Origin: Chloroflexota bacterium
GTDB lineage: Bacteria; Chloroflexota; Anaerolineae; Anaerolineales; Anaerolineaceae
Assembly: GCA_012799995.1 (NCBI GenBank)
Contig: JAAZKE010000033.1
Span: forward strand, 1 to 41,034
Direction: 5' to 3'
DNA length: 41,034 bases
Notes under the pieces: generated by a model
Databases searched by the model: none
Seen by the model: only the letters and a program-made list of their open reading frames with translations
Told to the model about the DNA's origin: nothing
Translations under genes and position numbers: made by a program
Part shown: positions 1-41,034 of the stretch, one piece after another
Position numbering within the stretch: the stretch's first letter is position 1
Layout of the letters: each line of letters opens with the position of its first letter

Positions 1-75
1 GCCTATAACCACCCATGGAGAACCTATGGAAAGAAGCTAAATAGTAAACCTGTTTTGACAACTATGATTACCAAT

Positions 76-113
76 TAGGACATTTCTAACTTGCCAGCAA
101 TAGGACATTTCTA
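76..113. repeat. Direct repeat pair, possible insertion-sequence end
   Basis: The 13-bp string TAGGACATTTCTA occurs at 76-88 and again at 101-113, 25 bp apart. Short repeated strings of this kind are found near the ends of some insertion sequences, for example IS21-like elements, so the left edge of the window may be the tail of such an element. A short reading frame from the window edge stops at position 40, but it is too short to identify. The rest of 1-270 is AT-rich leader DNA with a TTGACA at 121-126 and no gene that I can recognise. Confidence 0.4.
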
Positions 114-270
114 TTTAGCCTTGACATAGTTTTTTTCTATAGGTTACTGACATCTAATCGAATTCTATGCAATTGATTTTTTGATCCTTTTCGTTGATTT
201 TTATATCTATTTGTGGTACTTTAAAAATGAGAAGCAATTTCTTATATATATCATATTTTAGGAGTTCGTT

Positions 271-636
271 ATGGCTCTAAAACCCTCCGGGGAGATGTAT
301 CTTGAATCTATTTATGTGCTTAGTAAAACGAAATCTTTTGTGCGCTCTATTGATGTTGCAGAGTATATGAATTACTCCAAGCCCAGCGTCAGCCGTGGTG
401 TCGGAATCCTCAAAAGAGAAAAATATATTACGGTTGATAATGATGGGTATATTTCCCTGACCGAAGAAGGTCTTTTACTGGCAAAAAAAATCTATGAGCG
501 CCACACTGTTTTGAGCAAAGCTTTTATGATGCTTGGCGTTGACGAGAAAACCGCAACCGAGGATGCCTGTAAAATCGAACATGTTATCAGCGACAAATCC
601 TTTGAAGCGCTCAAAAAACATATGGGAAGTATTTAA
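271..636 (+). CDS. DtxR/MntR-family metal-dependent transcriptional regulator
   Basis: This 121-residue protein has the N-terminal layout of DtxR/MntR regulators. It opens with the family-typical SGEMYLESIYVLS, followed by a winged helix-turn-helix around residues 22-60 (VAEYMNYSKPSVSRGV, then a wing YITVDNDGYISLTEEG). A helical dimerisation segment with metal-ligand-like residues follows (ERHTVL, EDACKIEHVIS). It lacks the C-terminal SH3-like domain of DtxR, so it is closer to MntR in size. Such proteins repress or activate metal-uptake genes when loaded with Mn2+ or Fe2+. A Shine-Dalgarno AGGAG at 260-264 lies 6 nt before the ATG. No metal transporter is adjacent, so the regulated genes are not visible here. 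Confidence 0.85.
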   Translation: MALKPSGEMYLESIYVLSKTKSFVRSIDVAEYMNYSKPSVSRGVGILKREKYITVDNDGYISLTEEGLLLAKKIYERHTVLSKAFMMLGVDEKTATEDACKIEHVISDKSFEALKKHMGSI

Positions 637-674
637 AGAAAAGCTATTTATTGATAATTTTGGCAGAGAGTTTT

Positions 675-923
675 CTATCCGTACTTATTTGCGATAAACA
701 ATACTACCACCGCACCCAGTGTTGCCACAAAAATGCTTGATATGTTGATGCCGGTAACAGCGCCTCCAACGCCGATCGCCTTTAGAATAAAACCACCTAC
801 GAAAGCACCGATTACACCGAGGATTATGTTTCCCAACAAACCGATTTTATGGCTCTTGCCCATAAGCATACTGGCGATCCATCCTGCGAGCGCCCCTACA
901 ATAACCCAGGAAAAGAATGACAT
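675..923 (-). CDS. GlsB/YeaQ/YmgE-family small membrane protein
   Basis: This 82-residue, very hydrophobic, glycine-rich protein begins MSFFSWVIVGALAGWIAS and has three predicted membrane helices. That is the pattern of the GlsB/YeaQ/YmgE (transglycosylase-associated) family, often linked to stress responses, though the biochemical role is unknown. I chose the start at 923 because AAAGGAG lies about 5 nt upstream; the in-frame ATG at 938 is upstream of that site and would overlap it. An inverted repeat TTTTAGA-ATAA-TCTAAAA at 957-974, upstream of the start, could be an operator or a weak hairpin. Confidence 0.85.
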   Translation of the reverse strand: MSFFSWVIVGALAGWIASMLMGKSHKIGLLGNIILGVIGAFVGGFILKAIGVGGAVTGINISSIFVATLGAVVVLFIANKYG

Positions 924-1011
924 GATAGCTCCTTTCATAAACAGTCAAACTACATGTTTTAGAATAATCTAAAATAATAGAGCTGAGTCATTTATTATAA
1001 AAATTTAATAC

Positions 1012-3033
1012 TTATTTAAGATTTATCATCATTAAAAAGGTTTCTTCGTCAATAATCTGGATTCCAAGCGATTGTGCTTTTGTCAACTTAGATCCCGGGT
1101 TTTCCCCAACCAGAACAAAATCTGTATTCTTGCTCACGCTGTCACTGTTCTTCCCGCCATTTTGTTGTATTGTTTCCTTGATTGACTCACGTGTGAAATT
1201 TGCCAAAGTTCCAGTAACAACAATGATTTTCCCATTTAGAGGCAAGTCAGTTGTTGAAGCAGGGCTTTTTTCAGTTACTTCCAGCTTAATACCGGCTTGT
1301 TTTAGTTTTTGGATTAACGCATGATTTTTTTCATTTGCGAACCAGTCTAAGATGGCAGTACCAACCCGCGGCCCTATGCCTTCGATTTCAGTCAACACTT
1401 CATAAGATGCGGCAGCAAGATTATCAATGCTCTTAAATTCACTTGCAAGTGTTTCTGCCATTACTTCACCAACGCCTCGAATACCGAGCGCATTAATCAC
1501 TCTGTTAAGCGGTTGCTTTTTGGAATTCTCAATCGCAGCTAACAGGTTTTCAGCTTTTTTATCTGCAAACCCCTCCAGTTTCAGCAGGTTTTCTTTGGTC
1601 AGGGAATATATATCGGCGGGGTCAGCAACGAGCTGATCGTTCACAATCAGCTCAACTATCTTGATACCGAGCCCCTCAATGTCCATCGCTCCGCGAGATG
1701 CGAAATGTTCCACATTGCGAATCAACTGAGCAGGACACGCGCTGTTAATGCAGTAGATCGCCACTTCTTCTTTGGAATCCTCCACTTCCTCGCCACAAAC
1801 CGGGCAGGTTTTCGGATTCTGGTAAGGCACCTGATTTCCATCACGTAAATCCGGAATAGGCCCGATCACATAAGGGATAACGTCACCAGCACGCTTCACC
1901 ATCACCGAATCACCGATACGGATGTCACGCTCATGTATGAAATCAAAGTTATGGAGTGTAGCCTGTTTGACGATTACTCCTCCTATCTCGACCGGTGAAA
2001 GGATGGCATAAGGTGTCAGTACACCAGTGCGCCCAACGTTGACACCAATTCCATCCAGTTTGGTTGTCATTTCACGGGCTGGGAATTTCAATGCAACTGC
2101 CCCGCGCGGATCCTTGCCGACACTTCCCAACTCCGCAGCCAGACGCAAATCATTCAATTTGATCACTATTCCGTCAATTTCATACGCAAGAAGGTCTCTC
2201 TTCGCAGCCAGCTTATCAATTGCTGCCTTAAGTGTGATTCGATCCTGGCAATATTCAATATCAGGACTGACCGGAAATCCGAGTTTTCGCAGTGTCTCCA
2301 ACGCCTTCATCTGAGTTGAATCCAATTCAGGATCGCTGCATTGCAGAATATTGTAGGTAAACAGCTTCAAAGGGCGGCTGGCTGTAACAGCCGGATTAAG
2401 CTGCCGTAGCGAACCCGCAGCGGTATTACGCGGATTCAGATAAGATTTCCCCCCTTCTTGAATGTTGAGCTCGTTCAGCTTTTCAAAATCATCCTTGCGT
2501 AAAAAGATCTCACCGCGCACAACCAGTTGCTCCGGCGCAGCTATCGCATTCGGGTCCACTGGAATTCGCAGTGGTATGCCCCGAATGGTTCGAATGTTGG
2601 CAGTGATGTTTTCGCCAACATCACCATTTCCACGGGTTGCACCCTGAACCAGCATGCCATGTTCATAGGTGAGAACAATCGTCAGCCCATCAATTTTTGG
2701 TTCAATCACAAAATCACTGTCGCGAACGCGCGCGTCAATCCGTTCAATTCGATCCAGCCAGGCAAGCACATCGTCAAAATCAAAAGCATTGGCAAGGCTC
2801 AGTACCGGTTGTGGATGGACCACTTTTGAAAACTTTTCGCTCGCGGGACTACCTGCGCGCTGCGTAGGAGAGTCCGGAGAGATCCAATCAGGTTGCTCCT
2901 TTTCGATTTGCTGGATTTGCTTCATCAACCTGTCAAACTCTCCATCACTGATGAGAGGAGCGTCCATGACGTGGTAGCGATAATTGTGATAATTCAGGTT
3001 TTTGATCAGATCAAGGTATTGTTGTTTATCCAT
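1012..3033 (-). CDS. ligA: NAD+-dependent DNA ligase LigA
   Basis: This is a full-length bacterial NAD+-dependent DNA ligase of 673 residues, which seals nicks during replication and repair. Domains in order: Ia domain with the YHVMDAP and YDRLM-like motifs (residues 15-60), the adenylation domain with the nucleophile K113 in EPKIDGL, the OB fold, a four-cysteine zinc finger (CPVC, then CINSAC), helix-hairpin-helix repeats (ALGIRGVGEVMAE, IEGIGPRVG) and a C-terminal BRCT domain (GKIIVVTGTLANFTR). I prefer the ATG at 3033 because it places the catalytic lysine and N terminus as in E. coli LigA. A TTG at 3060 in the same frame would add nine residues but has no visible ribosome site. It is transcribed divergently from the zinc-ribbon operon. 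Confidence 0.96.
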   Translation of the reverse strand: MDKQQYLDLIKNLNYHNYRYHVMDAPLISDGEFDRLMKQIQQIEKEQPDWISPDSPTQRAGSPASEKFSKVVHPQPVLSLANAFDFDDVLAWLDRIERIDARVRDSDFVIEPKIDGLTIVLTYEHGMLVQGATRGNGDVGENITANIRTIRGIPLRIPVDPNAIAAPEQLVVRGEIFLRKDDFEKLNELNIQEGGKSYLNPRNTAAGSLRQLNPAVTASRPLKLFTYNILQCSDPELDSTQMKALETLRKLGFPVSPDIEYCQDRITLKAAIDKLAAKRDLLAYEIDGIVIKLNDLRLAAELGSVGKDPRGAVALKFPAREMTTKLDGIGVNVGRTGVLTPYAILSPVEIGGVIVKQATLHNFDFIHERDIRIGDSVMVKRAGDVIPYVIGPIPDLRDGNQVPYQNPKTCPVCGEEVEDSKEEVAIYCINSACPAQLIRNVEHFASRGAMDIEGLGIKIVELIVNDQLVADPADIYSLTKENLLKLEGFADKKAENLLAAIENSKKQPLNRVINALGIRGVGEVMAETLASEFKSIDNLAAASYEVLTEIEGIGPRVGTAILDWFANEKNHALIQKLKQAGIKLEVTEKSPASTTDLPLNGKIIVVTGTLANFTRESIKETIQQNGGKNSDSVSKNTDFVLVGENPGSKLTKAQSLGIQIIDEETFLMMINLK

Positions 3034-3102
3034 GAGATTTCTCAGCGCTCCGTTATCCAAACGAGGATGAATATGATTCGATGATTCGACTCCAAATCAT
3101 TA

Positions 3103-3108
3103 TATAAT
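3103..3108 (+). promoter_or_regulatory. Candidate -10 box in the ligA/zinc-ribbon divergent region
   Basis: TATAAT lies inside the near-palindromic TATTATATAATAG tract, so a -10 element can be read on both strands. The -35 match on either strand is poor. It sits about 40 bp before the + strand operon start at 3149 and about 70 bp from the ligA start. It is the only promoter-like motif in this 115-bp divergent gap. Confidence 0.35.
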
Positions 3109-3148
3109 AGTCTTAGAGGGATCGACTAAAAATAACACGTGGAGAAAT

Positions 3149-4234
3149 ATGGCTCAGAAATCTCTTGGGTACGTACAACTTGTATGGACCTGTCCGAACT
3201 GTTTGACGAAAAATCCCGGCAATTATCGCTTCTGTAAAAACTGCGGCGCATCCATGCCGGAGAATGTTAAATTTGAACAACCGATCAAAGAGGAGATTAT
3301 CACAGATCAGGCGCTGATCGATGAGGCAAAGAAAGGCCCTGATATTTTTTGCGGGTATTGTGGCAGCCGCAATCCAGTCACTGCCGAGACCTGTTCAACC
3401 TGCGGGGCAGATCTTGACGAAGGGACGAAACGCACCGCCGGGACCGTTTATCAGGCCTCCAACATCGCTCACAATGACACTATTCGTTGCAATGTGTGCG
3501 GAGTGGAAAACGACATCAGCAATCTGACTTGCACTTCCTGTGGTTCGCCACTACAAACAACCACTAAAATCGAACCGGATACTTCCTCCCAACAAACGAC
3601 ACCTCCAAAAGCGAAGATGGGAAAAGGTTGCATGATCGCGATTGTGCTGGTGATTCTCGCAGCGATCATAGGCTTCTTCCTGATGACTTCGAAAAAAGAG
3701 GCCCGATCAGTGGTTGTTTCCAATACGGCCTGGCAAACTAGCATTCAGGTGCTTGGATTGATTGACAAACAAGCCTCCACATGGCGGGATTCAATCCCGG
3801 CTAGCAGCCGTATATTAAGCTGCAGTGAACGCGTGCGTGAACGCTCGGACACCTATGTTTCCGGCTCCGAAGAGGTGTGCGGAGAACCTTACTTTATTGA
3901 TAAAGGTAACGGCTTCAGCGAAAAGGTTCAGGACTGTTATTATGAAGTTTATGACGATTATTGCACCTATGCCTACCAGGATTGGGATGTTATTTCCGTG
4001 CTGTCAGATCAGGGCAATGACATCAATCCGCTGATTCCAAAAACCACTCTTTCGGAGAACCAACGGCTTGGTAATCAGTCTGTTTCATATTCGATTTCCT
4101 TCACTGATTCTGCTGGGAAAGTCTACACCTACGTCCCATCCAGTCTGGAAGAATATCGTCAATTCGGTGTCAATGATCATTACACTATCGAATTAAATGG
4201 ATTTGGTTCGATTGTAAAAATGGAGAAACAATGA
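3149..4234 (+). CDS. Membrane protein with three cytoplasmic zinc ribbons
   Basis: This 361-residue protein has three tandem four-cysteine zinc ribbons (C15/18/29/32, C68/71/82/85 and C114/117/128/131), a short linker, one membrane helix at about residues 161-179 and a C-terminal domain of about 180 residues. No signal peptide precedes the ribbons, so they are probably cytoplasmic and the C-terminal domain extracytoplasmic. The C-terminal domain has cysteines at 225, 244, 263 and 272 that could form disulfides. GGAG at 3141-3144 precedes the ATG. It is the first gene of a five-gene coupled operon and its stop overlaps the next start (ATGA). I do not recognise a named family beyond zinc-ribbon; it may be an accessory or scaffold for the modified DUF2207 protein. 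Confidence 0.8.
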   Translation: MAQKSLGYVQLVWTCPNCLTKNPGNYRFCKNCGASMPENVKFEQPIKEEIITDQALIDEAKKGPDIFCGYCGSRNPVTAETCSTCGADLDEGTKRTAGTVYQASNIAHNDTIRCNVCGVENDISNLTCTSCGSPLQTTTKIEPDTSSQQTTPPKAKMGKGCMIAIVLVILAAIIGFFLMTSKKEARSVVVSNTAWQTSIQVLGLIDKQASTWRDSIPASSRILSCSERVRERSDTYVSGSEEVCGEPYFIDKGNGFSEKVQDCYYEVYDDYCTYAYQDWDVISVLSDQGNDINPLIPKTTLSENQRLGNQSVSYSISFTDSAGKVYTYVPSSLEEYRQFGVNDHYTIELNGFGSIVKMEKQ

Positions 4235-4575
4235 AATATGTTATGCTTTTTCTCGCCGGCATCAGCCTGTTTTTTGGAGTACTGTTTATATGGGGGGCTT
4301 TTGGTACACCGTTCGACAGCGGCTCCCTGATTATTGGAATCATCACCACCGCTGTTGGTCTTTATCTGCTTTATTTAGGGACAAAATCCCGTACGAAGGC
4401 AGAAAATGTCTACAAGATTGATCTGCCTGGCGAGATAAAAGTAAAGAACGAAGCTTGCCGCCAGTGTGGTGCACCGTTAAACGCCAATGATTTTAAAATG
4501 GTTAACGGAACGCCAACGGTTCACTGCGATTACTGTGGGGCAGTCTATGAAGTAACTGAGGAGCCTAAATGGTAA
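4231..4575 (+). CDS. Small two-helix membrane protein with zinc ribbon
   Basis: This 114-residue protein has two membrane helices (about residues 3-23 and 32-50) followed by a soluble C-terminal zinc ribbon with cysteines at 76, 79, 99 and 102 (CRQCG, then CDYCG). It starts on an ATGA overlap with the preceding gene, and its last codons overlap the next start by 7 nt, so its product is probably made in step with both neighbours. No function can be assigned from sequence. The repeated pairing of membrane helices with zinc ribbons in this and the previous gene suggests that the two proteins act together at the membrane. Confidence 0.75.
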   Translation: MKYVMLFLAGISLFFGVLFIWGAFGTPFDSGSLIIGIITTAVGLYLLYLGTKSRTKAENVYKIDLPGEIKVKNEACRQCGAPLNANDFKMVNGTPTVHCDYCGAVYEVTEEPKW

Positions 4576-6338
4576 CAGATAACCTGAAGCGAAAGCGGAT
4601 TTTTCACACCGTTTTTCTTTTGATTCTGTTGGGAATCGTATCAGCGCTTTTCGGAATTCAACCCGTTTCTGCGCAGAATTATCAGTTTCGAATTCCTGAA
4701 AATCTTGTCATCTTCTGGGTTGAGCCTGACGGAACCGTTTCCATTTCATATGATTTCGTCATTCAGAACACGGGGAAACCACTTGACTATATAGACATTG
4801 GAGCACCCAATAACACCTTTGACATTTCTAACGTGATTGCCAGCATCAACAACCGTGCAGTCGAAAAGAAAAATATCATGCGGGTGGATTATAAGGAAAC
4901 CGGGATTCCCTATGGGGTCACGATTGACAACACCAAGACGCCAATCCCTCGAAATCAGCGGGCAGAAGTTTATGTGGAGATTCCGGGAATCAGCAATGTC
5001 CTGTTTGCTGCATCGCAGAAACAAAATGATCAGGAATACGTGAGTTTTCAGTTTAGTCCAGCTTATTTCAGCCCTGATTTTACCGTTGGTACCACTTCAC
5101 TAACGGTCAGACTGGTTTTACCGCAGGGAATCGCTGAGGAGGACGGAGTATTTTTCGAACCTCGCAACTGGCCTGGATTGGATCAGCCCGAGAGCTGGTT
5201 TAATCAGGACGGCAACATGGTTTATGAATGGAAGTCAGACACCGCTAACAGCCACACGGAGTATATTTTTGGCGCAATGTTCCCCAGAACAGCCTTACCA
5301 GCCGATGTCAAAATCCAGTCGGAAGACCAGGCACGTTCGAACAGCGGTTCCTCTGGTTCCGGTTCGTCAGTTATGGTACTTACGATAGTGATTCTTATCT
5401 TTTCAATTATTATTGGTTTCCGAAAATCCAAAAAAGGTTCAAGCGGACGGGTAAACAACAATTATCTTCCGCCTAAGATTAAAGCAGAAGGTGAAGGTAT
5501 TAAACGCGGATTGACTTCTATTGAAGCGGGCGTACTCATGGAAAAGCCTATGGATAAGATCATTTCAATGATCATTTTCTCGCTTGTCAAGAAGGATGCT
5601 ATCGAAGTAAAAAGTGAAAAGCCGCTTGAAATTCTTGTTTCAGATCCGTTGCCAGAAGGGCTGTATGATTACGAATTGGGCTTTATCGAGGCGATGTCTT
5701 TTAAGAAGGATTCTGAGAAAAAAGCAAAAATGCAGAAGGTGATGACCAAACTTATCCTGGACGTCAGCGATAAGATGAAGGGCTTCAGCTTGAAAGAAAC
5801 CAAAGAGTATTATCAGGACATTATTGAACGAGCCTGGCAACAAGTCAAAGACGCCGATACTCCTGAACTGAAGGGTGAAAAACTGGACGACATCTTCGGT
5901 TGGATTATCCTCGATCAGGAAGTTGAGAAGAAAACGGAAGAAACCTGGTCAGGGGCACCCGTTTACCTGCCTACCTGGTGGTGGCGGACAATGCCCTACG
6001 ATCGCAGACCGATTCCAAGCGGCAGGTCTCCCATTCCCACGCCCGCATCTACTCCCTCAAGTGGAATGCCTTCGCAGCCTACAGCCATGCCAACTTTACC
6101 GGGCGCTGATTTTGCCCGCTCTATCACGGACAACGTGCGTAATTTTAGTGAGGGCGTGGTTGGCGAAGTTCGATCTTTCACCAATTCTGTCACCCGCGTC
6201 ACCAATCCGGTAGCATCACGATCCGGTTCCAGTAACCGTCGTGGCGGTTCCGGTCGTAGCGGCGGTATGAGTTGTGCCTGTGCCTGTGCCTGCGCTGGGT
6301 GTGCCTGTGCCTGTGCTGGAGGTGGCAGCGGCCGTTAG
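4569..6338 (+). CDS. DUF2207-type membrane protein with C-terminal Cys-Ala repeat tail
   Basis: This 589-residue protein has a signal peptide (residues 1-35, cleavage probably after VSA), an extracytoplasmic beta-rich domain of the DUF2207 type (about 37-260), one membrane helix (about 268-285) followed by a basic stretch RKSKKG, and a cytoplasmic domain. A Pro/Ser-rich linker and an Arg/Gly/Ser segment lead to the terminal tail CACACACAGCACACAGGG, with seven cysteines at 569, 571, 573, 575, 578, 580 and 582. DUF2207 proteins often end in Gly/Ser-rich low-complexity sequence; here it is Cys-Ala. By topology the tail is cytosolic. The stop is directly followed by a radical SAM/SPASM gene with a PqqD-like domain, so I infer that the tail is its substrate. 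A metal-binding tail is the alternative. GAGGAG at 4558-4563 is the ribosome site. Confidence 0.85.
   Translation: MVTDNLKRKRIFHTVFLLILLGIVSALFGIQPVSAQNYQFRIPENLVIFWVEPDGTVSISYDFVIQNTGKPLDYIDIGAPNNTFDISNVIASINNRAVEKKNIMRVDYKETGIPYGVTIDNTKTPIPRNQRAEVYVEIPGISNVLFAASQKQNDQEYVSFQFSPAYFSPDFTVGTTSLTVRLVLPQGIAEEDGVFFEPRNWPGLDQPESWFNQDGNMVYEWKSDTANSHTEYIFGAMFPRTALPADVKIQSEDQARSNSGSSGSGSSVMVLTIVILIFSIIIGFRKSKKGSSGRVNNNYLPPKIKAEGEGIKRGLTSIEAGVLMEKPMDKIISMIIFSLVKKDAIEVKSEKPLEILVSDPLPEGLYDYELGFIEAMSFKKDSEKKAKMQKVMTKLILDVSDKMKGFSLKETKEYYQDIIERAWQQVKDADTPELKGEKLDDIFGWIILDQEVEKKTEETWSGAPVYLPTWWWRTMPYDRRPIPSGRSPIPTPASTPSSGMPSQPTAMPTLPGADFARSITDNVRNFSEGVVGEVRSFTNSVTRVTNPVASRSGSSNRRGGSGRSGGMSCACACACAGCACACAGGGSGR
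6273..6317 (+). repeat. In-frame TGTGCC hexamer repeat encoding the Cys-Ala tail
   Basis: Three perfect TGTGCC units (6273-6290), one TGCGCT, a GGG, two more TGTGCC and one TGTGCT encode alternating Cys-Ala. Each unit is exactly two codons, so loss or gain of a unit would change the number of cysteines without shifting the frame. Confidence 0.8.
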
Positions 6339-7727
6339 ATGTCACCGATTCGAAAATCGCTTTTCCCGTTCAGCAGCCATAATAAGCCGAAAGCGGAAAA
6401 GACACAGCTGTTTCATAAGGTTGTCAGCGAAAAAGATGGTTATACCAGTCGGATCCATTTGCGAATTAATCCTGATGGATCCGGCGTTCTGTGGGTTAAC
6501 GCCAATCAAACCTTTCATTTGAATCAGTCTGCGACAATGTTTGCACAATATCTGTTCGAAGGAAAAAGCGAAGAACAGATCAGGATGGAAATCAAAAAAT
6601 CTTTCCCCAAAAATTATGCTCAGGTTCTGAAAGATTTTGAAGAGTTTTCCCCGCCATTAAAGGCGTTAATCAATGGCAATGGCTTTGTGTGTGATCTTTG
6701 CGAAAGTGGAATAGCCAGTGAGATGCCCTTCAAAACCGTCCCGTCCGCGCCATTTCGCATGGATCTGGCAATCACCTATGCCTGTAACAATAACTGCACC
6801 CATTGTTATAACGAAAAAGACCGCATTGTCAAATCACTTCCTATAAACGGTTGGAAGCGTATCCTCAAGAAGATCGCAGATCTGGGAATCCCCCATGTGG
6901 TCTTCACAGGTGGTGAACCGACACTTATACCGGATTTAATTGAGCTTATTAAATTTGCTGAAATTTCAGGATTGATAACAGGTATCAATTCTAACGGTCG
7001 CCGAATGAGCGATCTAGATTTTACCGCACAATTAATTGACACTGGTATTGATCACATCCAGATCACGTTGGAATCTCATAGAGAGGACATCCACGACCAG
7101 ATGGTTGGGGAACAGGGAGCCTGGCAGGAGACTGTCGCAGGGATTCGCAACGCAGTTAAGTCGCGCGCTTTCGTGATGACCAATACGACGCTGTTACGAT
7201 CCAACGCAACCCCTGAAAATGCTATCGCTTTGGTTGATTTTCTCCATTCGCTGTCGGTAAAGACGGTTGGCATCAACGCGCTGATCTATTCGGGACGCGG
7301 CAGGGACGTTGACAGTGGGCTGCATGAGGCTGAGCTGCCACCACTGCTTGCAGCTGCCTCTGATGCTTGTCAACGGAATGGTCAGCGTCTGATCTGGTAC
7401 ACGCCAACACAGTATTGCCAATTCGACCCACTCGAAAATGGCTACGGGCTGAAAGGTTGCACAGCAGCCCGCTATGCAATGTGCATCGAACCAGATGGAT
7501 CCGTGTTGCCCTGTCAGTCCTGGTATCAACCGGTAGGAAACATCCTTACTGATTCCTGGGAATCGATTTGGAATCATCCGCTCTGTCAATCCATTCGCGA
7601 TCGTAAGTTGATGCCGGAAGGTTGCGATAGATGTGAAAAGGCGCTAACCTGTGGCGGAGGCTGCCCGCTAGCCGCACCATACCTGCCACAAGTGAAACCG
7701 ATCAACACGATTCCACCCTGCTTCTGA
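6339..7727 (+). CDS. Radical SAM/SPASM peptide-modifying enzyme with PqqD-like domain
   Basis: This 462-residue enzyme has an N-terminal PqqD-like segment (about residues 25-105, including LRINPDGSGVLWVN and FHLNQSATMFAQYLFEGKS). That is the fold of RiPP recognition elements that bind leader or substrate peptides. The radical SAM core has CX3CX2C at C149, C153 and C156 (ACNNNCTHCYN) and the GGEP motif at 191-194. The C-terminal SPASM region has cysteines at 374, 382, 392, 416, 429, 432, 438, 442 and 461, enough for two auxiliary iron-sulfur clusters. Related SPASM maturases form thioether or C-C crosslinks in peptides. Its ATG follows the stop of the Cys-Ala tail gene without a gap, which strongly suggests an enzyme-substrate pair; the reaction is not known. 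Confidence 0.92.
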   Translation: MSPIRKSLFPFSSHNKPKAEKTQLFHKVVSEKDGYTSRIHLRINPDGSGVLWVNANQTFHLNQSATMFAQYLFEGKSEEQIRMEIKKSFPKNYAQVLKDFEEFSPPLKALINGNGFVCDLCESGIASEMPFKTVPSAPFRMDLAITYACNNNCTHCYNEKDRIVKSLPINGWKRILKKIADLGIPHVVFTGGEPTLIPDLIELIKFAEISGLITGINSNGRRMSDLDFTAQLIDTGIDHIQITLESHREDIHDQMVGEQGAWQETVAGIRNAVKSRAFVMTNTTLLRSNATPENAIALVDFLHSLSVKTVGINALIYSGRGRDVDSGLHEAELPPLLAAASDACQRNGQRLIWYTPTQYCQFDPLENGYGLKGCTAARYAMCIEPDGSVLPCQSWYQPVGNILTDSWESIWNHPLCQSIRDRKLMPEGCDRCEKALTCGGGCPLAAPYLPQVKPINTIPPCF

Positions 7728-8476
7728 TGATATTCTCAAAAAAACATGATAGTACAGATGATCTGGATGCTGTTGATAAAAGATTTCGTCAGCAAGCCTC
7801 CTGGACAATCGCGTTTCAACAGCGAGTTCTCTCACTCCTTCCTAATAGAAAAATCAATATTCTGGAAGTGGGCTGTGGAACCGGTTCCTTCCTTTGCAGT
7901 CTGCAATCCATTCGGAACTCTGCTGATATCCATTGGGTTGGATTAGATATCGCATATGATCGCCTGGCATACGCTCAACAGCGTATTATAGCTGATTGGG
8001 TTAATGGTGATGGCATGGTTCTGCCTTTCCCAGCTGAAACTTTTGATTTGGTAATCTGTCATTATCTGCTTTTATGGTTAAAGCGCCCTTGCCAGGTTCT
8101 TACTGAAATGAAACGGGTTGCCAGGCTCGGAGGATGGATCGTCGCAACGGCTGAACCGGATTACCTGTCCAGAATTGATTATCCTGATCGTTTTGTTGAT
8201 GCTGGAAAAGCTCAGACAGAAGCTCTACGCGCAATGGGAGCTAATCCGCAGGCTGGACGCGAACTTCCCAACTTGTTTCATTCCGCCGGGATGGAAGATC
8301 CTCTGTTTGGTATCCATGGTACAGAATATCAGGGGGACGAATACCAAAATTTCCTGGAAGAAGAATCCAGACAACTGAAAAATGATATTGGAAATGGTAA
8401 AACAATTGAAACAACGATAGGGCGCGTCTTTTATGTTCCTACCTTCTACGCAATTTACCAAAAATGGAGTAAATAA
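7727..8476 (+). CDS. Class I SAM-dependent methyltransferase
   Basis: This 249-residue protein has a Rossmann methyltransferase domain. Motif I is ILEVGCGTGSF (residues 45-55), the acidic residue ending strand 2 is in WVGLDIAYDRLAYA, and the post-I and motif IV region reads GDGMVLPFPAETFDLVICHYLLLWL. This is the UbiE/Methyltransf_11 pattern. The start overlaps the stop of the radical SAM gene by one base (TGATG), so the two are translationally coupled. I infer that it methylates either the same membrane-protein tail or a related intermediate; a small-molecule substrate cannot be excluded. It is the last gene of the operon, closed by a strong terminator. Confidence 0.85.
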   Translation: MIFSKKHDSTDDLDAVDKRFRQQASWTIAFQQRVLSLLPNRKINILEVGCGTGSFLCSLQSIRNSADIHWVGLDIAYDRLAYAQQRIIADWVNGDGMVLPFPAETFDLVICHYLLLWLKRPCQVLTEMKRVARLGGWIVATAEPDYLSRIDYPDRFVDAGKAQTEALRAMGANPQAGRELPNLFHSAGMEDPLFGIHGTEYQGDEYQNFLEEESRQLKNDIGNGKTIETTIGRVFYVPTFYAIYQKWSK

Positions 8477-8534
8477 TTTCAAATTAACTTTCGGCTATAC
8501 GCAATTATTGATTATACAGCCATATAATTTATGC

Positions 8535-8567
8535 AAAAGGCGATTCATTTTTTATGAATCGCCTTTT
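8535..8567. terminator. Bidirectional intrinsic terminator
   Basis: A perfect 14-bp inverted repeat, AAAAGGCGATTCAT and ATGAATCGCCTTTT, is separated by a 5-nt T loop. The A and T runs at its outer ends give U-rich tails on both strands. It lies between the converging methyltransferase operon (+) and hydroxylase operon (-), so it can stop transcription from both. Confidence 0.9.
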
Positions 8568-8597
8568 GAGCTCACTTTATGTTGAGGTAAAGTATTT

Positions 8598-10916
8598 CTA
8601 ATTCTTTGACATGTCGATGCCTTTGCAGGCGTTCATGATCTTCTCATAGGTAATAGGCATAATATCCATATTCAGGTCATGACCAACTGCATCCCGGAGT
8701 GCACTGACCACCGCAGGCGCGATGGAGTTGTCAGCTGGTTCCCCAACACCCTTCGCTCCGTATGGGCCTAATCCACCGCCGCTCTCGACTATAACCAGTT
8801 CAACATCCGGAACGTCAGCTGCTGTCGGAATAATATACGTGGAGAAGTCATCCGCCTTGGTGATACCGTTGCGCCACTGCAAGTCTTCATGGGTCGCCCA
8901 TAGTGAGTGATAAATTGCTCCACCCTCAATTTGACCTTCGCATGAGTTCTTGTTAATCATTTTTCCTGCATCAATTCCAGCGATTATACGTAGAATTTCA
9001 AACACACCTGTCTCTTCATCGACAGCAACTTCTACGCCATGGCAGGTATAAGTAATGTCAGGGTTAAATTGCCCCCTTGCGTCACTCAGATCCGGCACTT
9101 CAGTGAATGGAGCGTTAAATTGCTGTATGGTCTCCAACAAACCGCCGTCATTACTGATATGTTGTACAACTGTAGCGAACGGCATGTTGACTTCCGGGTT
9201 GTTGACAAGATAGACCTTGCGGTTGCCTAATGCCAGGTTGATCGCCGGATATCCTAACAGTTCAGATGCCTTTTCAAGCACCATATCACGCATATGACGT
9301 GCAGCTTTTATCGCCGCATTACCGGACATGTACAACTGGCGGGTAGCCGTTGTAGTTCCGCAAAGTGGCGTCAGGTGAGTATCCATGATATAAGGATGGA
9401 CATCACTCATTTCCAAACCGAGCTCTTCAGCAACGATCTGAACCAATGAACTGGCCTGACCGCCACCGAGATCCGGTACACCGGCTCGCAGGGTTACACT
9501 ACCATCCAGCTCAAGGCGAATGGATACGCGGCTGGAGTCATGCAAGAACGTCAGACGACCATAAACCATATGCCCGACAGCGATTCCACGGCCAACGCGT
9601 CTACCGTCCGGCAGCCGGTCTACTTTCGGTTCCGCATTCAGCTTTGCGTTGACCTTTTCCAGCAGTTCGTCCAACGCGATGTGACCTTGCGGGATAAATC
9701 CGGTCGGCATTGCGTCACCGTTATGTAAAAAGTTGCGACGGCGAATTTCCACCGGAGAAATACCCAGTTTTTCGGCGATTCTGTCCATTTGTCGTTCGTA
9801 GGCAAAGTTCACCTGCGGCGCACCAAATCCACGGTTAGCGCTTGTGAGCGTGTTATTGGTAAAAGCTGATTCAACGTTGACTCGCACATTCGGAATTTTA
9901 TAAGGGCCAGCAGCGCCATTCATCGAGTACATCTGAACCCATGGCGTCAGGTAGGTATAGCCGCTGCCATCCATCACAATGTTCACTTCCTGAGCAATAA
10001 TTTTTCCATCTTTGGTAGCGCCGGTCTTGTAATGCAGATATTCCGGGTGACGTTTGGCATGCGTTTGCATTGATTCTTCACGTGACCAGACCATCTTAAC
10101 CGGTCTTCGTGTTTTCTGAACTAGCAAAGCCAGATATGTCTCGACGGTGATATCTTCCTTAGCACCAAAACCACCACCCATTGGCACACCAATGTTGCGA
10201 ACCTTGGTATGAGGTAAGCCCAGAATTTTCGCGATCGTGCGATAGTGTTCCAGCACCTGGGTGCCAACGCGTAACGTGATGACGCCATTCTCATCCAGCC
10301 ATCCCATACCACCTTCAGTCTCAAGATAAGCATGTTCGTTCGGAGAAGTGTAGTAATCGTTTTCAACGATCACATCGCACATCTTCCATGCATTATCGAT
10401 ATCGCCATCTTCTATGTGGGATTTCATGATCAGGTTGGAATCATCTTCGCTTGAAACCAGGTATGCACCAGGTTTAAGTGCTTCTCGGGGATCAAAGACG
10501 CCCTCGGTTGGTTCATAGTCGACTTCAATCAATCGGCAGGCCTGCTCTGCAATTTCTTCGGTCTCAGCAGCAACCAAAGCAATCGCTTCGCTCTTCATGC
10601 GAACTTTTCCAGTGGCAAGGACTTTGTAAAGCCCCTCAAAACCACCGCCTACATCGCGCATCTGACCAAATTTGGTGATATCAATGTTGTTCGGTACGTC
10701 CTCAGCAGTCAAAACTGCATGGACGCCAGGGAGTGCCTTCGCTTTGGAAGTATCAATTCCATGGATGATCGCTGCAGCATATTTGCTGCGCAGTACTTTT
10801 GCATGCAGCATGTTCGGCATATGCCAGTCATCGCTATAGAGTTGTTCGCCGCGCGCTTTTGCAACTGCGTCATGCCTCGGAACGGCATTTCCGATGAGGT
10901 TCAAACTTTTCTTCAT
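8598..10916 (-). CDS. Xanthine dehydrogenase family molybdopterin-binding subunit (copy B)
   Basis: This 772-residue catalytic subunit carries the molybdenum cofactor. It has the aldehyde oxidase/xanthine dehydrogenase a/b hammerhead domain at the N terminus (IGNAVPRHDAVAKARGEQLYSDD), the cofactor-binding GGGFGAKED near residue 245, the substrate-channel motif NRGFGAPQ with R362, GGGQASS, and the C-terminal GAKGVGEP with the catalytic glutamate E726. R362 aligns with the substrate arginine of purine hydroxylases, so a purine-like or other N-heterocycle is possible, but the substrate cannot be fixed. The CO dehydrogenase loop AYXCSFR is absent. It is the last gene of the operon and overlaps the iron-sulfur subunit stop (ATGA). 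Confidence 0.9.
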   Translation of the reverse strand: MKKSLNLIGNAVPRHDAVAKARGEQLYSDDWHMPNMLHAKVLRSKYAAAIIHGIDTSKAKALPGVHAVLTAEDVPNNIDITKFGQMRDVGGGFEGLYKVLATGKVRMKSEAIALVAAETEEIAEQACRLIEVDYEPTEGVFDPREALKPGAYLVSSEDDSNLIMKSHIEDGDIDNAWKMCDVIVENDYYTSPNEHAYLETEGGMGWLDENGVITLRVGTQVLEHYRTIAKILGLPHTKVRNIGVPMGGGFGAKEDITVETYLALLVQKTRRPVKMVWSREESMQTHAKRHPEYLHYKTGATKDGKIIAQEVNIVMDGSGYTYLTPWVQMYSMNGAAGPYKIPNVRVNVESAFTNNTLTSANRGFGAPQVNFAYERQMDRIAEKLGISPVEIRRRNFLHNGDAMPTGFIPQGHIALDELLEKVNAKLNAEPKVDRLPDGRRVGRGIAVGHMVYGRLTFLHDSSRVSIRLELDGSVTLRAGVPDLGGGQASSLVQIVAEELGLEMSDVHPYIMDTHLTPLCGTTTATRQLYMSGNAAIKAARHMRDMVLEKASELLGYPAINLALGNRKVYLVNNPEVNMPFATVVQHISNDGGLLETIQQFNAPFTEVPDLSDARGQFNPDITYTCHGVEVAVDEETGVFEILRIIAGIDAGKMINKNSCEGQIEGGAIYHSLWATHEDLQWRNGITKADDFSTYIIPTAADVPDVELVIVESGGGLGPYGAKGVGEPADNSIAPAVVSALRDAVGHDLNMDIMPITYEKIMNACKGIDMSKN

Positions 10917-11407
10917 GCCAGCGCTCCTTCCTCAATCTCTTTGGCGACTTTGTAAATTGCATCCACAATCTTCACATATCCTGTACAGCGGCATAAGTTG
11001 CCGGAAATCGCTTTTTTAATTTCTTTTCGATCGGCTTTGCCACCTCTTTTCAGATAATCGACACCAACCACAATGAAACCGGGTGTGCAGAAGCCGCACT
11101 GCACTGATCCACATTCCACAAAAGCGTCTTGAAGTCGAGAAGCGAGTCTGTCAGCGTAACCCAACCCTTTGTTGGTCCAGATTTCATGTCCTTCACAGGC
11201 TGCTGCCAGCGTCAGGCAGCTTTTTACAGCAATGCCATCGAGCAGGACTGTGCAGGTACCGCATTCGCCAGCCTCGCAACCGCATTTGACATCCCAGTTG
11301 AAGTTATCACGCAACGCTCGTAACAGATTGGTATGTGGTTCAACTGAATATGTCACCTCTTCACCATTGACTTTGAGCGTGATATCGATCTTTTTCTTTT
11401 TGTTCAT
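10913..11407 (-). CDS. Two-[2Fe-2S] subunit of molybdenum hydroxylase (copy B)
   Basis: This 164-residue small subunit carries two [2Fe-2S] clusters. The plant-type ferredoxin cluster is CGCEAGECGTC plus a later cysteine in KSCLTLA, and the second cluster is CGFCTPG with CRCTGY. It passes electrons from the molybdenum site to FAD in a three-subunit hydroxylase. It overlaps both neighbours by 4 nt (ATGA), so stoichiometric coupling with the FAD subunit before it and the large subunit after it is likely. Confidence 0.93.
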   Translation of the reverse strand: MNKKKKIDITLKVNGEEVTYSVEPHTNLLRALRDNFNWDVKCGCEAGECGTCTVLLDGIAVKSCLTLAAACEGHEIWTNKGLGYADRLASRLQDAFVECGSVQCGFCTPGFIVVGVDYLKRGGKADRKEIKKAISGNLCRCTGYVKIVDAIYKVAKEIEEGALA

Positions 11408-12279
11408 TTCTTCACCTCACCCATACACTCGCCAAAAGCTGCCAGGTTGACGGCACGTTTCACCAGCACAGGCACCACAGCCCGCCGGTAGCTCGCCGCT
11501 GCACGGACTGAAGGATCTCGCGGACTGATGTCTTTTTGAACTTCCTCACCCACTTTTTCCCAAATATCGTCCGCAAGTTTTTTACCCATCAGTGCTTTTT
11601 CAGCGTGTTTTCCGCGTACAGTCACTCCAGCCACACCACCCATCGCAATTCGGCAATCGTTTACGATACCGCTTTTATCAACATCAACATAAGCTGCTGC
11701 GGTCGCAATAGAAATACACATCGATTTCCTTGGGCCAAGCTTGATAAAACCGGTTTTAGGTTGGGACTTAAAGGTGATTTTGGTGATAATTTCATTTGGC
11801 TTTCGGGTTGTCACACCATTTTTCACAATAAAATCGAAAATGTTCACCTGTCGCTCGCCTTGAGCACTCACCAAATGAACAGTAGCATCCAAAACCATCA
11901 ACGGAGGAATTGTGTCACCGCTGGCCGAGGCATTGCCAACATTCCCGCCGATTGTAGCAAGGCGGTTGGTGGAAGGATCTGCAAAGACGCAGGCAGCGCC
12001 GAACAAGGCAGGGGCGTGTTTCTTCAATGTATTGGAAACCGACATTTCCGCAATGGTTGTCATTGCACCGATCGATACTTCCCCATGGCGAAAGTGAATG
12101 CCCTTCAATTCAGCAATATCACGAATATTTACCAGCGTTCGATTATTGACCTTTTCAGCGCGGATATCAACCATCACGTTTGTTCCACCGGCAACCAGCA
12201 ATGCATTTTCCTGTAATTCGTCCAGGATTTTGATTGCTGATTTCAGCGTTTTTGCATTCCGGAAATCGAAATTTTTCAT
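11404..12279 (-). CDS. FAD-binding subunit of molybdenum hydroxylase (copy B)
   Basis: This 291-residue protein is the medium subunit of the CoxM/XdhB type. It has the FAD motif VAGGTNVMVDIR near residue 30 and the second FAD motif LATIGGNVGNAS near residue 107, followed by the CO dehydrogenase flavoprotein C-terminal domain. It takes electrons from the iron-sulfur subunit and passes them to NAD+ or another acceptor. The start overlaps the previous iron-sulfur gene by 4 nt. Confidence 0.92.
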   Translation of the reverse strand: MKNFDFRNAKTLKSAIKILDELQENALLVAGGTNVMVDIRAEKVNNRTLVNIRDIAELKGIHFRHGEVSIGAMTTIAEMSVSNTLKKHAPALFGAACVFADPSTNRLATIGGNVGNASASGDTIPPLMVLDATVHLVSAQGERQVNIFDFIVKNGVTTRKPNEIITKITFKSQPKTGFIKLGPRKSMCISIATAAAYVDVDKSGIVNDCRIAMGGVAGVTVRGKHAEKALMGKKLADDIWEKVGEEVQKDISPRDPSVRAAASYRRAVVPVLVKRAVNLAAFGECMGEVKK

Positions 12280-12761
12280 TTTTTCGTCTCCTTTTTCATC
12301 TCTCCGGCTGCTTTCTTAACCGCTTTGATGATCGCACCATAACCTGTGCAGCGACAATAGTTACCGCGCAAATAATCACGAATTTCGTCTTCGCTCGGGT
12401 CCGGATTTTCTTTCAATAACGCAGTAGCCGTCACAACCATTCCCGGTGTGCAGAATCCGCACTGGATCGCGCCTTCATTGACAAAAGCTTCCTGAAGCGG
12501 GGTGAGTTTATCGCCATCTGCCAAACCTTCAGAAGTAGTGATTTCCCAGCCGTCCGCAACAACCGCAGGAATCATGCAGGACATCACGCTACGATCACCA
12601 TGCAGGATGGTGCAGGCTCCGCATTCAGCCAAACCGCAACCGTATTTTGTACCGGTCAGGTAGAATCTTTCGCGCAGTACGTTTAAAAGCAATTCGTTGC
12701 TTTTAACAGTGATATTATGGGTCTTCCCATTAACCTTTAGCGTAATCGCATGTTCACTCAT
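12276..12761 (-). CDS. Two-[2Fe-2S] subunit of molybdenum hydroxylase (copy A)
   Basis: This 161-residue protein has the same cluster motifs as the copy B small subunit (CGLAECGAC, CGFCTPG, CRCTGY), but the sequence differs elsewhere, so it is a paralogue and not a recent duplicate. Its start shares one base with the stop of the copy A FAD gene (TGATG). Confidence 0.93.
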   Translation of the reverse strand: MSEHAITLKVNGKTHNITVKSNELLLNVLRERFYLTGTKYGCGLAECGACTILHGDRSVMSCMIPAVVADGWEITTSEGLADGDKLTPLQEAFVNEGAIQCGFCTPGMVVTATALLKENPDPSEDEIRDYLRGNYCRCTGYGAIIKAVKKAAGEMKKETKK

Positions 12762-13648
12762 CAGAATTTTCCTCCGCTTCGCTCCCAGGCAAGTTTCATC
12801 GCGTCGCGGGAAATAATTTTCGAAACATCGCGGCGATAAGCTGCGGTAGTTCGATTTCCACCGTCACGCGGTCGTATGAATTTAGAGATTTTGTCAGCAG
12901 TTTCCAACACCAGCGCTTCAGTCATTTCTTTGCCTACCAGATCATCACCGATCTCTTTCATATACAATGGCAAACCGGCAACAGAGGCAATCGACATGCG
13001 ACAGGCGCTGACTTTGGATCCTTCTCGTTCGAGCACGATTGTAACGCTCAGTTTTGCCAAGTCAGCTTTGATACGGCTGATCTTGATAAAGGAAGCTCCA
13101 GTATTCTTTTTCGGCGTTGGGATATGGACCTCAGCGACAAGTTCATCCGGTTGCAGGATGGTCTTGCCACCTTCCACAAAGAAGTCTTCCATCGGAACCA
13201 TTCGTTCTTTGCCTTTGCTGACGATCTTTACACTGGCACCATAGCAAAGCAGCGGACCGGCAGTATCAGCCCCAGGAGAAGCATTGCAGATGTTGCCAAT
13301 CATAGTAGCCATGTTCCGAAGGGAGATGGAAGCCATCGATAAGAACGCTTCCTGCAGTGCAGGGAAACGCCGCGCAATATCTGCATTTTTTTCGAGAACG
13401 GAAATTTTGTTAGTTGCACCGATCATCATATTATTTGGGCTGACATCGATTTTCTGCAATTCAGCAATTCCGTTGATATCGAGCATATTCTCAATTTTGT
13501 AGGAATCACCAATCTTCATTTTGACAATCAGATCAGTTCCACCGGCAAAGATGCGGACATCTTTTTTCTCTGCCAGAATATCCAACGCTTCATTCAGCGT
13601 TTCCGGTTTGAAATAATCAAATTCTTTCTCAAGGAATAAAGTGTTCAT
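12761..13648 (-). CDS. FAD-binding subunit of molybdenum hydroxylase (copy A)
   Basis: This 295-residue medium subunit has FAGGTDLIVKMK at about residues 34-45 and a second FAD-binding loop, MATMIGNICNASPGADTAG, in which the usual TIGGN reads TMIGN. It lies 2 bp after the stop of the copy A large subunit and ends by coupling to the copy A iron-sulfur gene. It would work with the genes at 13651-16020 and 12276-12761 as one enzyme. Confidence 0.92.
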   Translation of the reverse strand: MNTLFLEKEFDYFKPETLNEALDILAEKKDVRIFAGGTDLIVKMKIGDSYKIENMLDINGIAELQKIDVSPNNMMIGATNKISVLEKNADIARRFPALQEAFLSMASISLRNMATMIGNICNASPGADTAGPLLCYGASVKIVSKGKERMVPMEDFFVEGGKTILQPDELVAEVHIPTPKKNTGASFIKISRIKADLAKLSVTIVLEREGSKVSACRMSIASVAGLPLYMKEIGDDLVGKEMTEALVLETADKISKFIRPRDGGNRTTAAYRRDVSKIISRDAMKLAWERSGGKF

Positions 13649-13650
13649 GC

Positions 13651-16020
13651 TTATTTCACTCCTTCTTCCTCTTTTTGTTTTTGTTTTATCGCTTCCAAGA
13701 CAACTTCTGGGGAGAGCGGTAATTTATAGAAACGGATCCCAATCGCGTTGTAGACAGCGTTTGCAATTGCAGCCTGAACGGATGCCAACGCTGCTTCCCC
13801 GATCCCTTTCGCTCCGAAAGGTCCGGTCGGCTCATAAACATGGCAAAGTTCCACACGGGTGTTTTCAATATCGGGCATTTCCATCGTTGATGGCATTTTG
13901 TAGTCGCTCATCAATCCTCGGATTTTCAATTCACCCGTTTTCTCATTGGTAATCAGTTTTTCATAAACGGTATAGCTGAAACCACGGTTGAAGGCGCCAA
14001 CTAACTGGCCTTTTACCAGATCCGGGTTCATCGGTGTACCGCAGTCACCATACATCAGGACACGCGGGACTCTGATCACACCGGTTTCCATGTTCACTTC
14101 AACTTCCACAAAGTGAGTAGTGAAGCATGGCGGCGCATTCTTTTGTCGGTAGCTGTCAGTGTAAGCAATCGTACCCCAGCTCATTACCTGCGCTTGTTTT
14201 GCGATCTGACCAATGGTCATTCGTTTTGCCGGATATCCAGTCACCTGAACGCAACCCTGATGTTGTTCCTCATCCATCACCACTTCGAGGTTATACGCAT
14301 GTTCATCCATCATGCGGCCAGCAGTTTCCAGCAGCCTTTCTTTCACTTTTTGTGCAACGTGATAAACAGCACCGCCGCCGCAATAAACACCGCGGGTAGC
14401 ATGTGTACAGACGTCGTAACCAGTGTTCATCGAATCAGCAGGGGAAAGCCCAACCAGATCGTAGGGGACTTGCAGGACTTCGCTGACGATCTTTCGCAGC
14501 GCATCCAGTGTACCGCCACCATGGTCGGTTACAGGTGTACACAAGTCAACGGATCCGTCTTCGTTGATCTTGATCATACAGCTGCTGTAGTCGATTACTT
14601 CTCCCTCTTTTGGCCCAGCAGTACCGGAACAATGGAAGCCGCGAGCAAGTCCAATGCCGCGTCGCAGAACGCCGGTTTTAGTTGACGGCGGTTGTTTCTC
14701 ATCATATTTAAATTCAACGCGACCTTTCACCAGGCTTTCTTCAACACCGGAACTCTTGATGATCGATCGAATGGTCGGACCCTGAGCCCAGAATTCATCG
14801 CCGATTCCACGATAGTTCTTCAGACGAAAATCGACCGGAGAGAAATTCATCTCTTCAGAAATGATATCGATCATGCTCTCAATTGCGAAGTTTATCTGCG
14901 GGTTACCGTAGCCCTGCATTGCACAGCATGGGGTCTTGTTTGTGTAAACCGCGGTTCCTTCGAACCGGATGTTGCCTTCGTAGCGATAGAGGGAGGCAAA
15001 CCAGCCAGAGACGCAGCCGAGGAATGGCAGCGGCTGAACCTGATGCGCTCCGAAATCAACAAGGGCTCGCACATGGGCAGCAGTGATGATTCCATCGTTG
15101 GTCACACCAAGTTTGACATGAAATTTCGCCGGATATTTATTGTGGCTGTAAAAGTCATCTTCACGTGAGTTGACAATTCTGACTGCCTTTCGGGCTTTCA
15201 TCGCCAGGCAGGCACATACCGGAGTAATTGTATTCACCTGAATCGAGGAGCCAAAGGCACCGCCGAAAGGCATTTTCTTGACATTGATTTTTGATAAAGG
15301 CATTTGCAAAACTCGCCCTAACAGCTGGCGGGTACCATGGATTGTCTGGGTTGTAGACCATACGGTTAATGACCCATCCGGTTCAGGTTTACAAACAGCG
15401 CCCTTTGTTTCCAGCTGAGCATGGTAAACACGACCAAGTTCAAAATCACGCTCGAAAACACGATCTGCCCGGGCAAATCCACCTTCACAGTCGCCTTCGC
15501 TGATATTCCTAATAACGCCGATGTTGTTTTTCACGATCACTTCTTCATCGCCGAGATAGATTTTCTCGAACAATTGAGGGGCGCCATCTTTCATCGCTTC
15601 TTCGGGATCATAAACGGCATCGAGGATATTCCACTCAATTTTGAGCGCCTTTAATGCCTTATATGCAAGTTCCTCAGTTTCAGCTGCAACAGCCGCGATC
15701 GGCTCTCCCACATGTCTGGCTTTTCTGGGAAGCACTATACGATCCCGATAAGTCTGAGAAGGGATGGAAACGCTTCTTTCATTGTAATAAATCGGGGTGA
15801 TGTCTTCATAAGTCAGACAAACTGCGCCCATCTTCTCCGCTTCGCTGGTATCAATTGACACAATTTCAGCGTGGGGATAGGGACTTCTCAATACGGCGCC
15901 ATAGAGCATTCCCGGAATGTATATATCCGAGGGATATTGCATCGTCCCAGTGACTTTTGCAAACCCATCGCTTCTTGGCGTATTCTGACCAATAACTGAA
16001 TTTTTCCTTTTTTCCGCCAT
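13651..16020 (-). CDS. Xanthine dehydrogenase family molybdopterin-binding subunit (copy A)
   Basis: This 789-residue catalytic subunit has an N-terminal hammerhead domain (IGQNTPRSDGFAKVTGTMQYP), the cofactor motif PFGGAFGSS, and the C-terminal GPFGAKGIGEAA with the catalytic glutamate E742. The substrate-channel motif reads AMQGYGNPQ, with Q369 where purine hydroxylases and copy B have arginine, so copy A probably acts on a different substrate from copy B. AAGGAG 8 nt upstream of the ATG is a strong ribosome site. It is the first gene of the six-gene hydroxylase operon. No XdhC- or MobA-type maturation gene is present nearby. Confidence 0.9.
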   Translation of the reverse strand: MAEKRKNSVIGQNTPRSDGFAKVTGTMQYPSDIYIPGMLYGAVLRSPYPHAEIVSIDTSEAEKMGAVCLTYEDITPIYYNERSVSIPSQTYRDRIVLPRKARHVGEPIAAVAAETEELAYKALKALKIEWNILDAVYDPEEAMKDGAPQLFEKIYLGDEEVIVKNNIGVIRNISEGDCEGGFARADRVFERDFELGRVYHAQLETKGAVCKPEPDGSLTVWSTTQTIHGTRQLLGRVLQMPLSKINVKKMPFGGAFGSSIQVNTITPVCACLAMKARKAVRIVNSREDDFYSHNKYPAKFHVKLGVTNDGIITAAHVRALVDFGAHQVQPLPFLGCVSGWFASLYRYEGNIRFEGTAVYTNKTPCCAMQGYGNPQINFAIESMIDIISEEMNFSPVDFRLKNYRGIGDEFWAQGPTIRSIIKSSGVEESLVKGRVEFKYDEKQPPSTKTGVLRRGIGLARGFHCSGTAGPKEGEVIDYSSCMIKINEDGSVDLCTPVTDHGGGTLDALRKIVSEVLQVPYDLVGLSPADSMNTGYDVCTHATRGVYCGGGAVYHVAQKVKERLLETAGRMMDEHAYNLEVVMDEEQHQGCVQVTGYPAKRMTIGQIAKQAQVMSWGTIAYTDSYRQKNAPPCFTTHFVEVEVNMETGVIRVPRVLMYGDCGTPMNPDLVKGQLVGAFNRGFSYTVYEKLITNEKTGELKIRGLMSDYKMPSTMEMPDIENTRVELCHVYEPTGPFGAKGIGEAALASVQAAIANAVYNAIGIRFYKLPLSPEVVLEAIKQKQKEEEGVK

Positions 16021-16067
16021 TTATATACTCCTTACAAATTTAGAGCAGAGCATAGTCTCTTTCTTTG

Positions 16068-16073
16068 ATTATA
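16068..16073 (-). promoter_or_regulatory. Candidate -10 box for the hydroxylase operon
   Basis: On the - strand TATAAT lies about 48 bp before the copy A large-subunit start, in the 179-bp gap after livM. The -35 is weak (TTGCTG at 19-bp spacing). No terminator follows livM in this gap, so read-through from the transporter operon is also possible. Confidence 0.35.
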
Positions 16074-16199
16074 AAGATTCTTTGCTTTTTTTCAGCAAAT
16101 TCCCGATTGAATCTTGTTATTCAACGCTAATTATTTATAAAATAAACAACCAATTGAATATTTTTTTATTCATAGATTTATTTTATGTACTTTATAAAT

Positions 16200-17405
16200 T
16201 TATGCTGTTGGCTCAGTACTTACCTCAACTTGCTTCCCACCTGCATTGCGCCTGATCAGATTCTTGTACTTCCTGACCCGCCGCGGCAGGATCCCGTTGG
16301 GACGTACGATCAGCAACACAACCAGCAGCAGACCGTAAACAAGTTGTTGGTAATCGGCAAAATCGCGCAATTTTTCAGTGATGATCGAGAGAAATACTGC
16401 ACCGACAATGATGCCGATAGTGTTATCCATACCACCCAAAATCACCATACAGATCAGCAAAAGGGATTTTGCAAAGTCATAGCTCTTGGGGCCGACATAG
16501 CCTTCCAACCCCACCATCAGCGAGCCGGCGACACCGCAGAAGATGCTGCCGATCACGAATGCAAACAGCTTCTGGCGTGATATGTTGATTCCCAGACAGT
16601 TTGCAGCAATTTCATCCTGAGCAATTGCGTTCAGAGATAAGCCATAACTGACGTGGTAGACCCGCATTGAGATATAAGCGAATGCAATCAAAAACAGCAC
16701 GCAGACAATTAGAAAAGGAACCTGAGGCGCAAAGCGGATGCCAAAGAAAGTATAGCGCTTGTAAAGGTCATACCCAAACAGCGAATACTTCGTCAGACCT
16801 GACATCCCGTCCGATCCGCCCACATAACGGATTGTGTTCATCAGCTGTGTAAAGGCGATTTGTATTGCCATTGTAACCAGCGAAAGGTAATATCCTTTGG
16901 TCTTTAGTGTTGGCAACCCCACCATAAATCCGAAAATTCCGGTGACAAAGATGCCAGCCAGCAGACCCACCCATGGGGAAAGACCAAATTTGCTGGTCGC
17001 AACACCAACAGAATAAGCGCCCAGGCCCATGAAAGCTGCCGGGGCGAAGTTAGTCATATCGGTTGAACCCATTTGGAAATTGAGCCCCAGACAGGCGATC
17101 GCATATAAAACTGCGATAGTCGAGATGTGGGCAATATAAATATTTCCCTTCAGAGAGACCGGTACTGCCAGAATGACCAACAAACCGCTGATCAAAGCCA
17201 CAACCTTGTTGTCGTTATAGGCGTCAAACACTTCGTTCACAATGCCGTATCGTTCCAGGAAGAGCACGAGGGCAATAAATGCTATGATCAATCCAATACT
17301 GACAAGACTCTCAGTAATCAAAATGCCATATAGCGCAAATCCAAGCGCCAGGTTGAGAAGAATGATTACGAAGGGAGAATGAACACTCTTTTTTAAGGCT
17401 TCCAT
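16200..17405 (-). CDS. livM: Branched-chain/amino-acid ABC transporter permease LivM
   Basis: This 401-residue permease has about ten membrane helices and the family-typical segments GLNFQMGSTDMTNFAPAAF, ALRDDEIAA-like ALNAIAQDEIAANCLGIN and MVILGGMDNTIGIIVGA. It pairs with LivH to form the membrane channel. I chose the ATG at 17405 because GGAG lies 7 nt upstream of it. Upstream in-frame starts at 17411 and 17429 lie too close to that site or inside the livH 3' end. The ribosome site overlaps the TAG of livH. Confidence 0.92.
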   Translation of the reverse strand: MEALKKSVHSPFVIILLNLALGFALYGILITESLVSIGLIIAFIALVLFLERYGIVNEVFDAYNDNKVVALISGLLVILAVPVSLKGNIYIAHISTIAVLYAIACLGLNFQMGSTDMTNFAPAAFMGLGAYSVGVATSKFGLSPWVGLLAGIFVTGIFGFMVGLPTLKTKGYYLSLVTMAIQIAFTQLMNTIRYVGGSDGMSGLTKYSLFGYDLYKRYTFFGIRFAPQVPFLIVCVLFLIAFAYISMRVYHVSYGLSLNAIAQDEIAANCLGINISRQKLFAFVIGSIFCGVAGSLMVGLEGYVGPKSYDFAKSLLLICMVILGGMDNTIGIIVGAVFLSIITEKLRDFADYQQLVYGLLLVVLLIVRPNGILPRRVRKYKNLIRRNAGGKQVEVSTEPTA

Positions 17406-17415
17406 TATCATTCTC

Positions 17416-18381
17416 CTATACTTTCTCAATCACTTTTTCGCCCAGAATTCCTTCTGGTTTGAATACGATAAACACAATCACAACCAAAAATGCGATAATG
17501 TTTTGATACTGTGTACCGCCCGGGATTAAGCCTGAAACAAAAACTTCAACGAAACCAAGCAGCATACCGCCGATAATCGCACCCCAAATACTCTTCAACC
17601 CACCTACTACTGCTGCGGAGAAGCCCTTAGAGCCATAAAGCGAACCGGTGTCAAATCGTACCACCGATTGATAGCTTCCCAACAGAAATCCACCAATCGC
17701 CAGCATAATACCACCGATCACAAAGGTGATATTAATGGTCTTTCGGACGTTGATCCCATTCATGTAAGCCAGTTCTTTATTCTGAGAAATCGCCTGCATA
17801 GACAGTCCCATTTTGGTTTTGTTCAGGAACAGGAACAGCAATAAAATGATCAGGAATGTTACAGCGATAATGATGTAGTTGCGCACATCAATCGAGCTGT
17901 TTGGGGCAATCAGCTTTGGCATTGCCTGCGGATTTCTACCGCTGGTGATGTTAATCGGGTCAGCTACTCTCGTGATCGGACCGGTAATGGTCATCAGCAA
18001 TGGTCGGAACAACAAGCCTAAAAATTCACGAATGACCGTACCAAGCGCAATTGTGGAGAGCAGTGGCATCAATGCTGATGAACGTTCAAAAGGCTTGATG
18101 GAAACGCGATAAGTCAAAATGGACAGCAAGGCACATAATAATGCTGCAACTGCCAGAATGATCATCGTGGTGACCGCAATTGGCAAAACCTGAAACAGCC
18201 CAAGATCATAGAGCATTACATAGGCGCTGATAATTGAAAAAGCGCCAAAGATTGCGATATCGCCGCTGCAAAAAACCACGACATCCAAGACGCCAAAGAA
18301 AAGGCAATAACCGATCGCCACCAGGGTGTACGTGCATCCTAATAAAATCGCACTAAAAACCAGACTGGTAAAAAAATTCAT
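17416..18381 (-). CDS. livH: Branched-chain/amino-acid ABC transporter permease LivH
   Basis: This 321-residue membrane permease of the LivH type has about eight helices. The conserved cytoplasmic loop for the ATPase reads GLSMQAISQNKELAYMNGINV, and GFSAAVVGGLKSIWGAIIGGMLLGFVE is the family signature. It forms the heteromeric channel with LivM, which follows 10 bp later. AAGGAAGTG lies upstream of the start. Confidence 0.93.
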   Translation of the reverse strand: MNFFTSLVFSAILLGCTYTLVAIGYCLFFGVLDVVVFCSGDIAIFGAFSIISAYVMLYDLGLFQVLPIAVTTMIILAVAALLCALLSILTYRVSIKPFERSSALMPLLSTIALGTVIREFLGLLFRPLLMTITGPITRVADPINITSGRNPQAMPKLIAPNSSIDVRNYIIIAVTFLIILLLFLFLNKTKMGLSMQAISQNKELAYMNGINVRKTINITFVIGGIMLAIGGFLLGSYQSVVRFDTGSLYGSKGFSAAVVGGLKSIWGAIIGGMLLGFVEVFVSGLIPGGTQYQNIIAFLVVIVFIVFKPEGILGEKVIEKV

Positions 18382-18438
18382 TGGTATTCACTTCCTTTCA
18401 GATTACAGCGATAACGTCGCAAGCTTTTACTTTCTGAG

Positions 18439-18475
18439 ACAAGGACATCGGGGCAAAAACCACCGATGTCCTTGT
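18439..18475. promoter_or_regulatory. Stem-loop between livK and livH without a U tract
   Basis: A perfect 13-bp inverted repeat (ACAAGGACATCGG and CCGATGTCCTTGT) encloses an 11-nt loop, just after the livK stop. In the livK direction no T run follows the stem, so it is not a classical terminator. Hairpins in this position in binding-protein operons commonly protect the upstream message, which would give more LivK than permease. That role is inferred. Confidence 0.6.
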
Positions 18476-18488
18476 TTTAATCAATTAA

Positions 18489-19667
18489 TTATTCTTTTCC
18501 ACCGAATTTCCGTACACCGGAAGCATATTCGGAATCTTCATAATATACCCATTGACCGTCCTGAATCACATTCAGGTTGACTGCAACAAGTGTAGTCTGG
18601 CCAATTTCGTCGAATGTGGTTTCGCCCATAACGCCATGGAATGTACCCTTGGCAATCGCATCCACCATTTTCTCAGGAGTCGGGTCGTCTCCCAATGTCT
18701 TTAGAGCCTGCAGCAGAATGGTTGCAGCTTCATAAGCGTAGGGTGTGTATGCATTGATGGCAACATCAAAACCCCTGGATTCGTAATCTTCGATGAATTT
18801 CCTGCCAGCTTCTGAGCTGTCAAGGCGAACACCAGGCTGAACTGCGAAAGTACCTTCTGCCGCCTCTTTGCCAATGATCAGGAAGTCGTCTGTTTTGATG
18901 CCGGAAATACCAAAGAACAGAACGTCTGCTTTCGCGTTGTAAAGTTGTTCTTTCAGGTACACACCTTCTGTATTTACGCCACCCCAGTAAACTGCTTCTG
19001 CGCCGCTGCTGACGATCTTGGTAACGATCGCGTTGAAGTCAACGGTTTCAGACTGTACTTCTTCAACACCCACTGGTTCCAGACCACGTGAAGCGAGTTC
19101 TTTCTTGAAAGCAACTGTATTACCGGAGCCATAGGAGTCAGTTGTCGAGACCATGAAGATTTTGGTGTAACCCAGATCATCAATGACGGTCTTTGCCAGC
19201 GGTTTGTTTTCCTGAACATCAGTTGGTGCTGAGCGGGTAACCCAGGGATAGGTTTTTTCCGAGGTCAAATCTTCACGGATTGCACCCCAGATCAGGAACG
19301 GAATTTCATTTTCCATGAAAACCGGGCTGGTCGCAGCGGCAACACCGGAGTTCCAGTGACCGGTTGCAGCCACTACGGTTGGATCAGAAACAATTTTCTG
19401 AGCACCAGCTGCACCAACAGTAGGATCAGACTGGTCATCAATCACGATCACGTTGATGGTGTAAGGATATTCACCACTTGCATTCGCCTCATCAATCGCC
19501 ATCATGAACGCATTGCGGGCTGCTGAGCCTTCCGCTGAACACGCGCCGGTGATCGGGGCAAGGAAGCCAAGCGTCACCACATCGGGTGCAGCAAAGGCAG
19601 GGACTGCAGCTGATAACAGTACAACGACTATCATCAGTGCACTAACAATAAAACTGTACTTTTTCAT
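18489..19667 (-). CDS. livK: Amino-acid ABC transporter substrate-binding protein LivK-like
   Basis: This 392-residue secreted binding protein has a signal peptide MKKYSFIVSALMIVVVLLSA cleaved probably after AFA. Its two-lobed periplasmic-binding fold of the LivK type includes VTLGFLAPITGACSAEG, GAAGAQKIVSDP, ATGHWNSGVAAA and YAYEAATILLQAL. There is no lipobox cysteine at the cleavage site, so it is not an evident lipoprotein. GGAGG lies 6 nt upstream of the ATG. The ligand is probably an amino acid or related carboxylate; the sequence alone does not fix it. Confidence 0.92.
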   Translation of the reverse strand: MKKYSFIVSALMIVVVLLSAAVPAFAAPDVVTLGFLAPITGACSAEGSAARNAFMMAIDEANASGEYPYTINVIVIDDQSDPTVGAAGAQKIVSDPTVVAATGHWNSGVAAATSPVFMENEIPFLIWGAIREDLTSEKTYPWVTRSAPTDVQENKPLAKTVIDDLGYTKIFMVSTTDSYGSGNTVAFKKELASRGLEPVGVEEVQSETVDFNAIVTKIVSSGAEAVYWGGVNTEGVYLKEQLYNAKADVLFFGISGIKTDDFLIIGKEAAEGTFAVQPGVRLDSSEAGRKFIEDYESRGFDVAINAYTPYAYEAATILLQALKTLGDDPTPEKMVDAIAKGTFHGVMGETTFDEIGQTTLVAVNLNVIQDGQWVYYEDSEYASGVRKFGGKE

Positions 19668-19706
19668 ACATCGCCTCCAAAATTAAATTCCAAAATATTA
19701 AACCCG

Positions 19707-20420
19707 TCACATTACGGGATTCTTCAAAATATCGCTGTCCTGCAGAACAGAGGTATCGCCTTCATATATGATCTGCCCTTTTTGGAGAACGTACCCAAAA
19801 TTGGAGATTGATAATGCTTTATTTATATTCTGTTCAACCAACATGATCGTCAACTCGCGTTCATCATGCAGCTTTTTCAGGAATCGAAAAACTTCCTCAA
19901 CAATAATTGGCGCCAACCCTAAAGAAGGTTCATCCAAAATAAGAATCTTTGTATCATTGATAATCGCTTTTGAAATCGACAGCATCGTCCGTTCACCGCC
20001 AGACAAGGTGCCAGCCTTTTGCTGGAGTCTGTTTTTCAGAATCGGGAAGGAATGGAACACTTCTTCAAGCCGCTGTTCAAGGATGTTCTTATCATCAACG
20101 TTATAAGCACCCAGCCGAAGATTGGTCTCAACGGTCATCTTCGGGAAGGTTCCAGTTGCTGGGGATGCAACATGAATACCAGAGGATATTCGCTTATGGG
20201 AAGGAACATGGGTAACGTCCTGATCCATGAAGATGATTTTGCCCTTATCAGCACGAACCAGGCCCAAGATGGCTTTGACTAATGTGCTTTTCCCAGCGCC
20301 ATTTGGTCCAAGCACCGTGCAAACACTGCCTTTATGAACGCTCATGTTTACGCCCATCAACATCGGAATACGACCGTAAGAAGTGGATAAATTTTCTACC
20401 TGTAAAATTATATTGCTCAT
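19707..20420 (-). CDS. livF: Amino-acid ABC transporter ATPase LivF
   Basis: This 237-residue ATPase has Walker A GPNGAGKST (residues 38-46), signature LSGGE, and Walker B ILILDEPSLGLAP followed by EQN and an H-loop position replaced as is usual in LivF (MLVEQNINKAL). It overlaps livG by 4 nt and lies 39 bp before livK. It powers the LivHM channel as a heterodimer with LivG. Confidence 0.94.
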   Translation of the reverse strand: MSNIILQVENLSTSYGRIPMLMGVNMSVHKGSVCTVLGPNGAGKSTLVKAILGLVRADKGKIIFMDQDVTHVPSHKRISSGIHVASPATGTFPKMTVETNLRLGAYNVDDKNILEQRLEEVFHSFPILKNRLQQKAGTLSGGERTMLSISKAIINDTKILILDEPSLGLAPIIVEEVFRFLKKLHDERELTIMLVEQNINKALSISNFGYVLQKGQIIYEGDTSVLQDSDILKNPVM

Positions 20421-21193
20421 GATTCCTGTCCTCCGATGTATGCAGCGATTACTTCCGGATCATGAATGATTTCATCAAATACGCCTTCCGCAATCTTTGC
20501 TCCTGCATTTAAGACGATTATTTTCTCTGGAACGTGCTCCATCACTTTCATATCATGTTCAATAATGATGATTGCAATATCCTGCATTTTCTCTTTTATT
20601 TTGCCAATATCCCTCATCATCGTCATGGTCTCTTCATCATTCAAACCGGCAGTCGGTTCATCCAGCAGCAGCAACTTGGGATGGCTCACCATCGCACGTG
20701 AAATCTCAATCCGACGGCGATCGATATGCGGAATGTTCTTGGCAAGTTCATAGCGCTTGTCGAGCAGGTGGGGATTGAAATAACTGAGCATGTCCAGCCC
20801 GTGCTGCGCCAGTTTTTCAATTTCATGATTCACATAATTACGGCGAAAGATGGTATCCAGAAATCCATAGGATTGAGAGGTATAGCTGCCAATCAGCAGA
20901 TTATCCACCACGCTCAAATCCCAACAGAGACGGCTGGACTGATAGGTCCGCGAAATCCCCTTTTGGAAGACTTCAAAAGGCCTCAAATCAGTGATGTCTT
21001 CCCCATTTAAAAAGACCTTTCCCTTAGTCGCCTTATAAATGCCGCTGACAATATTCAGAAAGGTTGTTTTCCCTGATCCATTCGGACCGATGAGACCGAA
21101 GACCTGTCCGGGCTCGATTGAAAAGTCAACATCATCAACAGCCCAAATCCCACCGAAATTTATTGATAATCCTTTTGTCTCCAACAAACTCAT
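20417..21193 (-). CDS. livG: Amino-acid ABC transporter ATPase LivG with unusual signature motif
   Basis: This 258-residue ATPase has Walker A GLIGPNGSGKTTF (about residues 34-46), Walker B LLLLDEPTAGLN, and IIIEHDMKVM with the H-loop histidine. The ABC signature normally seen as LAYGxQRR in LivG reads KNIPHIDRRRIEISRAM here, so the usual signature glycine and serine are missing while the flanking sequence is kept. It is the first gene of the transporter operon, with GGAG 6 nt upstream of the start. Confidence 0.93.
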   Translation of the reverse strand: MSLLETKGLSINFGGIWAVDDVDFSIEPGQVFGLIGPNGSGKTTFLNIVSGIYKATKGKVFLNGEDITDLRPFEVFQKGISRTYQSSRLCWDLSVVDNLLIGSYTSQSYGFLDTIFRRNYVNHEIEKLAQHGLDMLSYFNPHLLDKRYELAKNIPHIDRRRIEISRAMVSHPKLLLLDEPTAGLNDEETMTMMRDIGKIKEKMQDIAIIIIEHDMKVMEHVPEKIIVLNAGAKIAEGVFDEIIHDPEVIAAYIGGQES

Positions 21194-21474
21194 GTGCTTC
21201 TCCTTAATTGGACCAGACCCTGTTTATAAAACTGAAACCGGCTTTGTAAATTTTATGTATCTATAAGATTAGATAATCTTTTTTGTTTTTCTCTTATTCT
21301 CTTATAAAGAAATATTCTTACGGTAAAAAACGATATCACTAATTTTTCTGTGAATCAAGACTTCTCTTCATCAAATAAATTTTATTGATAGTATCCATTA
21401 CACCAATAATTAATTTTTTTACATTTTGTTGATTGTTTTTAACAAAACATTCATTTTATTCTCTATGTAAGATT

Positions 21475-21488
21475 AAATCTTAAGATTT
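21475..21488. promoter_or_regulatory. Perfect 14-bp palindrome, candidate operator
   Basis: AAATCTTAAGATTT is a perfect palindrome in the 397-bp region between livG and the LysR gene. It has the T-rich/A-rich dyad expected of a regulator site and overlaps a second short dyad (AAGATT-A-AATCTT, 21469-21481). The rest of 21194-21590 is very AT-rich. It holds no gene that I can see, apart from the LysR terminator and presumably the livG promoter. Confidence 0.4.
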
Positions 21489-21528
21489 CTTCTGAATTTT
21501 GTAATAATCATATTTATTAAATAAATAT

Positions 21529-21560
21529 GAAAAAAGATGGGCTTATTTAGAGTGCCATCT
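21529..21560 (-). terminator. Intrinsic terminator after the LysR gene
   Basis: On the - strand AGATGG pairs with CCATCT across a 14-nt loop and is followed by six T residues. It lies 30 bp after the LysR stop, so the regulator and the downstream transporter operon are probably separate transcripts. Confidence 0.65.
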
Positions 21561-21590
21561 ATATAAATATATATAAGTATATAAATCTAT

Positions 21591-22496
21591 TTATTTTGAT
21601 TGATTGAAACGGTCTTCAATAACAAAGTCTTTGAATCGCATTACCAACGGAGATAATGTCCGTTTGGTTGGATAAACAAAATAGAACGAATGCTTGAATT
21701 CATAATCGTCCAGCGGCAACACTTTGACAAAGCCCGCCTTCACTTTGTCCTCCACTGAAATCTTGGAAACAATCGATAACCCCAGCCCGGCTTTCACACA
21801 TAACACAATCATTTCATTGTTATCCATCAATGAAAGGATTTGTGCAGATTTCCCGAGACTTGAGAATTTTTTATAAGCCAGATCGAAGGCCGCCCGTGTA
21901 CCGGACCCATCTTTTCGCAACAGTAAAGGCTCATCCAATAATCGTGAAAATGAGATGGACGTCATATCAGAAAACGGGGGTGCATTGGGTGCAATTACAA
22001 CCAGGTCATCGTCGGCAACTTTTTCATAAACCAGCTTGCGATGAGTTGGTTCGGCACCGATAAATCCAAAGTCCAAGTCACCGGAGATCAGTTGTTCGAT
22101 AATCTCACCGGAACTCAAATAATGCAGGTTATATGTAACATTGGGGAATTTTTTATTGAAGTTCACCAGGATATTGGGAAGGATATATTGACCAGGCACA
22201 CTACTGGTCGCGATATATAGCATTCCGTCAATTTTTCCCTGATATTTTTCAAGATTCAGCAGGGCGTTTTCACGCATATTCAAAATTTCAAGCGCGGAAA
22301 TGTAAAATTGCTGTCCGGCCGGTGTCAGTTCGGTTCGCTTATTGTTGCGCTCAAATAACGTTATCCCCAATTCTTTTTCCAGTTTGGCGATATGGTTACT
22401 TAATGCGGGTTGTGTGAGGAAAACATTTTTCGCAGCTTTTGAAAAGCTCTTTACTTTCGCAATGGCGATGAATGTTTCCAACTCCTTGAAATCCAT
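21591..22496 (-). CDS. LysR-family transcriptional regulator
   Basis: This 301-residue protein has an N-terminal winged helix-turn-helix (residues 1-60: FIAIAKVKSFSKAAKN, LTQPALSNHIAKLEKELG, LFERNNKRTELTPAG) and a C-terminal periplasmic-binding-like effector domain (about 90-290). It resembles the CysL/CbbR group in length and in the segment YIATSSVPGQYILP. It is transcribed towards the livG operon and lies between the amidohydrolase and transporter genes, so these are its likely targets. The ligand is unknown. Confidence 0.92.
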   Translation of the reverse strand: MDFKELETFIAIAKVKSFSKAAKNVFLTQPALSNHIAKLEKELGITLFERNNKRTELTPAGQQFYISALEILNMRENALLNLEKYQGKIDGMLYIATSSVPGQYILPNILVNFNKKFPNVTYNLHYLSSGEIIEQLISGDLDFGFIGAEPTHRKLVYEKVADDDLVVIAPNAPPFSDMTSISFSRLLDEPLLLRKDGSGTRAAFDLAYKKFSSLGKSAQILSLMDNNEMIVLCVKAGLGLSIVSKISVEDKVKAGFVKVLPLDDYEFKHSFYFVYPTKRTLSPLVMRFKDFVIEDRFNQSK

Positions 22497-22758
22497 TCCC
22501 TTGTTCTCACCTTCTTAGTAATAATTGTTTTATACCACAGATTGGTCTAAACAATGCCTGTATTTGATATTATTTTGCAAGTAAATTATATCGAAAAAGC
22601 AACAGCAATCTGACATCAAAATATATATGACTTTACTAAAAGTTTATTACTAAGTTTAAAACTGTTTTCACAATTCTTAGTTCACAAAATATCTTATTTT
22701 TATCGACCCATTTGCCTCGCCACTTATTTTTATATCAGAGCGTTTCCGGGTTAATAAT
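22497..22758. other. AT-rich intergenic region upstream of the LysR gene
   Basis: With the adjoining terminator this makes a 316-bp gap. It presumably holds the LysR promoter and any autoregulatory site. I see no reading frame with coding character, no tRNA and no clear -35/-10 pair. Confidence 0.5.
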
Positions 22759-22792
22759 AAATAAGAACCTTCCTAAGTGAAGGTTCTTATTT
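22759..22792 (-). terminator. Terminator hairpin after the amidohydrolase gene
   Basis: A perfect 13-bp inverted repeat, AAATAAGAACCTT and AAGGTTCTTATTT, surrounds an 8-nt loop. On the - strand the stem is followed by a T-rich ATTATTAA stretch. It lies 20 bp past the amidohydrolase stop. Confidence 0.8.
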
Positions 22793-22812
22793 GAATTCAT
22801 AAGCTTTTTTGA

Positions 22813-24210
22813 TCAATCTTCGATTGGGCGAATGAATTTCCCGCTTGGCTCACCAACAATCTCGCCATCAACCATAATGGTTTTTCCGCGTAAAATTGTC
22901 TTCACTGGTTTCCCAACCATTTCCCATCCATCGTAAGGAGAAAGTTTGGTTCGTGAATGCATGGATTCCTGCGAGAAGGTGTATTCCTTATTCATATCGA
23001 TAACCACAATGTCCGCGTCTGTACCAACTTCAAGTGATCCCTTCATCGGATAGGTTCCAAACATCCGGGCAGGTTGCTCTGACAGAACACTCACCAGATC
23101 ATTGATTGACAGACGACCTTGATTGACAAAGTTGATCATCACCAGCGGCATGGTCTCGATGGTAGTATTTCCTGCCGGAGCTTCCCACAGACTCTTCTTT
23201 TTCTCTTCGTAAAGGTGAGGCGCATGATCGGAGCAGACAAAGGGAAGCGTGCCATCCAGTAATCCTTCCCATAATTTGTCCTGGTGATATTTATCTCTGA
23301 CTGGCGGATATCCTTTTATTAATGAACCCAGGCGATCACCATCTTTGTCTGTCAGCGCCAGATATTGCGGGCATGTTTCCCCAGTTACATTGAGACCTTC
23401 CTCCTGAGCATTGCGAATCAGATCCGCACCTTCACCAGATGCCAGATGCGCAATATGCAGACGTGTTCCCAGCTCTCGGGACAGCGCAATCCCCGTTTCA
23501 ATAATGATATTTTCAGTAACGGCGGGACGTGAGCGCAACATTGCTGCGTAGGAGGTATCACCACTGGCTTTTACCTCTTCCGTGAGCAGCTTGATGATAT
23601 CAAAGTTTTCTGCATGAATTGCGAGCAATTTGCCGGTTTTTGCAACTTCACGGAAAACTTCATAAATCTGTCCCTCATCAAGCGGAGGAAAGACATCCTT
23701 CATGCCCTCCTGATAGTTATAGATCAACTGATAGTCATGGTCAAGAGCATATCCCCAGAAGAGTTTAAAGGCAACCACACCTGCCTCTGCAAGGGGAATC
23801 AGGTCAGCATTATTTAAACCGATGCACAGTCCCCAAACGCCAAAGTCAACGTATGCTTTCGGTGTAATTGTTTCTATCAGGTCATTCAACATTGCAACGT
23901 TGTAAATTGCAGGAGTGCTATTAGGCATCTCATAAATGGTGGTTATACCGCTGGCAGCACCAGCCGCAGATGAGTGAGCAAAATCTTCTTTATGGTGAGC
24001 ACCCTTTGATCCATCTCGGGAGTGGGTATGTGTATCAATAAAACCAGGTAAAACAAATTTTCCGCTGGCATCCGTTATTTCATGCGCATCACTACCCAGA
24101 TCTACGGTAGAGACGGCTGCAATTTTGCCATCCTTGATGTAAATATCGGCCTGATAACTATCAGTCGATGTAACGATTGTTCCGTTTTTAACGATATGAT
24201 CCCATTTCAT
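22813..24210 (-). CDS. Cyclic amidohydrolase, allantoinase/dihydropyrimidinase type
   Basis: This 465-residue enzyme belongs to the binuclear-metal amidohydrolases. It has the HxH metal pair in DTHTHSRDG, the carboxylated-lysine site in VAFKLFWGY, metal histidines in AIHAENF and HIAHLASGEG, and the catalytic aspartate in CSDHAPH. TGETCPQYL resembles the allantoinase and dihydroorotase families. It would open a cyclic amide ring such as allantoin, a hydantoin or a dihydropyrimidine; the exact substrate is not readable. The start at 24210 has AAGGAGN7ATG, whereas the upstream in-frame ATG at 24243 has no site. With two molybdenum hydroxylases nearby, a purine or heterocycle route is plausible. 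Confidence 0.88.
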   Translation of the reverse strand: MKWDHIVKNGTIVTSTDSYQADIYIKDGKIAAVSTVDLGSDAHEITDASGKFVLPGFIDTHTHSRDGSKGAHHKEDFAHSSAAGAASGITTIYEMPNSTPAIYNVAMLNDLIETITPKAYVDFGVWGLCIGLNNADLIPLAEAGVVAFKLFWGYALDHDYQLIYNYQEGMKDVFPPLDEGQIYEVFREVAKTGKLLAIHAENFDIIKLLTEEVKASGDTSYAAMLRSRPAVTENIIIETGIALSRELGTRLHIAHLASGEGADLIRNAQEEGLNVTGETCPQYLALTDKDGDRLGSLIKGYPPVRDKYHQDKLWEGLLDGTLPFVCSDHAPHLYEEKKKSLWEAPAGNTTIETMPLVMINFVNQGRLSINDLVSVLSEQPARMFGTYPMKGSLEVGTDADIVVIDMNKEYTFSQESMHSRTKLSPYDGWEMVGKPVKTILRGKTIMVDGEIVGEPSGKFIRPIED

Positions 24211-24282
24211 AATATGCTCCTTATTTAATATAAATGTTTTCAAGAAATATTGGGGATTTTACTACTTAAATGAATCCCATTT

Positions 24283-24311
24283 TTGACGAAATCACTATGA
24301 AAAGTATAATA
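24283..24311 (+). promoter_or_regulatory. Sigma-70-type promoter for the amino-acid fermentation operon
   Basis: TTGACG (24283-24288) and TATAAT (24306-24311) are separated by exactly 17 bp. It is the best promoter match in the window. Transcription would start near 24318, giving a leader of about 250 nt before the aminotransferase. Confidence 0.75.
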
Positions 24312-24456
24312 CAGAACGGTCAATTCATAATTGGACTTTCCTCAAATTGATAATTTTTTATCGATTGTATGATAGATATTATTTATTGATCCTTAATACG
24401 TTATTCAAAATATCGATAAATATACGCCGAAAACCCCATCGTGATATACTTTTTCA

Positions 24457-24507
24457 AGCGGAATTGCGTTTCAAAAGCTGTCAGCCCGCTGAAAGATCAC
24501 GCGCAAT
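24457..24507 (+). promoter_or_regulatory. Structured segment in the long 5' leader
   Basis: Several complementary segments overlap: AGCGG (24457-24461) with CCGCT (24486-24490), ATTGCG (24463-24468) with CGCAAT (24502-24507), and a compact hairpin TCAGC-CC-GCTGA (24481-24492). The pairings exclude each other in part, as in an attenuator or riboswitch. I do not recognise a known riboswitch class. The rest of the 24211-24566 gap shows no gene. Confidence 0.3.
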
Positions 24508-24566
24508 CCTGACTCCAAAAACGCATGCTGTCGCTAATATCATTATTTATGGAGGTTTAATTTCTT

Positions 24567-25679
24567 ATGGATCTCAAGAAAATTGTTCGGCCATGCATCC
24601 TTGAACGCAAGGAGTACGTACCAGGGAAACCAGTTGAAGAAGTGACACGTGAGTACGGTATCACGGACATTATTAAACTGGCATCGAATGAGAATCCGCT
24701 GGGCTCTTCACCGAAAGCCATTGAAGCGATGCTGCGCGAGGTGAAAGAAACAACCCATCTATATCCCGAAAGTCTTGCTCCTTCCGTTACAGAAAAGCTT
24801 GCCAAGAAGTTTAACCTGCCAGCTGATCATTTCTATATTGATAACGGCGAAGATGGCGTCATCACAATGCTGGGCATGACATTCATAAACCCAGGCGAAG
24901 AATGCGTCATTAGCGAACTGACCTTTCCTGCTTATGAAAACATTGTCGGCAAAATGGATGGAAAATCGGTGATCGTCCCAATGGCGCCTGGATATAAACA
25001 AGATATCGATGCCATGCTCGCGAAAGTAACCCCGAAGACCAAAGTCCTGTTCCTCTGCAATCCAAATAATCCAACCGGAACGCTAATCGGGAAAGCAGAT
25101 TTTGAAAAGATTTTGAAAACTGTAGGGGAAAATACGCTGATCGTTTCGGACGAAGCTTACTATGAATTCGTCGAAGATCCGGATTATCCGCAGTCAGTCA
25201 ATTATCTGAAAGACCACCCCAATTTGATCATTTTACGCACCTTCTCGAAGATCATGGGCCTGGCATCTGTTCGAATTGGCTACTTGATTGCCCACCCAGA
25301 TATCGTCAAGGCGATGCTGAAAACGCGCGAACCGTTCCCGGTAAACCGCCCTGCACAGGCTGGCGCTCTTGCTGCCATGGATGATCATGAATTCGTCGAA
25401 AAAGTTGTTCGGGTCAATTCTGAAGGCCGAAAACAGATTGCAGCAGCCCTGGCGGATATGGGTTTCGAAGTGATTGCCGGACACGGTAACTTTGTCTTTG
25501 CAGACCTAAAAAAACCAGTTGCCCAAGTATACGAAGAACTGCTAAAGGTTGGCGTGATTATTCGCCCATTGAACTCACAGGGTGCTCCCAACTGTATTCG
25601 GGTCACTATTGGTACCAAAGAACAGAATGACCGATTCATTCGCTCATTTAAAGAAGCATATAACAAAGTCTACTCATAG
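24567..25679 (+). CDS. HisC-like class I/II aminotransferase
   Basis: This 370-residue PLP enzyme has SNENPLG near the N terminus, NPNNPTG, SDEAYYEF, and the PLP lysine K228 in RTFSKIMGLASVRIGY. The overall pattern is that of histidinol-phosphate aminotransferases. No other histidine-biosynthesis gene is near, and the gene leads an operon with iorAB and an acyl-CoA synthetase. I therefore infer an aromatic or branched-chain amino-acid transaminase that feeds 2-oxoacids to IorAB. GGAGG at 24551-24555 is 11 nt from the ATG. Confidence 0.88.
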   Translation: MDLKKIVRPCILERKEYVPGKPVEEVTREYGITDIIKLASNENPLGSSPKAIEAMLREVKETTHLYPESLAPSVTEKLAKKFNLPADHFYIDNGEDGVITMLGMTFINPGEECVISELTFPAYENIVGKMDGKSVIVPMAPGYKQDIDAMLAKVTPKTKVLFLCNPNNPTGTLIGKADFEKILKTVGENTLIVSDEAYYEFVEDPDYPQSVNYLKDHPNLIILRTFSKIMGLASVRIGYLIAHPDIVKAMLKTREPFPVNRPAQAGALAAMDDHEFVEKVVRVNSEGRKQIAAALADMGFEVIAGHGNFVFADLKKPVAQVYEELLKVGVIIRPLNSQGAPNCIRVTIGTKEQNDRFIRSFKEAYNKVYS

Positions 25680-25728
25680 TAAACCGACAAATCTTTTTAG
25701 ATAAAGACCTTATTAAAAGGAGGAAATT

Positions 25729-27603
25729 TTGAAAAAACTGATCACCGGAAATGAAGCAATCGCCTATGGTGCACTGGCTGCCGGCATTAAAGTAGCCTGT
25801 GGTTACCCTGGAACTCCCTCAACCGGAGCGATTGCGTCATTATTAACCATGGACCTCCCCAACACCCATGTCGAGTGGAGCACTAACGAAAAAGTCGCGT
25901 TCGATCTGGCATCAGGTGTTGCCTGGGCAGGACATCGCGTACTCTGTACCATGAAAATGTCGGGCGTAAATGTTGCTTACGACTCCATTATTTCAACTGC
26001 CTATTCCGGTTGTGACGGTGGATTCGTGATCTACGTCGCTGATGATCCGGGCACCAATGCAGGCATGTGTGAGCAGGATTCCAGAGGGTTCGCGCTCATG
26101 TCAGATATGCCAATGCTCGAACCGGCATCAATTGAAGAAGCGATTTCGCTGACGACTTATGCATTCGAACTTTCAGAAGCGATTAAAGGGCCCGTTTTCG
26201 TTCGGTTGACAACCCCACTCGCGAATGGTTTCGCCTCAGTTGAAATACCTGAACCGGCACCGGTCTCACAGGCTGATGCGCTTTTGATCCATGATATCAA
26301 CCGCTTCACAAAAGCCGGCGCAGTCATCTGCATGACCCAGCACCGCGACTTGATCAAGCGCCTTGCACATGCCGGCGAATTGATTGAACAGAAGGGCCTC
26401 AATCGACTGGATCTTGGAAAGAAAAAAGGCGGCTTAGGTATCGTTGCCAGCGGTGTCACGGTTCAATATATTGAAGAAGCATTGGCGGTTGCTGACAAGT
26501 ACGGCATTGACCGTGAAAAAATCTCTGTATTGGGATTGCGCGCATCCATTCCTACCCCAAAACAACAACTATCCCAATTAATTGACTTCTGTGACAAGAT
26601 TCTTGTTCTGGAAGAACTTGAACCGCACATTGAAAGAGACGTTTATATCCTCGCCCGCAAGCGCGGATATGCCGGCCAAATCATCGGTAAAATCGATGGC
26701 ACTTTCGATCGCGTTGGCGAATATGGTACAAAACATGTGCTGATTGGTCTCAACAAGGCTTTAAGTTTGAACATCCCCGAAAGCGAATATAAGAGCGACA
26801 CTACTGCTGAAGAATTAGCAGCAGCCCGCCCGATTACGGTTTGTTCCGGTTGTCCGCACCGCGGTACCTATATGGCAATCAACCGTGCCATCCGCAAGCT
26901 GAAGCTGAAGAAACAGGATGTGATCGTTAACGGAGATATTGGTTGCACCATTCTCGGTATGAACCCGCCATTCAACACAGTTTGGAATGAAATTTCAATG
27001 GGTGCCAGTATTGGACTTGCGCAGGGATTTGCCTACGCTGGAGTGAAGACCCCTGTCCTTGCAACAATCGGTGACTCTACCTTCTTCCACGGTGGTATAC
27101 CAAGCCTGATCAATGCCATCCAGCACGAAGCCAACATCGTCTTGATCATCATGGACAACGAGTGGACCGCGATGACAGGCATGCAGATCAATCCGGGAAC
27201 TCCCTGCGACCGGCACGAAAAACCGTACAAACATGTTGATATTGCCAGGATAGTCCCTGCATTGGGTGTTGAACATTTCTGGCAGATCAATCCCTTCGAT
27301 CAGGACCATGCCACTGATGTCATCGCAGAAGCGATGCAGTTGCCCGGTGTGAAAGTGATCCTTTCACGGCAGGAATGTGCGATCCAGGCTTTCAGAAAAG
27401 GAAGCAAAGAAGGTAAGAAGAAAATTGTCAGAGTGGTCGAAGAGAATTGCAACCTTTGTAAACTGTGCATCAGCGTTACCGGTTGTTCGGCGCTGGTTCC
27501 CGGCGAAAAAGTCATGACGATTGACCCAGCCCTCTGCCGTCAGTGCGGCATGTGCGTCTCGGTCTGCAACCGCAATGCGATGGTGATGGAGGACGTGAAA
27601 TGA
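25729..27603 (+). CDS. iorA: Indolepyruvate ferredoxin oxidoreductase, alpha subunit
   Basis: This 624-residue protein oxidatively decarboxylates aryl-pyruvates to acyl-CoA and reduces ferredoxin. It has the pyrimidine-binding domain (GNEAIAYGALAAGIKVACGYPGTPSTG), the cysteine motif CSGCPHRGTY, TPP-binding GDIGCTILGM and GDSTFFHGGIPSLINA, and two C-terminal [4Fe-4S] motifs starting at C574 (CNLCKLCISVTGC and CRQCGMCVSVC). The start is TTG, supported by a strong AAGGAGG at 25718-25723. It overlaps iorB by 4 nt (ATGA). Confidence 0.95.
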   Translation: MKKLITGNEAIAYGALAAGIKVACGYPGTPSTGAIASLLTMDLPNTHVEWSTNEKVAFDLASGVAWAGHRVLCTMKMSGVNVAYDSIISTAYSGCDGGFVIYVADDPGTNAGMCEQDSRGFALMSDMPMLEPASIEEAISLTTYAFELSEAIKGPVFVRLTTPLANGFASVEIPEPAPVSQADALLIHDINRFTKAGAVICMTQHRDLIKRLAHAGELIEQKGLNRLDLGKKKGGLGIVASGVTVQYIEEALAVADKYGIDREKISVLGLRASIPTPKQQLSQLIDFCDKILVLEELEPHIERDVYILARKRGYAGQIIGKIDGTFDRVGEYGTKHVLIGLNKALSLNIPESEYKSDTTAEELAAARPITVCSGCPHRGTYMAINRAIRKLKLKKQDVIVNGDIGCTILGMNPPFNTVWNEISMGASIGLAQGFAYAGVKTPVLATIGDSTFFHGGIPSLINAIQHEANIVLIIMDNEWTAMTGMQINPGTPCDRHEKPYKHVDIARIVPALGVEHFWQINPFDQDHATDVIAEAMQLPGVKVILSRQECAIQAFRKGSKEGKKKIVRVVEENCNLCKLCISVTGCSALVPGEKVMTIDPALCRQCGMCVSVCNRNAMVMEDVK

Positions 27604-28208
27604 ATTTGAATATATATCTGGTTGGAGTTGGCGGTCAAGGGATTCTCACGATTGGTGAAATTCTCTCCAGTGCTGCAATGGAAAAAGACTTGCCTGTGTT
27701 TTTCTATCCCAGCAAAGGGATGGCGCAACGAGGCGGTTTCGTAAAAGCTCAGCTGCAAATCGGCAAAAAGAACGTTGGCCCGAACATTATTGAGAAGGGT
27801 TCAGACATCGTTTTTGCGATGGAAACTTCTGAAGCGCTCAAAGCTGTGCGCTTTGCCAAACCAGGCGGTACCTTTCTGTTGCTGGCTAACTTCTGGGCAC
27901 CGACTGATGTAATCCTCGGCAAAGCAAGTTATCCCGAACTGGATAAAGTAATCGGAGAAATTCAGAAGAGTGGCGCCAAGCTGGTGCTGATTTCTGATAA
28001 AGACCTTCCTGAATATGAAGGGAAAAAAGTGGCCGACAACATCTTCATGCTCGGTGCTGCGATGAAACACTCAGTGCTCAACAAACTGTTTGATTCGGCT
28101 GATATCGATCGAATCGTTCAGAACCGTTGGAAGCGCGCCTCAGCTTCGAATCATTTTGCATTCCAGGCCGGAATGGATTATCAACCTCAACTGATCGCAG
28201 GGGAGTGA
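27600..28208 (+). CDS. iorB: Indolepyruvate ferredoxin oxidoreductase, beta subunit
   Basis: This 202-residue gamma/beta-type subunit has LVGVGGQGILTIGEIL near the N terminus and KGMAQRGGFVKAQLQIG, both typical of IorB. I chose the ATG at 27600 because it overlaps the iorA stop (ATGA) and has GGAGG upstream. It completes the oxidoreductase with IorA. The stop is 2 bp before the acyl-CoA synthetase start. Confidence 0.94.
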   Translation: MNLNIYLVGVGGQGILTIGEILSSAAMEKDLPVFFYPSKGMAQRGGFVKAQLQIGKKNVGPNIIEKGSDIVFAMETSEALKAVRFAKPGGTFLLLANFWAPTDVILGKASYPELDKVIGEIQKSGAKLVLISDKDLPEYEGKKVADNIFMLGAAMKHSVLNKLFDSADIDRIVQNRWKRASASNHFAFQAGMDYQPQLIAGE

Positions 28209-28210
28209 AT

Positions 28211-30268
28211 ATGAGTTTTGATGCACTCTTCTATCCCAAAGCGGTTGTAGTTATTGGATCACAATCCGCGGGGAAACTGGGGAATGTCCTTCTGAAGCAG
28301 ATCATCAAAGGTCGATACGAAGGCAATCTTTACGCTGTAAACCCAAAAGGGCAGGGCTATGAAAACGTCCCTGGATTCCAGTCAGTTGAATCGATCGGCA
28401 AAAAAGTTGATCTGGCTATTATTGCCGCTCCTGCCGCAACCATCCCGGGCGTCCTTGACGATTGCGGCAAGGGTGGTGTGGGAGCAGCAGTTGTAATCAC
28501 TTCGGGATTCTCTGAAATGGGGAATCATGAAGGCGAAAAGCAGGTGCTGGAAGCAGCTCGCCGTAACGGCATCCGCATTGTTGGACCAAACTGCGCCGGA
28601 ATTGTCTACACATCTCACAAACTCTACCCCACACTGGAAATTCATCCGCCAGAGGGTGGTGTTGCGCTGATCTCTCAGAGCGGAGCTCTTGGCGGGGTTG
28701 TGCTGGCCTGGGCTGAAGAACAGGGACTGGGAATGTCCAAATTCGTCAGCTATGGCAACGGAATTGACCTGAACCAGGTCGAGCTTTTGCGCTACCTGAA
28801 AGATGATCCGGAAACTTCGGTCATCGCGCTCTATATTGAAAGTATCAAAGATGGACGCGAGTTCATGGAAGCGCTGCAGGACGCAGCCTCAGCCAAACCA
28901 GTCGTGGTTATCAAAGCCGGCAGAACCAATGTGGGACAACGCGCTACCGCTTCCCACACCGGATCGATGGCAGGTTCGGACAATGTATATGAAGCTGCTT
29001 TTAAACAATCTGGCGCTGTCAGGGTTAATACCATCGAAGAGATGATTGATCTATGCACAACTTTTATCGCCTGCAAATCCATGGATGGCGACCGCGTAGT
29101 CATCGTCACCAACTCCGGTGGCCCCGGCGTATTGGCAGCTGACCGCGGTGAAGAGGTCGGTATGGATATGGCAGAAGTCAGCCCTGAAATGATTGATACG
29201 CTCAAGACTTTCCTGCCGCCATTCTGCGGGTTCAAAAACCCGGTTGACCTCACAGTTGAAGGAACCGAAGAAGGATATCGCAAAACGCTGGTGACCTTAC
29301 TGGAAGCGTATGACGCTGCGATCGCCATGAACATCTGTCCACCTTATCTGGATGCATCATCACACGCCAAAGGTGTAGCAGATGCCTTTGATATTATGGG
29401 AAAACCAGTTCTTGCGAACTTCCTTCCAAACCAGGTTGTCGCTGATAGCGTCAAATATCTGAAGGAGCGCGGTATTCCCAACTTCCCAAGTGGTGAACGG
29501 GCAATTGAGACGCTGGCGCGTCTTTCGGACTATCACAAACGCAAACGCATTATCAAGGAACACGGTGGATTCAGCGAAGTATGGCAGAAGTTGCAAAGTA
29601 AAATCGCTGGTCAAACCTCCAAGCTGCCCGGTGGCGAACGCATCCTTGAACCGGAAGCGATGGGATGGCTTCGTGATCTCGGTATCCCGGTGCCCGAATT
29701 CCGTTTTGCCAATGACGAAGCTCAGGCAATTGATGATTGCGAATCTATTGGCTTCCCCTGTGTGATGAAAGTCGTCTCTCCGCAAATCATCCACAAATCT
29801 GAATTCGGTGGCGTGATCGTGGGAATCAAAAATCGCGATGAAGCTGCCAAAGCTTTCCAGACAATTCGTAAGCGGGCAGAAGGGAAAGACTTCCGCGGCG
29901 TAGTTATCTACCCGCAGATCAAAGGAGCACAGGAAGTTTTGCTGGGCTTGTCAGTTGATCCGCAATTTGGCCCGGTGGTTGTATTTGGGCTGGGCGGCAT
30001 CTACACCGAGCTGTTCAAAGATATCAGCATTCGCGTTGCGCCTGTCAATCATCATCAGGCAATGGAAATGATCAGGGAAACCAAAAGCGTAAAACTGCTC
30101 CAAGGTTTCCGCGGTGCAGCAGCAAGTGATCTGGATATGCTGGCAGATACGATCGTCCGCTTCTCCGAAATTCCATTCCTTTATCCCGAAATCAAGGAGG
30201 CGGATCTCAACCCGATCTTTGTTCTGCCAGACCGCTTGATGGTCGGTGATGTCCGCATCATCAAATGA
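28211..30268 (+). CDS. ADP-forming acyl-CoA synthetase (acetate-CoA ligase type)
   Basis: This 685-residue protein fuses the alpha and beta parts of ADP-forming acyl-CoA synthetases, which turn acyl-CoA, ADP and phosphate into acid, CoA and ATP. Domains: CoA-binding Rossmann domain (VVVIGSQSAGKLG), succinyl-CoA-ligase-like domains (GPNCAGI, SQSGALGG), the phosphorylated histidine H249 in ASHTGSMAG, and a C-terminal ATP-grasp domain (about 470-685; VMKVVSPQIIHKSEFGGV). After IorAB it would harvest ATP from aryl- or acyl-CoA. The ATG at 28211 has GGGAG 5 nt upstream; longer in-frame starts lie inside iorB. Confidence 0.93.
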   Translation: MSFDALFYPKAVVVIGSQSAGKLGNVLLKQIIKGRYEGNLYAVNPKGQGYENVPGFQSVESIGKKVDLAIIAAPAATIPGVLDDCGKGGVGAAVVITSGFSEMGNHEGEKQVLEAARRNGIRIVGPNCAGIVYTSHKLYPTLEIHPPEGGVALISQSGALGGVVLAWAEEQGLGMSKFVSYGNGIDLNQVELLRYLKDDPETSVIALYIESIKDGREFMEALQDAASAKPVVVIKAGRTNVGQRATASHTGSMAGSDNVYEAAFKQSGAVRVNTIEEMIDLCTTFIACKSMDGDRVVIVTNSGGPGVLAADRGEEVGMDMAEVSPEMIDTLKTFLPPFCGFKNPVDLTVEGTEEGYRKTLVTLLEAYDAAIAMNICPPYLDASSHAKGVADAFDIMGKPVLANFLPNQVVADSVKYLKERGIPNFPSGERAIETLARLSDYHKRKRIIKEHGGFSEVWQKLQSKIAGQTSKLPGGERILEPEAMGWLRDLGIPVPEFRFANDEAQAIDDCESIGFPCVMKVVSPQIIHKSEFGGVIVGIKNRDEAAKAFQTIRKRAEGKDFRGVVIYPQIKGAQEVLLGLSVDPQFGPVVVFGLGGIYTELFKDISIRVAPVNHHQAMEMIRETKSVKLLQGFRGAAASDLDMLADTIVRFSEIPFLYPEIKEADLNPIFVLPDRLMVGDVRIIK

Positions 30269-31431
30269 TCTTTGATTTTGATAAAGAAGTAAATCGAAAG
30301 GGTACGTCTTCTGTAAAATGGGAGGCGTACCCTCCTTTTGTTACCCCTGCATGGGTCGCAGATACCGACTTTGAGGTAGCGCCTGCAATTATTGAGCGGA
30401 TTCAAAAACGGCTGACACATCCGGTTTTCGGCTATACCACCGATCTGCCAGCGTTGAAAGAAGCTATTCAAAAACGCATGTTCAACCGCTTTGGCTGGAA
30501 AATCTCAGACGAATCAATCGTGCTGGTTCCCGGCATCGTTGCAGGGGTTAACTTCGCAGTCAGGGCTTTTCGTAAAGATGGTGATAGCGTTCTATTTCAA
30601 CAACCAGCTTACCCGCCATTCTTCACTGCACCCGCTAACAATCATGCCGAACCGATCATCAGCACAATGATCTACAACAGCGATTCTCGGCTATACGAAA
30701 CTGATTTTGACGAGTTTGAAAGCAAAATCAAGGATAACACCAGCATGTTTATCCTCTGTAATCCACAGAATCCTACCGGACGGGTTTACAGCAGGGATGA
30801 ACTCCTCAAGCTGGCAGAAATCTGCGAACGTCATCAATTGACAATCTGTTCCGATGAAATTCACAATGAGATCGTCTACCAGGAATCCAAACACATTCCA
30901 ATTGCCTCGTTGAGCCCTGAGATCAGCCGTAGCACCATCACCTTTATCGCACCCAGTAAGACCTTCAATATCCCGGGGATGTACTGCTCTGCTGCCATCA
31001 TCGAAGATGAGACCATGCGGAATAATTTCCAGAAGGCTCTAGCAGGGCTTTCCAGTGGCGTTACTCTGTTGTCGCAGGAAGCGGCATTGGCAGCCTATAC
31101 GGAATGTGACGACTGGCTTGTGCAAAACAACCGCTACCTGCAGGAGAACCGGGATTTCGTGCTGTCATTCATCAGAGAGGAAATCCCTGCTGTCGTCGCG
31201 AATGACATTCAGGCGACCTTCCTGTCTTGGATGGACTTTTCAGCCTTTGCCGGTATGATAGATCCATATGAATTCTTCCTTAATGAAGCGAAGATCGCAT
31301 TTAACAACGGGTTGACTTTTGGCGAACCTTACAGTCAATTTATACGCTTGAATTTTGGCACCCAGCGTCATAATTTGGAGAACATCCTGACCAGAATGGC
31401 AGAAACGCTCAAAAAATTCGGTTATATTTAA
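30265..31431 (+). CDS. MalY/PatB-type PLP-dependent aminotransferase/C-S lyase
   Basis: This 388-residue PLP enzyme of the MalY/PatB group opens with KEVNRKGTSSVKW and WVADTDFEVAPAI. It has NPQNPTGRV, SDEIHNEIVY and the PLP lysine K232 in APSKTFNIPG. Members are cystathionine beta-lyases or aminotransferases. It overlaps the acyl-CoA synthetase stop (ATGA), so it belongs to the fermentation operon and may release 2-oxoacids from cysteine-like or other amino acids. Confidence 0.92.
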   Translation: MIFDFDKEVNRKGTSSVKWEAYPPFVTPAWVADTDFEVAPAIIERIQKRLTHPVFGYTTDLPALKEAIQKRMFNRFGWKISDESIVLVPGIVAGVNFAVRAFRKDGDSVLFQQPAYPPFFTAPANNHAEPIISTMIYNSDSRLYETDFDEFESKIKDNTSMFILCNPQNPTGRVYSRDELLKLAEICERHQLTICSDEIHNEIVYQESKHIPIASLSPEISRSTITFIAPSKTFNIPGMYCSAAIIEDETMRNNFQKALAGLSSGVTLLSQEAALAAYTECDDWLVQNNRYLQENRDFVLSFIREEIPAVVANDIQATFLSWMDFSAFAGMIDPYEFFLNEAKIAFNNGLTFGEPYSQFIRLNFGTQRHNLENILTRMAETLKKFGYI

Positions 31432-31441
31432 CCGCGAGCGT

Positions 31442-32113
31442 ATGAATAAGCTAAACCGATCCAGTAAAAGCCTCACAAGGAAATTTTCACTGAAAATTAT
31501 TTTGTGGGGACTTTTTTGTTTGTTTTTACTCTTTATTCTGGCAGGGTATTACCTGATTGATGACGACCACCTGGTACCTGCAGATGTGATTGCAGTGCTC
31601 AGCGGGAACGATGACACCCGCCTGAGCCATACCGCTGATCTTTACCACAAAGGCTTGGCGTCATCTATCATCCTTACGAACACCGGCAGAACCTATGGCG
31701 AGCATGACTGGCCATACAATCAGCATCAGATTGAACAGCTGCGAAAGCTTGACGTTCCGGGAGGCGCAATCCACACCGTCGATTTCGTTGCGAAAAATAC
31801 CGGTCAGGAAGCGACGTCGATCATTGAACAGATGGTGGCAATGCGTGCCACCTCAGTGATCATCGTCACCGACGCCTGGCATACGCGCCGCACCCGCATC
31901 ATATACAGCGACACTTTTGCCAATACCGGTTTCCATGTTCAGTACCACGCTGCCGGGGAAGACCTGGACCCGTATTTGTGGTGGCTGACTCCGAATGGAT
32001 GGAAGATCGTGGGCGGGGAATACCTCCGAATCATCGGTTACTTTATCAAACGCGACAGCAACATCCCCGACTACCCGATTTTCAATTTCCTAAAGAAAAT
32101 CATTATAAAATAA
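31442..32113 (+). CDS. YdcF/SanA-like (DUF218) membrane protein
   Basis: This 223-residue protein has one N-terminal membrane helix (about residues 18-38) and a DUF218 domain outside the membrane. The domain is recognisable by VIAVLSGNDDTRLSHTADLY, SIILTNTG, NTGQEA and VIIVTDAWHTRRTRIIY. DUF218 proteins such as SanA and YdcF are linked to envelope functions, with no well-defined reaction. It lies 10 bp after the MalY-type gene, with no strong ribosome site, and ends this + strand run. Confidence 0.85.
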   Translation: MNKLNRSSKSLTRKFSLKIILWGLFCLFLLFILAGYYLIDDDHLVPADVIAVLSGNDDTRLSHTADLYHKGLASSIILTNTGRTYGEHDWPYNQHQIEQLRKLDVPGGAIHTVDFVAKNTGQEATSIIEQMVAMRATSVIIVTDAWHTRRTRIIYSDTFANTGFHVQYHAAGEDLDPYLWWLTPNGWKIVGGEYLRIIGYFIKRDSNIPDYPIFNFLKKIIIK

Positions 32114-32204
32114 ACAAATTCAATTGTTTTCCCATTTGGGTTAGAAATACTTTCTTTCGTGTTGCGAATCTCCAGTGCATGACTTTTCTGAATAGCCCAG
32201 GATA

Positions 32205-32439
32205 TTACATCTTCAGCTTATTCTGTAGTGCGTCGCAAATGGCAACCGCCTGATCCGCAGAGAACGCAATTCCCTTTCCTGCAATGGTATCAACGCAGTA
32301 AATCAAATTTTGGCTCACCACCGCGCCAGCTGACAATATTCAATACAATACGCCACCCTTTGTTTGTGTATTCGGTTAATATAGCCAGCTCTTCAATGAT
32401 TTCGAAATTTTGACCTGTTCCGTCCATTTGAACCACCAT
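32205..32439 (-). pseudogene. Frameshifted YdbC/PC4-like DNA-binding protein
   Basis: On the - strand the ATG at 32439 opens a frame containing NFEIIEELAILTEYTNKGW and LNIVSWRGGEPKFDLL, the pattern of YdbC-type PC4/transcriptional-coactivator p15 proteins. It then meets a TGA. In another frame the protein continues as VDTIAGKGIAFSADQAVAIC and ends at 32205, matching the rest of the fold. A single-base shift near 32314 therefore breaks the gene. No ribosome site is visible. It lies 13 bp past the recombinase stop. This accounts for most of the 32114-32452 gap. Confidence 0.65.
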
Positions 32440-32452
32440 ACAATTAGTTAAC

Positions 32453-33046
32453 TTACATCCGATTGCGAATGAACGCGTCGACCGTCATTCGATCTACATG
32501 AAATATTTTGGCAATTTGGGTTTTTGGGACTTTCTGTTCTAATAATACCCGGATTGTATGTTCTTTCCCAGACAGTTTTACTTTGCTTGATTTCCTGCCG
32601 AGCGGACGACCAAGTACGACCCCTTCGGCTCTTTTTCTTGCCAGCGCTTCTTTCGTTCGTTGACTGATCAGGTTCCGTTCTATTTCTGCGGAAAGCCCAA
32701 ATGCAAATGCAAGTACTTTGCTTTGGATGTCGTCTCCTAACCTGAAATGGTCTTTTATCGTCCAGACTTTACATCCCGTTGACAGGCAGATATTCAGGAT
32801 CTCCATGATCATGTACAGGTTTCTGCCAAGCCGCGAAATTTCGGTGCAGATAATCAAATCATCCTGCTTAACTTTCTTTAATAAAACCCCGAGACGCCGC
32901 TTATGATAATGCTTGGTTCCGCTGATTGTTTCTTCTATCCAGCCATCAATCTGAATATTTTCCTTCTCGGAAAACTTATTTATCTCAAATCGTTGGTTTT
33001 CGACATCCTGTTTTTCAGAACTGACACGTATATATCCATAGTTCAT
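32453..33046 (-). CDS. Small serine recombinase (resolvase/invertase family)
   Basis: This 197-residue protein has the catalytic serine S9 in YIRVSSEKQ, the active-site arginines R72 and R75 in SRLGRN, the long E-helix region (FAFGLSAEIERNLISQRTKEALARKR) and a C-terminal helix-turn-helix (VPKTQIAKIFHVDRMTVDAF). This is the pattern of Hin/Gin-type invertases and resolvases. The ATG at 33046 has GGAGG 5-9 nt upstream; the ATG at 33097 lies inside the 40-bp inverted repeat and has none. The repeat ends 25 bp upstream of the start, so the gene is placed to invert the neighbouring methyltransferase 3' segment. It may be co-transcribed with that gene. Confidence 0.92.
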   Translation of the reverse strand: MNYGYIRVSSEKQDVENQRFEINKFSEKENIQIDGWIEETISGTKHYHKRRLGVLLKKVKQDDLIICTEISRLGRNLYMIMEILNICLSTGCKVWTIKDHFRLGDDIQSKVLAFAFGLSAEIERNLISQRTKEALARKRAEGVVLGRPLGRKSSKVKLSGKEHTIRVLLEQKVPKTQIAKIFHVDRMTVDAFIRNRM

Positions 33047-33070
33047 ATCATCCTCCGCTTGATTTAATAT

Positions 33071-33110
33071 ACCGATTTTAAGGGGCAGGGATATCAAACG
33101 CTACGGGTAT
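33071..33110 (+). repeat. Inverted repeat, left arm of invertible segment
   Basis: This 40-bp sequence, starting ACCGATTTTAAGGGGC, is the exact reverse complement of 34329-34368. It encodes PILRGRDIKRYGY in the reading frame of the silent cassette. Imperfect similarity extends inward for about 29 bp more with five mismatches; outward it ends abruptly. Confidence 0.95.
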
Positions 33111-33122
33111 AACTTTGCCGAT

Positions 33123-33734
33123 TTGTGGTTGATTGCTACTTTTCCAAGCAAAAAATACAACATCGAAAAATTTCCGGAAGTGAAAAGGCATCTTCTGTCG
33201 TTTGGTATTAATCGACTAGAGCAGAGTGGTAAAAAGTATGTTATCAATGGTCAAATAATAAATGCGAGAAAAAAGACGAATAATAAATGGTTCGAAACGC
33301 AAGACAATATAGGTTATTGGGAGGATTTTTCTAAGCAAAAGATAATCTACAGCGAAATAGTAAGGAATCCTCAATTTTATTATGATCAAAAAGGTACTTT
33401 TTTTGTCGAAGCTACAGCATTTTTTATGACCGGAATTCACTTGGATTATCTGACCGCGCTCCTTAATTCGAGAGTTTTTTCATATATTTTTAAAACTTTT
33501 TACGCTGGAGGTGGATTAGGTAGTGAAGGTTATCGGTATAAAAAAGCATTCCTGATAAATATGCCAATACCAAAATATAAAGCTTCGCCAATACAAAAAC
33601 AGATAATAAACCTTTGCAATACAAGAAGTTTACGAAATCACGTTGAGATTGATAATGAAATAGAAAAATCTATTATCAATTTGATAGGTCTATCGCGCGA
33701 TGAGGCAAATATAATTAATGAAGAAATTAATTAA
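33123..33734 (+). CDS. Silent alternative target-recognition domain cassette (TaqI_C-like)
   Basis: The frame is open from 33063 and reads PILRGRDIKRYGYNFADLWLIAT before continuing into an alternative C-terminal domain. The active gene has PILRGRDIKRYGYDFADLWLIAT at the same point. The domain has the same landmarks as the active one: QKIIY, a DxxGTFF/DEQGKFF-like segment, FYAGGG against FYMGGG, and MPIPK against LPVPY. Elsewhere the two are very different, as expected for DNA-recognition domains with different targets. There is no ribosome site or promoter, and TTG at 33123 is only a nominal start, so this is a stored 3' end and not a stand-alone gene. From the repeat inward it supplies 207 residues. 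Confidence 0.85.
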   Translation: MWLIATFPSKKYNIEKFPEVKRHLLSFGINRLEQSGKKYVINGQIINARKKTNNKWFETQDNIGYWEDFSKQKIIYSEIVRNPQFYYDQKGTFFVEATAFFMTGIHLDYLTALLNSRVFSYIFKTFYAGGGLGSEGYRYKKAFLINMPIPKYKASPIQKQIINLCNTRSLRNHVEIDNEIEKSIINLIGLSRDEANIINEEIN

Positions 33735-36700
33735 TTAGTACTTGAATTTCAAAATTTCCTTCTTTTCAGCCTCGTTTAAGTCAAAGGCTTTTTGAACTTC
33801 TAATTCTATTTCATCACTTATTTCGGCTTTCAAAGAAGGCTTATTATTTCTGATCATCGCTAAAACTAATTCTTCAATTGAGTTGGCTCTAGTAGTTATA
33901 TACGGTACAGGGAGAATTAATAATCGGTTCGTTTTCAATTCTCCTTCTATCCCTCCTCCCATATAAAAATTTCTCAAAGCATAATAGATAGTCTTAGAAC
34001 ATAGAAAACCGAGTAAATATAAAATTGATTTACCAGAAATAATATTTCCTGGTGCAATAGTAAAAAATTTTCCTTGTTCATCGAACATAAAACTGGGCCC
34101 TTGTGCCATAATACAAGGATAAATAATTTTTTGCTTATAGAAATCCTCCATATAAGTACAATCTCGAAGATTATATGGGGTTGCTCCTTGATCAAATCGT
34201 TTTCTTAACGAGGGTTGAAATTGTTTAAGATGATCTTTAATAGCCGGATAGCGATTTACATCGATAAGAGGAGTGTTGGTTCTTGTTATCCCGTTATGTG
34301 TGGCAATCAGCCACAAATCTGCGAAGTCATACCCGTAGCGTTTGATATCCCTGCCCCTTAAAATCGGTCTTATAATCTCTGCGGATTTTGGGTCTCTGGC
34401 AATCAGTTCGTCTTTTTTTGCGCCATCGATTATAAACGCTTCATTTAAACCTGTAAGAATTCCTCTGTTTATTGTTATATCCCAATCTTTTAATGGTGTT
34501 CCCAGAGCCTCAACTTTCTTCAGAATATCCTTCTCAATGTCGGTTAAAATTAACCACAATTTATTTGGGCTAAAGACATTTTTTATGCTCATTGATTTAA
34601 TATATGAATGTAAGTCTTCTTTTGCCCATTTGTCCAATATCTTACACGATAAGGTCTCAGAGTTACTCAGTATATTCTCGAAAATAAGAATGGCTACATC
34701 GACAGTAGCAGCCTCAAATACCTTGATTTTTGTGAAATCAATAATGTAGACAGGGGTCGTGTTATTAGCAAGAAAGTCTCTAAGCGATTCACCATATTCA
34801 GCACGCATCCATTTATTTGAGGTGATCATGCAAAAAACACCGGCATTGTCTTTCAAAAGGTTGTAACCTTGTTCAATAAAAAGACAATAAACATCCCCGG
34901 TTGCTTGATGCACCTCAAAGCCTGCATTTCTATATAGCTTATATACTTCCGAATTGGCTCTCTTTATTTTTGACAATTGGATATAAGGCGGGTTTCCTAT
35001 TACAATATCAAATCCATGGTTAATACCCATCATCGAGGGTGGATCAAAGAAATTCGCGGACTCGTTTTGATTGAAGGGATCCCACTCTGAAAGCAATTTT
35101 GCATCTTCATTGTCGAATCCTGACCTGGTCAGGATTTCCCCCATCTTTTTCCGGGTTTCTTTATCAGATTGTTTAATTCTTTCTTTTTCTTCCGCAGGTA
35201 ACCCGGAAAATAGTTTGTGCCGCAGATCATCCAGCTTTTCTTCCTGCAGGATTAATTCAGGATCTTTCAAATGTAAATCTTTGGAAAGGCTCAGCAGTGA
35301 GTTTGCTGCCACGAATTTCATTTCCAGGTTGGGTAGCGCTTTCACACCCCAATTCGGTTGTTTTTTATCGATCGTCTGATCAACCAGCAAAGAGATAAAA
35401 AATCGCAGCTTTGTGATTTGAATGGCAATCGGTTGAATATCAGCCCCATAAATACATTTCTCAATCAGATAGAGCTTTCTCCCATAATCTTCGCTATGAA
35501 AGTCAAAATCGTTCTCGATCTGTTGAATTCGATCTTTGCGTATTGTGTTGTCTTCAAGCTGATAAGCTTCTTTCGTTTTTTGAACAGCTTCTTCAATAAG
35601 AATTGTTTTCCAGAGATAATTTTCCGGGTCCAGCTTACCTAAAACATGGACCAGTTTATGTAAAATACCCATTGGAAAAGCGCCGGAACCACAAGCAGGG
35701 TCCAAAACCCTGAGGTCTTTGATGGCCTGTATCAGCAGATTTGTTTCTTCTTCGGAAAAAGTTTGCGGCTCAGTATCGTAACTAATTAGGTTTTCAAGGC
35801 ATTCCTCAAGCGATTCAGTTATAGGCAGGCTGTTCTGGTTGGGGCCAAACATACCAGGTTGAGTAGGCACGACTGATCGTGATCTGTGAGAAACATTCAC
35901 CCCATGGCTTTCCAGATAATTCCGGAAATAGAGCAATAAAGATTCATCAACCATGTATTCAACAATTTCCCGCGGTGTATAAAAACTGCCAGTTTCTTTC
36001 CGGGCTGTTTCTTTGGTTTCAGGGTTGAAGTAAGCCAGCAGGTTTTCAAAGACCTGTCCAAGCAATTCGGGATCCAATGCAATTTCTTTATCATCAGCAG
36101 TGTTTTCGTCAATGGTGAAGTTATATTCACTGAAAATATTAAAGATACCTTTTGTCGCAAACCGACTGTTGTTTGTCCCCATTTCCTTATTTAGGTCAGG
36201 TTTTAGTTCATCAGCAAAAAAAAGTTTGTTGGGAACTGACGGTTGATACTTTGTTCGCTCAGTAAACCCATCGATATATATGTTCTCTTTTCCTTTATCA
36301 AGACACTCAAATAAACCGCCATTCAGGAAAGGAATATTCTCGAAATATTCAGGGATTTTATTGGACTCAACAAACAAATCATGGTATCGGCAGACTGAAG
36401 TGTTTCCAAAATCTTCATTCCGCCATTGGTTTTCCTTGTTTTCTTTTCTGAATCTGCGTTTATCCTGAGGCGTATTCAGTGTAGCAAAAAACAGATTTTG
36501 GAGAATCGCCAGATAATATGAATTTGACTCGTCTTCAACAGATACCAAGATATTTTTAACTGCTCTTTCATCAAAGAGTTCACGGTTGATCAGCCCCTTT
36601 TCCCGCATGAACCAGATAAATATCAGCCGGGTAACCATACGTATGACCGATGTATTCCGCTTTTCATCATTTTTGCCAGTGTCATCTGGCCATTTACAAA

Positions 36701-37256
36701 TCTGACAAGCGTACAGATACCAGTAGAAGATTTCATTGTAAAATTCCCTGGTTACCTTTTCAACCGAAAATACCTCTTTTATATGCTCAATTGAGTCATA
36801 GTTTCCATTTAGAATCTGGTTTCTGAAAGTTTTGTTGGTTTGATCTTTGGACACGAAAAAAGTTGACCGCTTAAAGCTGGAAAATTTCTTTTTTGTTCCA
36901 AAATAACTGATCGATATCAAGGATAAACGAAAACTACCCTGGTCATCGTAAAACGCAAAGATGCCGGCGTCATATTGGATCAGATCTTTAAGTACCTTTT
37001 TCCCTTTTTCATATTGGGCTTTTTTCCCGCTTTTTTCGGTTAAAGGCTTTTTAACCCGAAACGAATAGAATATTACTCGTTCATGTTGTTGTAAAGAGAG
37101 TTCTCCAAGGCAACAACTCTGATCGAAATCGTCATCGTCATATTCGTTAATAAATTGATTACTGTATCGAAATGAGTCATTCATTTCCTCCGCGAGCAAT
37201 TGAAATTTTGCGTTATCGAAATTATCTATTAGATTTAGAAGAATATTTGGTCTCAT
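33735..37256 (-). CDS. Eco57I/PglX-like adenine DNA methyltransferase with switchable specificity domain
   Basis: This 1173-residue protein has an N-terminal region of about 400 residues with no nuclease motif that I can confirm, GSFYTPREIVEYMV (motif X), the SAM motif DPACGSG at 519-525, and catalytic NPPY at 755-758 (gamma-class N6-adenine methyltransferase). A C-terminal TaqI-like target-recognition domain begins after PILRGRDIKRYGY (964-976). That string is encoded in the 40-bp repeat, so residues 977-1173 can be exchanged for the silent cassette, giving a predicted 1183-residue variant. It overlaps the helicase stop (ATGA) and has AGGTGAT upstream. It probably sets both modification and restriction specificity. 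Confidence 0.93.
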   Translation of the reverse strand: MRPNILLNLIDNFDNAKFQLLAEEMNDSFRYSNQFINEYDDDDFDQSCCLGELSLQQHERVIFYSFRVKKPLTEKSGKKAQYEKGKKVLKDLIQYDAGIFAFYDDQGSFRLSLISISYFGTKKKFSSFKRSTFFVSKDQTNKTFRNQILNGNYDSIEHIKEVFSVEKVTREFYNEIFYWYLYACQICKWPDDTGKNDEKRNTSVIRMVTRLIFIWFMREKGLINRELFDERAVKNILVSVEDESNSYYLAILQNLFFATLNTPQDKRRFRKENKENQWRNEDFGNTSVCRYHDLFVESNKIPEYFENIPFLNGGLFECLDKGKENIYIDGFTERTKYQPSVPNKLFFADELKPDLNKEMGTNNSRFATKGIFNIFSEYNFTIDENTADDKEIALDPELLGQVFENLLAYFNPETKETARKETGSFYTPREIVEYMVDESLLLYFRNYLESHGVNVSHRSRSVVPTQPGMFGPNQNSLPITESLEECLENLISYDTEPQTFSEEETNLLIQAIKDLRVLDPACGSGAFPMGILHKLVHVLGKLDPENYLWKTILIEEAVQKTKEAYQLEDNTIRKDRIQQIENDFDFHSEDYGRKLYLIEKCIYGADIQPIAIQITKLRFFISLLVDQTIDKKQPNWGVKALPNLEMKFVAANSLLSLSKDLHLKDPELILQEEKLDDLRHKLFSGLPAEEKERIKQSDKETRKKMGEILTRSGFDNEDAKLLSEWDPFNQNESANFFDPPSMMGINHGFDIVIGNPPYIQLSKIKRANSEVYKLYRNAGFEVHQATGDVYCLFIEQGYNLLKDNAGVFCMITSNKWMRAEYGESLRDFLANNTTPVYIIDFTKIKVFEAATVDVAILIFENILSNSETLSCKILDKWAKEDLHSYIKSMSIKNVFSPNKLWLILTDIEKDILKKVEALGTPLKDWDITINRGILTGLNEAFIIDGAKKDELIARDPKSAEIIRPILRGRDIKRYGYDFADLWLIATHNGITRTNTPLIDVNRYPAIKDHLKQFQPSLRKRFDQGATPYNLRDCTYMEDFYKQKIIYPCIMAQGPSFMFDEQGKFFTIAPGNIISGKSILYLLGFLCSKTIYYALRNFYMGGGIEGELKTNRLLILPVPYITTRANSIEELVLAMIRNNKPSLKAEISDEIELEVQKAFDLNEAEKKEILKFKY
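34329..34368 (-). repeat. Inverted repeat, right arm of invertible segment
   Basis: This arm is identical over 40 bp to the reverse complement of 33071-33110. It encodes residues 964-976 of the active methyltransferase, at the junction between the catalytic core and the target-recognition domain. Confidence 0.95.
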
Positions 37257-40200
37257 ATCACCTGATTTTCTATTGAAATAATGATTTCTTTTTTGGTTTT
37301 TGACAGACGGGCTTTTTCTTTTTGAAGATAATCTGCCCCAATATTATCTTTTAACTTAATGAGCGCATCAACAGCATCTTTTATTTGTTTGGAATTTACA
37401 AGCTTCAATTCAGCGATACGCCGCAAAGTGTAATCTGGAAGTGTACCAAAATGATCAATATCTTCCAGGAGCGTGTTAATAAATGGTTGAAGATCTGAAA
37501 ATTCAGGAATTTGACTTTGCAAAATTGTCTTCAGGTTATTCCTGGCTTTTGCTTCAGAGCTTTGTGGAGATGTTTTACTGCCAGTTGTTTCCTTAATAAT
37601 TTTTACTTTCTCATAGTTTTTCCAAAATTTATTGCTGAGTTCAAGACGCGGTTCATTCACGTTACATTCAATTTTTTCTAATGCATCTTCAAAAGAATAT
37701 TGCGTGACCTGAGAGGGTTCATCATAGGAAATCCCTTGAATAAAGAGTCTTCCCTTCCTGAACAGAATTAACTGTTCATCGGTTTTTCCAACTTTCGAAA
37801 CTTTCACACGTGGAGGGAAATTATTTAATTCTTTGACTAAATCCGGGTATGTTTTAGTAATATCCTCAAATCGATTAACCATCTTTGTAAAAAAGCTCTC
37901 TTCTTCATTGTCATCTGGATTTCTGTTAATCCTTTTATACAGTTCCGCAGCGCTTGGTTCTTCATCCGCATCGAATATTTTCGCATCTTCGCCCAAAATA
38001 GAATGGATCATGAACATTTTCGCAGAAGCGATTTCTCTGCTTTTAATTCTTTCTGCTCCTTTTTCTGTTGGGAAAAAGTTAACAATGTTTAGTGTCGAGA
38101 AAACTTTTTTGCTGATACGGTTTATACGCCCCAGACGCTGAATAACCCTGACCGGATTCCAGGGAATATCATAGTTTACGACCATACCGGCCCGATTCAG
38201 GTTAAAACCTTCAGAGATTTTATCCGTACCTAATAAAATATCATAATCATCACATTGATTTTGGCTGGATGCATCGAAATTATTGGCAATCGTCTGAATT
38301 GTTGTACCGGTTAAACTGTAGGCAACGTATACTCTGTTGCCAAAAGAATCACCCAAAATCTTCGCCAAATGCTCCAAAGTATCACGATACTCGGTAAATA
38401 CAACGATTTTCCTTTTGGGTTCTCCGGGTAGAACACGGGATGACAAAACTTTTTTGGCATTATTTACTAAACATTCACCTTTTGGATCATTTTCAACCAG
38501 TTTCTCTTCTTCCAACTTCAAAAGAATTTCTTCAAAAAGTCTTATATCACTTCTAATATGTTTAATAAACTTTTTCTTTTTTTCGAACTCGTTTACATCG
38601 AAAACACGATTTCGATTTGATGGCTTCTCTGTACTGTACTGGCTGTAAATTTCATCGAGGATTTCTTCAATTTCATCTGCATCCCTATCCTCAATATTTT
38701 CCAGTAGCTTTCTGTTCAAAATATATTTACCTGTTTTCTCTATGAAAGCCAAACATTTTTCGGTTATTCCTTTGAAACGGACAATTGACTTTTCAAATGC
38801 GCTGAACGAACTCTCAAAACGTTTCACCAACAACCGTCTCATAAAATTGGACAGGTTCTGTTGCATGATGTATTCAAAGTTTTCTTCTTCGGTCAAATCA
38901 CGATCGATGTCTTTTTCATATACAAATGGTCGATAGATTGCTCCTGTAAATCGGCCATCCTCATCAGGGTTTGCAAAATATACAGATAGGATTTTGTCAT
39001 AGAAGTCAAGCTGATCCGAGGTTAATTCAAAAAACCATTCAACAGGATCATCAACTTTCGACAAATTATTTACTTCTTTACTGTAAGCAGGATTCTTTTG
39101 AAGATCAAGCCGGTTTCGCCGGATCGTTACCGGTTCGATTACATCCCGAATTTCATTGGCAAGAATTCTGGTTCTCTGATTGACTTTATTAATATCTATT
39201 GGCAGAGATCCTATCAAAGCTACGTAAGAATCTTCAGCTTTGGTTTTCTTGTTTGAGTCTAATGACTTATAGTTCTTTTTTATATAAGCCAGTTTGTCAA
39301 ATACAGATTGGTATTCTTTAAATTTTCTCTCCAAATTATTTTGTAACGTGATTGCCGATTTTTTAGGTGAAATGAACAGCTTTAGCAGAGAAAGGAAATC
39401 GCCTGGTCGGTTGTTGAATGGTGTCGCTGTTAATAGGATAACGATTTTATCTCTGCAGATATTGCGAAGATGTTCGTAATCCTGTGTGTTTTGATTTCGA
39501 AATCGGTGCGCCTCATCTATAATGACAATTTCAATATCGTTCGTTTTGCGAACAAACTCTGCTGTTCTTTCGAGATCTCCCAAAGAGCGAACTTCCCATC
39601 CAGGCATATTAAATTGTCCGAGGTACATTCTCCAACCACTGTTCCGGTTCTGATCCCCAACCAAACCTGGTGGACATATTACAATACCTCGCTTCTTTAG
39701 TTCATGTCCGATTGCACAGGCTATGATCGTTTTTCCAAGCCCTACCACATCTGAAATAATTACCCCATTGTTCTGCTCAATAATTGATTTCGCCTGACTG
39801 ACAGCATCTAATTGATATTTATAAGGGGTATAATTTGCAATCCGCATTAGATCAATTAATGAATCGCCTACTACTCCTGCTTTAAAAGCATCTAAATAAG
39901 TTTTAAGGGAAAGAACATACGCTTCAAATGGTGTTATCCTGCGAACCATAGTTTCTATTTTGATTGTTTCAACTACTTTTGTTTTAATATCATCCTTTTC
40001 TGTAATTTCAATGGATGATTCCCATAAGTCGTCAAAATAATCTTCTGCTTCTTTTGTTCCATAATCGCTGATTTCTACATTAAATTCAGCCTGTTTAGTC
40101 AAACCGGGAAAAGTCAGATTACTGCTGCCTGTGATAAATGCCTCTGTCTTGAATCCCGAATCAGATCGAAAAAAATACAACTTAGAATGATTTGGTTCCC

Positions 40201-40579
40201 TGGTTTTTCGAATTAGCAGCCGATCCTTCATTATCATATCTATAAAAAAAGGAACCTGTTCATAATAGTCACTGGTGTCTAACGCTTCATTTGACAGGGT
40301 TTTCTTCAAATCAGAAAGATAAGCGTTTCGTTTGTCATCGATTGAAGGAGCAAGCGTAAAATCGGTTTTACTGATTGTTTCGATTGTATTGTCAGTATTC
40401 ATACCAACAAGAATTTTCATTGTTACATTCGGTTTTTTGATTAATGATTCGTATAATTCTTTTATTCCGGAAAAATAAAAGTACCCAACCAGAAATTTCA
40501 TCTCTTTACAGTTTTTAATTAATTCCAGAAGTCTCTCACGTAGATTTTTAATTTTGTCGTTTGTAATGAAATTAGACAT
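37253..40579 (-). CDS. PLD-nuclease/SNF2-type helicase restriction subunit
   Basis: This 1108-residue protein has an N-terminal phospholipase-D-like domain (about 1-190) with one HxK site (H131, K133 in HSKLYFF) and GSSN at 151-154. A superfamily 2 helicase follows: DVVGLGKT at 277-284, DEAH at 355-358, TATPFNN at 384-390, and a C-terminal helicase lobe with IVVFTEY, TDKISEGFNL and VIQRLGRINR. A single HKD motif suggests a dimeric nuclease, as in BfiI. Next to the methyltransferase this is best read as the translocating and cleaving part of a two-gene restriction system. The start has no clear ribosome site. It leads the operon; the 324-bp gap upstream (40580-40903) shows no gene. Confidence 0.92.
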   Translation of the reverse strand: MSNFITNDKIKNLRERLLELIKNCKEMKFLVGYFYFSGIKELYESLIKKPNVTMKILVGMNTDNTIETISKTDFTLAPSIDDKRNAYLSDLKKTLSNEALDTSDYYEQVPFFIDMIMKDRLLIRKTREPNHSKLYFFRSDSGFKTEAFITGSSNLTFPGLTKQAEFNVEISDYGTKEAEDYFDDLWESSIEITEKDDIKTKVVETIKIETMVRRITPFEAYVLSLKTYLDAFKAGVVGDSLIDLMRIANYTPYKYQLDAVSQAKSIIEQNNGVIISDVVGLGKTIIACAIGHELKKRGIVICPPGLVGDQNRNSGWRMYLGQFNMPGWEVRSLGDLERTAEFVRKTNDIEIVIIDEAHRFRNQNTQDYEHLRNICRDKIVILLTATPFNNRPGDFLSLLKLFISPKKSAITLQNNLERKFKEYQSVFDKLAYIKKNYKSLDSNKKTKAEDSYVALIGSLPIDINKVNQRTRILANEIRDVIEPVTIRRNRLDLQKNPAYSKEVNNLSKVDDPVEWFFELTSDQLDFYDKILSVYFANPDEDGRFTGAIYRPFVYEKDIDRDLTEEENFEYIMQQNLSNFMRRLLVKRFESSFSAFEKSIVRFKGITEKCLAFIEKTGKYILNRKLLENIEDRDADEIEEILDEIYSQYSTEKPSNRNRVFDVNEFEKKKKFIKHIRSDIRLFEEILLKLEEEKLVENDPKGECLVNNAKKVLSSRVLPGEPKRKIVVFTEYRDTLEHLAKILGDSFGNRVYVAYSLTGTTIQTIANNFDASSQNQCDDYDILLGTDKISEGFNLNRAGMVVNYDIPWNPVRVIQRLGRINRISKKVFSTLNIVNFFPTEKGAERIKSREIASAKMFMIHSILGEDAKIFDADEEPSAAELYKRINRNPDDNEEESFFTKMVNRFEDITKTYPDLVKELNNFPPRVKVSKVGKTDEQLILFRKGRLFIQGISYDEPSQVTQYSFEDALEKIECNVNEPRLELSNKFWKNYEKVKIIKETTGSKTSPQSSEAKARNNLKTILQSQIPEFSDLQPFINTLLEDIDHFGTLPDYTLRRIAELKLVNSKQIKDAVDALIKLKDNIGADYLQKEKARLSKTKKEIIISIENQVI

Positions 40580-40800
40580 AAGACGTGTTTTAATCCCTTT
40601 GTTCTTAATGAATCTTAAGGCAAATTCTTACCATTTCTTGCTTATTTCTTAAAAAAGTAAACATCTGTAAAGAATTCAAATTACAATGAAAAATGATTTG
40701 AACGGATTAATTTTACTCTTGATTCATAATATATCCACTATTTTCGATTAATCCCTTTCTATTATCCGTAAGAATCTCCTGGCGCCCAATCCTCCAGGCA

Positions 40801-40809
40801 TGCTAAAAT
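40801..40809 (+). promoter_or_regulatory. Candidate extended -10 box before the glycosylase gene
   Basis: TGCTAAAAT matches an extended -10 element about 95 bp before the glycosylase start. There is no good -35, and nothing else supports it. Confidence 0.25.
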
Positions 40810-40903
40810 AACCGCATATTGAGAACAGGTAGCATTATGTCTTCAAACATAGAATTCAACCCGGGAATCCGCATCATACCATCGTTGATATAGAAGCGTG
40901 CCA

Positions 40904-41034
40904 ATGGCTGAACACAAGTTACACACCCATCCAATCCCGCCACTCTACAATGAGCACTCACGGGTGCTGATTCTCGGTTCTTTCCCTTCGCCAAAATCGC
41001 GCGAGAACAGGTTCTTCTACGGACATCCGCAAAA
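40904..41034 (+). CDS. DNA-deoxyinosine glycosylase, N-terminal part (cut by window end)
   Basis: The frame from the ATG at 40904 reads HPIPPLYNEHSRVLILGSF, then PSPKSRENRFFYGHPQ, and runs off the window. This is the conserved N-terminal signature of the uracil-DNA-glycosylase-fold DNA-deoxyinosine (hypoxanthine) glycosylases, which remove deaminated adenine from DNA. The ribosome site is weak (AGAAG). The frame is open over 43 codons. It is unrelated to the defence genes and marks the return to housekeeping sequence. Confidence 0.85.
   Translation, partial: MAEHKLHTHPIPPLYNEHSRVLILGSFPSPKSRENRFFYGHPQ

What the first reader, a model, noticed from the sequence alone, without database searches (positions are those of the whole stretch)
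32453..40579. Phase-variable restriction-modification system with its own serine invertase
A PLD-nuclease/helicase gene and an adenine methyltransferase gene are followed by a silent, oppositely oriented recognition-domain cassette and a serine recombinase. A perfect 40-bp inverted repeat lies in the same frame in the active gene and in the cassette, exactly at the catalytic-core/recognition-domain boundary. Inversion would give a methyltransferase with a different DNA target. Recombinase-driven swaps of this kind are known for Type I hsdS and for some BREX pglX loci. I do not recall one built from a PLD-helicase partner and a serine recombinase, but I could not search.
Basis: partly seen in the sequence, partly recalled or inferred. 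Interest (0 to 1): 0.95.

Follow-up and report, generated by a model that had tools for sequence, protein, structure and literature searches.

The report
Restriction system that flips its targeting
A bacterium, probably of the Anaerolinea group, carries a predicted DNA-marking defence system whose target-choosing domain exists as one predicted-active and one predicted-silent back-to-front copy, both beginning at the same exact 40-base inverted repeat; a predicted DNA-flipping enzyme next door would likely swap the two and so retarget the system, and two Lactococcus plasmids hold the first part of the matching region in swapped, opposite positions.

Summary
A PLD-SNF2 helicase gene overlaps an Eco57I-type adenine methyltransferase gene by 4 bp; a convergent spare target-recognition domain (TRD) and an Mpi-family serine invertase follow. 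A perfect 40-bp inverted repeat lies in frame in both TRD copies; virtual inversion gives a 1183-aa methyltransferase with its first 976 residues unchanged. The island (35-40% GC) sits in an Anaerolineaceae-like genome (48-51% GC beside it). Counting the window, 18 loci have this methyltransferase family beside an Mpi-family invertase, 12 with a helicase in view. In 16 loci where both copies can be compared, homology starts at one of two places in the gene (14 clear, 2 less so). Lactococcus plasmids pJM1F and pUCCL629A have near-identical outer flanks but about 490 bp inside swapped between active and silent positions; one crossover maps to 12 bp at the predicted site. A third conserved block splits the TRD into halves found in many combinations. 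Not shown: both orientations in the window's own population, recombinase activity, or a motif change. Invertible Type I hsdS appears in papers seen here; BREX pglX and Type II inversions are recalled. Filed as a new variant of a known kind.

The parts
37253..40579 (-). PLD-SNF2 helicase, 1108 aa, predicted restriction partner
   Evidence: PLDc_2/RE_NgoFVII, SNF2-rel_dom and Helicase_C in Pfam; HSK, GSSNL, GLGKT, DEAH motifs; below cut-off for DrmD, DpdE and NF042964
33735..37256 (-). Eco57I-type adenine methyltransferase with the active TRD, 1173 aa; overlaps the helicase gene by 4 bp
   Evidence: Eco57I E 8.4e-39; best PADLOC-DB match a Type IIG model, 8.1e-140; DPACGSG and NPPY motifs
33735..34368 (-). 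active TRD, from the inverted site to the stop
   Evidence: identity with the virtually inverted product ends here
33063..33734 (+). spare, predicted-silent TRD cassette: open frame from a stop codon, no good start
   Evidence: TaqI_C E 1.8e-10 for 33123-33734
33071..33110 (+). inverted site at the cassette end (block1), 24 bp upstream of the recombinase start
34329..34368 (-). inverted site in the methyltransferase gene (block1, codons P-I-L-R-G-R-D-I-K-R-Y-G-Y)
33071..34368 (.). predicted invertible segment, 1298 bp
   Evidence: virtual inversion
33314..33349 (+). block2 in the cassette, mid-TRD
   Evidence: 81% inverted match to the other copy over 36 nt (I2); carries GATTWTN6CA
34120..34155 (-). 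block2 in the active gene, mid-TRD
   Evidence: I2
32453..33046 (-). Mpi-family serine recombinase, 197 aa, predicted invertase
   Evidence: NF009949 above cut-off; Resolvase E 5.8e-32; aligns with solved DNA invertases and resolvases

Best explanation
This is a predicted restriction-modification locus, a PLD-SNF2 helicase plus an Eco57I-type adenine methyltransferase, with a predicted-silent convergent spare target-recognition domain and an Mpi-family serine recombinase, and that recombinase is likely to invert the 1.3-kb segment between the two 40-bp inverted sites so that the spare domain would replace the active one. Shown from sequence: gene order, repeat, frame match, recurrence in other genomes, the few places where homology starts, and swapped positions in two Lactococcus plasmids. 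Inferred: that the recombinase does it, that it happens in this host, that the methylated and restricted motif changes, and that the helicase restricts unmarked DNA. Cells in the two states would then protect different motifs, giving mixed resistance to phage or plasmid DNA. A third block inside the TRD probably lets TRD halves be exchanged, by the invertase or by homologous recombination.
For: Perfect in-frame 40-bp repeat at the core/TRD boundary, unique in the genome. Mpi-family invertase 24 bp away. Same arrangement in 17 other loci. Homology of active and spare copies starts at block1 in 6 and block0 in 10 of 16 compared loci; L103 and L108 are less clear. pJM1F vs pUCCL629A: outer flanks 98.2% and 100% over 600 bp each; spare copy of one equals active copy of the other at 100, 98.3, 100%, reciprocal pair 90.0, 84.7, 83.8%, active-active 70.0, 75.0, 52.3%; crossover within 12 bp. 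Shared half-site-like motif at three blocks: 36 of 38 matches in 33 copies lie at the blocks; codon shuffles give mean 3.3, maximum 10.
Against: No reads, no alternate orientation of the window's own allele: besides the own protein the best of the 120 listed hits is 54% identical. 10 of 33 copies lack the strict motif at every block. In the Lactococcus pair the C-halves are unrelated past block2 (45-54%), so a single inversion does not explain the whole difference. No methylome, no activity test. The site class does not follow the recombinase tree.
Confidence: 0.8

Rival explanations
1. The inverted copies recombine by general homologous recombination or gene conversion, and the recombinase is only a passenger of the mobile island.
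For: Several relatives have long inverted repeats, such as 291 bp at 98% in L104, and TRD halves occur in many combinations across loci.
Against: Homology starts at the same two places across distant loci, some shared stretches are as short as 17-40 bp, the Lactococcus crossover lies at the outer edge of a 267-bp, 72-75% repeat, and an invertase of one family sits beside the cassette in 18 loci.
Confidence: 0.12
2. In this host the locus is a frozen relic: it flipped in an earlier host but the invertase is not expressed or active here.
For: The island looks acquired: GC 35-40% against 48-51% beside it; the invertase is in 1 of 61 relatives searched and 2 of 400 phylum genomes, own included. 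No second orientation was found.
Against: All frames are intact and the 40-bp repeat is perfect, although two drifting copies would be expected to differ.
Confidence: 0.15
3. The switch serves mainly gene regulation by a changing methylome (a phasevarion) rather than defence.
For: Phasevarions are described for phase-variable methyltransferases (PMC11868660, passages).
Against: A helicase partner, here with a PLD domain, argues for restriction; a helicase is in view in 12 of 18 loci, 10 by BLAST and 2 by annotation. No expression data either way.
Confidence: 0.2

Closest known systems
Invertible hsdS of Type I systems (B. fragilis hsdS shufflon, PMC3090145 passages; S. pneumoniae hsdS inversions, PMC4948785 listing)
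   Same: Inverted repeats inside specificity genes exchange TRDs; a recombinase gene lies beside them
   Different: There a separate HsdS subunit, and tyrosine recombinases in these two cases; here a single-chain Eco57I-type methyltransferase, a PLD-SNF2 helicase and an Mpi-family serine recombinase. Serine invertases at hsdS are recalled (Huang et al. 2020, not held)
Programmed inversions in Type II restriction-modification genes (Milman et al. 2023) and in BREX pglX; both recalled, the former not held
   Same: Gene-altering inversion of a methyltransferase's target domain
   Different: I cannot check whether those include this helicase-methyltransferase-cassette-Mpi unit, its site map or the half-TRD exchange
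Mpi/FinA master invertase of Bacteroides fragilis (PMC5903667 and PMC3090145 passages)
   Same: Same recombinase family
   Different: Mpi flips at least thirteen scattered regions; here one pair of sites was found in the genome within 3 mismatches
Phase-variable Type IIG enzyme of Campylobacter jejuni (title only, in reference lists)
   Different: From memory that one is an on/off repeat-tract switch; here the target domain is exchanged

Membership tests
Invertase-driven TRD-swap inverton | Inverted repeats in frame in an expressed gene and a spare TRD cassette, with an invertase gene beside them | tested here: met
Invertase-driven TRD-swap inverton | Both orientations occur in nature | tested here: inconclusive
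   swapped positions in a Lactococcus plasmid pair; not seen for the window itself
Invertase-driven TRD-swap inverton | The methylation motif changes with orientation | not testable with these tools
   needs methylomes of both states
Type IIG restriction-modification enzyme | gamma-type N6-adenine methyltransferase core with a TRD in one chain | tested here: met
Type IIG restriction-modification enzyme | Nuclease domain in the same chain | tested here: inconclusive
   no nuclease Pfam match at E 0.001; fold matches include MmeI and BpuSI, N-terminal domain not examined on its own
BREX | PglX above its cut-off, with the other BREX genes | tested here: not met
   PglX model 73.5 bits, cut-off 500; the helicase is the only other system gene in the island
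DISARM | DrmD above its cut-off, with drmA, drmB and drmC | tested here: not met
   DrmD 141.1 bits, cut-off 610; only four genes in the island
Type I restriction-modification | Separate HsdS subunit | tested here: not met
   the TRD is part of the methyltransferase chain
Mpi master invertase family | NF009949 above its cut-off | tested here: met
   314.4 bits, cut-off 272
Mpi master invertase family | Acts on many scattered sites | tested here: inconclusive
   only 2 sites within 3 mismatches of a 20-bp core in the genome; a looser consensus was not tested

The most novel reading that the evidence does not exclude
One small serine invertase runs a modular specificity shuffler: it uses up to three classes of sites written into conserved codons of the methyltransferase in two reading frames (upstream of the linker, at the core/TRD boundary, and in the middle of the TRD), so that whole TRDs and separate TRD halves are flipped in and out and new restriction specificities are built combinatorially.
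Probability: 0.35. Interest if true: 0.85.

Novelty: new variant of a known kind. Interest (0 to 1): 0.7.

Why it matters
If it works as read, a single-chain methyltransferase with a helicase partner can change its target by one reversible DNA flip without losing the system. A clonal population would hold several protection patterns against phage and plasmids, and a switchable methylome. The site map and the many natural pairings of TRD halves also suggest which TRD parts can be exchanged, a known difficulty in retargeting restriction enzymes. Lactococcus plasmids make it testable in a harmless dairy organism.

Tried and rejected
The window's other orientation was sought in the protein database (best 120 of 8000 scored rows seen): no close relative, so nothing to compare. 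Near copies of the L103 locus on plasmids: none. Linkage between site class and recombinase clade: none beyond chance (98 and 115 of 500 shuffles as low; bootstrap not settled), so separate recombinase specificities are not supported. A dyad that would fix the core dinucleotide was looked for by eye; outer half-sites are too variable, so I give a 12-bp interval, not a core. The first half-TRD clustering (single linkage) merged 32 of 34 N-halves because it included the conserved motif; I redid it with the motif trimmed, average linkage and a 40% threshold. P. intermedia Pin17FIII looked like a methylome lead but is a pair of Type IIG genes (passages). BREX and DISARM membership rejected on scores. 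Ten literature searches found no description of this arrangement among the rows listed (some searches listed only part of what matched). Three papers looked up by DOI were not held, so absence from print is not claimed.

Rows left out: L155, L044 and L040 are not among the 16 compared loci (a copy is missing or cut at a contig edge). L103 has an ambiguous base at the site and L108's spare copy is offset there; both are counted as block0. L106_act, L155_cas and the L044 copy had no recognisable block pair in the clustering. One search listed 51 rows, which are 49 distinct places; I examined 48 (47 fetched plus L030) and left out one further place in L030's genome.
Full report
WHAT IS THERE. On the minus strand an 1108-aa PLD-SNF2 helicase gene (37253-40579) overlaps an Eco57I-type methyltransferase gene (33735-37256) by 4 bp. 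A convergent open frame on the plus strand (33063-33734) encodes a second TRD without a good start, and a 197-aa serine recombinase follows (32453-33046). The arms 33071-33110 and 34329-34368 are identical over 40 bp and 89% alike over 76. No other copy was found in the genome. Beyond the repeat the two TRDs are unlike: 18% identity in the N-half, 24% in the C-half. With the island's codon usage, full codon agreement over the 13 shared residues has a chance of about 5e-7, so the DNA itself seems to be kept, not only the protein.

FAMILIES. The recombinase is above cut-off for the Mpi-family invertase model. The methyltransferase matches a Type IIG model best in PADLOC-DB (8.1e-140) and BREX PglX only below cut-off. 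The helicase has PLD (HSK, GSSNL) and SNF2 motifs and scores below cut-off for DrmD, DpdE and the PLD anti-phage protein. An AlphaFold model of the methyltransferase (mean pLDDT 83.9) matches CamA, BseCI, PglX/BrxX and MmeI among solved structures.

HOST AND ORIGIN. A neighbouring IorA-like protein has its best named relatives in Leptolinea and Anaerolineaceae, so the host is probably Chloroflexota. GC is 48-51% in the 7 kb before the island and 35-40% in it; another stretch of the window (21001-23000) is also at 36%. The invertase was found in 1 of 61 relatives searched, the own genome, and in 2 of 400 of the phylum, own included (E 1e-40). The island was probably acquired.

THE SAME UNIT ELSEWHERE. 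Methyltransferase relatives with an Mpi-family invertase beside them: 6 of 15 loci from species genomes, 4 of 7 from the viral collection, 6 of 48 places examined from a 395-genome sample of Pedobacter puniceum's phylum, and 2 of 5 plasmid records opened, out of 169 records with a match. L030 is in two of these sets; with the window this makes 18 loci. In L040, L041 and L155 only the TRD-bearing end lies on the contig. A helicase was in view in 12 of 18: 10 by BLAST, 2 by annotation (their PLD domain was not tested). The labels Campylobacteraceae (L031) and Planctomycetaceae (L040) of two MAGs may reflect mis-binning; that is a guess.

WHERE THE EXCHANGE HAPPENS. In 16 loci where both copies could be compared, homology begins at one of two places. 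Block1 is just before P-I-L-R-G-R-D (window, L030, L041, L109, L114, L117). Block0, about 85 residues upstream, begins at a serine codon that is AGC in 18 of 18 copies shown for its loci (L031, L033, L101, L103, L104, L106, L108, L127, L161, L164; L103 and L108 less clear). A third block, (M/W)EDFYKQK, lies mid-TRD. The three blocks share GATTWTN6CA, in two reading frames: 38 matches in 33 copies, 36 of them at the blocks, against a mean of 3.3 (maximum 10) in 200 codon shuffles. The copies are related, so this is not a probability, and 10 of 33 copies lack the strict motif at every block. At block1, copies in invertase loci use GGC for the glycine in 26 of 34 cases and CCG for the proline in 20 of 34; copies with no invertase in view, 4 of 19 and 2 of 19. 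At least one of the latter, L034, ends at a contig edge.

NATURAL SWAP. Lactococcus plasmids pJM1F (L164) and pUCCL629A (L161) carry the same invertase accession. Outside the block0 site they agree: 98.2% on the gene side, 100% on the cassette side, 600 bp each. Inside it, up to block2, the spare copy of pUCCL629A equals the active copy of pJM1F (100, 98.3, 100% in three windows), the reciprocal pair is 90.0, 84.7 and 83.8% alike, and active-active is 70.0, 75.0 and 52.3%. The crossover lies in a 12-bp interval. Past block2 all six pairs are unrelated (45-54%), so C-halves were replaced as well. Two sister plasmids (L162, L163) keep helicase and methyltransferase without an annotated cassette or invertase. 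A survey of Lactococcus plasmids lists the 15.36-kb JM1 plasmid CP016750 (called pJM1D there) among complete Type II systems; 'invertase' and 'recombinase' do not occur in its main text (PMC6458302, passages).

TRD HALVES. In 34 copies, 5 N-half and 19 C-half types (40% threshold) occur in many combinations: one N type with 14 C types, and 6 of 19 C types with more than one N type. In 0 of 15 loci do active and spare copy share an N or a C type.

INDIRECT SIGNS OF MIXED STATES. A draft of Pedobacter antarcticus has a scaffold gap inside block0's neighbourhood, 21 bp past its start, and a contig starting at block2; the same-genus genome G005 breaks at block1. Mixed orientations are one possible reason, not a proof.

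NOVELTY. TRD-swapping inversions in Type I hsdS are in print (PMC3090145 and PMC5903667 passages; PMC4948785 listing). For BREX pglX, and for Type II genes as a class (Milman et al. 2023, not held), I rely on memory. What may be new is the conserved helicase-methyltransferase-cassette-Mpi unit, its site map and the half-TRD exchange. Ten searches of an open-licence library found no such description among the rows listed.

Noticed in passing
L165 (Prevotella nigrescens plasmid NZ_CP082843.1): 7673, 10284, 13021: An Mpi-family invertase stands beside three Eco57I-type methyltransferase pieces that share GACCCTCAAAAGAGGG just before catalytic motif IV (F-D-I-V-I-G-N-P-P-Y); one pair is a 34-bp inverted repeat. 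This looks like a three-copy variant that would swap catalytic part and TRD together.
   Followed up: partly
L155/L043 (Pedobacter antarcticus), L155:2-1473: Next to the invertase two block1 sites follow one another and one N-half is cut short, so more than two TRD pieces may be stored there.
   Followed up: partly
L162, L163 (Lactococcus plasmids pUCCL635A, pLLUC147A): Helicase and methyltransferase without an annotated cassette or invertase: perhaps a locked descendant of the switch.
   Followed up: partly
L167 (Desulforapulum autotrophicum plasmid pHRM2a), 7001-14311: An Mpi-family invertase is followed by helicase, DUF4391 and methyltransferase genes; no inverted repeat longer than 16 bp was found in the stretch.
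   Followed up: partly
window 32453-33110: The invertase start is 24 bp from the site, so much of its upstream DNA lies inside the invertible segment and its expression could depend on orientation (sequence).
   Followed up: no
window 40898-41032: The start of another gene runs off the contig just beyond the island; from memory it resembles a DNA-deoxyinosine glycosylase.
   Followed up: no
window 20001-23000: GC dips to 36-40% around ABC-transporter and LysR-type regulator genes; cause unknown.
   Followed up: no
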